Shown here: one piece after another, positions 1 to 64,000 of the stretch
Layout: each line of letters opens with the position of its first letter
How positions within the stretch are numbered: position 1 is the stretch's first letter
Notes under the pieces: generated by a model
Databases searched by the model: none
What the model was told of the DNA's origin: nothing
Seen by the model: the letters and a program-made list of their open reading frames with translations, nothing else
Made by a program: the position numbers and the translations under genes
Assembly (NCBI GenBank): GCA_964017185.1
Contig: OZ024879.1
Location: 41,733,883 to 41,797,882, forward strand
Source: Rugalucina vietnamica
Lineage: Eukaryota; Mollusca; Bivalvia; Lucinida; Lucinidae
Direction of reading: 5' to 3'
DNA: 64,000 nt

Positions 1-138
1 TTTCAATGCGACTGGCGTCGTGCAAGCGAAAATCTAACACCCTTGTCGAGATGTCTGCCCAGCGGATTTTGACAAGAAACATCATTGAAGTTGAAGTTGA
101 AGTTGACACATTGGACACATCTGTGAAATGGGGGAGTG

Positions 139-240
139 CGGTGGCCAGGACTGTTGGTAGAGCATCAGACTGAATCATAAGATGAGAATCTTGCAGTACA
201 ACATGAGTGCCAGTGATGGATAGACAGATCTGTCCTGAGG
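139..240 (+). repeat. tRNA-like SINE head (tRNA-Lys-like), fragment
   Basis: The stretch GTTGGTAGAGCATCAGACT is very close to the A-box and anticodon-arm region of metazoan tRNA-Lys. The B-box half is not preserved and the following bases do not fold as a tRNA, so this is best read as the 5' head of a degraded tRNA-derived SINE rather than a tRNA gene. Confidence 0.4.
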
Positions 241-433
241 GTCACTTTTGCATCTCGAGGCTTGCCGAGAGACCCAATTTAAACCACACCTCTTTTGCGC
301 CTGAATAAAATGATGTGATTCCGTCATTGTCGCCGACAGGTAGCGTTATAACACTGACCTGTCGCCTTTGGCTCGTTGCATGCTGGGAATGTCCGCCATG
401 GAATCCATTTTGGAATCCATTTTATATGTAGAT

Positions 434-1057
434 CAGGCTCAGGACAAATCAGAATTTAGCTACAGAGCTCGATTTAGCTATAGTAGCTAAAAGGAGCTTT
501 AAAATTGTGTATATTTCATATATATATCATAATAAAAAAACTCATTGAAAAAATTGCAAGTAAATGATTAATAAAAAATGTTAACCACTTTGTATGGGTT
601 GTGTAAACATCAAATTTGAGAAAATCCAGCCAAGATTTTTTTGCAAAAACTTCATTTTATAATTGCAGGAAATGAGATGTTATAAAATACCTCATTGTGG
701 CAGTCATTGCAAAAAAATGGAATGCCAAACACAGAGCACAGTTTATGTAGCAGAAAAAAATATGATAGCATATCTAACTGTTGATCGGGGTTTTATGAAT
801 TCTCATTTTCTGAAATAAACAAAAATGGTGTTTTTGCAGAAATTTCTTCTCTGGATTTTCCTAAAAATGTTGTTTACACAAAATATTTAAAGTTGTTAAC
901 AATTTTAATCAAGTATTTGCCTGCAATATTTTCACAATGTTTAAGTTTAATAAAACATTAAGTTTAATAAAACAAATATACACAATTTTTAAAGCTCCTT
1001 TTAGCTACTATAGCTAAATCGAGCTCTGTAGCTAAATTTTGATCTGTCCTGGGCCTG
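434..1057. mobile_element. 624-bp fully palindromic MITE / foldback element
   Basis: The two halves are inverted copies over nearly their whole length. The outer ~80 bp (from CAGGCTCAGGAC on the left, mirrored as GTCCTGGGCCTG on the right) are almost identical, and the inner parts (about 550-680 against 820-940) still align as reverse complements. TAGAT occurs directly before 434 and directly after 1057, a 5-bp target-site duplication. No coding sequence is visible, so it is non-autonomous. The superfamily is not assigned. Confidence 0.85.
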
Positions 1058-1340
1058 TAGATCATATTAATATAATTTTACATACATTATATTTTTGTCT
1101 TTTTGTTACGTCCTGTGTTTTACCTTTGCACAGCTCGAATGAAAGAAATACATTCTAGTCCAGCAAATTCAAGAAATCTATTAATTGATTCTCGCGAGAA
1201 CTGAACGGGATTAGTCGATTTTGGCTATATCCCATAATTCAAAGCGTCAAATGCGAGAGATCTATATGAGATATCGTCAGATCTCGCGAGAATGGTGATT
1301 CCGTTGGCACCATTCCGTTTTCCCAACCGACACGACACGG
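1058..1340. other. No gene seen
   Basis: AT-rich sequence, then a stretch with several CTCGCGAGA-type palindromes (near 1191, 1252 and 1284). I see no coding or RNA gene here. Confidence 0.5.
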
Positions 1341-1370
1341 GCTATCCGCACGACGGTCGTGCCGATAACC
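1341..1370. repeat. GC-rich palindrome, copy 1
   Basis: A 30-bp near-perfect palindrome centred on GCACGACGGTCGTGC and flanked by GCTATCC and GATAACC. The same module recurs at 1611-1660, 4391-4485 and 6711-6742. It probably belongs to inverted ends of nested transposons. Confidence 0.6.
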
Positions 1371-1524
1371 TGAATCTGCCAAGTACTCCAAACACCTCAT
1401 AAACAGAGTATTACATGGAGCTCCCATATTGAAGTTATCTTTTTGAGAGAAGAGAAGCCAGTGCTTGCCTTATTAATGCTGAGCGCCAAGCAAGGTAGCC
1501 ACTGGTACCATTTTTAACGTCTTT

Positions 1525-1602
1525 GGTATGACGCGGCCCGGATTAGAACCCGCGCCTCCCGCTTCCGAAGCGAACGCTCTAACCATTACACTATCCGGAC
1601 CG
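1525..1602 (-). repeat. tRNA-like sequence, probably a SINE head
   Basis: On the minus strand an A-box (TAGTGTAATGG) and a B-box-like GGTTCTAATCC lie at tRNA spacing, with an anticodon-like arm TTCGCTTCGGAAGCGGG between them. The T-stem has mismatches, the B-box departs from GGTTCGANTCC, and the acceptor halves do not pair in register. A functional tRNA is therefore unlikely. It is a tRNA pseudogene or SINE promoter, and the anticodon is ambiguous (CGG or UCG depending on stem register). Confidence 0.5.
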
Positions 1603-1610
1603 GTCAACGC

Positions 1611-1660
1611 TGCTTATCAGCACGACCGTCATGCGGATAAGCGGCGTTATCCGCACGACA
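1611..1660. repeat. GC-rich palindrome, copy 2 (double)
   Basis: Contains GCTTATCAGCACGACCGTC and GGCGTTATCCGCACGACAG in succession. This is the same module as at 1341, with substitutions. Confidence 0.5.
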
Positions 1661-1980
1661 GGGAAATCGATATCCAAAATGTTAAAATGTTTAGAAATTG
1701 ATACATTTTAAGTTGAAAAATATATTACACTGGCTTCAAAACTAAAACAGAATATTACACATGCAGGATTTTTTTTACTTTTTAATTAACAAAATTGTTA
1801 TTTTGCTGAAACTGGCTTACCTGTAAATTTACCTGTAAAATCAGTCATGCGTATGCGTAAATGAGATAGTAATTATCGCTACCTAAATAATAAAATAATG
1901 TGGTAATCCAAAAGAATAAACAACCTTTGATTTTAACAATGGAGTATGGAAACATTTCAGTAACACAATTAAAAAAAGGC

Positions 1981-2072
1981 GATCGCTACTGACAGCTGGC
2001 TGTCAATAGCGAAAGTTCGCTACTGACAGCCGGCTGTCAATAGCGAATGTTCGCTATTGACAGCCAGCTATA
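1981..2072. repeat. 34-bp self-complementary tandem repeat, cluster A
   Basis: About 2.5 copies of a 34-bp unit, each itself a palindrome: CGCTATTGACAGCC followed by GGCTGTCAATAGCG. Unit starts at 1984, 2018 and 2052 give an exact 34-bp period. Clusters B (3525-3596) and C (4078-4160) are made of the same unit. Confidence 0.8.
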
Positions 2073-3524
2073 CATTTTCATATATATTAATGTGCATAAG
2101 TTTGTTTCTCTATATTTATATTTAAAATGAAATGGCTTCATAAATCCTAGTAACAATCGACCCCATGGGAGTCAAACAATCACAAGGAAAGTGAATAACT
2201 TCAATTTCAGTATTTATTATTTTCATTATCAAAATATAAAATATTCTGTCAGAGCTGCACCAATATATTGTTATCACATTTATTATTGAAGTGTTTATGA
2301 TTTATAAAGTCATTTATTTATATACAAATTTATTTATTTATTAGATTACCCAGCAGTCTATTCTGAAAAAGGATGTAAAAACATGATGTTATGAACATTT
2401 GTACAGCACTGAGTCACGGACAAAATTTCAAATTGTATTCAAAAAGATAAACTTTTATCCATTTCCTGCAAGTTTATAACCATTTTAATCACTTTGTATC
2501 AGTATTCCTCTATTTTATACATAAATGTCTGAATGAAGTAGTTTTCAAGTCGAGATCATAGTCAGAATCTATCACATGCCAGAGTTTCAACAAGATGTGA
2601 TCCGACATGAAAATTACACAACATTTTGTATCCAATTTATGAAGAAATCTGTATTTTTGATCATTTTTTTTTTGCTTCCAAGCAGATATAAAAGTTTAAA
2701 TTATAATGTTTTTGTTAAATACAAAGCACATTCAAAATCTGCAGGAATTTTACATTTTGGAGATTTTTCCAAGATCTGATATTTATTTCATTCTCAATAA
2801 GTGTTATCCCCGGTATGAATAATTCCTGTGTGTACTTAGCCATGACCCCTGTTTATGCTAGTGTAGAGGATTAAACTCACCTCATTTTCCATTTTCAGGG
2901 CCGAAAAATTTAGTTTTAATCTCAGAAATAGTTACATGAAATTATGACTTCTCAATAAGTGTTATCCCCGGTATGAATGACAGTAAGGCATAAAATGTGT
3001 GTGAACTCAGCCATGACCTGTGTTTATTTCCTAGTATGATTCAACTCACCTCAGACACCATACAAGTCTTACTTGATACAGGTACAAATGGTACAAGAAT
3101 AAATGACTTCTATATTAATTATAAAGGACCATATTGATTTAGAATTTTAAAGATCTAGATTTCGGCCTTTTGTCCCAGTCACCTAACCCCATTTCCAGAT
3201 CAAAAGACTAGTCCCTTGGATTTGATGGCATATATGGAATATAAGCCCTATATGTAGCCTACTTTTTCCAAGTATGCAGTTGTCAAAAGATGGACTTTGA
3301 GAAACATTAATATGAAAAGAGTACCACGTTCAAAAGATATTTCAGATTATTTTGATCTCTAGCCCTAACCCAGGTATGTACCGTACCATTTGGTGTCATG
3401 TCTTAGACTATAAGCTAGAATCATAAGGTTTTAATGTTATTCATTTGTCTGACAATATTGACATTAAATCTAAATCCATATCAGAAACCAACAGATATAA
3501 ATTTGATCAGAAATATATAGCTGG
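2073..3524. repeat. Interior of the composite repeat element, with diverged direct duplications
   Basis: There is no convincing gene. Two diverged copies of a ~100-bp block start near 2788 and 2947 (both with CTCAATAAGTGTTATCCCCG, then an AACTCACCTCA end). A second duplication links about 2575 with about 3655 (AACAAGATGTGATC) and about 3340-3530 with about 3710-4080. Short ORFs here look accidental. Confidence 0.55.
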
Positions 3525-3596
3525 CTGTCCATAGCGAACTTTCGCTATCGACAGCCGGCTGTCCATAGCGAACTTTCGCTAATGACAGCCAGCTCA
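3525..3596. repeat. 34-bp self-complementary tandem repeat, cluster B
   Basis: Two units of the cluster A palindrome with the shared variant TGTCCATAGCGAAC, flanked by the half palindromes TATAGCTGGC and CAGCCAGCT. Confidence 0.8.
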
Positions 3597-4077
3597 CCTA
3601 GTTGTTTATCAAATTGGTTTATAAAGTACTTAAAGTCATCCATGTGTCATACTAGAGTTATAACAAGATGTGATCTGACATGGAAATGTTAAGAAGAAAG
3701 TGTTATATTTAAAAAATCTTGGATTATTTTGATCTCTATTTTTATTCAGGTATGGACCTTAAACTAAAGCTCCATGCCATTGAATGAAATCTACCCTTAA
3801 AGATACTTATAGCTTAAGGAATGCCTTATAAGGCACAGAGGCTGTCAGAATATGGAAAACTTGAAAAGAAAAACATTAATTTAGTTATTACATGTACCAC
3901 AAATTTTAACATTTTTTGAAAGTCTGACTTCAGGCCCAAATCCCAAACATACTTACAAAATATATGTTTAAAGGATTCGTGATGAACCTAGGGTCATATG
4001 ATTTAATGCCATTCATTTATCTTACAATATTAAAGATAAGTCACCTGCTAGAAACCCACAAATATAAAGAAATATAT

Positions 4078-4160
4078 AGCTGGCTGTCAATAGCGAACTT
4101 TCCCTATTGACAGCCGGCTGTCAGTAGCGAACTTTCGCTATTGACAGCCGGCTGTCAGTA
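4078..4160. repeat. 34-bp self-complementary tandem repeat, cluster C
   Basis: About 2.5 units. It is preceded by AAATATATAGCTGGCTGTC exactly as in cluster B, so the flanking DNA was duplicated together with the palindromes. The outer edge GCTGTCAGTAGC mirrors the outer edge of cluster A (GCTACTGACAGC), so 1975-4165 may be one element. Confidence 0.75.
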
Positions 4161-4390
4161 GCCACTTCTTAAAAAAAATGCGATGATTATAATTTTATCC
4201 GCTCTTACAAATCTACTGTGATTCAGTTTACATCAGCTGGATTAAGTAAAAAAAAAATTTTTAGTTTTCTTTTTCACAATTAACAAAAATGTTAATTTTG
4301 AATGTTTTTCAATAGCTTAACACATAATTATTATTTAATGACAAATTATAAGTTTAATGCATACGTAAGCTTGTTAGAAAATCTTATACT

Positions 4391-4485
4391 CCCGTCGTGC
4401 CGATAGCCAATACCTGTAGCATTGGCTATCCGCACGACAGTCGGGCCGATAACACCGCTTGTCGGCACGACCGTCGTCCGGACAA
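4391..4485. repeat. GC-rich palindrome, copy 3 (multiple)
   Basis: Several half-sites in a row: CCGTCGTGCCGATAGCC, then GGCTATCCGCACGACAG, then GTCGGCACGACCGTCGTCC. GATAGCCAAT...ATTGGCTATC forms a local hairpin. The following CAGAGTTCTC (4490-4499) is inverted as GAGAACTCTG at 6699-6708, suggesting inverted ends of an element spanning roughly 4390-6750. Confidence 0.5.
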
Positions 4486-4499
4486 CGCTCAGAGTTCTC

Positions 4500-5373
4500 A
4501 CTAGGATTTTGAAAACAGGATTCTAAGAATCCATCACTGGAAAAAGTTGGAGTCAGAAATGAAAACTTGGAATTTGACCAAGAAAACTTGGAGTTTTACC
4601 TTATAAATATATTTCAATAACTTTTTTCTCAACTAGGATTCCACCTAGAATTTGTACATCCTGTAAACAAAACAAAACAAAAAAAAAAAATTTTTTTTTT
4701 TACAAAAGCCAATACTTGTTTCTCCAGACGTCGCAAAATAATTGATAAGATTCTGTCAACTTTACTGAAGTTGAAGCAGCAAAAATTTATAAATGAGTGT
4801 TTTTTTATCACACATGAAGGCAATTCAGGCCAATACCGATGCCAGAGACTGCTCTTTAAAAAATATGCCTGTGTTTTAAGGGGACCGATGTAATGTCGTA
4901 AGTTTTCGTGGCGGTAGAAAGGTGTTTTTCTCTTCTTTTCTGCCAATTTCTCATTCGGAATTTCTTAAAGGCAATTGAAATTGTGATACATTCTCTCATT
5001 CAGAGAATTTCTATGCAAATAGGGTATCGCACCAGAAAACGATCTCTCCATTGTGTACATTGTTCCGATTCCGTAGCGAGTTTTCATACCGAAATTACAA
5101 CGAACATATAGATCTGCGAACACTTTCTTCAATGATCGCTAATAATATTTTTCAACAACATCTTGTTTTCCTATCATCCCTTTGTGTAGATGAGGACCTG
5201 ACAATAAACATCCATTGAATCAACACAAATTTGTGATCCGTGAAAATTGACCTGTCAATCTCCATCAACAAAAACTTGATTGTCAGTTTACTGCGCTCTG
5301 ATTGGATAAGGGCACAATTAGTTCACGCCTACTTGCTTCCCCACATCAGTGGCATGTGTCAGTCACTTGCTTG
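4500..5373. other. No gene seen
   Basis: AT-rich DNA with an A/T homopolymer pair near 4670-4702. The pyrimidine-rich stretch at 4920-4950 superficially resembles a ribosomal-protein promoter, but no first exon of RPLP1 could be read next to it. Confidence 0.4.
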
Positions 5374-6505
5374 CGGCTGAGTCACGATCAGGGTTGCTAT
5401 TTGTGTTGCACTTGAGGCAAAAAATCAACATCTTCGTATTTTCATTTTTCTTAGTTTATAATAACTTAAGACCTATCAGGTTTATATTCCAGTGATAATT
5501 CTTTTGGTTCTCGTGTGTTTTCGAATTTCACCATTGTAGGTAATGGGAACAGTCCAGTACAGGAGCTTCAAAACAGTGTTTTGGGCTGCTTAAATGAGAT
5601 CATATGCAGCCTAGATAAGTCAGTGTTCCTTGTTACAGTTAATTAATTACAATGTAACATGTGTGGTTGCATATGAAAATTTGGACGAAACCTTGTTTGC
5701 AACTAACACTTAATTTCTAATGTGCCTCGTAAAATGGGGCTACGGACTCTACAGGCCATGCAAAAAATACATTTGACCATATCAGCAGTCTAGTATAATT
5801 TCTTGACAAAACCTTCAGACACGTTTTACTAGTCCCCAGTCTGAAAAACAATAAGACCATTTTATCCTTATTAATAGGAATCTGGCTTTGAACTTCCATT
5901 TTGAAAATAGGGGCTACGGACTCTACACAAAATGATGTTTTTTAAAGAAACAAGTACTCTTCACTGAGGGGATGAATTCAACTTCCGTTGATTCTAAACA
6001 TTCTTTTGTCTTAACAATGAAAGACAAAATACAAAAAAATCATTTTCTAATCATGGGTGTAGTTTTTTTTACCTGCCAACTAAAGACACCAATAAAAACT
6101 AAAAACATAACAAAAGAACAGTTTCACTTACTATGCCACATCTTTTTCATTTTTTGTCCAAACTGAATTCTGTAAAAAGTAGATTACATTGGACATATGT
6201 ACCTTTGATGTTACATGCATATTGGACCTTACTTATTTTTTAACATAACAGCCAACCAGCTTAGAAAACACCCAAAATAAAAGTGCAACATCATAACATG
6301 TGAAAAATGGTGATTTTTGGACATATATTGCCTTGCTATAGCAAAACGTTGCATAAAATATCCCATTGTTATATACCGCCAGAAAGCTTATTGCCTAAGT
6401 GTTATGGTAAAATAAAATGTTTTTATTCTTGGATAATATCCTATTGAATCATATGCGCATAACATGGCCTAGGTCAGAAAAGCAACCCTGATCGTGACTC
6501 AGCCG
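5374..6505. mobile_element. 1.13-kb DNA transposon with 25-bp perfect inverted ends
   Basis: The left end begins CGGCTGAGTCACGATCAGGG (25-bp match 5374-5398), and the exact reverse complement occupies 6481-6505. TTG flanks both sides (5371-5373 and 6506-6508), a possible 3-bp target duplication. The hAT-like sequence CAGGGTTGC sits inside the inverted repeat. The interior has no transposase ORF; it repeats GGGCTACGGACTCTACA near 5735 and 5911. Confidence 0.7.
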
Positions 6506-7433
6506 TTGATCTTTGAACAATGTCTTGCGGCTATTCTGCCTTGATCTTTCCGCGGTAGCTTATTTTTTCACGTAATTTATGGAAAGTTTTGGACGCGTCA
6601 CCAGAAAAAACATGGCGTAAGCGAGAATCCATGGCAGTGAATTTTAGGCGTACGAAACGAAAAACACGCGTAAAGATACGCCCAGATTGGAGTTATCGAG
6701 AACTCTGACGCAGCTTATCGGCACGACCGTCGTGCGGATAGCCTCAGCAGACCGACACATCAAAATAAGGGGTGGGTTCCTTTACCGGAATGGACTAGCG
6801 GAATGGACATTATGCTGTGGTTTTGGGTGCTTTAAATATATTTTATCTGCATAGAATGTACTTCTGGAGTCATATGAATATTTTGTATAAAATAAATTTC
6901 ATCTTACTATAGCAAAATTGGCTTCCCATCATCGGCCATGGTGGTTAGGGTAGCCCAGTGGTGGGGTCCAGCATTGGACCACTGCTAGAGGTTTCTATGA
7001 TTAAATTATATATAAATCACCAGTGGATTTACAGCAAAGAAGAAGAAGGAGAAGAAGAAGAAGACAGATTTGTCTGATTCTTTTTCTTGCATGCCTAAAT
7101 GTAGATAGTTTTCCAAGGATAAATGGTTCGTTTCTGACCCAAGTCTCCAGCTGAGTGAGGATTTGATAACGATAACATCTCTTGAATTCTTTTCACTACT
7201 TTAGTGCACAAAGTTATTATTCTGAAGATGTTATTTTTCTATGATGTCGAAAGCTTGATTTGAAATATGTATAGGGTGGATAATCTGTTGTGTTTCTGGA
7301 CAATAAATTTCATTCAATTTTCTAAAATTATCAAGACTAGTTTTAAATACATGTAACTTCATTCTGTTTCTTGTTTTACAACTTGTCCTAGTTTGGACTG
7401 TACATTGCTAATTTGTTATTCCTATGTTTTCAG
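6506..7433. other. Upstream region of the visible RPLP1 exons; no exon recognised
   Basis: Holds GC-rich palindrome copy 4 (6711-6742) and a GAAGAAGAAG tract near 7037. The first coding exon of RPLP1, which should encode about 25-30 residues ending just before the 7434 exon, was searched for and not found. Confidence 0.4.
6711..6742. repeat. GC-rich palindrome, copy 4
   Basis: GCTTATCGGCACGACCGTCG followed by TGCGGATAGCC. This is the reverse complement of copy 1, with the GCACGACCGTCGTGC core intact. Confidence 0.6.
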
Positions 7434-9882
7434 GCAGAGAAAATCAGCACCATCCTGAAGGCTGCAGGAGTATCAGTAGAACCTTTCTGGCCAGGTATTG
7501 TAGTGTACTATTTTGTTGTGTGCAAATGGATAAATTAGCTGTAATGGGCTTAGGTGCCATAGGTGGCTGTATTATTCAATATTCATTTACTTCAGAAAGG
7601 CATTGATTAAAGGTCCAAGACACAGAGGAATGTTTAATGTTTTAGTGTGATAAGTTTGTTAATAAAATTGGCTATAGACTGTAATTAAAGTTGAGGATTG
7701 AGTTTTAAAACATTAAAACAAAGTAGTGAGCGTGAAAGACCTGATCACCAATGGTAGCTCTTAGCCTCTGTATGAGATAATTATTAATCATATATGAATT
7801 TCTTGTATTTTGTAGGTTTGTTTGCCAAGTCCCTGGATGGTGTCAATGTGAAGGACCTGATCACCAACGTGGGCAGTTCTGCAGGTGCTGCACCTGCTGC
7901 TGGAGGGGCACCTGCAGGTGGAGAGGCAGCTGCTGAGAAGAAAGGTTAGTCTACACTTGACACTTGACTCAAAATAGTACAGATCAGGGCCCAGTTGTTC
8001 AAAATTAACGATGTCCTTAGTTAACGATTCGTTAAAATTTCAAATGGCAGTATTACAAATACACTGTTATTTTTTGTTGATAAGATGTGAGAATCATTTG
8101 CCATGCAAAGGATTCTCACAATTTATCAACAAAAATTAATAGTGTATTTGCTAATGTAGTCCGCATTAACTTAACGAGTTGAGGTCTTAGCAATGACGTT
8201 AAGCTAACATAAGTTTTGAACATCTGGCCCCAGTTTAGCAGTTAAATTGCTGGACTTGAAACCAGGGATCATTGGTTTGATAGAGTTTATCTCCCATCTT
8301 TCGGATGTGACTTTGTCATTAGCATTGGAATGGGACACAGGTACAACAAAAAAATCAACCAAATTTGAGCCTGTGCATGAGAAAACCAACAATTTGGGTT
8401 TCTGACCAGGTCCGGCACAAACCGGCCTGTACTGTCACAGAAGCAGGCTAGAAACATGAAATTTCGGATTTAAGAAGAAGAGGGATTGTACTATCCATGT
8501 AGCGAAAACAAAGGCGCTGATCAGCTTCGCGGTTACCGCAAAGCTGATCTGCGCCTTTGTTTTCGCATATGCAAATTGTTGGTTTTCCCAGGCGGCGGCT
8601 CATTTGTATTAAAGTGAACATTCGATATGATCATCAGGCATATTTCTTTCATGATTTTGTAATGAACATATTTCTAAGTTTCCATTGCTTCTGCTTATTA
8701 GTCATGGCAGTCGAAGTTGAAAAGTCCTGGTAACTTGCCTGTGGGAGGCTTGCCCAAGAATTGTGTGGCTAGGATAACAGTAACTATCCTTGGGACATGA
8801 ACTTAGCAATTGACTGTTATGTAAACTTGTAATGCTGCACTAACTCACTCAACCAACCAATTTATGAAAAAAATTTTGTTTCCAGAAGAGAAAAAGGAAG
8901 AAAAGAAGGAAGAGTCTGAGGAATCAGATGATGACATGGGCTTTGGTGAGTAACTACACCAACTGTCGAAGGACAACCAACGTGACTGAGAACAACAAAA
9001 GAGCCGCGTCGTGAGAAAACCAACAATGTGGTTTCTGAACAGGTCCAACTCAAACCGAGCTGTTCACGCATAGAAAATCACTTAAGGCTTGAAATTTTAG
9101 CTTTAGAAAGTACTAAGATGAATTGTACAGTCCATGTAGCAAAAACAAAGGTGCTGATCAGCTTCGCAGTTGCGGCGAAGCTGATCCAGGGCTTTTTCTG
9201 ACCTTTTTGGGAAATTTTTGGTACCAATGAAATGGGGAAAAAATTGTGTGATTTTGGGGAAAATATGACCATTTTGGGAAAAAAAAATAGTGCAATTTTA
9301 AGCAATATTGGGAATATTAACCTTTTAAATTGGGATTTTTCTGCTAATTGGGAATGTTTCAGGTCAATTGGGAATTTTTTTAGCCAATTGGGAAAAATTT
9401 GGTACCGGAAACCGGACCCAGTTTTGTATAGAGAAAAAGCCCTGTGATCTGCGCCTTTGTTTTTGCATATGCACATAATTGGTTTTCTTGACAATTGTTT
9501 AAATACCTGTCTTGGAACAACTTTTTCATGGATCGTCATTCTATGACTCATGGAAAGTTGTTCCCAGACAAGAATTTATCAATTAAGTATTGTCCCATGT
9601 TGATTTCATTCATGTTACATGTAGTTAATCACAGCGGCGTTGTCTATGTATAACCTGTATGATTCTAACGAGTTTAAAAATTCATTCTACCATCACCAAA
9701 CGCACAAGTCCTAAAATGACACCAAACGCCAGCCTTATACATGTGTGAGTAAAGTAATAAAAACTTCATAATTTTCATATGTCAGCAGCAGCAGCATACT
9801 AAGACTGTAAGACACATACTGTTTGCAAAAATAATGTAAATGAATGTTGTAATTTCTCTCTTTTTCAGGTCTGTTTGACTAA
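7434..9882 (+). CDS. RPLP1: Ribosomal protein P1 (60S acidic stalk protein), four visible coding exons, 5' incomplete
   Basis: P1 pairs with P2 on P0 to form the lateral stalk of the 60S subunit, which recruits translation GTPases through its acidic C-terminus. Coding exons are 7434-7494, 7816-7944, 8886-8945 and 9869-9882, all with GT-AG borders and compatible phases (each junction splits a codon after one base). The exons read [11 protein letters not shown] and VEPFWPGLFAK, then an Ala/Gly/Pro-rich hinge, a Lys/Glu-rich stretch, and the diagnostic end [11 protein letters not shown] followed by TAA. About 87 residues are visible against about 114 for the family. The missing part is the N-terminal helix region, whose exon was not found in the upstream DNA. 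Introns carry several MITEs. The sequence gives no sign of decay. P2 is excluded by the P1-type segment VEPFWPGLFAK. Confidence 0.95.
7732..7760 (+). repeat. Fragment of RPLP1 exon duplicated in the intron before it
   Basis: GTGAAAGACCTGATCACCAA followed by TGGTAGCTCT matches the exon segment at about 7848-7878 (GTGAAGGACCTGATCACCAA, then CGTGGGCAGTTCT) with only a few differences. It lies about 85 bp upstream of that exon's acceptor and has no splice sites of its own. Confidence 0.6.
7985..8233. mobile_element. hAT-like MITE in RPLP1 intron
   Basis: Ends are CAGGGCCCAGTTGTTCAAAA and its diverged inverse TTTTGAACATCTGGCCCCAG. The centre is a second palindrome (AAATACACTGTTA against AATAGTGTATTT with TTTGTTGATAA arms). 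A related copy in reverse orientation is at about 18285-18463. An 8-bp target duplication is not clear. Confidence 0.65.
8367..8601. mobile_element. Family A MITE, copy 1
   Basis: Inverted ends GAGCC...GAGAAAACCAACAAT and ATTGTTGGTTTTCCC...GGCTC. Inside is a strong hairpin: AAAACAAAGGCGCTGATCAG opposite CTGATCTGCGCCTTTGTTTT. ATTT flanks both ends (8363-8366 and 8602-8605). Further copies are at 9001, 16471, 20591 and 21573. Confidence 0.7.
9001..9487. mobile_element. Family A MITE, copy 2, interrupted by another MITE
   Basis: Starts GAGCCGCGTCGTGAGAAAAC 55 bp after the donor of the third visible RPLP1 exon and ends in GGTTTTC. Its GCTGATC|TGCGCC core is split by the insertion at 9187-9444. 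Confidence 0.7.
9187..9444. mobile_element. Family B MITE (CAGGGCTTTTTCT ends, 5-bp TSD), copy 1
   Basis: Ends CAGGGCTTTTTCT and AGAAAAAGCCCTG, with TGATC duplicated on each side (9182-9186 and 9445-9449). Comparison with uninterrupted family A copies confirms a clean insertion. The interior repeats variants of AATTGGGAATTTTT. A second copy is at 17487-17712. Confidence 0.85.
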
Positions 9883-9938
9883 TGTCCAGAAGATATCAGG
9901 GCTCAGAAATGTGCTGTAAAAGAAACAAAAAATAGGAA

Positions 9939-9944
9939 AATAAA
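9939..9944 (+). promoter_or_regulatory. Poly(A) signal of RPLP1
   Basis: AATAAA lies 57 bp after the RPLP1 stop codon, the short 3' UTR expected for a ribosomal-protein mRNA. Confidence 0.8.
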
Positions 9945-9987
9945 AGCTATAGACAGCTACATTTTGTTTGATCTCTTTTCCATACTA

Positions 9988-10197
9988 CTGTAGATCCGGA
10001 AATACTCGCAAGAACTTAATTTTTCGCTAATGTTCGTGAATTGATTGCCTTGCTTATTCAAAGTTCTCGCCAATAAAGAGTCACTATAAACTTCATAGAA
10101 TACACGGACACTCACTCAAGATTTCAAGAACTTGCTAATAAATTGGAAATAGAAAATTAGCTAAATAAAAGCCAAGTGAAAATTTCTGAATTTACAG
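9988..10197. mobile_element. 210-bp MITE with TA target site (Tc1/pogo-like)
   Basis: Ends CTGTAGATCCGGAAATACTC and TTTCTGAATTTACAG are diverged inverted repeats flanked by TA (9986-9987, 10198-10199). It lies just beyond the RPLP1 poly(A) site. Confidence 0.6.
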
Positions 10198-10905
10198 TAC
10201 TTATCTTACCACATTCATTTGATCGTAGACATTGAGATGTTGCTGAATGAAAAATCAAGATGTTTAGATGTTTGAAAATTGAAACACACTGCTACTTAAG
10301 TGTGGCTAGTGCCCATGTCAGAACAAGAAACATTAAGCTCACCAAAGTACTGGTTAAGTACCCACATAACTGAAAAACAATGTTGATTGGAAAACAACAT
10401 GAAGAAATATCATAAATGGTGTGAGCAGTCATAATTTAACACTGGGCAACTAATTTTCATACAGACTATTATCCTTGATAGCAATACAGTCTGGGAAAAA
10501 TGCTGGTCTGTCGGTCAAAACCAGCAAATCTGTCTGTCAAAACCAGCAAAATTTCTGACAAAATATTTTTACCAAAATAACAATGACAACTTCTTGAACT
10601 GTCCTACAAAATTGGGTTTTGTGTAGCAACTGCCCTATAAAATTGGGTTTTGGCCAGCCAAAACTGGCAGACAGCTGTCCTGAAGCTGACAAGACTTTAA
10701 AGATTTCGGGAAGAGGGCCCATAATGGGCCCCAAAATCAGTCCAGGAAAATCCCTGAAAAGATTTCGGGAAGACTGGCCATACAATGTTTTAGCTCGCCT
10801 AAGCTTTTTAGACTCGAAAAGGTAGAAAATAATCTCAGATTATTCCACAGTTGTGTCAGGGTCCATGCTGGGCACATGTGACACTAGCTAAGTTCTTGTT
10901 TTTTT
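10198..10905. other. No gene seen; short internal duplications
   Basis: Contains doubled fragments GTCAAAACCAGCAAA (10514 and 10536), AAAATTGGGTTTTG (10609 and 10639) and AGATTTCGGGAAGA (10700 and 10759). The short ORFs are not recognisable proteins. Confidence 0.4.
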
Positions 10906-12243
10906 AGCTCACCTGAGCCGAAGGCTCACAAGGTGAGCTTGAAGTACAGTAGTCGAGCCGGCGTGCGTCTATTCACATTTTCAAACTCAAATATCTCTTA
11001 AGACAACAAGGCCAATTGTGATCAAATTTGATCTAAAGGCATCATTGAGGAAGTGGAAAGGTTGCATTAGGTTTTGGGCCATGTCGGATCAGAACTCTGG
11101 TTTTCATGGCAACAGATAGCTCCCATAGACTTACAATGGGAAAAACATAAAAATCTTCTTCCCAGAGACCACAAGGCCCAGAGCTTTCATATTTTGTATG
11201 TAGCAATGTATAATGGTCCTCTTTATAAATCCTGCCTACCGTGCCGGGGTGTCATGGGAAAAACTTAAAAGAATTCTTCTTCTCCAAAACCACAAGGCCC
11301 AAAGCTTTCATATTTTGTTTGTAGCAATGTTTAGTGGTCCTCTATATAAATCCTGCCAATTATGCCCCTGGGGTCAAAAATGGCACCGCCCCGGGGGTCA
11401 TTAGCTCCCATAGATTTACAATGAGAAAAACAAAAATCGTCGAAACCACAAGGCCCAGAGCTGTCATATTTTGTCAGTAGCAATGTATAGTGGTCCTCTT
11501 TATAAATCCTGCCAACCGTGCCCCTGGGGTCCATACGGGCCCCACCCTGGGGACATCATTGGAAAAACTTTAAAAAATCTTCTCCAAAACCATAAGGCCC
11601 AAAGCTTTCATTATTTTGTTTTTAGCAATGTATAGTGGTCCTCTTTATAAATCCTGCCAACCGTGCCCCTGGGGTCCATACGGGCCCCGCCCCGGGGGCG
11701 TCATGGGGAAAAACAAAAAATCTCTGAAACCATATGGCCCAGAGCTTTCATATGTTGTGTCGACCAATGTATAATACTCTCCTTTATAAATGCTGCCACA
11801 GTGCCCCTGGGGTCCATACAGGCCACGCCCCGGGCATGTCATTATCTACCATAGACTTATAATGGAAATATATGAAAAAATCTTCTCTGCAACAGCATGA
11901 CACAAAGCTTGTATATTTGATATACAACAAATATACAACATTGTCATGTGGAGCTCTACATAACTTTTGCCAATCTTGCCCCTGGGGTCAAATATGGCCC
12001 CACCCAGGGGGTCATTATAGGACCCTGACCTAGTTAGATGATTTTTTCAAGTGAACCAAAATGGCAGAAAAGAGGATACACAATCCAGACAAGAGCTCTT
12101 CTGCTGATGTTAGTAGGGTTTCAAGGTCACATGACCAAGATGGTCACCATACCCATATATGGTACAAACCCCAATTACTTTGTCCAGTGACTGTACTTGT
12201 TGACTCTCATCTGCAGAGCGATCGTTGCCCTTGGGCTACTTGT
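10906..12243. mobile_element. Bivalve AGCTCACCTGAG element 1, with ~140-bp internal tandem repeats
   Basis: Opens with the hairpin AGCTCACCTGAGCC...GGCTCACAAGGTGAGCTT and closes GAGCGATCGTTGCCCTTGGG. Five diverged internal units are marked by AGCAATGTATAGTGGTCCTC and GTGCCCCTGGGGTC (marker positions about 11199, 11321, 11477, 11621 and 11763, spacing 122-156 bp). There is no coding sequence. Element class is not established. Confidence 0.7.
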
Positions 12244-12248
12244 TTTTT

Positions 12249-14194
12249 AGCTCACCTGAGCCGTTAGGCTCACAAGGTGAGCTTATAGGATGGCCATGAT
12301 CCGGCGTCCGTCCACAATTTCAAAGATCTTCTCCTTTGAAACCACATGGCCAGTCAAAGCCAAATTTTATATGAAGCATCTATAGGAAGGGGGAACCAAT
12401 GTGTATATAAGAAATCTAGGTCACATGACCAAGATGGCCGCCATGCCCATATATGGTAAAAACCCTTCAAAAATCTTCTCCAAAACAGGTGGACCGATTT
12501 CAACGAAACTTGGCATGAAGCATTGATGGCTCAAGCTCTACAGTGTGTATATAAATCATGACCCTGTGATGACCTTGACCTATTTTACGGCAAGGTCAAC
12601 ATAGGTCGCCAATGCATTTGAATGGGGAAAACTTTTAAAATGTCATTTAAAGTGAAAGTCTTGCAAGAAATGGGCAGTAGGACTGAATATTAATGATTCT
12701 GAAAAAATTGGACACCAGGAGCTCATATGCCCCCACCCCGGGGCAATATATATGTACATTACCATAATATTCAAACATCATCTCCTCTGAAACCGCTTGG
12801 CCAATCAAAGACAAATTTTATGTGAAGCATCAATAGGAAGAGGTAACCAATGTGTGTATGAATAATCCAGGTCACATGACCAAAATGGCCGCCATGCCCA
12901 TATATGGTAAAAACGCTTAAAAAATCTTCTTCTCCAGAACCGATGGATTGATTTCAACGAAACTTGGCATGAAGCATCCATGGCTCAAGCACTACAATGT
13001 ATATATAAATCATGAATCTGTGATGACCTTGATCTTTTTTACGGCAAGGTCAACATAGGTCACCAATGCATTTTAATGGGGAAAACTTTAAAACTGTTAT
13101 TTAAAGTGAAAGTCTTGCAGGAAATGGGCAGTAGGACTGAATATTAATGATTCTGAAAAATATTAGACCCCAGGCGCTCATCTGCTCCCACTCCCGGGCA
13201 TTATACATGTATATTAACATAATAGTCAAACATCATCTCCTCTGAAACTGCTTGGCCAATCAAAGCCAATTTTATGTGAAGCTTCTATAGAATGGGGGAA
13301 TCGATCTATATATAAATAATCTGGTTCACATGACCAAGATGGCCACCATGCCCATATATAATATGGTAAAAAAACCTTCAAAAATCTTCTCCAAAACAGG
13401 TGGACCGATTTCAAAGAAACTTGGCATGACGCATCAATGGCTAAAGTACTACAATGTGTATATAAATCATGACCATGTGGTGACCTTGACTTATTTTACG
13501 ACAAGGTCAACATAGGTCGCCAATGCATTTGAATGGGGAAAACTTTTAAAAAGTCATTTGAGGTGAAAATCTAGCAGGCAATGGTCAGTAGGACTGAATA
13601 TTAATGATTCTGAAAACAAATTGGATTCAATGGCTTATCTGGCCCAACCCTGGGGCTATATACATGTATATTACCATAATAGTCAAACATCATCTCTGAA
13701 ATCACTTGGCCAATTCAAGCCAAATTTTATGTGAAGCACCTATGGGATAGGGGAACCAAAGTGTATATTAATAATCTAGGTCACATGAACAAGATGGCCG
13801 CAATGCCCATATATGGTAAAAACCCTTCAAAAGTCTTCTTTTCTGAAACCAATCGACAGATTTCCATGAAACTTGGCATGAAGCATTAATGGCTAAAGTA
13901 CTACAATGTATATATAAATCTTGACACTGTGATGACCTTGACCCAGTATATGGCAAGGTCAACATGGGTTGCCCATGCATTTGAATGGGAAAAACTGTTA
14001 AAATGTCATTTGAAGGGAAAAGCCAGCAGGACATTGGCAAACGGACAGAATATTGATTATTCTGAAAAAAGAAAATGGCCCAAGGGCTTCATCTTCCCCT
14101 GCACTGGGGTTAAATACCATAATATTCAAACGTGTTTATTGGTATATGCAGCAGATCTCAGGTGAGCGTTTACAGGACCATTGGTCCTCTGGTT
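12249..14194. mobile_element. Bivalve AGCTCACCTGAG element 2, with four ~453-bp tandem units
   Basis: Same left hairpin as element 1, but the right end is GAGCGTTTACAGGACCATTG, a second hairpin with GGTCC. The interior is four tandem units beginning near 12328, 12781, 13231 and 13689. Each carries in order CTTGGCCAATCAAAG, GTCACATGACCAAGATGG, AAACTTGGCATGAAGCA and TGACCTTGAC...GGCAAGGTCAAC. The units are too diverged and frame-broken to encode protein. Confidence 0.75.
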
Positions 14195-14319
14195 TTTTTA
14201 TTTCCCTTTCAAGATCATTTCAGCTTATATCAGACAAGCCAATCAGTAGGTGGGGCAAAAATGGGAGAACCCCGAGAAAAACCACCTGACACACCCGCAA
14301 GCAGAACTTGGCTTTCTCA

Positions 14320-14440
14320 CATGTGGCCAGAGCGGGGCTCGAACCCACACCAGACACAGCGGTGAGATGATCGAATGGTTAAGTGCGGTAATGAATATCA
14401 GCGCTCTTAACCACTTGGCCACGGGGGCTGCCAAGCTAAG
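14320..14440 (-). repeat. tRNA-Leu/Ser-like SINE head
   Basis: The minus strand has a perfect class-II A-box (TGGCCAAGTGG, then TTAAGAGCGCTG) and, about 62 bp on, a B-box GGTTCGAGCCC with one mismatch. The spacing is longer than in a real tRNA-Leu or tRNA-Ser, so it is probably the head of a SINE. Confidence 0.55.
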
Positions 14441-14726
14441 TTCTGCTTGCAGGCATGCATTATAGTTAAATCGAAGTTGTACATTAGGCAGCTTGGACTG
14501 AAACATTGACTGCCCCTTTGTAGTATCGAGTCAAACATCCTGTGGTCGGTGCATTCATCAATCCCAGGTTTGATAGCAGGCTTCTCCAGTCTTCCGGATG
14601 AGACTAAACTGAGGTCCTGTCTCAATATGACCTTAGCTGTTGGTGGGACATTAAACCCCAAATCAGCCATAAACTCCAGATGAGTAATGGGGAATCAAAA
14701 CCCAACTGTAACAACCCTATATTTTT

Positions 14727-14992
14727 AGCTCACTAACCAAAGGCTCACAAGATGAGCTTATAGGATGATATTCGAGCTGGCGTCCGTCCGTTTCAATCTT
14801 TCTAAATTTAGCTGCTGGGCCAGTTGCGATCAAATTTTATCTAAAGCATCGAGGTGGTGGAAAGGTTGCATTAGGCCAGGTCGGATCATTCCATGGCTAG
14901 CTAACAATGAGGAGAAAAATCACTGAAACCACAAGGAGCTGTCATATTTTGTATGTACTAAGCCATATTTAGTAGTCCTTTTTATTAGCTTA
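14727..14992. mobile_element. Bivalve element 3, left part, split by element 4
   Basis: Begins AGCTCACTAACCAAAGGCTC and follows the element 1 sequence until AGTAGTCCTTTTTA. It resumes at 16280 with ATCCTGCCATCTGTGCCCCT. The order matches the interior of element 1. Confidence 0.6.
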
Positions 14993-14996
14993 ACTG

Positions 14997-16279
14997 AGCA
15001 GAAGGCTCACAGGTGAGCTTATACTATACCCGTGCTCAGTCGTCCACCATTTTCAAAGATCTACTTCTCTGAAACCACTTGGCCAATCAAAGCCAAATTT
15101 TAAATGAAGTATCTATAGGAAGGGGGAACCAATGTGTATATAAGAAATCCAGGTCACATGACCAAGATGGCAGCCATGCCCATATATGGTAAAAACCCTT
15201 CAAAAAACTTCTCCAGAACCGGTGGACCGATTTCAAAGAATTTGGCATGAAGCATCGATGGCTCAAGCACTACAATGTGTATATAAATCATGACCCTGTG
15301 ATGACCTTGACCTATTATATGGCAAGGTCAACATGGGTCGCCAATGCATTTGAATGTCATTTAAAGTGAAAGTCTTGCAGGAAATGGTCAGTAGGACTGA
15401 ATATTAATGATTCTGAAAAAAAAAATTGGACCCCAGGGGCTCATGTGCCCCCACCCCAGGGCAATATACATGTATATCTCCATAATATTAAAACATCTTC
15501 TCCTCTGAAACCACTTGACCAATCAAAGCCAAATTTTATGTGAAGCATCTATAGAATGTGGGAATCAATTTATATATAAATAATCTAGGTCACATGACCA
15601 AGATGGCTGCAATGCCCATATACGGTAAAACCCTTCAAAAATCTTCTCCGGATCTGGTGGATTGATTTCAATGAAACTTGGCATGAAGCATGGATGGCTA
15701 AAGTACTACAATGTGTATATGAATCATGACCCTGTGGTGACCATGACCTATTTTGCAAGGTCGACTATGCATTTGAATGGGAAAAACATTTAAAAAGTCA
15801 TTTGAGGTGAAAATCTCGCAGGAAATGGGTAGTAGCCAATTAAAGCCAAATGTTATGTGAAGCATCCATAGGATGGGGGAACCAATGTGTATATTAATAA
15901 TTTAGGTCACATGACCAAGATGGCCGCCATGTCCATATATGGTAAAAACCCTTCAAAATTCTTCTCTGAAACCAATAGACTGATTTCAATGAAACTTGGC
16001 GTGAAGCATCTATGGCTAATGTACTCCAATGTATATATAAATCATGACCCTGACCAAGATTATGGCAAGGTCAACATGGGTTGCCTATGCATTTGAATGG
16101 GGAAAACTGTTAAAATGTCATTTGAAGGGAAAAGCCAGCAGGAAATTGGCAAATGGACAGAAAGTTGATTATTCTGAAAAACGAAAATGGCCCAAGGGCT
16201 TCATCTGCCCCTGCACTGGGGTTAAATTCGTATATGTAGATCTCAGGTGAGCGTTTACAGGACCATTGGTCCTCTGGTT
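14997..16279. mobile_element. Bivalve element 4, three ~440-bp units, nested in element 3
   Basis: Starts AGCTTAACTGAGCAGAAGGC and ends GGACCATTGGTCCTCTGGT, like element 2. Three tandem units begin near 15060, 15500 and 15830; the second is shortened. TTA flanks the insertion on both sides, compatible with a 3-bp target duplication. Confidence 0.65.
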
Positions 16280-16470
16280 TATCCTGCCATCTGTGCCCCT
16301 GGGATCCATATGGACCACACCTGGGGTGGGGGGTGTCATTATCTGCCAAAAGCTTATAATGGGGGAAATAGATGAAAGCCACAAAACCCAGGTTCTATAT
16401 AATTTGGTTCTGTCACGAGAAAACCCAGTTTATCAGCTGTGGGTTGTACAGGATATTTAACCAAGTGCAT

Positions 16471-16617
16471 GCAGTAACTGTACAGCTGATCAGTGCCTCT
16501 GTTTTCGCTACTTCGGATAGTACAACTCCTCTTCTTCCAGTTTCTGTAGCTGCTCAGGCCGGTTTGTGTCAGAACTGGTCAGAAACCCCGAAGACAGGGT
16601 TTCTTGCGTCATGGCTC
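16471..16617. mobile_element. Family A MITE, copy 3 (partial, inverse orientation)
   Basis: Shows CAGCTGATCAGTGCC, TCTGTTTTCGCTACTTCGGA, then CTGGTCAGAAACC and a GGCTC end. It lacks the other half of the hairpin. Confidence 0.55.
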
Positions 16618-16619
16618 AT

Positions 16620-16912
16620 TTTAAGCCCACCTAAGCCGAAAGCTCACAATGTGAACTTATAGGATGGCCGTTGTCCACAATTTCAAAGATCTCTGAAACA
16701 GCTTGGCCAATCAAAGCCATCCTTAGGAAGGGGGAACAAATGTTCCGCATGAAGTTTGGCTTTGATTGGCCTAGGGGTTTCAGATCTTTGAAATTGTGGA
16801 CGGATGGACGGCGGAGATGGGTATACTATAAAGCCAGCAACAACAACCACTTTGTCGATGACTGTACTTGTTGATTCTCAGGTAAGCGATCGTTGACCTT
16901 GGGCTACTTGTT
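16620..16912. mobile_element. Foldback derivative of the bivalve element
   Basis: GTCCACAATTTCAAAGATCT with CTTGGCCAATCAAAGCC (16675-16721) is inverted as GGCTTTGATTGGCC with AGATCTTTGAAATTGTGGAC (16758-16801). The result is a ~45-bp-arm hairpin ending in GCGATCGTTGACCTTGGG, the element 1-type right end. Confidence 0.6.
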
Positions 16913-17238
16913 AGTAAAACTGGGGTTCGCAGTGGTAAACCTTTTTTATTTTTGATCCAAAACAAGAAATTGTGGGTACTCATTAGAACCACCTCGGGTG
17001 GTTTTCAATTTTTACAGCTGAAAAAAAAAAAATATCATGGAAAAGTTTTCGTAATGATACTGTTGTTATATTGCTTCACATCCATCATCTACAGAGAAGG
17101 TAATGTTGGGACAGTCAATTACTTTTCCTAAACACACTTCATGTTTATTTTGAGGTTACTACTTTTTCGGTCATGTTGGGACAGAGCCACAGCTTACTAG
17201 GTGTAAATCAGCACTCTTGTGGAGTTAATATAATGTAC

Positions 17239-17330
17239 TGCGCAGGGACACAACACAATGCCGCCAGTAGGGATAGAACCTGGACCTCTTAATTTGGAGT
17301 GTGATGCTCTACCACTACACCCCACACTGT
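17239..17330 (-). repeat. tRNA-like SINE (Trp-type anticodon arm), copy 1
   Basis: The minus strand shows TGTAGTGGTAGAGCATC (A-box), CACTCCAAATT (anticodon-like CCA) and GGTTCTATCCC (B-box), then a tail with ATTGTGTTGTGTCCCTG. The related copy at 42460-42551 shares the tail, which supports a SINE family rather than a tRNA gene. Confidence 0.55.
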
Positions 17331-17486
17331 TCATGTGAAAGCCTCTCGGAGTCGGATTTTTACCAGTACTTAGTGAACTTGTAATTAGTTGAATTACTAT
17401 TTTAAAATCATCATCTAAGCATACAGCTTTGTTTCTGACCTGGACAACACTTGTATGTACATGCTTTAAGTTTTGACATGATGTTT

Positions 17487-17712
17487 CAGGGCTTTTTCTC
17501 TATACAAAACTGGGTCTAATTTCCTCTACCAAGGCTGATAAAATTTCCAATTAACCTGAAACATTTCCAATTAGCAGAAAATCCAAATTTTAAAGGTAAA
17601 CTTTCCCAACTTGGCTGAAATTACACTATTCACCTCCAACCAGAATTGTGCTGTTTTTCCCCCCAATTTCATCTGTGCAAAAATTTTCCCAAAAAGGTCA
17701 GAAAAAGCCCTG
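17487..17712. mobile_element. Family B MITE, copy 2
   Basis: Ends CAGGGCTTTTTCT and AGAAAAAGCCCTG, flanked by TGTTT on both sides (17482-17486 and 17713-17717). It is the inverse orientation of the copy at 9187 and lies 58 bp beyond the RPL30 poly(A) signal. Confidence 0.85.
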
Positions 17713-17769
17713 TGTTTTGTGTGCACGAGATTGGAAATCAAAAGCTACAAGTCATTTTGACTGTATCAC

Positions 17770-17775
17770 TTTATT
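17770..17775 (-). promoter_or_regulatory. Poly(A) signal of RPL30
   Basis: AATAAA on the minus strand, about 22 bp after the RPL30 stop codon. Confidence 0.8.
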
Positions 17776-17796
17776 AACAAAGAGGTTACATGTAAT

Positions 17797-24135
<6,339 letters not shown>

Positions 24136-24287
24136 TTCGCGGTTTCTCTGGCGTATCTAACGATGACAGTAATCCTGAAAATTAAAATAAATTGAGCGTA
24201 CTATAGCTGATGACTAAAAGATATAACAGCAGCGAAAATGTCACTTTCTTCTAAAAAAATCAGAGAGACATGAAAAGCATGTTCTAC

Positions 24288-24313
24288 CTCGACCACGTTC
24301 CGGAAATGAAAGG
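24288..24313 (-). promoter_or_regulatory. Inferred RPL30 start region and non-coding first exon
   Basis: On the minus strand CCTTTCATTTCCGGAACG is followed by TGGTCGAG and a GTAGAA donor. An acceptor (TTTTCAG) then lies at about 24174, in the RPL30 leader. A C plus pyrimidine start (CTTTC) is the terminal-oligopyrimidine pattern of ribosomal-protein genes. The exact start site is inferred. Confidence 0.5.
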
Positions 24314-24349
24314 AAGTACGTGACTGGTTCACTTTGGGTAATTACCAAG

Positions 24350-24503
24350 GTCACAAGACGTTTCGCCCCAAGACGTTTCCCCCCTAGTCGTTTCCCCCCT
24401 AGTCGTTTCGCCTCTATTTTCCACCCTAGTCGTTTCGCCCCGAATACCCAAGATGTTTCGCCCCCAATACCATTTCCCCCCCTAGTCGTTTCGCCCCCAA
24501 TTT

Positions 24504-24550
<47 letters not shown>

Positions 24551-24582
24551 TTAAGGTCAAAGTTTATTTGGATAGACAAACG

Positions 24583-24630
<48 letters not shown>

Positions 24631-25912
24631 TCAGGTTTGATGTGGTAATAAAGTGAAGGTGTGAAAAACTTACGGTATAATAATGTGCAGAATTAATGTC
24701 ATTAATTATTGACATCGACTTCTGAAGGATGATTAACTAAAGTGTGAAAAATAGATTCTTTAATCAAGGATTGCTTTCCGAATCATATGGTTTTGTCGGC
24801 ATGCGGCAGGCTTTATCTTTAAAAGAACTTAATGACTCAATGGCATCTAATTATCTTTTATTCAGCGATTTCTTTTAATAGACCGATTATCGGGTATGTA
24901 AGATGTTCAAATTCATTAAGCATCATTCATCATTGAATTCTCTATAATGTCTGATCTGTGCATTGCATGTAATAAGGTTGTCGAAAAACGCCAGCATGGC
25001 GTTACCTGCGACGTCTGTGACCGATGGCAGCATCGCATATGTGATACAGGTAATAAATATTTAATAATAAATTATTCGTTATATTATGCTTTTGTATATT
25101 TTGTTTTGGATTAATATTTTTCGAGGGATTTTGTATATATCTCACTATTGCTTAATTTTTGCAACTTACAAAAATCTCTTAATATTGCATGGGCGTGTTT
25201 TCGTAATGTCTTTCATAGATTACAGGATCTAAAACTTACAATGTTTTATTATAATATTAGTTCTTTATAGTATAATGCTTGATAGAAACAGCTGCATTTA
25301 AACTGTCGATTTTTATTAATGTATTCATAAGTACTGCGATATATTTTAGGGATATGTATTACTTGTATTTCTTTTCTATTCTCTTTCACGATTTCCTGGC
25401 TGTTATTTATTTTTATTATTATTATTATTTATTGACGTCAATAGCAACGTTGCCCAACATTTGTCGAAAAATTCTTACATTCCCTTTAATTATTTGCAGC
25501 TTTGAAACGCATGGATAGAATTTAACGAAAATATGTGGTTTATTGCATAATTCATTTGCCTATCAAATGATACCAAACTCATGAAAATAAGTTTAAAATA
25601 AGAAACAGGATAGTTTTAGTACACATTAAAATACACTGAATTCTATGGAGGTTTCGTCGTTACTATACAAGTTTGAAATTTTTATTGCCTAGTTTAATAA
25701 TTTACATGAAGCAAACTGATGTACATAAGGTAATTATACTATATCTATATACTAGGGGGCGAAACGACTAGGGGGGGGGGGGGCGAAACGACTAGGGAGA
25801 CGAAACGACAAGTGGGGGCGAAACGACTAGGGGGGAAACGACTAGGGGGAAACGTCTTGGGGGCGAAACGACTAGGGGGCGAAATGGTTTGGGGGCGAAA
25901 CGTCCCGGATTC
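24350..25912. mobile_element. MULE-like foldback element with minisatellite inverted ends
   Basis: The inner edges of both ends are arrays of a 16-20-bp unit. The left reads CTAGTCGTTTCGCCCC (24355-24500); the right is its inverse, GGGGCGAAACGACTAG (25756-25905). ATTACCAAG flanks the element on both sides (24341-24349 and 25913-25921), a 9-bp target duplication as expected for Mutator-like elements. The interior contains a short zinc-finger exon, a (TTTA)n tract at 24503-24553 and a (GATA)n tract at 24586-24630. Rehavkus-type elements are the closest described design, but no transposase core is seen. Confidence 0.8.
24947..25049 (+). CDS. First exon of a MULE-associated zinc-finger protein, remnant
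   Basis: An ATG opens 34 codons that end at a GTAATA donor in phase 1. The peptide has the pattern C-x2-C-x12-C-x2-C-x4-H-x3-C, including CDVCDRWQHRICDTG, a PHD-like finger that I recognise as the usual N-terminal exon of MULE-type transposase genes in aquatic animals. No later exon was found inside the element, so this is probably a leftover of an autonomous parent. It lies on the strand opposite to RPL30. Confidence 0.5.
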
Positions 25913-26049
25913 ATTACCAAGACCGAACCGTGTCGTTCCGCCTCCAATTCATGTAACATAAGACCCCCAGACCGAGACCTGAGTCCACAGCTTACTTATA
26001 TTTTTGTATTCAGTTTTACGTCCCTTTCAACATTTTCATATGAACGGGC

Positions 26050-26418
26050 GGGTCTCCCTAATAGCCGACAAGAGCTGACAAGAGCCGTCCCGAGCCGACA
26101 AGAACACAAAGTTGCCGACAAGAAGCAGATTTTTGTTATTTTCTTCTTCAATTGTTGTTTATGTATGGGCAACTTCAGAGATTCAAAAATTTAACTTTGA
26201 ATCAGATTTTACCGGAAAATGGACGAATGACTGTGATAGCTAATGTCATTCATACCGTCAAGAAGCAGTCCAGACCGACAAGAAAGTTTTACACATGTTT
26301 ATCGAATGAATAAGTTACATCCTACTAAACTGCACTTCTGATGGTTTTAAAATAATATATTCTGAGCTAAAAGTAAAGCCAGAGATGCAAAAAATTATGT
26401 TATATCACCTTGAGTGCA

Positions 26419-26461
<43 letters not shown>

Positions 26462-27016
26462 GTATATAATTTTCGATAGGGTAAATTACATGTTCAACTT
26501 CCAGGTGCATGCTATAGTTAGTTATTTCAGTTATTTTAGGCACGTCAAGTAGAATCCTCAAAATCGACACATATCGATATAAGAATAAAAAATCTAGTGC
26601 ACGTTAACGCGGTTACTCACCACCAGTAGAATGATGATCATTACTGATATATTAGAAACTGAAAATGTTTCTTGTATGAATCATATTTATCAAGACACAC
26701 AGTATATATCATATACATCAAGGGAAGAAAATTATGTGTTTAAGCTCCACTTATCAAGTGTTGGAGTTATTTCGCTTGGTAGACTTCTTGACGGCAAATG
26801 GAGTAATATGGATATTCATATTTCTCCTTAATTTTCGTTCTCAAAAACAACCCAGTGCCATAATATCATTATAAAACACTAAACTAATATGTAAAAAGGA
26901 GAAATTGAATAAAAATAATGCTTTAAAATGCTTCTAGTCGGCCATTTCGACTTCTTGTCGGCAATTTTGACTTCTTATCGGCTCTTGTCAGTTCTTGTCG
27001 GCTATTAGGGAGACCG
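26050..27016. mobile_element. Second foldback element with degenerate repeat ends
   Basis: The left end GGGTCTCCCTAATAGCCGAC is followed by several spaced GCCGACAAGA motifs. The right end is the inverse, with TCTTGTCGGC motifs ending GGCTATTAGGGAGACC. GAACGGGC flanks both ends (26042-26049 and 27017-27024), an 8-9-bp duplication. The interior has a (CT)n tract at 26422-26455 and a 66-codon ORF that I do not recognise. Confidence 0.75.
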
Positions 27017-27336
27017 GAACGGGCTAATCAGTAAATGACACAAACTCGATAACCAGAGAATTGCTCCCATTCTGGCCTATATCTAGTTGCGAGATCTCAC
27101 TCCGCTATATTACACATATGTTCCATATCTCTAGAGACTCAGGCCTCGGTCTGGGTTCTTATATCTATCTTCTGATACTGAGTCGATCAATTTCTGATCA
27201 TCACCTCAGGTGTGGGGTGGGTGGCTAAATTTAGAATTTAGTCAAGGGAAAATAAAACATTTGGGGTGGACCATTAAAACTATTTACAAGATATAGATGA
27301 GAGGCATACTAAAACGCATGCCTCTGGGCTAATGAT
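27017..27336. other. SINE tail fragment and 3' flank of LINE 1
   Basis: 27168-27210 repeats the tail of the 23810-24000 SINE. The rest is probably the 3' UTR of the minus-strand LINE. No poly(A) or clear target duplication was recognised. Confidence 0.4.
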
Positions 27337-30180
27337 TTAAATAGAAGCCTTAAATTCCTCAATGGTCTTAGATAGGACCACTGAAGAAGGGAGACTATTC
27401 CAAACCGGAATAGTTCTGGGGAAAAAGGAATTTTTCAGGGCATCACTATAGGCAAATGGTCTTGTGTATTGTGATTCATGTGATGCCCGAGTATGCCTTA
27501 GATTGGGTGCCGGGGTCAGGTATTTGTCTTTATCAAGAGACACTGTACCGGAGTGTATCTTGTAGAAGAAGGTTAAGGAGGACCGCTCCCTGCGAGACTC
27601 CAGGGATGGCCACTCAAGTTCGTCTAGCATTTCACCGACGCTACTGGTGTTCCTCCATCGCCTGCAGGTCCACCGGGCAGCAGTCCTCTGCACCTTCTCC
27701 ACCATCTCAATCTGAGTTTCATGATAGGGATGCCAAATAGGAGCTGCATACTCAAGTTGAGGCCGAACTAATGTTTTGTATGCAACTTCCTTAGTATGCC
27801 TAGGTGCCAGTGCCAAATTGCGCCGAAGAAAACCCAAAGTCTTAGTTGCCTTGCATGTAATTTCAGAAATGTGTTGACCCCAATCAAGATCATCTGTGAT
27901 AGTTAAACCGAGGTATTTAGCGGACTGAACCTGTTCTAATGTTTGCTGATGCAGTGTGTAATTGAAATCTATATGCCTGCTTGGATGTAGCCGCGTCACC
28001 CTCATTGAATGACATTTGCTAACATTGAATTTCATTTGCCAATCCATTTCCCATTTGGCCAAGCTATTCAGGTCATCTTGTAAAATTTGACAATCCAATG
28101 GTGACTTGATATTTCTGTATAAAACACAATCATCAGCAAATAGCCGAACAGATGACCTGATGTTGTCAGGAAGGTCATTAATGAAAATAAGAAATAGGAC
28201 CGGTCCTAAGACCGATCCTTGTGGGACACCAGAAAGAACCGGGACTGGATCTGAGGCACGGCCATCTAATACCACTTTTTGAGAGCGCTCAGAGAGCCAC
28301 GAGTCGATCCACTTATGTGTAGATCCTCTAATCCCGTAGAAGTCAAGTTTGTATAATAACCTTTTATGTGGGACCTTGTCAAAGGCCTTAGCGAAATCCA
28401 TGACAATCACATCCATCTGCCTGTGGCCACGACCCACTGCTCGGTCCAGATTACTAACCAAATCATGATAAAACTGAACTAATTGGGTTTCGCAAGACCT
28501 TTGACTTCGGAACCCATGCTGACAGTCAGCAAGAATGTTTTCAAGAGCCAAGTGTTTGTTTATGTTGCTGACTATTATATGCTCTAGAGTTTTGCAACAG
28601 ATACAAGTAAGCGACACCGGTCGATAATTAGCTGCATCACATTTCTCACCTTTCTTAAATACCGGGGCTACATTTGCCTGTCGCCAATCGTCTGGTACAG
28701 CACCCTGAGCAAGCGACTCATTGAAGATATAGGTCAGTACAGGAGCAATTTCAGAACTACATTCCTTCAACACCCTAGCACTCAGGCCATCTGGCCCAGG
28801 CGCCTTATGTATATTCAAATTATTCAACAGTTTAATGACCCCATTGGGGTCAACTGTAATTTCACCCATAGCGGTGAAAGGACTTGTGCCTTTGGAGGGG
28901 ATTTCATCATCTGATTCGCGAGTGAAGGCTGACTGAAACTGCCTATTACAAATATTAGCCTTATCCAAAGTGTCAGTCTTCAAGATACCATTTTCTCTAA
29001 GAGTATTGATCCCAGACGCGTCTTTCTTAAGGGACTTGACAAATGACCAAAACTTTTTTGCCTTTTCATTTTTTCGGGGACAATCGGGATCAGGGTTATC
29101 ATTTTCAAAGGAGAAGATATTGGTAATATGCTTCCAATATGCATCTCTAATGCTCTTTTGAACATGTGCTCTGAACCGTTTGTAATGGTTCTTAATGTCA
29201 GGGCTGCTTGACTTGCGAGCACGAAAGTAAAGTTTATCACGTTTCCTTATCAAGCGTTTGATCGAGCTATCGATCCATGGTAAGCTATATTTTGTCTTGG
29301 TCATTTTTGATGGAATAAACCTTTCAATAGCCGAGAGAACCTCCGACTTAAAACTGACCCACATGTCATTGACTGACACCTGACTATGGTCAGTTGAAAG
29401 GAACGAATCCCTATAGCGCGCTAGATGGTCATGGAGACCGTCCATATCCGCTCGTTTATATAGGAAAATCTTACGCGGGGCCTGCTGAATCCGTTTAGCC
29501 TTTCTGTCATATTCAATATAGACAATGTCATGATCTGCTTTGCCGATCGGGGGCATCCCTTTAACACGGTTAATTGGGGATGGCGAGTTAGTGAAGAGTA
29601 AATCAAGGGTCTTGTCTTCTCGGGTGTGTATATTTACCATTTGGGAGAGGCAGTGATCCTGTATTATGTCCACAAGTTTAGTCTGAACTGGCCTCTTTTT
29701 GACCCCCTCGGGTACCTGCATTGTGCTCCACTCAATATCACCACAATTGAAGTCACCGCCTACAAGAACATGGGCATTTTTATTTGACATAATCCGAGAA
29801 AGTGAAGTATTAAAATCCTCAAGATATTTCAGTTCAAGCTCCTGAGTTGGGAACCTAGGGGGACGATAGAATGATCCAAGGTACAAAGTCCTACATCCAA
29901 TAATGTTCAACTTACACCAAATCATTTCGCACTTGGTGTCCAATTCCGGAGCTTCAGTACAGAGAAGATCACGCCTAAAAGCAATGAAGACACCACCATG
30001 CGCATCACTAGCTCTGTCTTTCCGGATAGCATCAAAGGAATCTGGAAAAATCTCTGAGTTTTTAATGTCTGGGGTTAACCATGACTCATTCCCCAATATG
30101 ATGTCAGGTTTAGCCGATTCTATGACAGTGTGAATTTCAGCCTTTTTATTTTTAATTGTTACATGACTGTCAGAAAAGTG
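27337..30180 (-). CDS. LINE 1: APE endonuclease plus reverse transcriptase, 5'-truncated
   Basis: The open frame runs from 30180 to the stop at 27337; 919 codons follow the first in-frame ATG at 30096, and the endonuclease start lies upstream of it. The endonuclease shows LGNESW (catalytic Glu), GGDFNC (about residue 115) and KADHD (about 188). The RT shows NYRPVSLT (about 490), the GFRSQRS block, FAKAFDKVPHKRL (about 567), SGVPQGSVLGP (about 625) and the catalytic FADD (about 651), then KYLGLTI. The C-terminus contains PVWNSLPSSVV, typical of the Jockey/CR1 group of LINEs, and there is no RNase H. The long uninterrupted frame suggests a fairly recent insertion. The 5' end stops at a TAA-containing junction near 30181, consistent with 5' truncation. 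Confidence 0.9.
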   Translation of the reverse strand, partial: HFSDSHVTIKNKKAEIHTVIESAKPDIILGNESWLTPDIKNSEIFPDSFDAIRKDRASDAHGGVFIAFRRDLLCTEAPELDTKCEMIWCKLNIIGCRTLYLGSFYRPPRFPTQELELKYLEDFNTSLSRIMSNKNAHVLVGGDFNCGDIEWSTMQVPEGVKKRPVQTKLVDIIQDHCLSQMVNIHTREDKTLDLLFTNSPSPINRVKGMPPIGKADHDIVYIEYDRKAKRIQQAPRKIFLYKRADMDGLHDHLARYRDSFLSTDHSQVSVNDMWVSFKSEVLSAIERFIPSKMTKTKYSLPWIDSSIKRLIRKRDKLYFRARKSSSPDIKNHYKRFRAHVQKSIRDAYWKHITNIFSFENDNPDPDCPRKNEKAKKFWSFVKSLKKDASGINTLRENGILKTDTLDKANICNRQFQSAFTRESDDEIPSKGTSPFTAMGEITVDPNGVIKLLNNLNIHKAPGPDGLSARVLKECSSEIAPVLTYIFNESLAQGAVPDDWRQANVAPVFKKGEKCDAANYRPVSLTCICCKTLEHIIVSNINKHLALENILADCQHGFRSQRSCETQLVQFYHDLVSNLDRAVGRGHRQMDVIVMDFAKAFDKVPHKRLLYKLDFYGIRGSTHKWIDSWLSERSQKVVLDGRASDPVPVLSGVPQGSVLGPVLFLIFINDLPDNIRSSVRLFADDCVLYRNIKSPLDCQILQDDLNSLAKWEMDWQMKFNVSKCHSMRVTRLHPSRHIDFNYTLHQQTLEQVQSAKYLGLTITDDLDWGQHISEITCKATKTLGFLRRNLALAPRHTKEVAYKTLVRPQLEYAAPIWHPYHETQIEMVEKVQRTAARWTCRRWRNTSSVGEMLDELEWPSLESRRERSSLTFFYKIHSGTVSLDKDKYLTPAPNLRHTRASHESQYTRPFAYSDALKNSFFPRTIPVWNSLPSSVVLSKTIEEFKASI

Positions 30181-30239
30181 TTAATGAAGCATCTAATTGA
30201 AAATAAGTTGTTCACAAATGGTCAATTCGGAATTTGAGA

Positions 30240-30730
30240 GAAGCGAAGTTGTATTTTGCAACATAAAGAAAGCGTTTGATACAGTGCCGCATAGACACTT
30301 AATTGTTACTTTAATTGCAGGTATATGGTTTTGGTGGAGAAATATTGGCCTACATTAAAGACTTTTTAACTGACCGTATTCAAAACAGTTATGGTAAATT
30401 GAGAAAACTCAGATATTGTCAGGAGATCACTTCCGGTATCTGAATCTGAACAGTTTACTGGTGACTCCAAATGACATTATTTCACCAGGGGGTGTTCGGA
30501 TGGGGTCGAAATTAGTCCATAGAACGCACGAGTGAAGCAGACTTGGACACATCATCATCTGACAATGAAGCAGTGGAAAACAGAGAGTCAGGGAGGACAT
30601 TCCAGTTCCTGATAGTCTGCGGACTATACTAGCAGATGGTAGCCGGTAATCTTCAAGGATCGGTACTTGGCCCGGTGTTGTTTATAATATACATCAATGA
30701 TATGCTCGATAAACTGAAATTCATCTGAAA
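30240..30730 (+). pseudogene. Reverse-transcriptase fossil of a different LINE
   Basis: The plus strand gives IKKAFDTVPHRHLI (about 30269-30310) and YGFGGEILAYIKDFLTDRIQ (about 30322-30385). After an unrelated ~200-bp stretch it gives LQGSVLGPVLFIIYINDML (about 30653-30710). These are RT blocks around the first catalytic Asp and the PQGS motif. Several stops and frame breaks lie between them. Confidence 0.7.
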
Positions 30731-30840
30731 AAAAAATGATAAGACTGGAACCCAGGCTAATGAAAGATATTAGCTACAACTACGAAATTTGCCTTCAGAG
30801 CAAGTGTCATAGAAATTAGGCCTTGGCATCCACTTAAAAA

Positions 30841-31125
30841 GACACAAGTAGGCAATGATCAGGAAAAGGCCTAATCAGAAAGAAATTCCCACTCCAAAAA
30901 CCGAGGTGGGAAAAACCAAATTGACAATCAGGTACTTATACCGTGAAAACATATCGTAAGCCGAGTGAGCAGCTATTTTCCTATAGGCGGCCACTCAGTT
31001 ACTCGAACTTAAATAAAAATATGAAAACGTACATAAGGTTCAAATAGCACAAAAATTCGACGTCAAAACATAAAACAATTGGAACCACAACAGAAGTATC
31101 GCCTTGGAACGATAAGTTGTTTTCT
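30841..31125. repeat. Dispersed ~460-bp repeat, copy 3 (diverged, inverse)
   Basis: CTCCAAAAACCGAGGTGGG and GGCCACTCAGTTAC are reverse complements of segments in the copies at 35522-35981 and 42863-43321. Confidence 0.6.
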
Positions 31126-31415
31126 GAATACAGCACCTAGTGCCATAAACAAGCATGTATGATAACATTTTTCAAGGCAGAGGAAGCATGTGTCTAGCCA
31201 ACGGGAAAACGCAGAATAAGTACAAAGTTTAGTGAGAAGGTTAGCGACATATATGCCCTTTCAATTGAAATAAATCTCACTATACAACTGCATTTGATCT
31301 TTGATAATTTTAAAAGCAGTATTCTTAGGTCAGTGACATACTATATGAACATGCGTGCTCGTTTGCTGTGCTGAGATTGTGACCTTAGTCTCACCAAATA
31401 CTTTTCTTCTTGCAG

Positions 31416-31650
31416 GTACGCTGGGTGGTGGAGGCAGCAAATGAGCGCATTATGCGATGGAAATATTAAGACAGTATCTTACTAACGAGCCAAGAACCCT
31501 AGATTAGAGATTACGTGAAAATAGTGTGTGCAATATCCAATAAGTGTATGCCATCCATCAATGCCACCAAAGATTCCGAAGAGAATCAGCTCACTACCTC
31601 TAGAATGTTAGACCGGTTAAGACAGCCCAACTGTAAGTAGAAGAACATAA
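31416..31650 (+). pseudogene. DDE-type transposase C-terminal fossil
   Basis: After a possible acceptor (CTTCTTGCAG) the frame reads VRWVVEAANERIMRWKY, a stop, then DYVKIVCAISNKCMPSI. The W-VVE-AN-RI-RWK-Y followed by DY-KIVCAISNK resembles the last block of ISL2EU/Harbinger-type (DDE_Tnp_4) transposases. There are two in-frame stops and no catalytic region nearby. Confidence 0.45.
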
Positions 31651-32686
31651 ACTGGAGCGGCGTAGTACAAACTGGGACAGAACTGAAGAATGTCTTTAGG
31701 CACCCATCAGTTGAAACTAAGTAGCAGCTACATACAGAAATTTGTCGGTGGTGAGTGTAGTATCCAGCTATTTAAGGAGGAATGTGGTCTGCTTCGTGTA
31801 AGACTTCGTGTGTGTTGTCGGAAAATGTTTTGTTGTGTTTTATGTATTTTCTTTCCCACCCGCTGTCTATGTTGGGACTTTAAATTTTATTGCATCGATT
31901 CCTGGTCCCTCTATTCTTACTTTTCAAAGTAGACAAATTTCTTGTTTTGATCAAGTACGACTGTGACCATATTATTTGTATGGTATTGTAAATGCGCGGC
32001 CTGTGCGAGAACAGTAGACATGTTCACATGTTGCTGCTATACTCTGGTAGTTAGGACAGTCAATGTTTAACAGGAGTAAGTACGGTGTGATAGACTGCAT
32101 GATGCGGCTGAAGTTCCAGAATCTGTAGACTCATCAGACTGCGAGGGTTGTGTGAAGAGTAATTTACAGTCAATGTATTAAATGAAATAATTGAGCTGAG
32201 GCTCAACATTTCTTACAATCACACATATGCACCCAGCGATGACTCCAATCAGCCTGTGCATCCGCACATTCTGATCAGAGCCTTCGCTGATGGATTAAGG
32301 AAGCTGATGATCCTGAGCGATGCATTGAGCACCGGCGATGACTCCCATCACCCTGCAAGATGCACATGCTGTTTTGAGTCTTTGCTGGGTTTATAAGTGA
32401 AGTTTTAGTAAATGCCATGATTTTAGCAGCCATATTGAATAAATTGCTTCTTGTTAGAGTACGACCACATAATATTCCACTTTTTTCTTGCAAAGAATAA
32501 TTTCTAAGCACGCACAAGTCTTGCCGTTTGGTTGTCAGAAACAAAACCATTCGTTTGTGTTTTTGTGGTACAATTCTTGGGGCAGTTCACAAAACATCTT
32601 AAGTGGTTGCTGTGCGGCTGCTAAGGCAAACTTCTTATGAAGTTAATTCCTGTGAAATTTCTTACAAATTCGAAAAAGTCGAAAAT
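31651..32686. other. No gene seen
   Basis: Two related ~58-bp blocks (GCGATGACTCC near 32236 and 32336) form a weak tandem duplication. Otherwise nothing is recognised. Confidence 0.4.
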
Positions 32687-32994
32687 GGGTTAACCTACAA
32701 AATGTATCTCGGCAACCAAAAGCCATAACATGCTGAAAATGGCATGAAATGATTGCTAGGTCAATATTATATCACCCTGTACTACAGCAACCAAAAGCCC
32801 TAACATGCTGAAAATGGCATGAAATGATTGCTAGGGCAATATTATATCATCCTGTACCACAATATATAAGTCACTTGAATCTTTTTGTTTTATAAACATT
32901 TTCAAAACCTTTTGAGTTTAGAGGAACATCTGGAAAAATTATGGTGTTAGGGCTTTTGGTTGCTGAGATACAAGTCATTTTGTAGGTTTACCCG
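32687..32994. mobile_element. MITE-like element with ~40-bp inverted ends and an 80-bp tandem repeat
   Basis: GGGTTAACCTACAAAATG plus CTCGGCAACCAAAAGCC on the left is inverted on the right as GGCTTTTGGTTGCTGAG plus CATTTTGTAGGTTTACCC. Inside, AACATGCTGAAAATGGCATG with the following ATTGCTAGG block occurs twice, about 79 bp apart. Confidence 0.65.
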
Positions 32995-33890
32995 TTTAAT
33001 TTTTCCATTGCCAGAAAATAAGCATTTCTTCTCAATGTAAAACTGCTGATGAATGCTTTTGCGAGAACCTGCCTGAAGAGATTCAACATTGTGATTAAAT
33101 CTGTGGCTGTCTGCAGAACGTACTCTGCTAAGCAAATTGCACACTACTCTAGTTACGTAGGTCCGTAACGCATGTTTGAAGCGAATAAACAGTCAGCTAA
33201 ATATCATTTCCCCCGACGAAAGTGTCATGGAAACGCTAAGGATTCCGAAAACGTTTCAGACTACATTCGGACGAAAGATGCTGTGAAGAAAATTAAAACG
33301 CGCAGGCCCAAAAGCAGCTGAAAGAGAATTCAACAACCAAACAAGGAACGAATCCGAAAAACAAAGGAACCACAATAGACGGAATATTTCCATCGGTATT
33401 CCGTTAGACCTCTCCATGTCACGAGAGAGGAGCGAGGTCACGAAGTGTATCGGAGTGCAGGTTAGCCAGCTGATCTAGAACTACAACACTACAAAAGATG
33501 AAGCACGACTTCATAAAAAGAATAACCCATCATCGTTTGCAAGAAAAAACGCAGCAGACCGCATCATGTGCATTGAGAACATGGCACAAGAACATGATTT
33601 TGTAAGAGTTGTCTTTCACGTAAAGGGCATATCGCCCTGTGTTAAAGTGTACACAGAAAAAAAAAAAAAAAAAAAACAAAAAAAAAAAACAAAAAAAAAA
33701 AAACAACAACAACAACAAAAAAAAAAAAAAAAAAAACGGTTTTGCTGTTAAGATTGCGATGCTTAATGAGGTATGCTTGGTGACGTTTATGTCACACCAT
33801 TTACATACAAGAATTTGTCAATTGTAAACAGAAACAGACAGGACCATCCTATTACTTCCGGACCAATGTTCATACACAGCACAATTCTAG

Positions 33891-33925
<35 letters not shown>

Positions 33926-33990
33926 ATTCTGTCTCTCTACATCACGTAGTCGATAATACTTAGCAAAGACGATGAATACGCCATTGAGGC
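32995..33990 (+). pseudogene. Unrecognised degraded coding sequence (left of the LINE 2 insertion)
   Basis: Short open stretches with non-random composition appear, for example DYIRTKDAVKKIK (about 33260) and MAQEHDFVRVVFHVKG (about 33581). They are broken by frameshifts and by A/CAA homopolymer tracts (33657-33737 and 33891-33922). The sequence resumes after LINE 2 at 37218 with codons reading YLRKNANDYLKTLSFPIKEK. I cannot name the family. Confidence 0.3.
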
Positions 33991-34177
33991 ATCATTTAAG
34001 CGATGCTTGTTTGTTTGTTTGTTGTTTAACGACGCATCAACCCTGATGGGTCATTAGCGTCTAACAAGGTAAAACGTCAAAATATATTGAACTCGTATTA
34101 AAAAGTAACATTAAGTAAGATATAAATGTCATTGTAAAGAAACGATATATGAAATGATAAGATTGAAGATTTAAAAA

Positions 34178-35480
34178 TTATATTTTATAAAACAGATTTA
34201 CTTGTCTAAGAAATGATAAAATCTTTCCAACGGGTACATCTTTGAACAATTCTTTCAAGTTATTAGCTTGAAAACAAGAAATTCGCTCTGCTGCAAAGTC
34301 AGTGCATTCTAAAAGAAAGTGCTTAACTGTGAATGGTGTATCACAGCCAATGCATTTAGGTTCATCTTCTCGCTTTAATAAGTGGGAATGTGTTATTCTT
34401 GTATGACCAATTCGGAGACGAGCAAGAACGATTTCTTCTCGTCTCGAAAGTTTATGAATTGCTTTTGGTCGTTTAACGATCAGTTCGACTTCCCTCAATT
34501 TATCAAACTTCGCTCCGTTCCAGATTGTTTGCCATTTGTCAGAGATGTACTCGTTAATAAAAGGTTTAAAATTGACATAAGGAATTTTAAAAACAGTTTC
34601 TTCTAGATTTAACGATTCTTTAGCGTTCTTATCAACTTCCTCATTTCCATATATACCTATATGACTGGGAACCCAGCAATAGATAATTGTTTTCAATTCC
34701 GAGATGGTATGATGTTTTATTAATAGTTTTTGTATTTGAGGGTTTTTGGATGATGTATGGTTTAAGGCCTGTAGAACTGACATAGAGTCAGAAAAAATAA
34801 TAAATTTGTCCTTTAAGTTACTTTCATTTATGAAGTCTAAAGCTAAGTCTATAGCTTTAGCTTCCGCTGTGAAAATTGAAGAGCCATCAGGTAAACGTAA
34901 TGTTTTGCAATTGCCGTTTGTAAAAGTAGCACAACCAACTTTGTTTTCTTCTTTTGAACCATCAGTATAAATACATTGATAGTCAATAAATTGAGATTGT
35001 AGTTGATGAAAACTTTCTTTTAGAAGGTGTGGATTTGAGTCGGATTTTTTCCCTGTATGTAGAGTCAAATTAACTTCTGGTTTTCTAATGCACCATGATG
35101 GTATTTCGGAAACAAAATGTTCTTCTATTTTATCTTTTTGGATGTTTGCTGATTCTAAAAGTGGTGCAACCCGTAAACCAAAGGACCGGATAGCCCTTTG
35201 TTTACTTTCGTAAAGCTGTACGACTTCTTCAGAAATATATGGCGGAAAAGACACCTTATGAACTGGATTTGATGGATTAGCAGCAATTCTAATGGCGTAC
35301 TGTAGGGCAAGTTTCTCTCGTCGTAAATATAAAGATGGCTCTTCAGCCTCAACATAGAGGCTTTGTATAGGTGATGTTCGAAAAGCACCCAGAGCTAATC
35401 TTAGGCCTTGATGATGCACTGTGTCAAGAGAACTGATATATGATGGTCTTGCCGATCCATATACGATGGATCCATAATCG
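34178..35480 (-). pseudogene. LINE 2 C-terminal part: RNase H and zinc-knuckle region
   Basis: The open frame continues above the first ATG (35419) to about 35480, encoding DYGSIVYGSARPSYISSL and then a thumb/connection region. A type I RNase H domain follows with IYTDGS (catalytic Asp), AEAKAID (Glu), FSDSMS (Asp) and EEVDKNA (Asp), so all four catalytic residues are present. The C-terminus has CIGCDTP, HFLLEC and a short tail. RT-RNase H order with this tail is typical of the I/Nimb group of LINEs. It is separated from the RT half by the inserted repeat, hence pseudogene. Confidence 0.85.
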
Positions 35481-35521
35481 TCGGGCAGCTTACTGAATCT
35501 GTGAGTCCTGGCTTTTGATTC

Positions 35522-35981
35522 ATCAGGATGTTTATCATGATTTATTTGTTTGTTCTTGATGATTCATTTACTAGTTAGAGATTCACCACGAGGACCGAAG
35601 AACTAACTAAATGTTATGAACCACTGCAGAAGCTGAGGGTGAGGTTACGGCCGTGTAAAATCGATTTAAACCCGCCAGTAACTTTGTGTTACTGATCGTT
35701 CCAAGTCGATACTTCTGTGGTGGTTCTTTTTGTTTTGTGTCTTGGTGTTTGAAATATTTTTGTGCTGTTGGCGCCTTATGTATGTTTGCAAAATTTTTAG
35801 TTAAGTTAAGGTAACTGAGTGGCCACCTATTGGGAAAATAGCTGCTCATTCGGCTTACGAAATGTTTTCATGGTATAAGTACCTGATTGTTAGTTTGGTT
35901 TTTTTCCCACCTTGGTTTTTGGAGTGGGAGTCTTTTTCTGATTGCGCATTTTCCTGATCTTTGCCTACTTGTACTTTTTGT
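35522..35981. repeat. Dispersed ~460-bp repeat, copy 1, inserted in LINE 2
   Basis: Begins ATCAGGATGTTTATCATG and ends CCTGATCTTTGCCTACTTGT. It is almost identical to 42863-43321 and has a diverged partial copy at 30841-31125. It carries an 80-codon frame (35607-35849, minus) conserved in the second copy, which may be chance or a remnant of a larger element. Confidence 0.75.
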
Positions 35982-37092
35982 CTAATTTTGAACGAATGAG
36001 GGAACGGTATAGCTGGAGAAGGACAGTGCGATCAGCACCCCAGTCTGTGTGTGATAATACTTTCAGTAAGTTTAATTCTTTTAGGCACTTGGCCTTTAAG
36101 TACTTAATATGTGGTATGAAAGAAAGTTTACGATCAAAAAGAACTCCAAGAAATTTAAAATCTTCAACTACTGGAATAAGAGACCCATATAAGTAAAGTT
36201 CAGGATCGTTGTGTACTTTCCGTAATTGACAGAAATGCACACATTGTGTTTTCGACTTGGAAAATTTGAAATCATTATGTGAGGCCCAGTTTTCTATTCT
36301 GTTAATGCACTGCTGTAAGTGCCTCTCGATAGTTCTCATACTTTTTGACCTGTAACACATACAGAAATCATCTACATATAAGGATCCATCTGTTTTAGGA
36401 TCCAGACAGTTCATTATGCTGTTTATCTTAATATTGAACAAAGTTGTAGACAAGATGCTCCCTTGTGGAACACCCTGTGCTTGATCAATTTTTTCGGATA
36501 AAGTCGATCCAACACGAACCTGGATCCAACGATCCGCAAGGAAATTTTCAATAAATGTAGCTAATCTGCCTCGTAGTCCGAGATCATGTAGATCTCGCAT
36601 AATACCATGTCTCCAGGTGGTATCATAAGCTTTTTCCAAGTCGAAAAACACAGCAACAACATGCTCCTTTGCAACAAAGGCATCACGAATAAAGGTTTCC
36701 AGTCTAATTAAATTGTCGTTGGTACTTCGTTCAGAACGGAAGCCCGACTGAACAGGAGATATTAGGTTATTACTTTCTAAGTACCATACAAGTCTTACAT
36801 TTATCATTCTCTCTAAGGTTTTGCAAAGACAACTTGTAAGTGCTATCGGTCTATAGCTGTTAGGTTCTGCATGATCTTTTCCAGGTTTAGGAATTGGTAT
36901 TATAGTGGCTAGTTCCCAACTTTCGGGAAACTTTCCAGTTTCCCACATATCATTAAAAATATCTAAGAGAGCCTGAAGAGATTTTGGTGGAAGATGTTTT
37001 AACATTTGATAGTGAACTTCGTCGGGACCTGTTGCTGTATCATGGGCTTTACTGATGGCGTCTTTTAGTTCATCAAAATTAAATGGAGAATT
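35982..37092 (-). pseudogene. LINE 2 reverse-transcriptase part
   Basis: The frame is open from about 37092 and runs into the inserted repeat near 35982. RT blocks are PKPGKDH, NSYRPIALTS, SGFRSERST, FFDLEKAYDTTW (first catalytic Asp), AQGVPQGSILSTTLF and the catalytic YVDDF (about 36370), then FKFLGVLFDRKL. Above 37092 the coding continues in another frame to about 37190 (SEEFQKYKKEQEKTK), so there is one frameshift. The endonuclease domain is missing through 5' truncation. Confidence 0.85.
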
Positions 37093-37217
37093 GTATATTC
37101 TTCATTATTTGAGGACTTAAAGTTTAATTTAGTCTTTTCCTGTTCTTTCTTGTATTTTTGAAATTCCTCCGAATAATGACTGGTTGAGGAATTTGAACAA
37201 AATCATTTAAGCGATGC

Positions 37218-37640
37218 GTCCCCGGTCTACACAACACATGAACTATGTACAAGATATCTGCGGAAAAACGCAAATGACTATCTAAAAACACTTAGCTTTC
37301 CTATAAAAGAGAAGGCGTATTCTGGACGCTATATTTGGTGAAAATGGATTAACAAGCTCCGTGGACGTTGACGTGTTCAAAAAACATTACATGAACAATT
37401 CCAACACCATAGACTAGATATAGATACGCGGGTTGATCTTGATAGTGAAAAAAAAGGCAGAAGCTACTCAACCGGTTTTGGAGTCACAAGGGGCGCGTGA
37501 AATCAGGAATCTCTGTTTCGTCGGACTGAAACAGAAGGACTTTACAAACGCTATCTGCTGGGCGCAAACCTAACCAAATCAAGATAAAAAGAGCAGAGAG
37601 ATCCACCTTCTGCCAAAAAAGTATATTAGTTGATTGACGC
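37218..37640 (+). pseudogene. Unrecognised degraded coding sequence (right of LINE 2)
   Basis: Direct continuation of the 32995-33990 sequence once LINE 2 and one duplication are removed. A 30-codon open stretch (YLRKNANDYLKTLSFPIKEK and onward to GRYIW) ends in TGA. Family unknown. Confidence 0.3.
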
Positions 37641-37723
37641 TGATGCCACGTTAGTTGTTAGCGAATTTGAGTAGAAGACAAACATGTCTTATGGGTGTTT
37701 GAACATGTAAACAATTTTTTATG

Positions 37724-37732
37724 GATCGACAA

Positions 37733-37767
<35 letters not shown>

Positions 37768-38215
37768 ACCAGAGGACCAATGGTCCTGTAAAGGCTCACC
37801 TGAGATCTGGGATATGCGACTTAAGTTGACCTTACCATAACATAGGTCAAGGTCATCCCAGGGTCATGATTTATACAAACTTTGTAGAGCTCTAATCTCT
37901 GATGCTTAATGCCAAGTTTCAAAATCATAGGCCTTCCGGTTCTGAAAAAGAAAAGTTTTAAATGTTTTTGTTATTTATAGCCATTGCGACCATCTTGGTC
38001 ATGTGACATTGACCTTGCATTCCCCCTACCTAACGATACTCCACATAAAGGTTGGCTTTGATAGGCCTAGCGGTTTCAGAGATGTACTCAAAGTCAAAGA
38101 AAAGTTACCACCACTAAAATTTCGATGTTTTGAGAAAAAAAAATCTTTCATAAAGATTAATTTCATTCATGATTCTGGTCAACGGCAAATTGATTAAGTG
38201 GCATTAAACAGTTCC
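37724..38215. repeat. (TAAA)n tract and a bivalve element fragment (inverse)
   Basis: A TAAA microsatellite at 37724-37767 precedes ACCAGAGGACCAATGGTCCT and GGCTCACCTGAGATCTG, the inverted right end of elements 2 and 4. Then come TTGACCTTACC...GGTCAAGGTCAT and GACCATCTTGGTCATGTGAC from the ~453-bp unit. Confidence 0.65.
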
Positions 38216-38690
38216 ACTAGACCTGGAGCTATGGTGCACGTGATGCACCTCGAATTTGTAATTTTCGAATTTTTCGAGAACTAGAAAGCCATATTTTCAC
38301 AAGTCGTCATACCTCCTCATGCCTATAACAACACCCTCAGTGAAAACGCCACTAAATCGGTTTAAATTTTTCAAACGGTTGGCGGAATAGAGGCCCTCAC
38401 TTTTACGAAGTACCCAAATTTTGCATTTCTCCATACGTTTCAATGGAAGCTTCTGACATTTGTCATGGAGTGCGTATAATCTATACGGCAGTGATGAGTA
38501 CCGTTTACGATAGCCATGATGAATGACACTCTATGCCATGGATATGAACACAGAAGTATCGGCAGATATCTATTCAGAATTAATAAAATATTGCCATGTG
38601 TTAATTGAACTCGATTTACTGGTAACTTTTCATTGATGCTGAGTAGGCAGACAACACCCTGTGGTCATTTTTTTTCATAAACATAAATCG
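38216..38690. other. No gene seen
   Basis: A block beginning ACCTGGAGCTATGGTGCACG, with no recognised ends and no coding potential. Probably dispersed repeat DNA. Confidence 0.35.
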
Positions 38691-38699
38691 TCTGTCCAT

Positions 38700-39085
38700 T
38701 TGCATACTCTCAGCAAGTTTTCCCCTATTTAATGACATTTAACTTAATTTTCCCCATCCAAATGCATTAGAGACCTAGGTTGACCTTGTCGTAAACTAGG
38801 TCAAGGTCGTCCCAGGGTCATAATTTATACAAACTTTGTAGAGCTTCATTGCTTGATGATTCATGCCAAGGTTCAAAATCATAGGCCGTCTGGTTCTGGA
38901 GAAGAAGATTGTTAAAGGTTTTTGTTATTTATAGCCATGACCGCCATCTTGGTCATGTGACTTTGACCTTTTATATACTGTTTCATTCCCCCTTCCTAAC
39001 GATGCACCACACAAACTTTGGCTTCAATTGGCCAAGCGGTTTCAGAGCAGAAGATGTTTGAATATTATGGTCATGTACATGTATA
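38700..39085. repeat. Second inverse fragment of the ~453-bp bivalve unit
   Basis: Contains GGTTGACCTTGTCG, ACTAGGTCAAGGTCG, TCATGCCAAGGTTC, GCCATCTTGGTCATGTGAC and CTTCAATTGGCCAAGCGG, the same order of motifs as in element 2 read on the minus strand. Confidence 0.6.
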
Positions 39086-39769
39086 TTGTAACGGCGTCTG
39101 GCTATTCCCTGTTATTTTACATGGATACACCAAAAAATTTGAATTAGTTTGGGCCTCCAATTGTTCGTTTTGTAAATGTAAATAATTTGATCGGGGCCTG
39201 AAACGAACCATGTCCGAATCGACAATGTGCCAACTTCGCATCGCTTTTCCAAAGGAAATATGCGATAACATTGTAATTTCACGGCTACATTACAGGAATC
39301 AAACCCTAAATAAATGAAACAAACCATCTATAATGAATTTATTGCCGTTTTGTAGCTGTATTTTACATATATTTACATCCAATTTTGATTTCTGAGCTGT
39401 CATTCGCGCTTTGTACATGTAACTAAACCTATCGAGCCGTAGCAATCCGAAACGACAGCTACTGTTGCTAAGTGCGTGCCAGATTCCCGGAACGCTGGTT
39501 TCCGTCCCCATACACTCCCCTGTGTCGAGCGCATGAATTCCCTGGAAACATCTATGGGTATATAAACCGAATCACACAGCCAGAATCTGTTGCTGAGTTG
39601 CTGGCAACCCTGCTGTCAGCTTTCGATAGCTCACCAGCTCTTAACCCTGCTGATCACCAAGCTCGGTGGAAAGTCTAAATTTCACCTATAAGCATGCCAA
39701 GCAAAAGGACCTCAGAAAACGGACCTGTACAGGTCTTGTAATAATTTTTTACAATTCTCCACCCACTTC
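39086..39769. other. No gene seen
   Basis: Short ORFs on both strands, none recognised. No repeat ends found. Confidence 0.35.
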
Positions 39770-40166
39770 GGCGGAAAGTTGCGCTCATTTGGTGGAACAC
39801 TTCTTCTTTTCCTATCTTTAGTGGCGAAGTTGGCACCGGTTTTGATTATTACATAATATAGTTAACACCTTTGAATATTCCCCACCTAGTATTCATGTCA
39901 AGTTGAATTGTTTAACTTAAATTTCTAAGGAACTATTTTGTTTACCCATATCGGTGAAAAATTCGCCCATTTCGGTGAAGTCCACCGAGCTCGTTGCAAT
40001 CAACCCAACCAGAATTTGTGATACTTGTGCACTAGTCCTTAGTTCAATGGACAAGCCGGGCATGCCTTGACAGCTACGAATCTAAGCTGTCGTGTGTGTT
40101 GCTCCTATTTGGGTGAAGTTTCGCTCATTTCGGTGCAGTTTCGCCCATCTCGGTGAAATTCCGCCA
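39770..40166. repeat. Degenerate minisatellite of TTTCGCCCATTTCGGTGAA type
   Basis: Imperfect copies of a 20-25-bp unit (near 39769, 39953, 40112 and 40134), separated by unrelated DNA. The best run is 40112-40166. Confidence 0.45.
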
Positions 40167-40364
40167 AGCTTGGAGACACCCTTAATATTAGGTTTTTGAC
40201 ATCAGCATTTTGTATTATGTATATTAAGCGCAGTACTTTCATATTTTAGGGGATTATTTGTCTAAGGTGTTGAGTTGTATAACTGCAAATATTAGGATTT
40301 AATGCATACTTTTAAGGTTAGGAGCTGAGTTCTACAACTTCATGTATTGTATTTACACTTGTAT

Positions 40365-40650
40365 TTAAATGTTTGGGCATAGCAATAGTGTACTCTCTTT
40401 AACTGCATTGATATAGTATAACTGCAACTGCATTGACATAGTATAACTGTAACTGCACCTCCTAAGTAAATTTGTATCTACACTACCAAGCAATAGTAAA
40501 TATAGTCCGGCAGAAAACAAATTTGACCTGGAATTGAGCTCTAAAGTTTTTTTCTTTACTGAATCATGTTCAGTAGACATTGCCTTTGAAGAATCTGAAT
40601 GATGCCACCTTGGCATCATTGAGCATTTTTGTATTTTCAAGATGGTGTTT
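40365..40650. repeat. Left arm of a large inverted repeat
   Basis: On the minus strand AAAATGCTCAATGATGCC, GTGGCATCAT and GATTCAGTAAAGAAAAAAAC match 45060-45340 on the plus strand. Similarity is patchy beyond this, to about 41000. About 4.4 kb lies between the arms. Confidence 0.6.
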
Positions 40651-40999
40651 AAGATGGCTGCCAGAATATGAAATAATCTTTAATACGGGTCTCTGATTGT
40701 TTTAATCTGGCAAAACTGTGGTCATTTCAGTGCCAAATGATGAAAAAGAATCAGTTTTGTGTACGTATGTTCATTCTATCACAGTTTGTCAAGATAGGAT
40801 ACAAGATGGCTGTCAGCTTTCTTATTATAAAACACTGTATCGATGAAGTAAGTCAAGGTTTTAATGTTTTTGGTTTTACTTTCAAGTTTCAATTCATACA
40901 ATTAGCACTTTAACTTTCAGAACCATTGCTCAAGCTAGTTTGCCTTATCAAGATGCAGTGATTATCATATTTTAGATGGCATTCAAGAAGGCAGCCATG

Positions 41000-42459
41000 A
41001 TTTCTTGCGCAAAACGAATTTGACCTAGAATTGAGTTTTAACATTTTGCCGCACAGAATCCACTTAGCACTTAATAGTCATCACTCGAGACATTTTGCCT
41101 TATTAGGATAAAGGATAATAGAGCAAGTTTGTATTTCAATATTGTGTATTTCAAGATCGTGGAAGGATGGGTGGAAAGATAGTGAGTGTTGATTAAGATC
41201 TCAAACTAGGTACAAAACAATGAAAAGGTTTAAAAGCAAATAGCATGCAAGCTTTAATGAGGAAACTTTTTTAAGATGTAGAATGAGTTTGCACTAGTGA
41301 CAACCTCGATATTTGCAGATACATATACAGGTGATATTCACAGCAAAACGGAAAAAAAAATTCACAAACAAAAGTATATGTGCGTCAAATACAACGTGGA
41401 CAATTTTTAAACTAACCAAAAAGTGAATGATGTTTACCTGGTATTTGGTAGATAAATTTCAGCACAAAATGCCACAAGACATGCAATTATTGTTCCGACA
41501 AAGTGTTGTACAGACAGTGATAGAAAACCAACAGTAGCTGAATAAACTTTTTAGTAAATTAGTGTAGCAGACAATCAGAATTCTAAGTTGATAGTTTAAA
41601 AGGGAGAAGATGACATGTACTTTCAGAAGTTTACAAGCGTATTGTCATTGAAAGAAGTGATATGAAAAGCATCCATGAAGAAGGGGCTCCTGTATGCAGC
41701 AAATGGTGTTGGCAGCACTTGAAAATCAGAAAAGGATTTCAGCCAATATAGATATGTCACAGATGCATTATGTTTTCAATACCTGACTCACAGGCTAAGC
41801 ATTGTTGTGGTAAAGTCATCACCAGTGAAAAAGAGGTCTGCTATGATTGATGTAGAGAAACAATAGGCAATGATAAAGCTATTCTCCTTACCTGATTTAA
41901 TTTAGTGAGCATGTCCTTTCCGGATGCGACACATTCAGCTATTGTTATTTCATTGGTAATGACATTGTGATCAAGGTATTGCAGGATGGTTATTTACTTC
42001 CAATTCTGGATGACACTGATGTCACATTATCTTTAATGGTTCAAGAATAAGCCACGGGCTTCTATGTGCTGCGGTTGCTGCTGAGCAACTGAGGACTTGG
42101 TTGTACTGCTGCTGAGCAGGACTTGGTTGTACAATCTTCGTTCTTACCAAGACATCAATGTATGCATAAATGAATAGACAGTTGTTGTGTTTTAACAATT
42201 GTTTACATGCGATTTGAACATTTATCTTACATACCATTATGTTGGTCTTAACAATCATTATAATGGCTAGTTTTACTTTTTTTTCTTCTTCGTGACTGGA
42301 AGACACAATACTGGTGCTTTACGTTGTGTAAAATTCTATTTTGTATGATACATATTTGTTGTGGTTTAACATTCCATTAAATAAGCAATCAGTCATGTTG
42401 AAATGGAGCTTATATTTCTTTGGTATGAACCAGTACTATTATAACCAGCAACATGGAAA
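41000..42459. other. No gene seen
   Basis: AT-rich DNA. One small tandem duplication of GCTGCTGAGCA...GACTTGGTTGTAC near 42076-42135. ORFs are not recognised. Confidence 0.4.
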
Positions 42460-42551
42460 CGTTACCGTGTCATGCACAACTCTGTGGTGGCGGGCACAAA
42501 CACCAACCTCTCAATTAAGAGTATGACACTCTACCATAGGCTACTGTGTCG
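42460..42551 (-). repeat. tRNA-like SINE, copy 2
   Basis: The minus strand reads GCCTATGGTAGAGTGTCATA, CTCTTAATTGAGAGGTTGG and CCACCACAGAGTTGTGC, colinear with the SINE at 17239-17330. The B-box is lost. Confidence 0.5.
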
Positions 42552-42862
42552 TCTTACAAACCTTTGTGTCTCTTGCGTAGCTTAATATATATGGACCAAG
42601 ATCTGACAAGAGGGGTCTTATGTCCAAAACATTCAAAATTAATATATACAAATAACAATGTGAAAGACCAGGTTTAGCTGAGTATTTCCTGAAAGTTTGA
42701 AGAGATCATCTCCATAAATATATGGGAATCAAAAAGGTGTGTAGCTGTTGCAATCTAAACATGACGCCATGAAAAATGTTGATGGCGTTTTGACATTGAT
42801 GATGTTAACGATACCATTGTACTGAAAAGAATCTATAACTGAAATTCTCAAACTTGCTGCTG

Positions 42863-43321
42863 ATCAGGATGTTTATCATGATTTATTTGTTTGTTCTTGA
42901 TGATTCATTGACTAGTTAGAGATTCACCACGAGGACCGAATAACTAACTAAATGTTATGAACCACTGCAGAAGCTGAGGGTGAGGTTATGGCCATGTAAA
43001 ACCGGTTTAAGCCCGCCAGTAACTTTGTGTTACTGATCGTTCCAAGTCGATACTTCTGTGGTGGTTCTTTTTGTTTTATGTCTTGGTGTATAAAAAATTT
43101 TTTGTGCTGTTGGCGCCTTATGTATGTTTTCATATTTTTAGTTAAGTTAAGGTAACTGAGTGGCCACCTATTGGGAAAATAGCTGCTCATTCGGCTTACG
43201 ATATGTTTCATGGTATAAGTTCCTGGTTGTTAGTTTGGTTTTTTCCCACCTCGGTTTTTGGAGTGGGAGTCTTTTTCTGATTGCGCCTTTTCCTGATCTT
43301 TGCCTACTTGTACCTTTTTGT
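42863..43321. repeat. Dispersed ~460-bp repeat, copy 2
   Basis: Nearly identical to 35522-35981 over its full length, with the same start ATCAGGATGTTTATCATG. This copy defines the insertion boundaries in LINE 2. Confidence 0.75.
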
Positions 43322-43579
43322 ATGTGTTCTTTGAAATTAAACACCTATAACCACTGTTCAGATTACGAAATAGGCACAAATTCACACACAGTTTGATAAA
43401 ATATGTACAACAAAGAGCGTACCTTTTTTTTTTAAAATGAGGGTATTCCTTCTGGCGCAACGGTTGTCATGGCAATAAGCGTGATACTAATATCTTTGTT
43501 TCATAAGCTATTATATATGTGTCTTGGATTTTTTACAATATTAAAGCAGTTTGGAATAAATATCAGAGCATTCCAAATA

Positions 43580-44390
43580 CAGTCCAACCTGTTTTAAGCA
43601 AGCCCTGTATTAAGCAAGCACCTGTCTTAAGCAAGCAGTTTCATTTCCCCCCAATTGATTTTACATGTAAATGAACCTCTATTAAGCAAGCACCTGTCTT
43701 ATGTGGCCAGAGGCCACTAGTTTCTGTCCCAAATTTGACTTTAAGCAGCCACTCATTTCAACAATTGCAGAAAAAAGAAATATTATCACATGGGTATTTA
43801 AACTCTGGCAGGTGTCAAAATTGTTTTCACACCTTCCATATGCCATAATTCATTGTTTATTGTCTCAAAAGATAATCCTAGACAACTTGTCTGGGAGAAC
43901 TTAGTGACAATACTGACAGAACAATAACAGTAGAAACAGACTATGCATTCATTTGCAACACCTTTTCATAAAGATTTTATCTTTATTGTACCAATTCCAT
44001 CCCTTCATGTTTTACTTTTCAATCAAAGCAAACAAAAGTCTTACTCTTGATTTTAATATGATTTAAAAAAAAGCTTTCTCAAAAAGGCCAAATTATTCAT
44101 GATTTATAACTCTTGGAACATTTTTTTTTAATTTGCTGCCTTTTTATAGAAGAAAATCATACCAAGAACTAATCAAGAAGATGATAGTGTCTTGTATCTG
44201 CATCTGTTTGCAGTTCTATATGCATTTTGATTCTGCAGACAGGGCAGTGCTATTATTTATTTCTAGCCAACATGTTTGGGTTAGGACGCCCACCCTAATG
44301 TCAGAACATAACCTCTATTAAGCAAGCACCTGTCTTAAGCAAGCGACTTTTTTGTTTCCCTTGGCTGCTTGCTTAAGACAGGTTGGACTG
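43580..44390. mobile_element. 811-bp Tc1/pogo-like non-autonomous element
   Basis: Ends CAGTCCAACCTGTTTTAAGC and GCTTAAGACAGGTTGGACTG, flanked by TA on both sides. TTAAGCAAGC recurs several times near both ends, sometimes as ATTAAGCAAGCACCTGTCTT. No transposase ORF is seen. Confidence 0.8.
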
Positions 44391-44479
44391 TATTTCAAAT
44401 TTACTTGTTTTATAGATTTTAATAGCATACAATGTATTTTACTGCCCAGACCCATTTTGTCGGATCCGCACTTATTTAT

Positions 44480-45485
44480 GAGCTACTTGGCAAAATTTAC
44501 GAAAACAACTAAGCTCTTAGCACTGAATGGATTATGGCCAAAATTAGACTGGACTGACATAATACACAAATGGATGGCAAGTATATTATTATGCAGGTTG
44601 CCAAAGAAATGAAGTGTTGCATAGGGAATACAGGCTAACAATACATAAAATACAGTTTTGATGTTTTGGCTACCATCTTGGATGTCATTTTGCATATTGT
44701 AATAATTGGTGCAACAGACATGCCTCCATTTGTTAAAATGCTATGCCTTACACAAAATGTTTCCATTAGCACAACATCTAAAATGTGAACAGGTAAAATT
44801 GTGTTTTTGTGCTTCTTATCATGGCCGCCATCTTGGATGCCATCTTAGTTTCTTAAAACTACATTTGCTATTACTTTTTATGAAATGTTATGTTTCATAA
44901 CTTCTTTATCCATGTCTTACTCAAGATCAAACCAATAAATAGAATCATAGATTTGTCGATCAAACCAATAAATAGAATCATAGATTTGTCCCATATATGT
45001 ACAAATATTGATTTTTGCTATTTCTGGCTTCCATTTTGGATACTATCTTGAATATATAAAAATGCTCAATGACGCCAAAGTGGCATCACTTGGATTCTTC
45101 AAGGGCTAGGTCTGCTCAACAAGATTGAGTAAAGAAAAACACTTTAGAACTTAATTCAAGGTCCTCTCAGATGCAAATATTAATTTTTGTCATTTCTGGC
45201 TTCCATCTTGGATACCATCTTGAATATATTAAAATGCTCAATGATGCCAAAGTGGCATCACTTGGATTCTTCAAGGGCATGGTTTGCTAAACAAGATTCA
45301 GTAAAGAAAAAAACTTTAGAACTCAATTCCAGGTCCTCTCTGAATTCAGCTCTTTTCATCCGGACTAATACTGATTTTAATTATACCTGTTACTGCACTA
45401 AGTTAATTCTGTTATGTATTTCTTCAACTGCATCAAACTGTTTCTGCAATAAGTATGTACTTGTGCAACTGCATTGGCAATAAAT
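44480..45485. repeat. Right arm of the large inverted repeat, with a ~175-bp tandem duplication
   Basis: ATTTCTGGCTTCCAT, TTGAATATAT, AAAATGCTCAATGA and GTGGCATCACTTGGATTCTT occur twice in tandem (about 45018 and 45190). The block is the reverse complement of 40365-40650. TCAAACCAATAAATAGAATC is also doubled at 44926 and 44958. Confidence 0.6.
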
Positions 45486-45745
45486 AATGGTGTATCCATT
45501 GACATTGTATTCTTATACAAATAAAATGTGTATGTTTGAATTGCTTCAGCCATCATATTGTTAAGGGAAACAAAATAGATTTAGAAAATTGAAACAGTGA
45601 CTCAAGTGTCAATTCACTCCCAAGTAGCATAGCTATCAGCCCAGGTCGGATCCACATAAAATTCCTAGTGAATTCATTGTGACTGGTCATATATGCTGAC
45701 AATATAAATAGGGTATACACTCGACCAGGTGGTCCCGTTGCAATT
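45486..45745 (+). mobile_element. Probable 5' LTR remnant of the gypsy element
   Basis: Inferred only from position, directly before the primer-binding site. A 3' LTR match was not found in the window, so the LTR limits cannot be set. Confidence 0.35.
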
Positions 45746-45759
45746 TGGTGTCAGAAGTG
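45746..45759 (+). promoter_or_regulatory. Primer-binding site of the gypsy element (tRNA-Leu)
   Basis: TGGTGTCAGAAGTG is complementary to the 3' end of tRNA-Leu(CAA) (CACTTCTGACA plus CCA). It lies about 195 bp before the gag ATG at 45955. Confidence 0.7.
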
Positions 45760-45954
45760 CAGGATAACCACTTATAAATGACGTTATTACCATCGGACAT
45801 TTTGCTGTAAAATACCCCGCTGTTTGTTGTGCATAGTCAGAGCTGCTCACGCTGACTTGTACAAGCCAACTTAAATCATCCTGGTGTTTGATCGTTGCTA
45901 CTTTGGAAGTGAACTGACACACTGAATAAAATAATTCAGCAATCAACTTTCAAA

Positions 45955-47862
45955 ATGGCGAATGAAAATAACCTAAATGACCCCATTGCTGATATAAATG
46001 AACCTAATACCTCTCAACAAAATCTAAACGATGAGGTGCTAGATGACGTGCAGTCAGTCCCAAGCTCTGCAGTTGCAGTTGTCAATGCTCGAAAATAAGC
46101 TAGAAACCGAAATGACTAAAATGAGTAAAATGGTTTGGGACACTATTTCTTGTCTTACTGATCACATGAATAAGAGACTCGGTGAGGTTGATTCTAAATT
46201 TGACAATCTGCTAACCGACCTTGTACCACCAACACAGAATGCCAATGCCAACTCCACTGCTAATCCAACCAGTAGACACAATCCAGAATCTGGTGAATCT
46301 GTAATGGAATGTAGTACAAAACCTGAGGGAGACCACACTCTGGTTAAAATGAGACCCCAGAATTATAATGGTACCACTGACTTTGATGATTTCCTCTCCC
46401 AGTTTGAAATAACTTGCGAAATCAATAGTTGGCAGTATAGACAGAAGTCTCTTTACTTAGGAAGCTGTCTGACAGACGATGCACGCCCCCTTTTGAGTGA
46501 GTTAGACCATGAGGGAAGGCGTGATTAAAATACATTAGTTGAAAAACTGGCTAATAGATTTGGTTCAGTGAATAGGTCTGAAATATACCGAACCCAGCTG
46601 AAATCCCGAACACGACATAAGGGAGAATCCATTCCTGAATTGGCCCAATCCATTTAGAAGCTAGTAGCTCGTCAGGCATATCCTGGGGCAATCAAAGAGG
46701 TTACAGAGACGTTAGCAATTGATAACTTCATTGACGCATTAACAGATTCTGATCTCCGTTTGTGCGTGGTAGAGAATTAGGACCAAAATCTGTGGGTGAT
46801 ACAGAAAGAACCGCTTTGCGTTTAGAATCACATAAAATCGCTGACAAACAACATTCGCGCATTGTGGGTCAGATAGACACTGACAGAATGCAAACCAATA
46901 ACGAGAACTCGCGAGAGTCTAGCAGTTCGTTATAGTCCCTCCAAAATTTAATCAACGTTCTATCTGATCAGGTAATATACTGAACAAAAAAAGAAACGCA
47001 ACAATAGGCCACCGAGGATTTTCGATTTTAAGGGTAAAACGTTGATGATTTCAGGTCTGTTGCTGTCCCATTCATGGGATATTAGGGTATATCATGCAAA
47101 AAAAACTCATTTTCATTTCGATAAAAATTGAATGAGAAATTTGTGTCGTCTTAAATAATGCAAATTGTGACAGATCTGCTCTGCGCATGCGCACACTTTT
47201 GAAACTCCAAATCACCAAGAAACAATGTCAGCGGCTCCCTAATTAAAATTCAAGAAAAAGAAACGACAAACGAGCTCGTAATTAAAACCATTCAAAATCC
47301 CTATATGTTTAATTGAAAGGGGGGTAATTTCAATTTTATTCATTTTATTTCTTTAACGTGTGAGTTATCTGCTGAGTGGTACATTGTGATTCTGAATGCA
47401 GGTTTAGAGCGGATTTAAATCGTACCATTATTTTAATGCTCGCGCATGCGCACTGTGTGGTTTTCCACTTTCAGCATGCCCTTGATCTGCATTGAATAAC
47501 TCCGTAAATACGCATCAAAATGAAAATCGATTTTTTTGCATTCGGAAGCCTGATATCTAATGTAGAAGTAGAAAGTGCAATGATTTCTGATTGTTTCATA
47601 GTTTGCTCAAAATTTAGTGAAATATAATTGTTGCGTTTCTTTTTTTTTCAGTATAGATCTGAAAATGCATAATCGTCAAAATGAAGGCCAAAGAAAGTTT
47701 GCTAATGAAATATTCCAATATAATCCAAACTCTGTCAAAAATGATAGAATGAGCAGACAGCGCCAAAATAATCACCCTACCTCAAATCGCTTTCAGGCGC
47801 GATCCGCAAGTAGAAACAGACACAAGTTTCAGAGAAATGCTTACACAAATGGGCACTCATAA
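45955..47862 (+). pseudogene. Ty3/gypsy gag, frameshifted and interrupted
   Basis: An ATG at 45955 opens MANENNLNDPIADINEP. The frame shifts near 46045 and continues in a coiled N-terminal segment. A Retrotrans_gag-type core follows, with PQNYNGTTDFDDFLSQFE, SLYLGSCLTDDARPLLSEL and LVEKLANRFG. Stops occur at 46526 and 46655, and a frame change near 46760. A 676-bp TA-flanked element (46978-47653) splits the tail. Beyond it the gag resumes with a basic, Asn/Arg-rich C-terminus (RMSRQRQNNHPTSNRF). It cannot make an intact Gag. Confidence 0.75.
46978..47653. mobile_element. 676-bp TA-inserted element inside gag
   Basis: Ends TACTGAACAAAAAAAGAAAC (then GCAACAAT) and ATTGTTGCGTTTC...TTTCAGTA are inverted repeats. 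TA flanks them at 46976-46977 and 47654-47655. Removing the element and one TA restores a continuous gag frame (DQVIDLKMHN), fixing the boundaries independently. No transposase ORF is present. Confidence 0.85.
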
Positions 47863-48078
47863 ACGTGCTGATGATGATGCCTTCATCTCAAGAGGTAGAC
47901 CAAATTCTGAAAGGCAGAATGCCAATTATAACCAGAGAAATGGTTCAACATTGTATCAAAACAACCAGGGAAACTGGAATCAGTCGGTTTGGCCACAAAC
48001 CGACGCCATTTATTCGGCCCGCTGAAACACCGTTAAAGAGTATGAAGGATGGTTATTTTGTAGCTGGTTATCTGGTTA

Positions 48079-48370
48079 TATCAATGACAAGTCTCTTGCT
48101 TTTCTTGTTGACACTGGGTCATGTTGTACGATACTCAGCAAAGCCTTGCTAGAAAGGTGGCCTTATGAAACACGACCATGCTTGACACCGGTCAATTTGC
48201 ATTAAGTAACTGCTACAGGTGAAAGTTCGCCATATCTTGGAAAAGCTGAGGTTGAAATAACTTTAGGCAGTCAGAAATTGTTACACGACTTTCTGTTCGC
48301 CGATATAAAGAAGGCATTATTGGTATGGACTTTCTGACAAAACACAGATGTGATATGTTTCTATGTAAAA
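48079..48370 (+). pseudogene. Gypsy aspartic protease region, decayed
   Basis: The plus strand reads FLVDTGSCCTILSKALLE with the catalytic DTG at about 48109, then GIIGMDFLTKHRCDMF near 48318, the usual end of the retropepsin fold. Frame changes occur between these blocks. Confidence 0.65.
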
Positions 48371-48500
48371 ACATCTTTGTCTCCATGTCGCCAAATCTAA
48401 AGGGTCACTGACGAGACTTTAATAGTCGAAACCACGGTATGGCCCATCCTTTTTCTCATTAATGTGTTCACTGCTCTTAAAGGATCTCAGTTTTAATTTT
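48371..48500. repeat. Dispersed repeat fragment (CTAAAGGGTCACTGA type), copy 2, in gypsy pol
   Basis: Related to 18168-18262. It separates the protease end from the pre-RT spacer (FYLLNGEKLACH), so it looks like an insertion into the retrotransposon. Confidence 0.55.
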
Positions 48501-49565
48501 ATTTATTGAATGGCGAAAAGCTTGCTTGTCATCGCAGTAGTGTTGATGCTGTACCTATCAGTAGCAGACTAGCAATTGCTGAAACAGTTGAGGTACCATC
48601 AGAATGTGAAATAATTGTCCAAGGTCGTCCCTTGGATAAGGTTGATTGCAATAACATTGGCTTGTTGGAGGCCACCGAGGGTTTTGTTGAGCGTAATGGA
48701 CTGTTGATAGCTAAAGCTTTGGCATGTCCTGAATTTGGTGTAGTTCCACTACGCATTATGAATCTCAATAACGAACCACTAACACTGTACAAAACACTGT
48801 TGCAGCGCTATATGAGCCAGTTGATATAGAAATGTACTCAGTACTGACACATGTGATTCTGAAGACGCTTACGCCCATGTGGAACAGCTTCTTCAGGCAA
48901 GTTCCTCAAACTTAGATGAGTCACAAACTGAGCGTTTACGGTCGTTGTTGTATGAGTATAAAGACCAATCTCAAAATATCAAAACCCTGCCTGACTGTAA
49001 ACCTATCAAACTAAGGCCGTACAGAATACCAATTGCAAAGACAGAATTTGCCGAAAATGAAATAAAAGCAATGGCCGAGAAAGGGCTGATTGAGACCTCT
49101 CATTCTGCCTGGATTGCACCTGCCGTTTTAGTACCCAAGCGCGATGGTACTTCGCGATTTTGTATAGACTATCGAAAGCTCAATCAGGTAACTATACCAG
49201 ATAGTCATCCATTATCTAGGATTGATGACTCTCTTGATGCACTTGGTGGATCCACATGGTTTTCAACATTGGACTTGAAAAGTGGGTTCCATCAAGTGAG
49301 TATTGCTGAAGAAGACAGACCTAAAACTGCGTTCTTCATACCTGGTAGTGGTTTGTGGCAATGGCGCCTGCTCCCATTTGGTCTTATAAATTCACCAAGT
49401 GTTTTCAGCGCCTGATGGAGAGAGTGCTTGCAGGTCTGACTTATCTCATATTGCTGCTTTACCTCGATATCATTGTTTTCTCAAAAACATTTGAGGAGCA
49501 TTTGGCAAACCTCAAGGTAATTCTTAACAGACAAAGCAGCTAATTTGAAACTGAATCCCAAACAA
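48501..49565 (+). pseudogene. Gypsy reverse transcriptase, truncated and catalytically broken
   Basis: After a spacer (48506-48829) and a frame change, the RT begins at about 48879. It has PIKLRPYRIPIAKTEFAENE, SAWIAPAVLVPKRDG, RFCIDYRKLN, FSTLDLKSGFHQ (first catalytic Asp) and RLLPFGLINSPSVF. A frameshift at about 49410 leads to LILLLYLDIIVFSKTFEEHL. The expected YLDD box has lost one Asp codon. The element is cut at about 49565 by a bivalve repeat; RNase H and integrase are absent. Confidence 0.85.
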
Positions 49566-49615
49566 GAGGACCAATGGTCCTGAAACGCTCACCTGAGATA
49601 TTAGAGATTTTCCGT
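49566..49615. repeat. Inverse right end of a bivalve AGCTCACCTGAG element
   Basis: AGAGGACCAATGGTCCTGAA then ACGCTCACCTGAGAT matches the inverted end seen at 37768. The rest of the element is not recognisable further right. Confidence 0.55.
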
Positions 49616-51297
49616 TTTAAAGGTCATATAGTTTGCAACTGTCGCTCAAATCAGCAGATCAATCAATCCAGATGTCTTTGTGGACAACATGAAAAGAAAC
49701 TCAGACCTTCAGAGCACATGGTCTTCTTGTGTAATGCAAATGCTCAAACGGCAAACTCAAGTGAAAGGGGCTGTAAGACTAAAGGTAGCTATATTGTGGA
49801 GGACATTCTGTTGAAACATTTACGTTGTACCACTTCTTGTCAGCATTTCAGTTCATATTGTGTTTGACTAAAGCAGTATCATAGGGACAACTGTTGACCA
49901 AAGGAACAGCTTTTCGATCTATGCTATAGTTTTCATATTTAATGCATCATGCATGCTTTACAGAAGGCTGGTAGAAGATAATGTTTGTTGCTTTTAAATT
50001 TTCAACTTGCTGATTGTATTTTTTATAGCTTTATACCTTCTGGTGCCTGATTTGACTGTGAAAATCTCTGGTCTGCCATGCATATGCAACCAAGGTAAGT
50101 GAACTGCTGCTAAAGGTGTTTCAGTGAAAACAACTGGAATCCGTCATCAAATACTTTTATTCTCAAATTGCATCAAACACAGATCCTTACAACAAAAACG
50201 TAAAAAGTACTAGTTATTGACACATTTTAGAAATTTGAAAAAGATAACAAAGTTTGATCAATCATGGGTTTTGATAAAGCTAAAGGCTTAGATGACATAG
50301 AAATAATGAGACTGTGTCTATAACATTAATAGTATCACAATACTTTCAAAGACATCAGTTTTGTATGTCCATTTCTGATACTTAAATAGATGGATAGCAA
50401 AAATCAATGGAAGAGTACATTCAAACACTAGAAATTAAACAAACACAAGTCAACAAAATGAAACAGGTCAAGTGATGTCACATAATTATTGAACACAATA
50501 TTCATAACCTTAATGCACTGTAGCTTGTAGGTTTCAGCAAAATATTATACATGTACTGAAAACATTTCTATTCTATTTTCTCTCAATTTCTATGTAAGTT
50601 TCAACAAAGTAATTCATATGTACTGATAGTATATTTATACTCATATTTTTATCTACCATTCTCTAAGCTTCTTGTGTTCATTTAAATGTTAATACATATA
50701 ACATACATAATCAATACCTCTCAAGTTGACCAAACTTTAGGTACATTATAATAAAGACAGAATCAAGCTCTGGGTAAATAAACTTTTATGAAGCAAAAAG
50801 CATATCTGTCAATAACTCATAACAATTTGTTAATATACAGCAGCCTAACACTCCTGCTCACTGTTTTTCACTGTGCAACAATATTTCAAAGACTTGCAAC
50901 AATATTGTTAAGCATATCTCCTTACCAAATATTTAACAAACTATGTCATTTTGTTTTATCCAAGCTATAACTATATTGTTCCAATGAAACTTTTACAACC
51001 CGTCTAAATCAGATTTCATTTTCATCTGCTGTTATAGACACAGTCTCTTTATTTTTAAATCTCATTGAAGAATACATTTCTTTTTCATTTTCTTACACAT
51101 TATATCTAACTGTCATTATAACACAACACACAGAAATTCAAACTAAATCATTTCACTACAGATTAACATAAAGTACATGTGGCTAAAATGCATAATGATA
51201 ATAAAGAACATAAGCAGTGGCAGCTTATATGTTACAACAATGATAAAAGTACTAGATTTTTTTTCTTTATTTTTTGTTTGAGTTGAGGTTTAACGTT
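49616..51297. other. No gene seen
   Basis: AT-rich DNA without recognised coding exons or repeat ends. The short ORF at 49574-49867 is not a known protein. Much of it could be decayed 3' UTR or repeat DNA. Confidence 0.4.
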
Positions 51298-51582
51298 TCA
51301 GTCAACAAATTTTCAGTCATCTCAGGATAGAGCCACTACTTCCTGAGTGCTTAATCAATATTATGTGCAGTACATCTACTCTCTAAAATATAACTTGGCA
51401 GCGGAAGTGGTTCAGTTCCGTGGCTATTAACTAAGGATCTGATGCGCTATTATTATGGGTCTCCACATTCCCTGCGGAACTAGTTAAAATGAACAAATGC
51501 ATATATATCAAAAATAGTTACAAAAGCATTGTACAAACAAATAAGTGAGAAAAAGCAAAAGTGAAAGTTATAATCGAAGTAC

Positions 51583-51613
<31 letters not shown>

Positions 51614-51627
51614 AAAAAAAAAAAAAA
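51298..51627. repeat. Unclassified SINE-like fragment and A tract
   Basis: A block starting TTTCAGTCAACAAATTTTCA with CTCAGGATAGAGCCACTACT, ending before a long A/G-interrupted poly(A) at 51582-51627. No A- or B-box was recognised. Confidence 0.35.
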
Positions 51628-51980
51628 CAAATTCGCTAAACCACCCAATTTTAATACCTGGTGGTGTTACGCCTATAATTCTTATTTGTTTTGCACTTTT
51701 GTTTACCAAAGACCACACTTCTCAATTCTTCTCTGCAATGATAAGCAAGCTGGAAGATTTTAGCGTTAGTAATTACTATAATGGATTGGAATCCAGCAAC
51801 AATCTCAGTCCCTAATATAGACAACACTATTTAGCTCATGACAAATTCAACTTTGCATCTTTATGGGGTTTTAAAGTTGCCATTGTACTTAACCAATAAT
51901 ATTATTTGTCTCAGGAATGAGTCATATCTGTATACTGATCTATTTTGTATTTCATGTTCTGCAGCACATCATTCGATTAT
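51628..51980. other. 3' flank of the Helentron remnant, no feature resolved
   Basis: AT-rich. The Helentron 3' end with its expected terminal hairpin should lie here on the minus strand, but I could not place it. Confidence 0.35.
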
Positions 51981-53547
51981 CTATCTGTCAATGGCACAAT
52001 ATACAAGTTTATGATCAGACCAATAAGCCTCGATAACATCACAAAATCCTTCAGAATTTGAAAAGATTAAATCTAGTACTGAACCAGAGACAGTCGTACA
52101 TTGCTTGATTTGCTGCATACATACAAATAATGTCTCCACAAAGTTTACAAATTCTGTATTTGCATCATCTATCTGTATGTTGAAATCACCTAAAATGACT
52201 AATTTAGCATTTAGATCAACAGCTGGCCTAAGATGACAGAGAATATCCTTTCGAAAATCAGTTTGTAAACTTTTTGGGTATTTGTACAACACAACAACTT
52301 GAATATACCCTTTCTGAATGCTGAATATACCAACGAATATGAATTCAAATGACTTGCACTGCGACTTCATAACCTTTTGAATCTGAAAATATTCCTTCAC
52401 ATATAAGGCAAGTCCATGAAATGGCCTCTTCACTGATTCTTTTTCTGTGTCATCAAGTCTTATAAGCCTGAATCGTTTCAGAGCAAAATGTACATTTTCA
52501 TCCCTTTTGCATAACCTTGTTTCAGCAAATCCAATGACATCTGATGCCAACACATTTGGTTCAAATTCAACATCCTTAAAGTGTTTATGCAAGGATCTAG
52601 CATTGTTGAATGCGATTTTGGTTTTACCAGGATCAATTTTATACAGTGGAACATAACAGAGCTCTAAAGCAGCTTCTGTGCGTAGCCTTTGCATCTCTAT
52701 ATTCACCTGATTATCTATAGCCATGGTATCTTCATTCATGTTCAATATATATAAATCATCCAGCTTTTTCACTCTACTGAATGCAACATAGTGCATATGT
52801 GGCATTATGTACTTTCTGGGTTTCCCATATCTGTCCTCTGCCTGGGATAAATCAACAACTACCCTGTCTACTGTTGCACCTTCAGCCTTGTAGACTGTTT
52901 TACCTGAAGCTGGTGTCACTGGAAATTGGCTTCTCTGGAACGTTTTATAAATATATATAAATGTCCGTTGTATTTCAAAAACAGGTGTCCAATCTGGACT
53001 GAGCTGTAGATTTTTTTTTTTTTTTTTTTTTTTTCACGTGTTGCCCTTCCAACTCGGGGGTCAACAAAACCCAAATGATGCTTGGACGATTTGTTCCTTC
53101 CATCCATCTAAAGTCAATGTGTTTCACCACACCTGTAGCACCACTGGTTAAACCGTCTTCAACATCCACATTTGCTGTATGAACAACAATCATTCCTTCA
53201 ACAACTGTCAATGACTTCATTAATTGGCCAGTTTTCCCATATTCTTTTGGAAGCGCAGCAATCAAGGACTGGCACCTTTTAGCCGGAATATTTTGTGTGA
53301 CAACAATATCATGGCATTGTATAACAATCTTTTCTCCCGGCAATTGACTCAAAATAGTGTCATTGTACTGGTCTACAAAACAATTCTCAACAAATAAATG
53401 AAGGGCGTCCTTCGGGTAGTCACCAGTATCACGATCAACAACACGTGCCTGCAACTTTTGTTTGTCTTCCTCTGTCATTTCATTCAATCGAAGTCGATTT
53501 AACAGCCGTGCAAATGCAAGATCATCTTTCTGCCTCATGATATCAAC
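51981..53547 (-). pseudogene. Helentron protein, C-terminal half: PIF1-like helicase end plus APE-type endonuclease
   Basis: Helentrons encode a Rep-helicase protein with an added C-terminal endonuclease. The minus strand begins at the satellite boundary with DIMRQKDDLAFARLLNRLR. It continues through LPGEKIVIQCHDIV, then MIVVHTANVDVEDGLTSGATG, FVDPRVGRATRE, GKTVYKAEGATVDRVVVDLS and YVAFSRVKKLDDLYILN (helicase motif VI region). The endonuclease follows, with NNARSL, GFAETRL, LGDFNIQ, and WSDHKLV; its catalytic Asn, Glu, Asp and His are all present. The frame shifts near 53062 and at a 20+ A run (53012-53034). The Rep domain and helicase motifs I-III are missing, replaced by the satellite array. 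Confidence 0.85.
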
Positions 53548-56500
53548 CGGCAAAATAGGGGTACAAAGATGACCGAAAATGGGACATTGGGAAAGGTGAA
53601 CATTCATGGGTTTGGGGGTGGGGTATGAGGCACCCCTGTCATTGACGTGCGCGGAATTTAGGGAGCAAGCGACCAAGTGGGATTTACAGTAGAAGGGATG
53701 TACTTTCAGACCACATAAGCGGCTATGCCGGGAAAACTCTAGTTTTCGAGAAATATGGGTACAAACATGACCGAAAATGGAAATTTCTGTATAGTATTGC
53801 AATGTGTCGGTACCAACTCGGGCTGGTTTCTCACAGAGCCCCACCGAGTTTAGGGAGTTCGAAACCCAGTGGGGCTTGTAGTCCATACAAGTGCCTTTAC
53901 AGCCCATAGGTCGGTTATACTGGGAAAACTCTGGTTTGTCGGAAATTTCAACTCAAACATTGGGAAACGTGAACATTCATGGGTTTGGGGGTGGGGTATG
54001 AGGCACCCCTGTCATTCTTGTGCGCGGAGTTTAGGGAGCAAGCGACCTAGTGGGATTTACAGTAGAAGGGATGTACTTTCAGACCACATAAGCGGCTATG
54101 CCGGGAAAACTCTAGTTTTTGAGAAATAGGGTTACAAAGATGACCGAAAATGGAAATTTTTGTATAGTATTGCAATGTGTCGGTACCAACTCGGAGTGGT
54201 TTCTCACAGAACCCCACCGAGTTTAGGGAGTTCGAGACCCATTTGGGCTAGTGCCTTTACAGCCCATAGGTCGGTTATACTGAGAAAACTCTGGTTTGTC
54301 GGAAATTTTAACTCAAACATTGGGAAACGTGAACATTCATGGGTTTGGGGATGGGGTATGAGGCACCCCTGTCATTGACGTGCGCGGAGTTTAGGGAGCA
54401 AGCGACCTAGTGGGATTTACAGTAGAAGGGATGTACTTTCAGACCACATAAGCGACTATGCCGGGAAAACTCTAGTTTTTGAGAAATAGGGGTACAAAGA
54501 TAACCGAAAATGGAAATTTCTGTATAGTATTGCAATGTGTCGGTACCAACTCGGGCTGGTTTCTCACAGAACCCCACCGAGTTTAGGGAGTTCGAGACCC
54601 AGTGGGGCTTGTAGTCCATACAAGTGCCTTTACAGCCCATAGGTCGGTTATACTGGGAAAACTCTGGTTTGTCGGAAATTTCAACTCAAACATTGGGAAA
54701 CGTGAACATTCATGGGTTTGGGGGTGGGGTATGAGGCACCCCTGTCATTGTTGTGCGCGGAGTTTAGGGAGCAAGCGACCTAGTGGGATTTACAGTAGAA
54801 GGGATGTACTTTCAGACCACATAAGCGGCTATGCCGGGAAAACTCTAGTTTTCGAGAAATAGGGGTACAAAGATGACCAAAAATGGAAATTTCTGTAGAG
54901 TATTGCAATGTGTCGGTACCAACTCGGGCTGGTTTCTCACAGAACCCCACCGAGTTTAGGGAGTTCGAGACCCAGTGGGGCTTGTAGTCCATACAAGTGC
55001 CTTTACAGCCCATAGGTCGGTTATACTGGGAAAACTCTGGTTTGTCGGAAATTTCAACTCAAACATTGGGAAACGTGAACATTCATGGGTTTGGGGGTGG
55101 GGTATGAGGCACCCCTGTCATTGTTGTGCGCGGAGTTTAGGGAGCAAGCGACCTAGTGGAATTTATAGTAGAAGGGATGTACTTTCAGACCACATAAGCG
55201 GCTATGCCGGGAAAACTCTAGTTTTCGAGAAATAGGGGTACAAACATGACCGAAAATGGAAATTTCTGTATAGAATTGCAATGTGTCGGTACCAACTCGG
55301 GCTGGTTTCTCACAGAGCCCCACCGAGTTTAGGGAGTTCGAAACCCAGTGGGGCTTGTAGTCCATACAAGTGCCTTTACAGCCCATAGGTCGGTTATACT
55401 AGGAAAACTCTGGTTTGTCGGAAATTTCAACTCAAACATTGGGAAACGTGAACATTCATGGGTTTGGGGGTGGGGTATGAGGCACCCCTGTCATTGTTGT
55501 GCGCGGAGATTAGGGAGCAAGCGACCTAGTGGGATTTACAGTAGAAGGGATGTACTTTCAGACCACATAAGCGGCTATGCCGGGAAAACTCTAGGTTTTG
55601 AGAAATAGGGGTACAAAGATGACCGAAAATGGAAATTTCTATATAGTATTGCAATGTGTCGGTACCAACTCGGGCTGGTTTCTCACAGAACCCCACCGAG
55701 TTTAGGGAGTTCGAGACCCAGTGGGGCTTGTAGTCCATACAAGTGCCTTTACAGCCCATAGGTCGGTTATACTGGGAAAACTCTGGTTTGTCGGAAATTT
55801 CAACTCAAACATTGGGAAACGTGAACATTCATGGGTTTGGGGATGGGGTATGAGGCACCACTGTCATTGACGTGCGCGGAGTTTAGGGAGCAAGCGACCT
55901 AGTGGGATTTACAGTAGAAGGGATGTACATTCAGACCACATAAGCGGCTATGCCGGGAAAACTCTAGTTTTCGAGAAATAGGGGTACAAACATGACCGAA
56001 AATGGAAATTTTTGTATAGTATTGCAATGTGTCGGTACCAACTCGGGCTGGTTTCTCACAGAACCCCACCGAGTTTAGGGAGTTCGAGACCCATTTGGGC
56101 TTGTAGTCCATACAAGTGCCTTTACAGCCCATAGGTCGGTTATACTGGGAAAACTCTGGTTTGTCGGAAATTTTAACTCAAACATTGGAAAACGTGAATA
56201 TTCATGGGTTTGGGGGTGGGGTATGAGGCACCCCTGTCATTGACGTGCGCGGAGTTTAGGGAGCAAGCGACCTAGTGGGATTTACAGTAGAAGGGATGTA
56301 CTTTCAGACCACATAAGCGGCTATGCCGGGAAAACTCTAGTTTTTGAGAAATAGGGGTACAAAGATGACCGAAAATGGAAATTTCTGTATAGTATTGCAA
56401 TGTGTCGGTACCAACTCGGGCTGGTTTCTCACAGAACCCCACCGAGTTTAGGGAGTTCGAGACCCAGTGGGGCTTGTAGTCCATACAAGTGCCTTTACAG

Positions 56501-59084
56501 CCCATAGGTCGGTTATACTGGGAAAACTCTGGTTTGTCGGAAATTTCAACTCAAACATTGGGAAACGTGAACATTCATGGGTTTGGGGGAGGAGTATGAG
56601 GCACCCCTGTCATTGACGTGCGCAGAGTTTAGGTAGCAAGCGACCTAGTGGGATTTACAGTAGAAGGAATGTACTTTCAGACAACATAAGCGGCTATGCC
56701 GGGAAAACTCTAGTTTTCGAGAAATAGGGGTACAAAGATGACCGAAAATGGAAATTTCTGTATAGTATTGCAATGTGTCGGTACCAACTCGGGCTGGTTT
56801 CTCACAGAACCCCACCGAGTTTAGGGAGTTCGAGACCCAATGGGGCTTGTAGTCCATACAAGTGCCTTTACAGCCCATAGGTCGGTTATACTGGGAAAAC
56901 TCTGGTTTGTCGGAAATTTCAACTCAAACATTGGGAAACGTGAACATTCATGGGTTTGGGGGTGGGGTATGAGGCACCCCTGTCATTGACGTGCGCGGAG
57001 TTTAGGGAGCAAGCGATCTAATGGGATTTACAGTAGAAGGGATGTACTTTCAGACCACATAAGCGGCTATGCCGGGAAAACTCTAGTTTTCGAGAAATAG
57101 GGGTACAAACATGACCGAAAATGGAAATTTCTGTATAGTATTGCAATGTGTCGGTACCAACTCGGGCTGGTTTCTCACAGAGCCCTCACGAGTTTAGGGA
57201 GTTCGAAACCCAGTGGGGCTTGTAGTCCATACAAGTGCCTTTACAGCCCATAGGTCGGTTATACTGGGAAAACTCTGGTTTGTCGGAAATTTCAACTCAA
57301 ACATTGGGAAACGTGAACATTCATGGGTTTGGGGGTGGGGTATGAGGCACCCCTGTCATAGTTGTGCGCGGAGTTTAGGGAGCAAGCGACCTAGTGGGAT
57401 TCACAGTAGAAGGGATGTACTTTCAGACCACATAAGCGGCTATGCCGGGAAAACTCTAGTTTTCGAGAAATAGGGTTACAAAGATGACCGAAAATGGAAA
57501 TTTCTGTATAGTATTGCAATGTGTCGGTACCAACTCGGGCTGGTTTCTCACAGAACCCCACCGAGTTTAGGGAGTTCGAGACCCATTTGGGCTTGTAGTC
57601 CATACAAGTGCCTTTACAGCCCATAGGTCGGTTATACTGGGAAACTCTGGTTTGTCGGAAATTTTAACTCAAACATTGGGAAAGGTGAACATTCATGGGT
57701 TTGGGGGTGGGGTATGAGGCACCCCTGTCATTGACGTGCGCGGAGTTTAGAGAGCAAGCGACCTAGTGGGATTTACAGTAGAAGGGATTTACTTTCAGAC
57801 CACATAAGCGGCTATGCCGGGAAAGCTCTAGTTTTCGAGAAATAGGGGTACACAATGACCAAAAATGGAAATTTCTGTATAGTATTGCAATGTGTCGGTA
57901 CCAACTCGGGCTGGTTTCTCACAGAGCCCCACCGAGTTAAGGGAGTTCGAAACCCAGTGGGGCTTGTAGTCCATACAAGTGCCTTTACAGCCCATAGGTC
58001 GGTTATACTAGGAAAACTCTGGTTTGTCGGAAATTTCAACTCAAACATTGGGAAACGTGAACATTCATGGGTTTGGGGGTGGGGTATGAGGCACCCCTGT
58101 CATTGTTGTGCGCGGAGATTAGGGAGCAAGCGACCTAGTGGAATTTATAGTAGAAGGGATGTACTTTCAGACCACATAAGCGGCTATGCCGGGAAAACTC
58201 TAGTTTTCGAGAAATAGGGGTACAAACATGACCGAAAATGGAAGTTTCTGTATAGTATTGCAATGTGTCGGTACCAACTCGGGCTGGTTTCTCACAGAGC
58301 CCCACCGAGTTAAGGGAGTTCGAAACCCAGTGGGGCTTGTAGTCCATACAAGTGCCTTTACAGCCCATAGGTCGGTTATACTAGGAAAACTCTGGTTTGT
58401 CGGAAATTTCAACTCAAACATTGGGAAACGTGAACATTCATGGGTTTGGGGGTGGGGTATGAGGCACCCCTGTCATTGTCGTGCGCGGAGATTAGGGAGC
58501 AAGCGACCTAGTGGGATTTACAGTAGAAGGGATGTACTTTCAGACCACATAAGCGGCTATGCCGGGAAAACTCTAGGTTTTGAGAAATAGGGGTACAAAG
58601 ATGACCGAAAATGGAAATTTCTATATAGTATTGCAATGTGTCGGTACCAACTCGGGCTGGTTTCTCACAGAACCCCACCGAGTTTAGGGAGTTCGAGACC
58701 CAGTGGGGCTTGTAGTCCATACAAGTGCCTTTACAGCCCATAGGTCGGTTATACTGGGAAAACTCTGGTTTGTCGGAAATTTCAACTCAAACATTGGGAA
58801 ACGTGAACATTCATGCGTTTGGGGATGGGGTATGAGGCACCCCTGTCATTGACGTGCGCGGAGTTTAGGGAGCAAGCGACCTAGTGGGATTTACAGTAGA
58901 AGGGATGTACTTTCAGACCACATAAGCGGCTATGCCGGGAAAACTCTAGTTTTCGAGAAAAAGGGGTACAAACATGCCCGAAAATGGAAATTTCTGTATA
59001 GTATTGCAATGTGTCGGTACCAACTCGGGCTGGTTTCTCACAGAGCCCCACCGAGTTTAGGGAGTTCGAAACCCAATGTTTGAG
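53548..59084 (+). repeat. Left arm of the inverted satellite element: ~15 units of 373 bp
   Basis: Head-to-tail 373-bp units carry CCCATAGGTCGGTTATACTG, CATTCATGGGTTTGGGGGTG and CCACATAAGCGGCTATGCCG once each. Spacing is 373 bp except for a shorter unit near 57650-57850. The outermost unit is truncated: CGGCAAAATAGGGGTACAAA leads to GAAAATGG and then jumps to GACATTGGGAAAGG. Each unit is a dimer of two ~186-bp monomers, since GAGTTTAGGGAG...CTATGCCGGGAAAACTCTAG parallels GAGTTTAGGGAG...TTATACTGGGAAAACTCTGG. ORFs of 77-120 codons recur in every unit, but 373 is not a multiple of three and they show no coding constraint. Confidence 0.95.
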
Positions 59085-62000
59085 TTGAAATTTCCGACAA
59101 ACCAGAGTTTTCCCAGTATAACCGACCTATGGGCTGTAAAGGCACTTGTATGGACTACAAGCCCAAATGGGTCTCGAACTCCCTAAACTCGGTGGGGTTC
59201 TGTGAGAAACCAGCCCGAGTTGGTACCGACACATTGCAATACTATACAAAAATTTCCATTTTCGGTCATCTTTGTACCCCTATTTCTCGAAAACTAGAGT
59301 TTTCCCGGCATAGCCGCTTATGTGGTCTGAATGTACATCCCTTCTACTGTAAATCCCACTAGGTCGCTTGCTCCCTAAACTCCGCGCACGTCAATGACAG
59401 TGGTGCCTCATACCCCATCCCCAAACCCATGAATGTTCACGTTTCCCAATGTTTGAGTTGAAATTTCCGACAAACCAGAGTTTTCCCAGTATAACCGACC
59501 TATGGGCTGTAAAGGCACTTGTATGGACTACAAGCCCCACTGGGTCTCGAACTCCCTAAACTCGGTGGGGTTCTGTGAGAAACCAGCCCGAGTTGGTACC
59601 GACACATTGCAATACTATATAGAAATTTCCATTTTCGGTCATCTTTGTACCCCTATTTCTCAAAACCTAGAGTTTTCCCGGCATAGCCGCTTATGTGGTC
59701 TGAAAGTACATCCCTTCTACTGTAAATCCCACTAGGTCGCTTGCTCCCTAATCTCCGCGCACAACAATGACAGGGGTGCCTCATACCCCACCCCCAAACC
59801 CATGAATGTTCACGTTTCCCAATGTTTGAGTTGAAATTTCCGACAAACCAGAGTTTTCCTAGTATAACCGACCTATGGGCTGTAAAGGCACTTGTATGGA
59901 CTACAAGCCCCACTGGGTTTCGAACTCCCTTAACTCGGTGGGGCTCTGTGAGAAACCAGCCCGAGTTGGTACCGACACATTGCAATACTATACAGAAACT
60001 TCCATTTTCGGTCATGTTTGTACCCCTATTTCTCGAAAACTAGAGTTTTCCCGGCATAGCCGCTTATGTGGTCTGAAAGTACATCCCTTCTACTATAAAT
60101 TCCACTAGGTCGCTTGCTCCCTAAACTCCGCGCACAACAATGACAGGGGTGCCTCATACCCCACCCCCAAACCCATGAATGTTCACGTTTCCCAATGTTT
60201 GAGTTGAAATTTCCGACAAACCAGAGTTTTCCCAGTATAACCGACCTATGGGCTGTAAAGGCACTTGTATGGACTACAAGCCCCACTGGGTCTCGAACTC
60301 CCTAAACTCGGTGGGGTTCTGTGAGAAACCAGCCCGAGTTGGTACCGACACATTGCAATACTCTACAGAAATTTCCATTTTTGGTCATCTTTGTACCCCT
60401 ATTTCTCGAAAACTAGAGTTTTCCCGGCATAGCCGCTTATGTGGTCTGAAAGTACATCCCTTCTACTGTAAATCCCACTAGGTCGCTTGCTCCCTAAACT
60501 CCGCGCACAACAATGACAGGGGTGCCTCATACCCCACCCCCAAACCCATGAATGTTCACGTTTCCCAATGTTTGAGTTGAAATTTCCGACAAACCAGAGT
60601 TTTCCCAGTATAACCGACCTATGGGCTGTAAAGGCACTTGTATGGACTACAAGCCCCACTGGGTCTCGAACTCCCTAAACTCGGTGGGGTTCTGTGAGAA
60701 ACCAGCCCGAGTTGGTACCGACACATTGCAATACTATACAGAAATTTCCATTTTCGGTCATCTTTGTACCCCTATTTCTCAAAAACTAGAGTTTTCCCGG
60801 CATAGTCGCTTATGTGGTCTGAAAGTACATCCCTTCTACTGTAAATCCCACTAGGTCGCTTGTTCCCTAAACTCCGCGCACGTCAATGACAGGGGTGCCT
60901 CATACCCCACCCCCAAACCCATGAATGTTCACGTTTCCCAATGTTTGAGTTAAAATTTCCGACAAACCAGAGTTTTCTCAGTATAACCGACCTATGGGCT
61001 GTAAAGGCACTTGTATGGACTACAAGCCCAAATGGGTCTCGAACTCCCTAAACTCGGTGGGGTTCTGTGAGAAACCACTCCGAGTTGGTACCGACACATT
61101 GCAATACTATACAAAAATTTCCATTTTCGGTCATCTTTGTAACCCTATTTCTCGAAAACTAGAGTTTTCCCGGCATAGCCGCTTATGTGGTCTGAAAGTA
61201 CATCCCTTCTACTGTAAATCCCACTAGGTCGCTTGCTCCCTAAAGTCCGCGCACAAGAATGACAGGGGTGCCTCATACCCCACCCCCAAACCCATGAATG
61301 TTCACGTTTCCCAATGTTTGAGTTGAAATTTCCGACAAACCAGAGTTTTCCCAGTATAACCGACCTATGGGCTGTAAAGGCACTTGTATGGACTACAAGC
61401 CCCACTGGGTTTCGAACTCCCTAAACTCGGTGGGGCTCTGTGAGAAACCAGCCCGAGTTGGTACCGACACATTGCAATACTATACAGAAATTTCCATTTT
61501 CGGTCATCTTTGTACCCCTATTTCTCAAAAACTAGAGTTTTCCCGGCATAGTCGCTTATGTGGTCTGAAAGTACATCCCTTCTACTGTAAATCCCACTAG
61601 GTCGCTTGCTCCCTAAACTCCGCGCACGTCAATGACAGGGGTGCCTCATACCCCACCCCCAAACCCATGAATGTTCACGTTTCCCAATGTTTGAGTTAAA
61701 ATTTCCGACAAACCAGAGTTTTCTCAGTATAACCGACCTATGGGCTGTAAAGGCACTTGTATGGACTACAAGCCCAAATGGGTCTCGAACTCCCTAAACT
61801 CGGTGGGGTTCTGTGAGAAACCACTCCGAGTTGGTACCGACACATTGCAATACTATACAAAAATTTCCATTTTCGGTCATCTTTGTAACCCTATTTCTCG
61901 AAAACTAGAGTTTTCCCGGCATAGCCGCTTATGTGGTCTGAAAGTACATTTCTTCTACTGTAAATCCCACTAGGTCGCTTGCTCCCTAAAGTCCGCGCAC

Positions 62001-62460
62001 AAGAATGACAGGGGTGCCTCATACCCCACCCCCAAACCCATGAATGTTCACGTTTCCCAATGTTTGAGTTGAAATTTCCGACAAACCAGTGTTTTCCCAG
62101 TATAACCGACCTATGGGCTGTAAAGGCACTTGTATGGACTACAAGCCCCACTGGGTTTCGAACTCCCTAAACTCGGTGGGGCTCTGTGAGAAACCAGCCC
62201 GAGTTGGTACCGACACATTGCAATACTATACAGAAATTTCCATTTTCGGTCATGTTTGTACCCATATTTCTCGAAAACTAGAGTTTTCCCGGCATAGCCG
62301 CTTATGTGGTCTGAAAGTACATCCCTTCTACTGTAAATCCCACTTGGTCGCTTGCTCCCTAAACTCCGCGCACGTCAATGACAGGGGTGCCTCATACCCC
62401 ACCCCCGTTCACCTTTCCCAATGTCCCATTTTCGGTCATCTTTGTACCCCTATTTTGCCG
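59085..62460 (-). repeat. Right arm of the inverted satellite element: ~9 units of 373 bp in opposite orientation
   Basis: The orientation flips near 59080 within CCCAATGTTTGAGTTG, and units then run as reverse complements at exact 373-bp spacing to 62460. The last unit is truncated like the leftmost one (GACATTGGG joined to CCATTTTCGG in mirror) and lacks only 13 bp that the left end keeps. Unit variants appear in mirror order to the left arm, including the rare GTACATTCAGACC, TCTATATAGTATTG, GTAGAGTATTGC and CGGAGTGGTTTC types. Confidence 0.95.
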
Positions 62461-62909
62461 TCTTATTAGTTCTTTACTGACTGTTCCAGAACGGTTCTGT
62501 TGGGATTTATGTTTATGTTGTTTGTATCTTAATATGTCTGTAAGTCTACTTTGATTTGTATTTCTGTATTTGAAAATTCGAGGATGGCCAGTTTCTGTTT
62601 CTAGTGTCTGCCCCTATTGATGGCCCATTTTTGTTCCCATTCTCTGCTTTGTTGAACTCGTCACCTTTGTGTTTGCATGTTTGTCAAATGGTTACCCTGT
62701 CGGGGAAGAGCTAGTCGTCCTGCTTCTCGTTTACTTCTTAATATTTTTCTTGTTATGATTAAACTCCTTCCTAGTCGCTAGCTCAATTAACTGGTATGTT
62801 CGGCAGTGCTAGACAAAATGAATACCTCTACCTTCTATAGTTTTTAGTTTTAACCTACGATCATTTCCAATCGCGTTTCCAAAACAAAAATAAAGAAAAA
62901 ACAGCGATT
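62461..62909. other. Right flank of the satellite element, no gene seen
   Basis: AT/T-rich DNA without helicase similarity on either strand, so the Helentron gene does not continue on this side. Confidence 0.45.
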
Positions 62910-63035
62910 CAAGGTGTAGCCGTCCTATGTGATGCAAAGGCACCTTGACGGACTTCAGTTCCCTCTAGATATTGACCTCGCTAAACCTGGGGCGCCTTGA
63001 TAAGAACCAGTCGAAGATGGATACCTGGCATTGAA
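62910..63035 (-). repeat. Diverged solitary relative of the 373-bp unit
   Basis: GTGTAGCCGTCCTATGTGAT, GCAAAGGCACCTTGACGGAC, GACCTCGCTAAACCTGGGGC and AAGAACCAGTCGAAGATGGA align in order with GTATAACCGACCTATGGGCT, GTAAAGGCACTTGTATGGAC, CTCCCTAAACTCGGTGGGG and AGAAACCAGCCCGAGTTGG of the right-arm unit. Confidence 0.6.
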
Positions 63036-63179
63036 TTCAGAAAATTCTTTTTTACTCATTTGTTGCATTTCCACATTTAACCATATTTTTCTTGGGCTGT
63101 GTAGATAACTGGCTGGGATCAAATTTCTATGGACCTTAAATTTCATGTAGGCAGTTTCACCTGGTCCTGCTCGCAACCA

Positions 63180-63335
63180 AAACTGCTTCGGCTGTTTCGG
63201 CTACATATGCCACCAATTTCTGCTACTTCGGCTGGTCAGGCTACTCCGGCCAGCAGTTTCTGCTACTTCGGCTGGTCAGGCTACTCCGGCGAGCCGAAGT
63301 AGCCTACCTCGGCTGGTCAGGCTACTTCGGCTAAC
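63180..63335. repeat. Short-unit minisatellite CTACTTCGGCTGGTCAGG
   Basis: Copies of GCTACTTCGGCTGGTCAGGC alternate with TACTCCGGC at a ~45-bp higher period (63220 and 63265). The inverted stretch GAGCCGAAGTAGCC at 63291-63304 makes the block foldable. Confidence 0.65.
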
Positions 63336-64000
63336 TTCACCCATCTCATTTGGTGTCAGATTTAAGGTTCGGACGTTCGGAAACAAACATCCGGATGGTT
63401 CGAACGTTCGCATCTTTTGTTTTCGTTTCAGATCACATGTATATTAATCAAGTGTTCCCTTGAAAGAACATTCATTATCAAGAGTTACTGAGCTTGGTGT
63501 TGCTTCCGTTGTGACGCAGAAACGAAACGCCATATTCTTTAGGAAATTTTATTTACATTCACAAAAGTAACAAACATCATGCTAAAACAGCAAAACTAAG
63601 TCATTTTCAAAAGATCACGAACATTCACTGAGTTCCCATTTTGTCGAAGTGGCGCGTCAGCAAACTAATTTAGTCACATCATACATGTAGAAAATCTAAT
63701 TCTTAATGTGTTTCTTTGCATAAACGGGTCAGCTTTAGAATCCGCATATTTGATTTGTCAAATTAAGATCATAGTAAAGCATACTTGTTGTTTTTAATCC
63801 CAGAACATATCTATTAATCACATGTAATTTTGCTGGGCGGCGGTCTGTATAATTATTATATTTAAAACTTGAGAAGTCTGAATCAAATTGTTTTCTAAAG
63901 AAAACAACAGAGGCCAATTACCACGTTTAATCCTTTCTTTGTTTATTGTCGCTTCCCCGTGACCTGCATTGTCCCGTTTACCTTAAACCTTAGTGACCTT
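63336..64000. other. No gene seen
   Basis: Near 63366-63412 GTTCGGACGTTCGGAA and GGTTCGAACGTTCGC form a small palindromic block. The remainder is AT-rich and unrecognised. Confidence 0.4.

Follow-up and report, generated by a model that had tools for sequence, protein, structure and literature searches.

What gives rise to two satellite arrays that stand head to head with the variants of their units in mirror order? The question is raised by a locus of the lucinid bivalve Rugalucina vietnamica, in a 64,000-nt stretch of contig OZ024879.1 (hereinafter the window), where a tandem-repeat scan finds a unit of ~373 bp repeated over 53584-59075 on the plus strand and, opposed to it, over 59072-62406 on the minus strand. 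We propose that these arrays are, very probably, the body of a giant non-coding foldback-type DNA transposon, which would be mobilised in trans, would have derived its satellite unit from its own tip and would occasionally have one of its arms re-mirrored. The parts of the locus are as follows, with C3, C12 and C16 denoting three long copies read elsewhere in the genome.

53549..63346, no strand: the window copy of the very probable giant foldback transposon, without its left tip; its right end is common to C3, C12 and C16, and its left limit is set by the loss of homology to other Helentron-like copies.
53553..59074, plus strand: left satellite arm, units L1-L15 (units start at 53583).
59075..62455, minus strand: right satellite arm, units R1-R9, whose order mirrors that of the left arm.
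59070..59080, no strand: head-to-head centre, with a register offset of ~94 nt between the arms; each of C3, C12 and C16 has its centre at another unit position.
54503..55261, plus strand: 759-bp exact inverted match to 60000-60758.
55331..55990, plus strand: 660-bp exact inverted match to 59271-59930.
62456..63346, minus strand: right tip, a terminal inverted repeat that lies beyond the array and has the end TAACTTCACCCATCT; 96-99% identity to 39 other scored genomic tip matches, and present in inverse orientation at either end of complete copies.
62895..63059, minus strand: degenerate satellite unit within the tip (65% over 175 aligned columns).
63186..63332, no strand: subterminal short repeats of the tip (tandem-repeat rows, TRF) and a strong hairpin at 63292-63332, which stops ~14 nt short of the transposon end (DNA fold z = -4.5 for the 167-nt stretch 63180-63346).
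63347..63355, no strand: expected right copy of a 9-bp target-site duplication, CATTTGGTG, placed from complete copies; its partner was lost with the left tip.
51981..53548, minus strand: Helentron-like fragment, recognised from its open reading frames, which abuts the array edge and is not part of the element.

Cutting the arrays at a fixed anchor reproduces the head-to-head units L1-L15 and R1-R9 of the initial annotation, which had also held that the unit variants pair in mirror order between the arms. By mismatch counts, the proposed partners are closest or near-closest to each other: L1-R9 differ at 2 positions, L2-R8 at 4, L2-R6 at 2, L3-R7 at 4, L3-R5 at 3, L4-R4 at 0, L5-R3 at 3, L13-R3 at 1, L6-R2 at 0, L14-R2 at 1 and L7-R1 at 2; non-partner left-right pairs in this copy show 4-24 mismatches. 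Over seven units, the mirror order sums to 15 mismatches as compared to 66 for the same-direction order, and among the 5040 permutations of these units (with R5-R6 set aside as a repeat of R7-R8) the observed mirror order alone is as low as 15. When fixed-length diagonal runs were scored over the eight anchored right units, the best mirror run of the window copy was matched by none of 300 shuffles. The four motifs quoted as private to particular units occur exactly at those units and are absent from the stretches of C3, C12 and C16 that were read. In a maximum-likelihood tree, the left and right units of the window are intermixed and form no separate clades, with the left label undergoing 7 changes as compared to 7.4 for shuffled labels, and with supported left-right pairs. 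The unit distances are also consistent with two-unit block duplications having given rise to R5-R6 from R7-R8 and to L13-L14 from L5-L6, as had been suggested.

The initial annotation explained the locus by one inverted duplication, or by continued hairpin-templated copying, followed by such block duplications. With respect to the window copy, a single inverted duplication followed by block duplications fits both the mixed tree and the differences between partners, which are evenly spread along the arm (2, 4, 4, 0, 3, 0, 2) and hence favor one copying event. The arms share inverted stretches of 759 and 660 bp without a mismatch, and a search for exact direct matches of at least 373 bp within either arm gave none. 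However, the locus alone does not reveal that it is a truncated copy of a mobile foldback element with dozens of long relatives. Likewise, while the arrays themselves stand as annotated, the feature does not end at 62460: the inverted tip continues to 63346, which becomes visible only against other copies.

In the genome (1.09 Gb, 47 contigs), the terminal 27-mer of the element has 142 exact occurrences (72 forward and 70 reverse), as against 0 and 0 for a backward-pattern control; this number of termini would correspond to some 70 copies. The inverted ends are like AGATGGGTGAAGTTA. Among the first 100 of the 142 termini listed, 44 inverted pairs can be formed, leaving 12 listed termini unpaired; two of the pairs are tiny (215 and 277 bp) and the other 42 are long, ranging from 16.9 to 72.2 kb with a median of 43.0 kb and a sum of 1.84 Mb. 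Each array is bordered on its outer side by a tip of ~0.89 kb; the tips at the two ends are in inverse orientation and terminate at an identical base (...TAACTTCACCCATCT). Between the tips, C12 has opposed arrays of 23.8 and 18.1 kb; C16, as read, has 6.9 kb of plus and 32.1 kb of minus array, with ~23 kb on its outer left being left out; and C3 has 17.4 kb of plus followed by 51 kb of minus array. The minus arm of C3 also holds a foreign insert of 3.7 kb (local 62864-66549 of the joined C3 stretch), whose ends are like CAGTGAAGTCTGAACTAA and its near inverse and whose longest frame is of 125 aa; this is perhaps another DNA transposon. In nine further pairs, all 18 interior samples are array DNA, and eight of the nine read plus at the quarter and minus at the three-quarter point, the ninth being minus at both. 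Arrays in opposition are thus typical of the copies examined rather than a peculiarity of one locus. An ordinary satellite comes as arrays without mobile-element ends; here both tips and repeated termini are present. A free satellite inverted by chance beside unrelated repeats is what the window might suggest when taken alone, as it has only the arrays and lacks the left tip, but we find this reading hardly credible in light of the tips, the copy number, and the duplications and empty sites described below.

Copies of 17-72 kb inserted as units. Both flanks were read for 32 long pairs, namely 12 (C3, C12 and ten others) with perfect 9-bp target-site duplications throughout, and 20 more of which 18 have a perfect 9-bp duplication, one a 10-bp duplication and one none, giving 30, one and one in all. 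The 10-bp case, at C1:58596562, has TGATCTGCAA on both sides. The pair without a duplication (C3:76237742-76284370) has mismatching flanks as expected from recombination between two copies. In the 20-pair set, none of 380 comparisons of left and right flanks between different copies gave a match. Empty sites, judged by match coordinates, point in the same direction: when the flanks of the 70-kb C3 copy are joined, they align with four places over the full 400 bases at 94-98%, and with more at 84-88%; the joined flanks of the 44-kb C12 copy align with three neighboring places at 91-92%, of which two span 400 bases and the third spans 388. Thus, like foldback elements, the copies combine long inverted repeats made of internal tandem repeats with insertion as a unit accompanied by a target-site duplication. 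The 277-bp miniature (G000:C3:43192130-43192450), which consists of tip ends only, has its own perfect 9-bp duplication, suggesting that the tip ends alone are sufficient for movement; the 215-bp form is without one. These data also bear on the concern that the inverted duplication at the locus is a false one, introduced by an assembly or library artefact. Long inverted repeats are hard to assemble and the outcome here comes from an assembly, not from reads; nevertheless, the arms are told apart by substitutions, by deletions of 13 bp in L2 and 12 bp in R9, and by a duplication of two units, and the same anatomy recurs with other lengths, other flanks, exact 9-bp duplications and empty sites. 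Accordingly, we consider an artefact very improbable.

By definition, Helitrons and Helentrons lack both target-site duplications and long inverted ends, whereas the copies described here have exact 9-bp duplications and long inverted ends. The possibility of a Helitron or Helentron with a central tandem array arises as the Helentron-like fragment adjoins the array at 53548. Because its endonuclease match is below the Pfam cut-off and its array-adjacent frame lacks a Pfam match, the helicase and Helentron labels of this fragment (51981..53548) are presumptive. Most of the 41 scored genomic matches to this flank end at the same base, 53548, and three Helentron-like copies read past the corresponding point, where other sequence follows. 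Although Pacific oyster elements of such a type do carry arrays (PMC8268682), the fragment also occurs elsewhere, with an array-free continuation in the three places read, and 31 of the 32 long pairs have 9-10 bp duplications and long inverted ends; we therefore assign almost no weight to this reading. On the foldback interpretation, the left tip of the window copy would have been lost at the junction with this fragment. The breakpoint (53548-53553) lies about five bases beyond the array edge and has one base in common with the Helentron-like side; its closeness to the array edge may be due to chance or may mark the stop point of copying or hairpin cutting. Rfam and tRNA scans of 52900-64000 gave no match.

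Elsewhere in the window there are two LINE-like retroelements on the minus strand (27337-30180 and 34178-37101), in which one frame has reverse transcriptase and endonuclease domains and two frames have reverse transcriptase and RNase H domains. A separate 454-bp tandem repeat is present in 3.9 copies at 12320-14070, and a related 34-bp repeat that contains AGCCGGCTGTC forms three short arrays, at 1983-2069, 3519-3594 and 4078-4162.

With respect to coding content, C3 and C12 were read through to both ends and the window copy as far as its break, and none of the three holds a reading frame of at least 150 aa. They have 22 frames of 100-149 aa, one of which, an array frame used as a search query, has no Pfam match. 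Like the non-autonomous forms of foldback elements, these three copies have no transposase gene between their inverted repeats. Of the 59 matches to the MULE domain (PF10551) in the genome, compared by eye, none lies inside the pairs formed from the first 100 of the 142 termini. Searches for partner ends sharing only the last 15 bases gave no excess (28 as compared to 45 in the backward control), and ends sharing 18 bases, among the first 100 of 151 listed, were those of the family itself with no inverted pair 1-15 kb apart. A duplication of ~9-11 bp, as in the Mutator superfamily, is found in 31 of the 32 long pairs. From the 9-10 bp target-site duplications we posit that the mover of these copies is a transposase supplied in trans, most likely a Mutator-like one, which would act on the tips; the authors who described Tetris made the same argument from such duplications (PMC4079207).

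A whole copy comprises a tip of ~0.89 kb, a satellite arm, the opposed arm and the inverted tip, enclosed in a 9-10 bp target-site duplication, and a trans-supplied, most likely Mutator-like, transposase would mobilise it via the tips. The degenerate unit in the tip, being in the same orientation as the array, points to a common ancestry of the tip and the satellite. Hence, the 373-bp unit probably arose from inner tip sequence and may then have spread by block duplication within each arm; exact direct repeats are as long as 3695 bp (C12) and 2173 bp (C3). One arm would occasionally be recopied as the mirror image of the other, either via fold-back repair synthesis or via arm-to-arm conversion.

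The relationship between the two halves of a copy is best seen in the tips. Over their first 870 bases, 26 tips were compared, i.e., both tips of 12 copies and one each of C6 and the window copy. Tips of the same copy differ on average at 7.25 positions (range 1-17) as compared to 20.2 for those of different copies, and none of 100000 random pairings was as low as 7.25. Six same-copy clades are well supported in the tip tree (C3, C7a, C10, C12, C13a and C16c), although the bootstrap is not fully settled. Left and right labels are scattered over this tree and mean little because the orientation of a palindrome is arbitrary. For most of the 12 copies compared, the last common ancestor of the two tips is more recent than their divergence from the tips of other copies. 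The tips of C16b, in contrast, are not mutually nearest. Further, the four copies with arms read (C3, C12, C16 and the window copy) have four different centres, with register offsets of 54, 61, 172 and 94 nt, the last being that of the window. Together with the greater likeness of same-copy tips, this suggests that the palindromes are remade or homogenised copy by copy.

One account of this pattern posits a single ancestral palindrome whose arms have stayed similar through ordinary gene conversion between them, in the manner of sex-chromosome palindromes, and in which no copy has undergone a fold-back event of its own. In a set of 408 whole anchored units (partial units at tips and centres being omitted), the median distances between arms equal those within arms (5/5/5 in C3 and 7/7/7 in C12), which accords with this account; distances between loci are mostly higher for C3, C12 and C16, whereas for the window copy all distances, within and between arms as well as between loci, are 10-13. 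It also accords with C1a, C16a and C17, which have identical small differences between left and right tips in common, indicating that these copies moved without renewal and passed the differences on. The same observation rules out a palindrome rebuilt at every move. On the other hand, four copies have four centre junctions, although deletions could shift a centre. Moreover, both window arms share a tip-array junction that is unseen in C3, C12 and C16, and this private junction, along with the long colinear mirror order and the even differences, fits one event better than patchy conversion tracts. On balance, we regard the conversion account as a serious possibility that falls somewhat short of likely. 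More speculatively, the element could have a life cycle in which it rebuilds itself as a palindrome: after a break, a surviving arm of tens of kb would be recopied outward as its mirror by fold-back synthesis, restoring two working tips, so that large non-coding satellite palindromes would stay mobile, each lineage with its own fresh mirrored satellite. We offer this as a tentative and rather doubtful extension of the foldback interpretation.

Mirror order itself is found in two of the four arrays tested, namely the window copy and C3. In the test by fixed-length diagonal runs, the best run of C3 was reached by 8 of 300 shuffles, and C12 (141 of 300 shuffles equal or better) and the part of C16 read (281 of 300) displayed no mirror order. 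A register test on C3, in which the centre offset was known beforehand and the shuffles were given the best of three offsets, while the tip was tested at one fixed register, was matched by 0 of 20000 shuffles for eight centre units and by 18 of 20000 for six tip units. When the order of units was instead compared by rank-scored local alignment, the window copy stood apart from shuffles, but C3 did not. The tips of C3 differ at 1 site, those of C12 at 5 and those of C16 at 9, with mirror order being present in the first and not seen in the latter two. From these few copies, we infer that mirror order fades as the arms diverge and re-amplify. The window copy would have retained it owing to its short arms, which later rounds of block amplification would have left intact. 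Its units are the most diverse, with 7.3 mismatches from their own consensus as compared to 3.3-4.6 in the other copies, as would be expected for a short array spared amplification. In C1a, the units near the tips (3 per side) are very uniform.

Taken together, these observations link a satellite with a mobile element and provide direct evidence that units of up to ~70 kb, almost wholly satellite, have inserted. They offer a route for the block-wise dispersal of satellites over chromosomes, replicated dozens of times within a single genome. As the arms can be compared both within and between palindromic copies, conversion and re-copying can be tested against each other by counting. In addition, large palindromes would be expected to give rise to breakage and to double-stranded RNA.

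In the open literature, represented mostly by titles and the starts of abstracts, we found no description of a satellite-filled foldback element of this size. Sex-chromosome palindromes are chromosomal structures rather than transposons. The elements described here resemble them in having long inverted arms that are kept alike (PMC3723533). Galileo of Drosophila, a member of the P superfamily with 7-bp flanking sequences, has long inverted repeats that reach about 1.26 kb and grow by internal tandem repeats, along with inverted-repeat-only copies and chimeric copies without matching flanks, according to the parts of the source consulted (PMC3573991). Our elements likewise have inverted repeats of tandem units, inverted-repeat-only copies and a long pair with mismatching flanks, but differ in their 9-bp duplications and longer arms. 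Tm1, a Mutator/Phantom foldback of root-knot nematodes, has composite inverted repeats of tandem 13-15 bp units in elements of ~0.9-2.3 kb, duplications of 8-10 bp that are mostly of 9 bp (45 of 53) and small MITE forms; an element with a putative Mutator-like transposase is known (PMC3169594). It thus shares the tandem-unit inverted repeats, the 9-bp duplications and the miniature forms with our elements, while their unit and overall size are far larger and no coding partner was found among the termini listed.

By architecture alone, the closest known system is Tetris of Drosophila virilis (PMC4079207). In the parts of that account consulted, Tetris is a non-coding foldback in which each inverted repeat has a terminal domain of up to 866 bp followed by tandem ~220-bp repeats; a middle domain is enclosed by the inverted repeats, which are up to 1.7 kb long, the target-site duplications are of 8-10 bp, and no autonomous partner was found. 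Its terminal domain and repeat share a stretch, and the repeats group by copy in two of the three structurally complete copies, while longer arrays, with up to 66 repeats, are interpreted as satellite arrays within which the element may have been disrupted (PMC4079207). The likeness to our elements, which is one of architecture and not of sequence, lies in a tip domain and a tandem-repeat domain with sequence common to both. In contrast, the arms here are tens of kb long, roughly tenfold longer, and meet directly, and many long copies have intact duplications. To these differences may be added the mirror order seen in two of the present copies and the proposed copy-wise renewal of the arms, neither of which is part of the Tetris description as far as it was consulted (PMC4079207).
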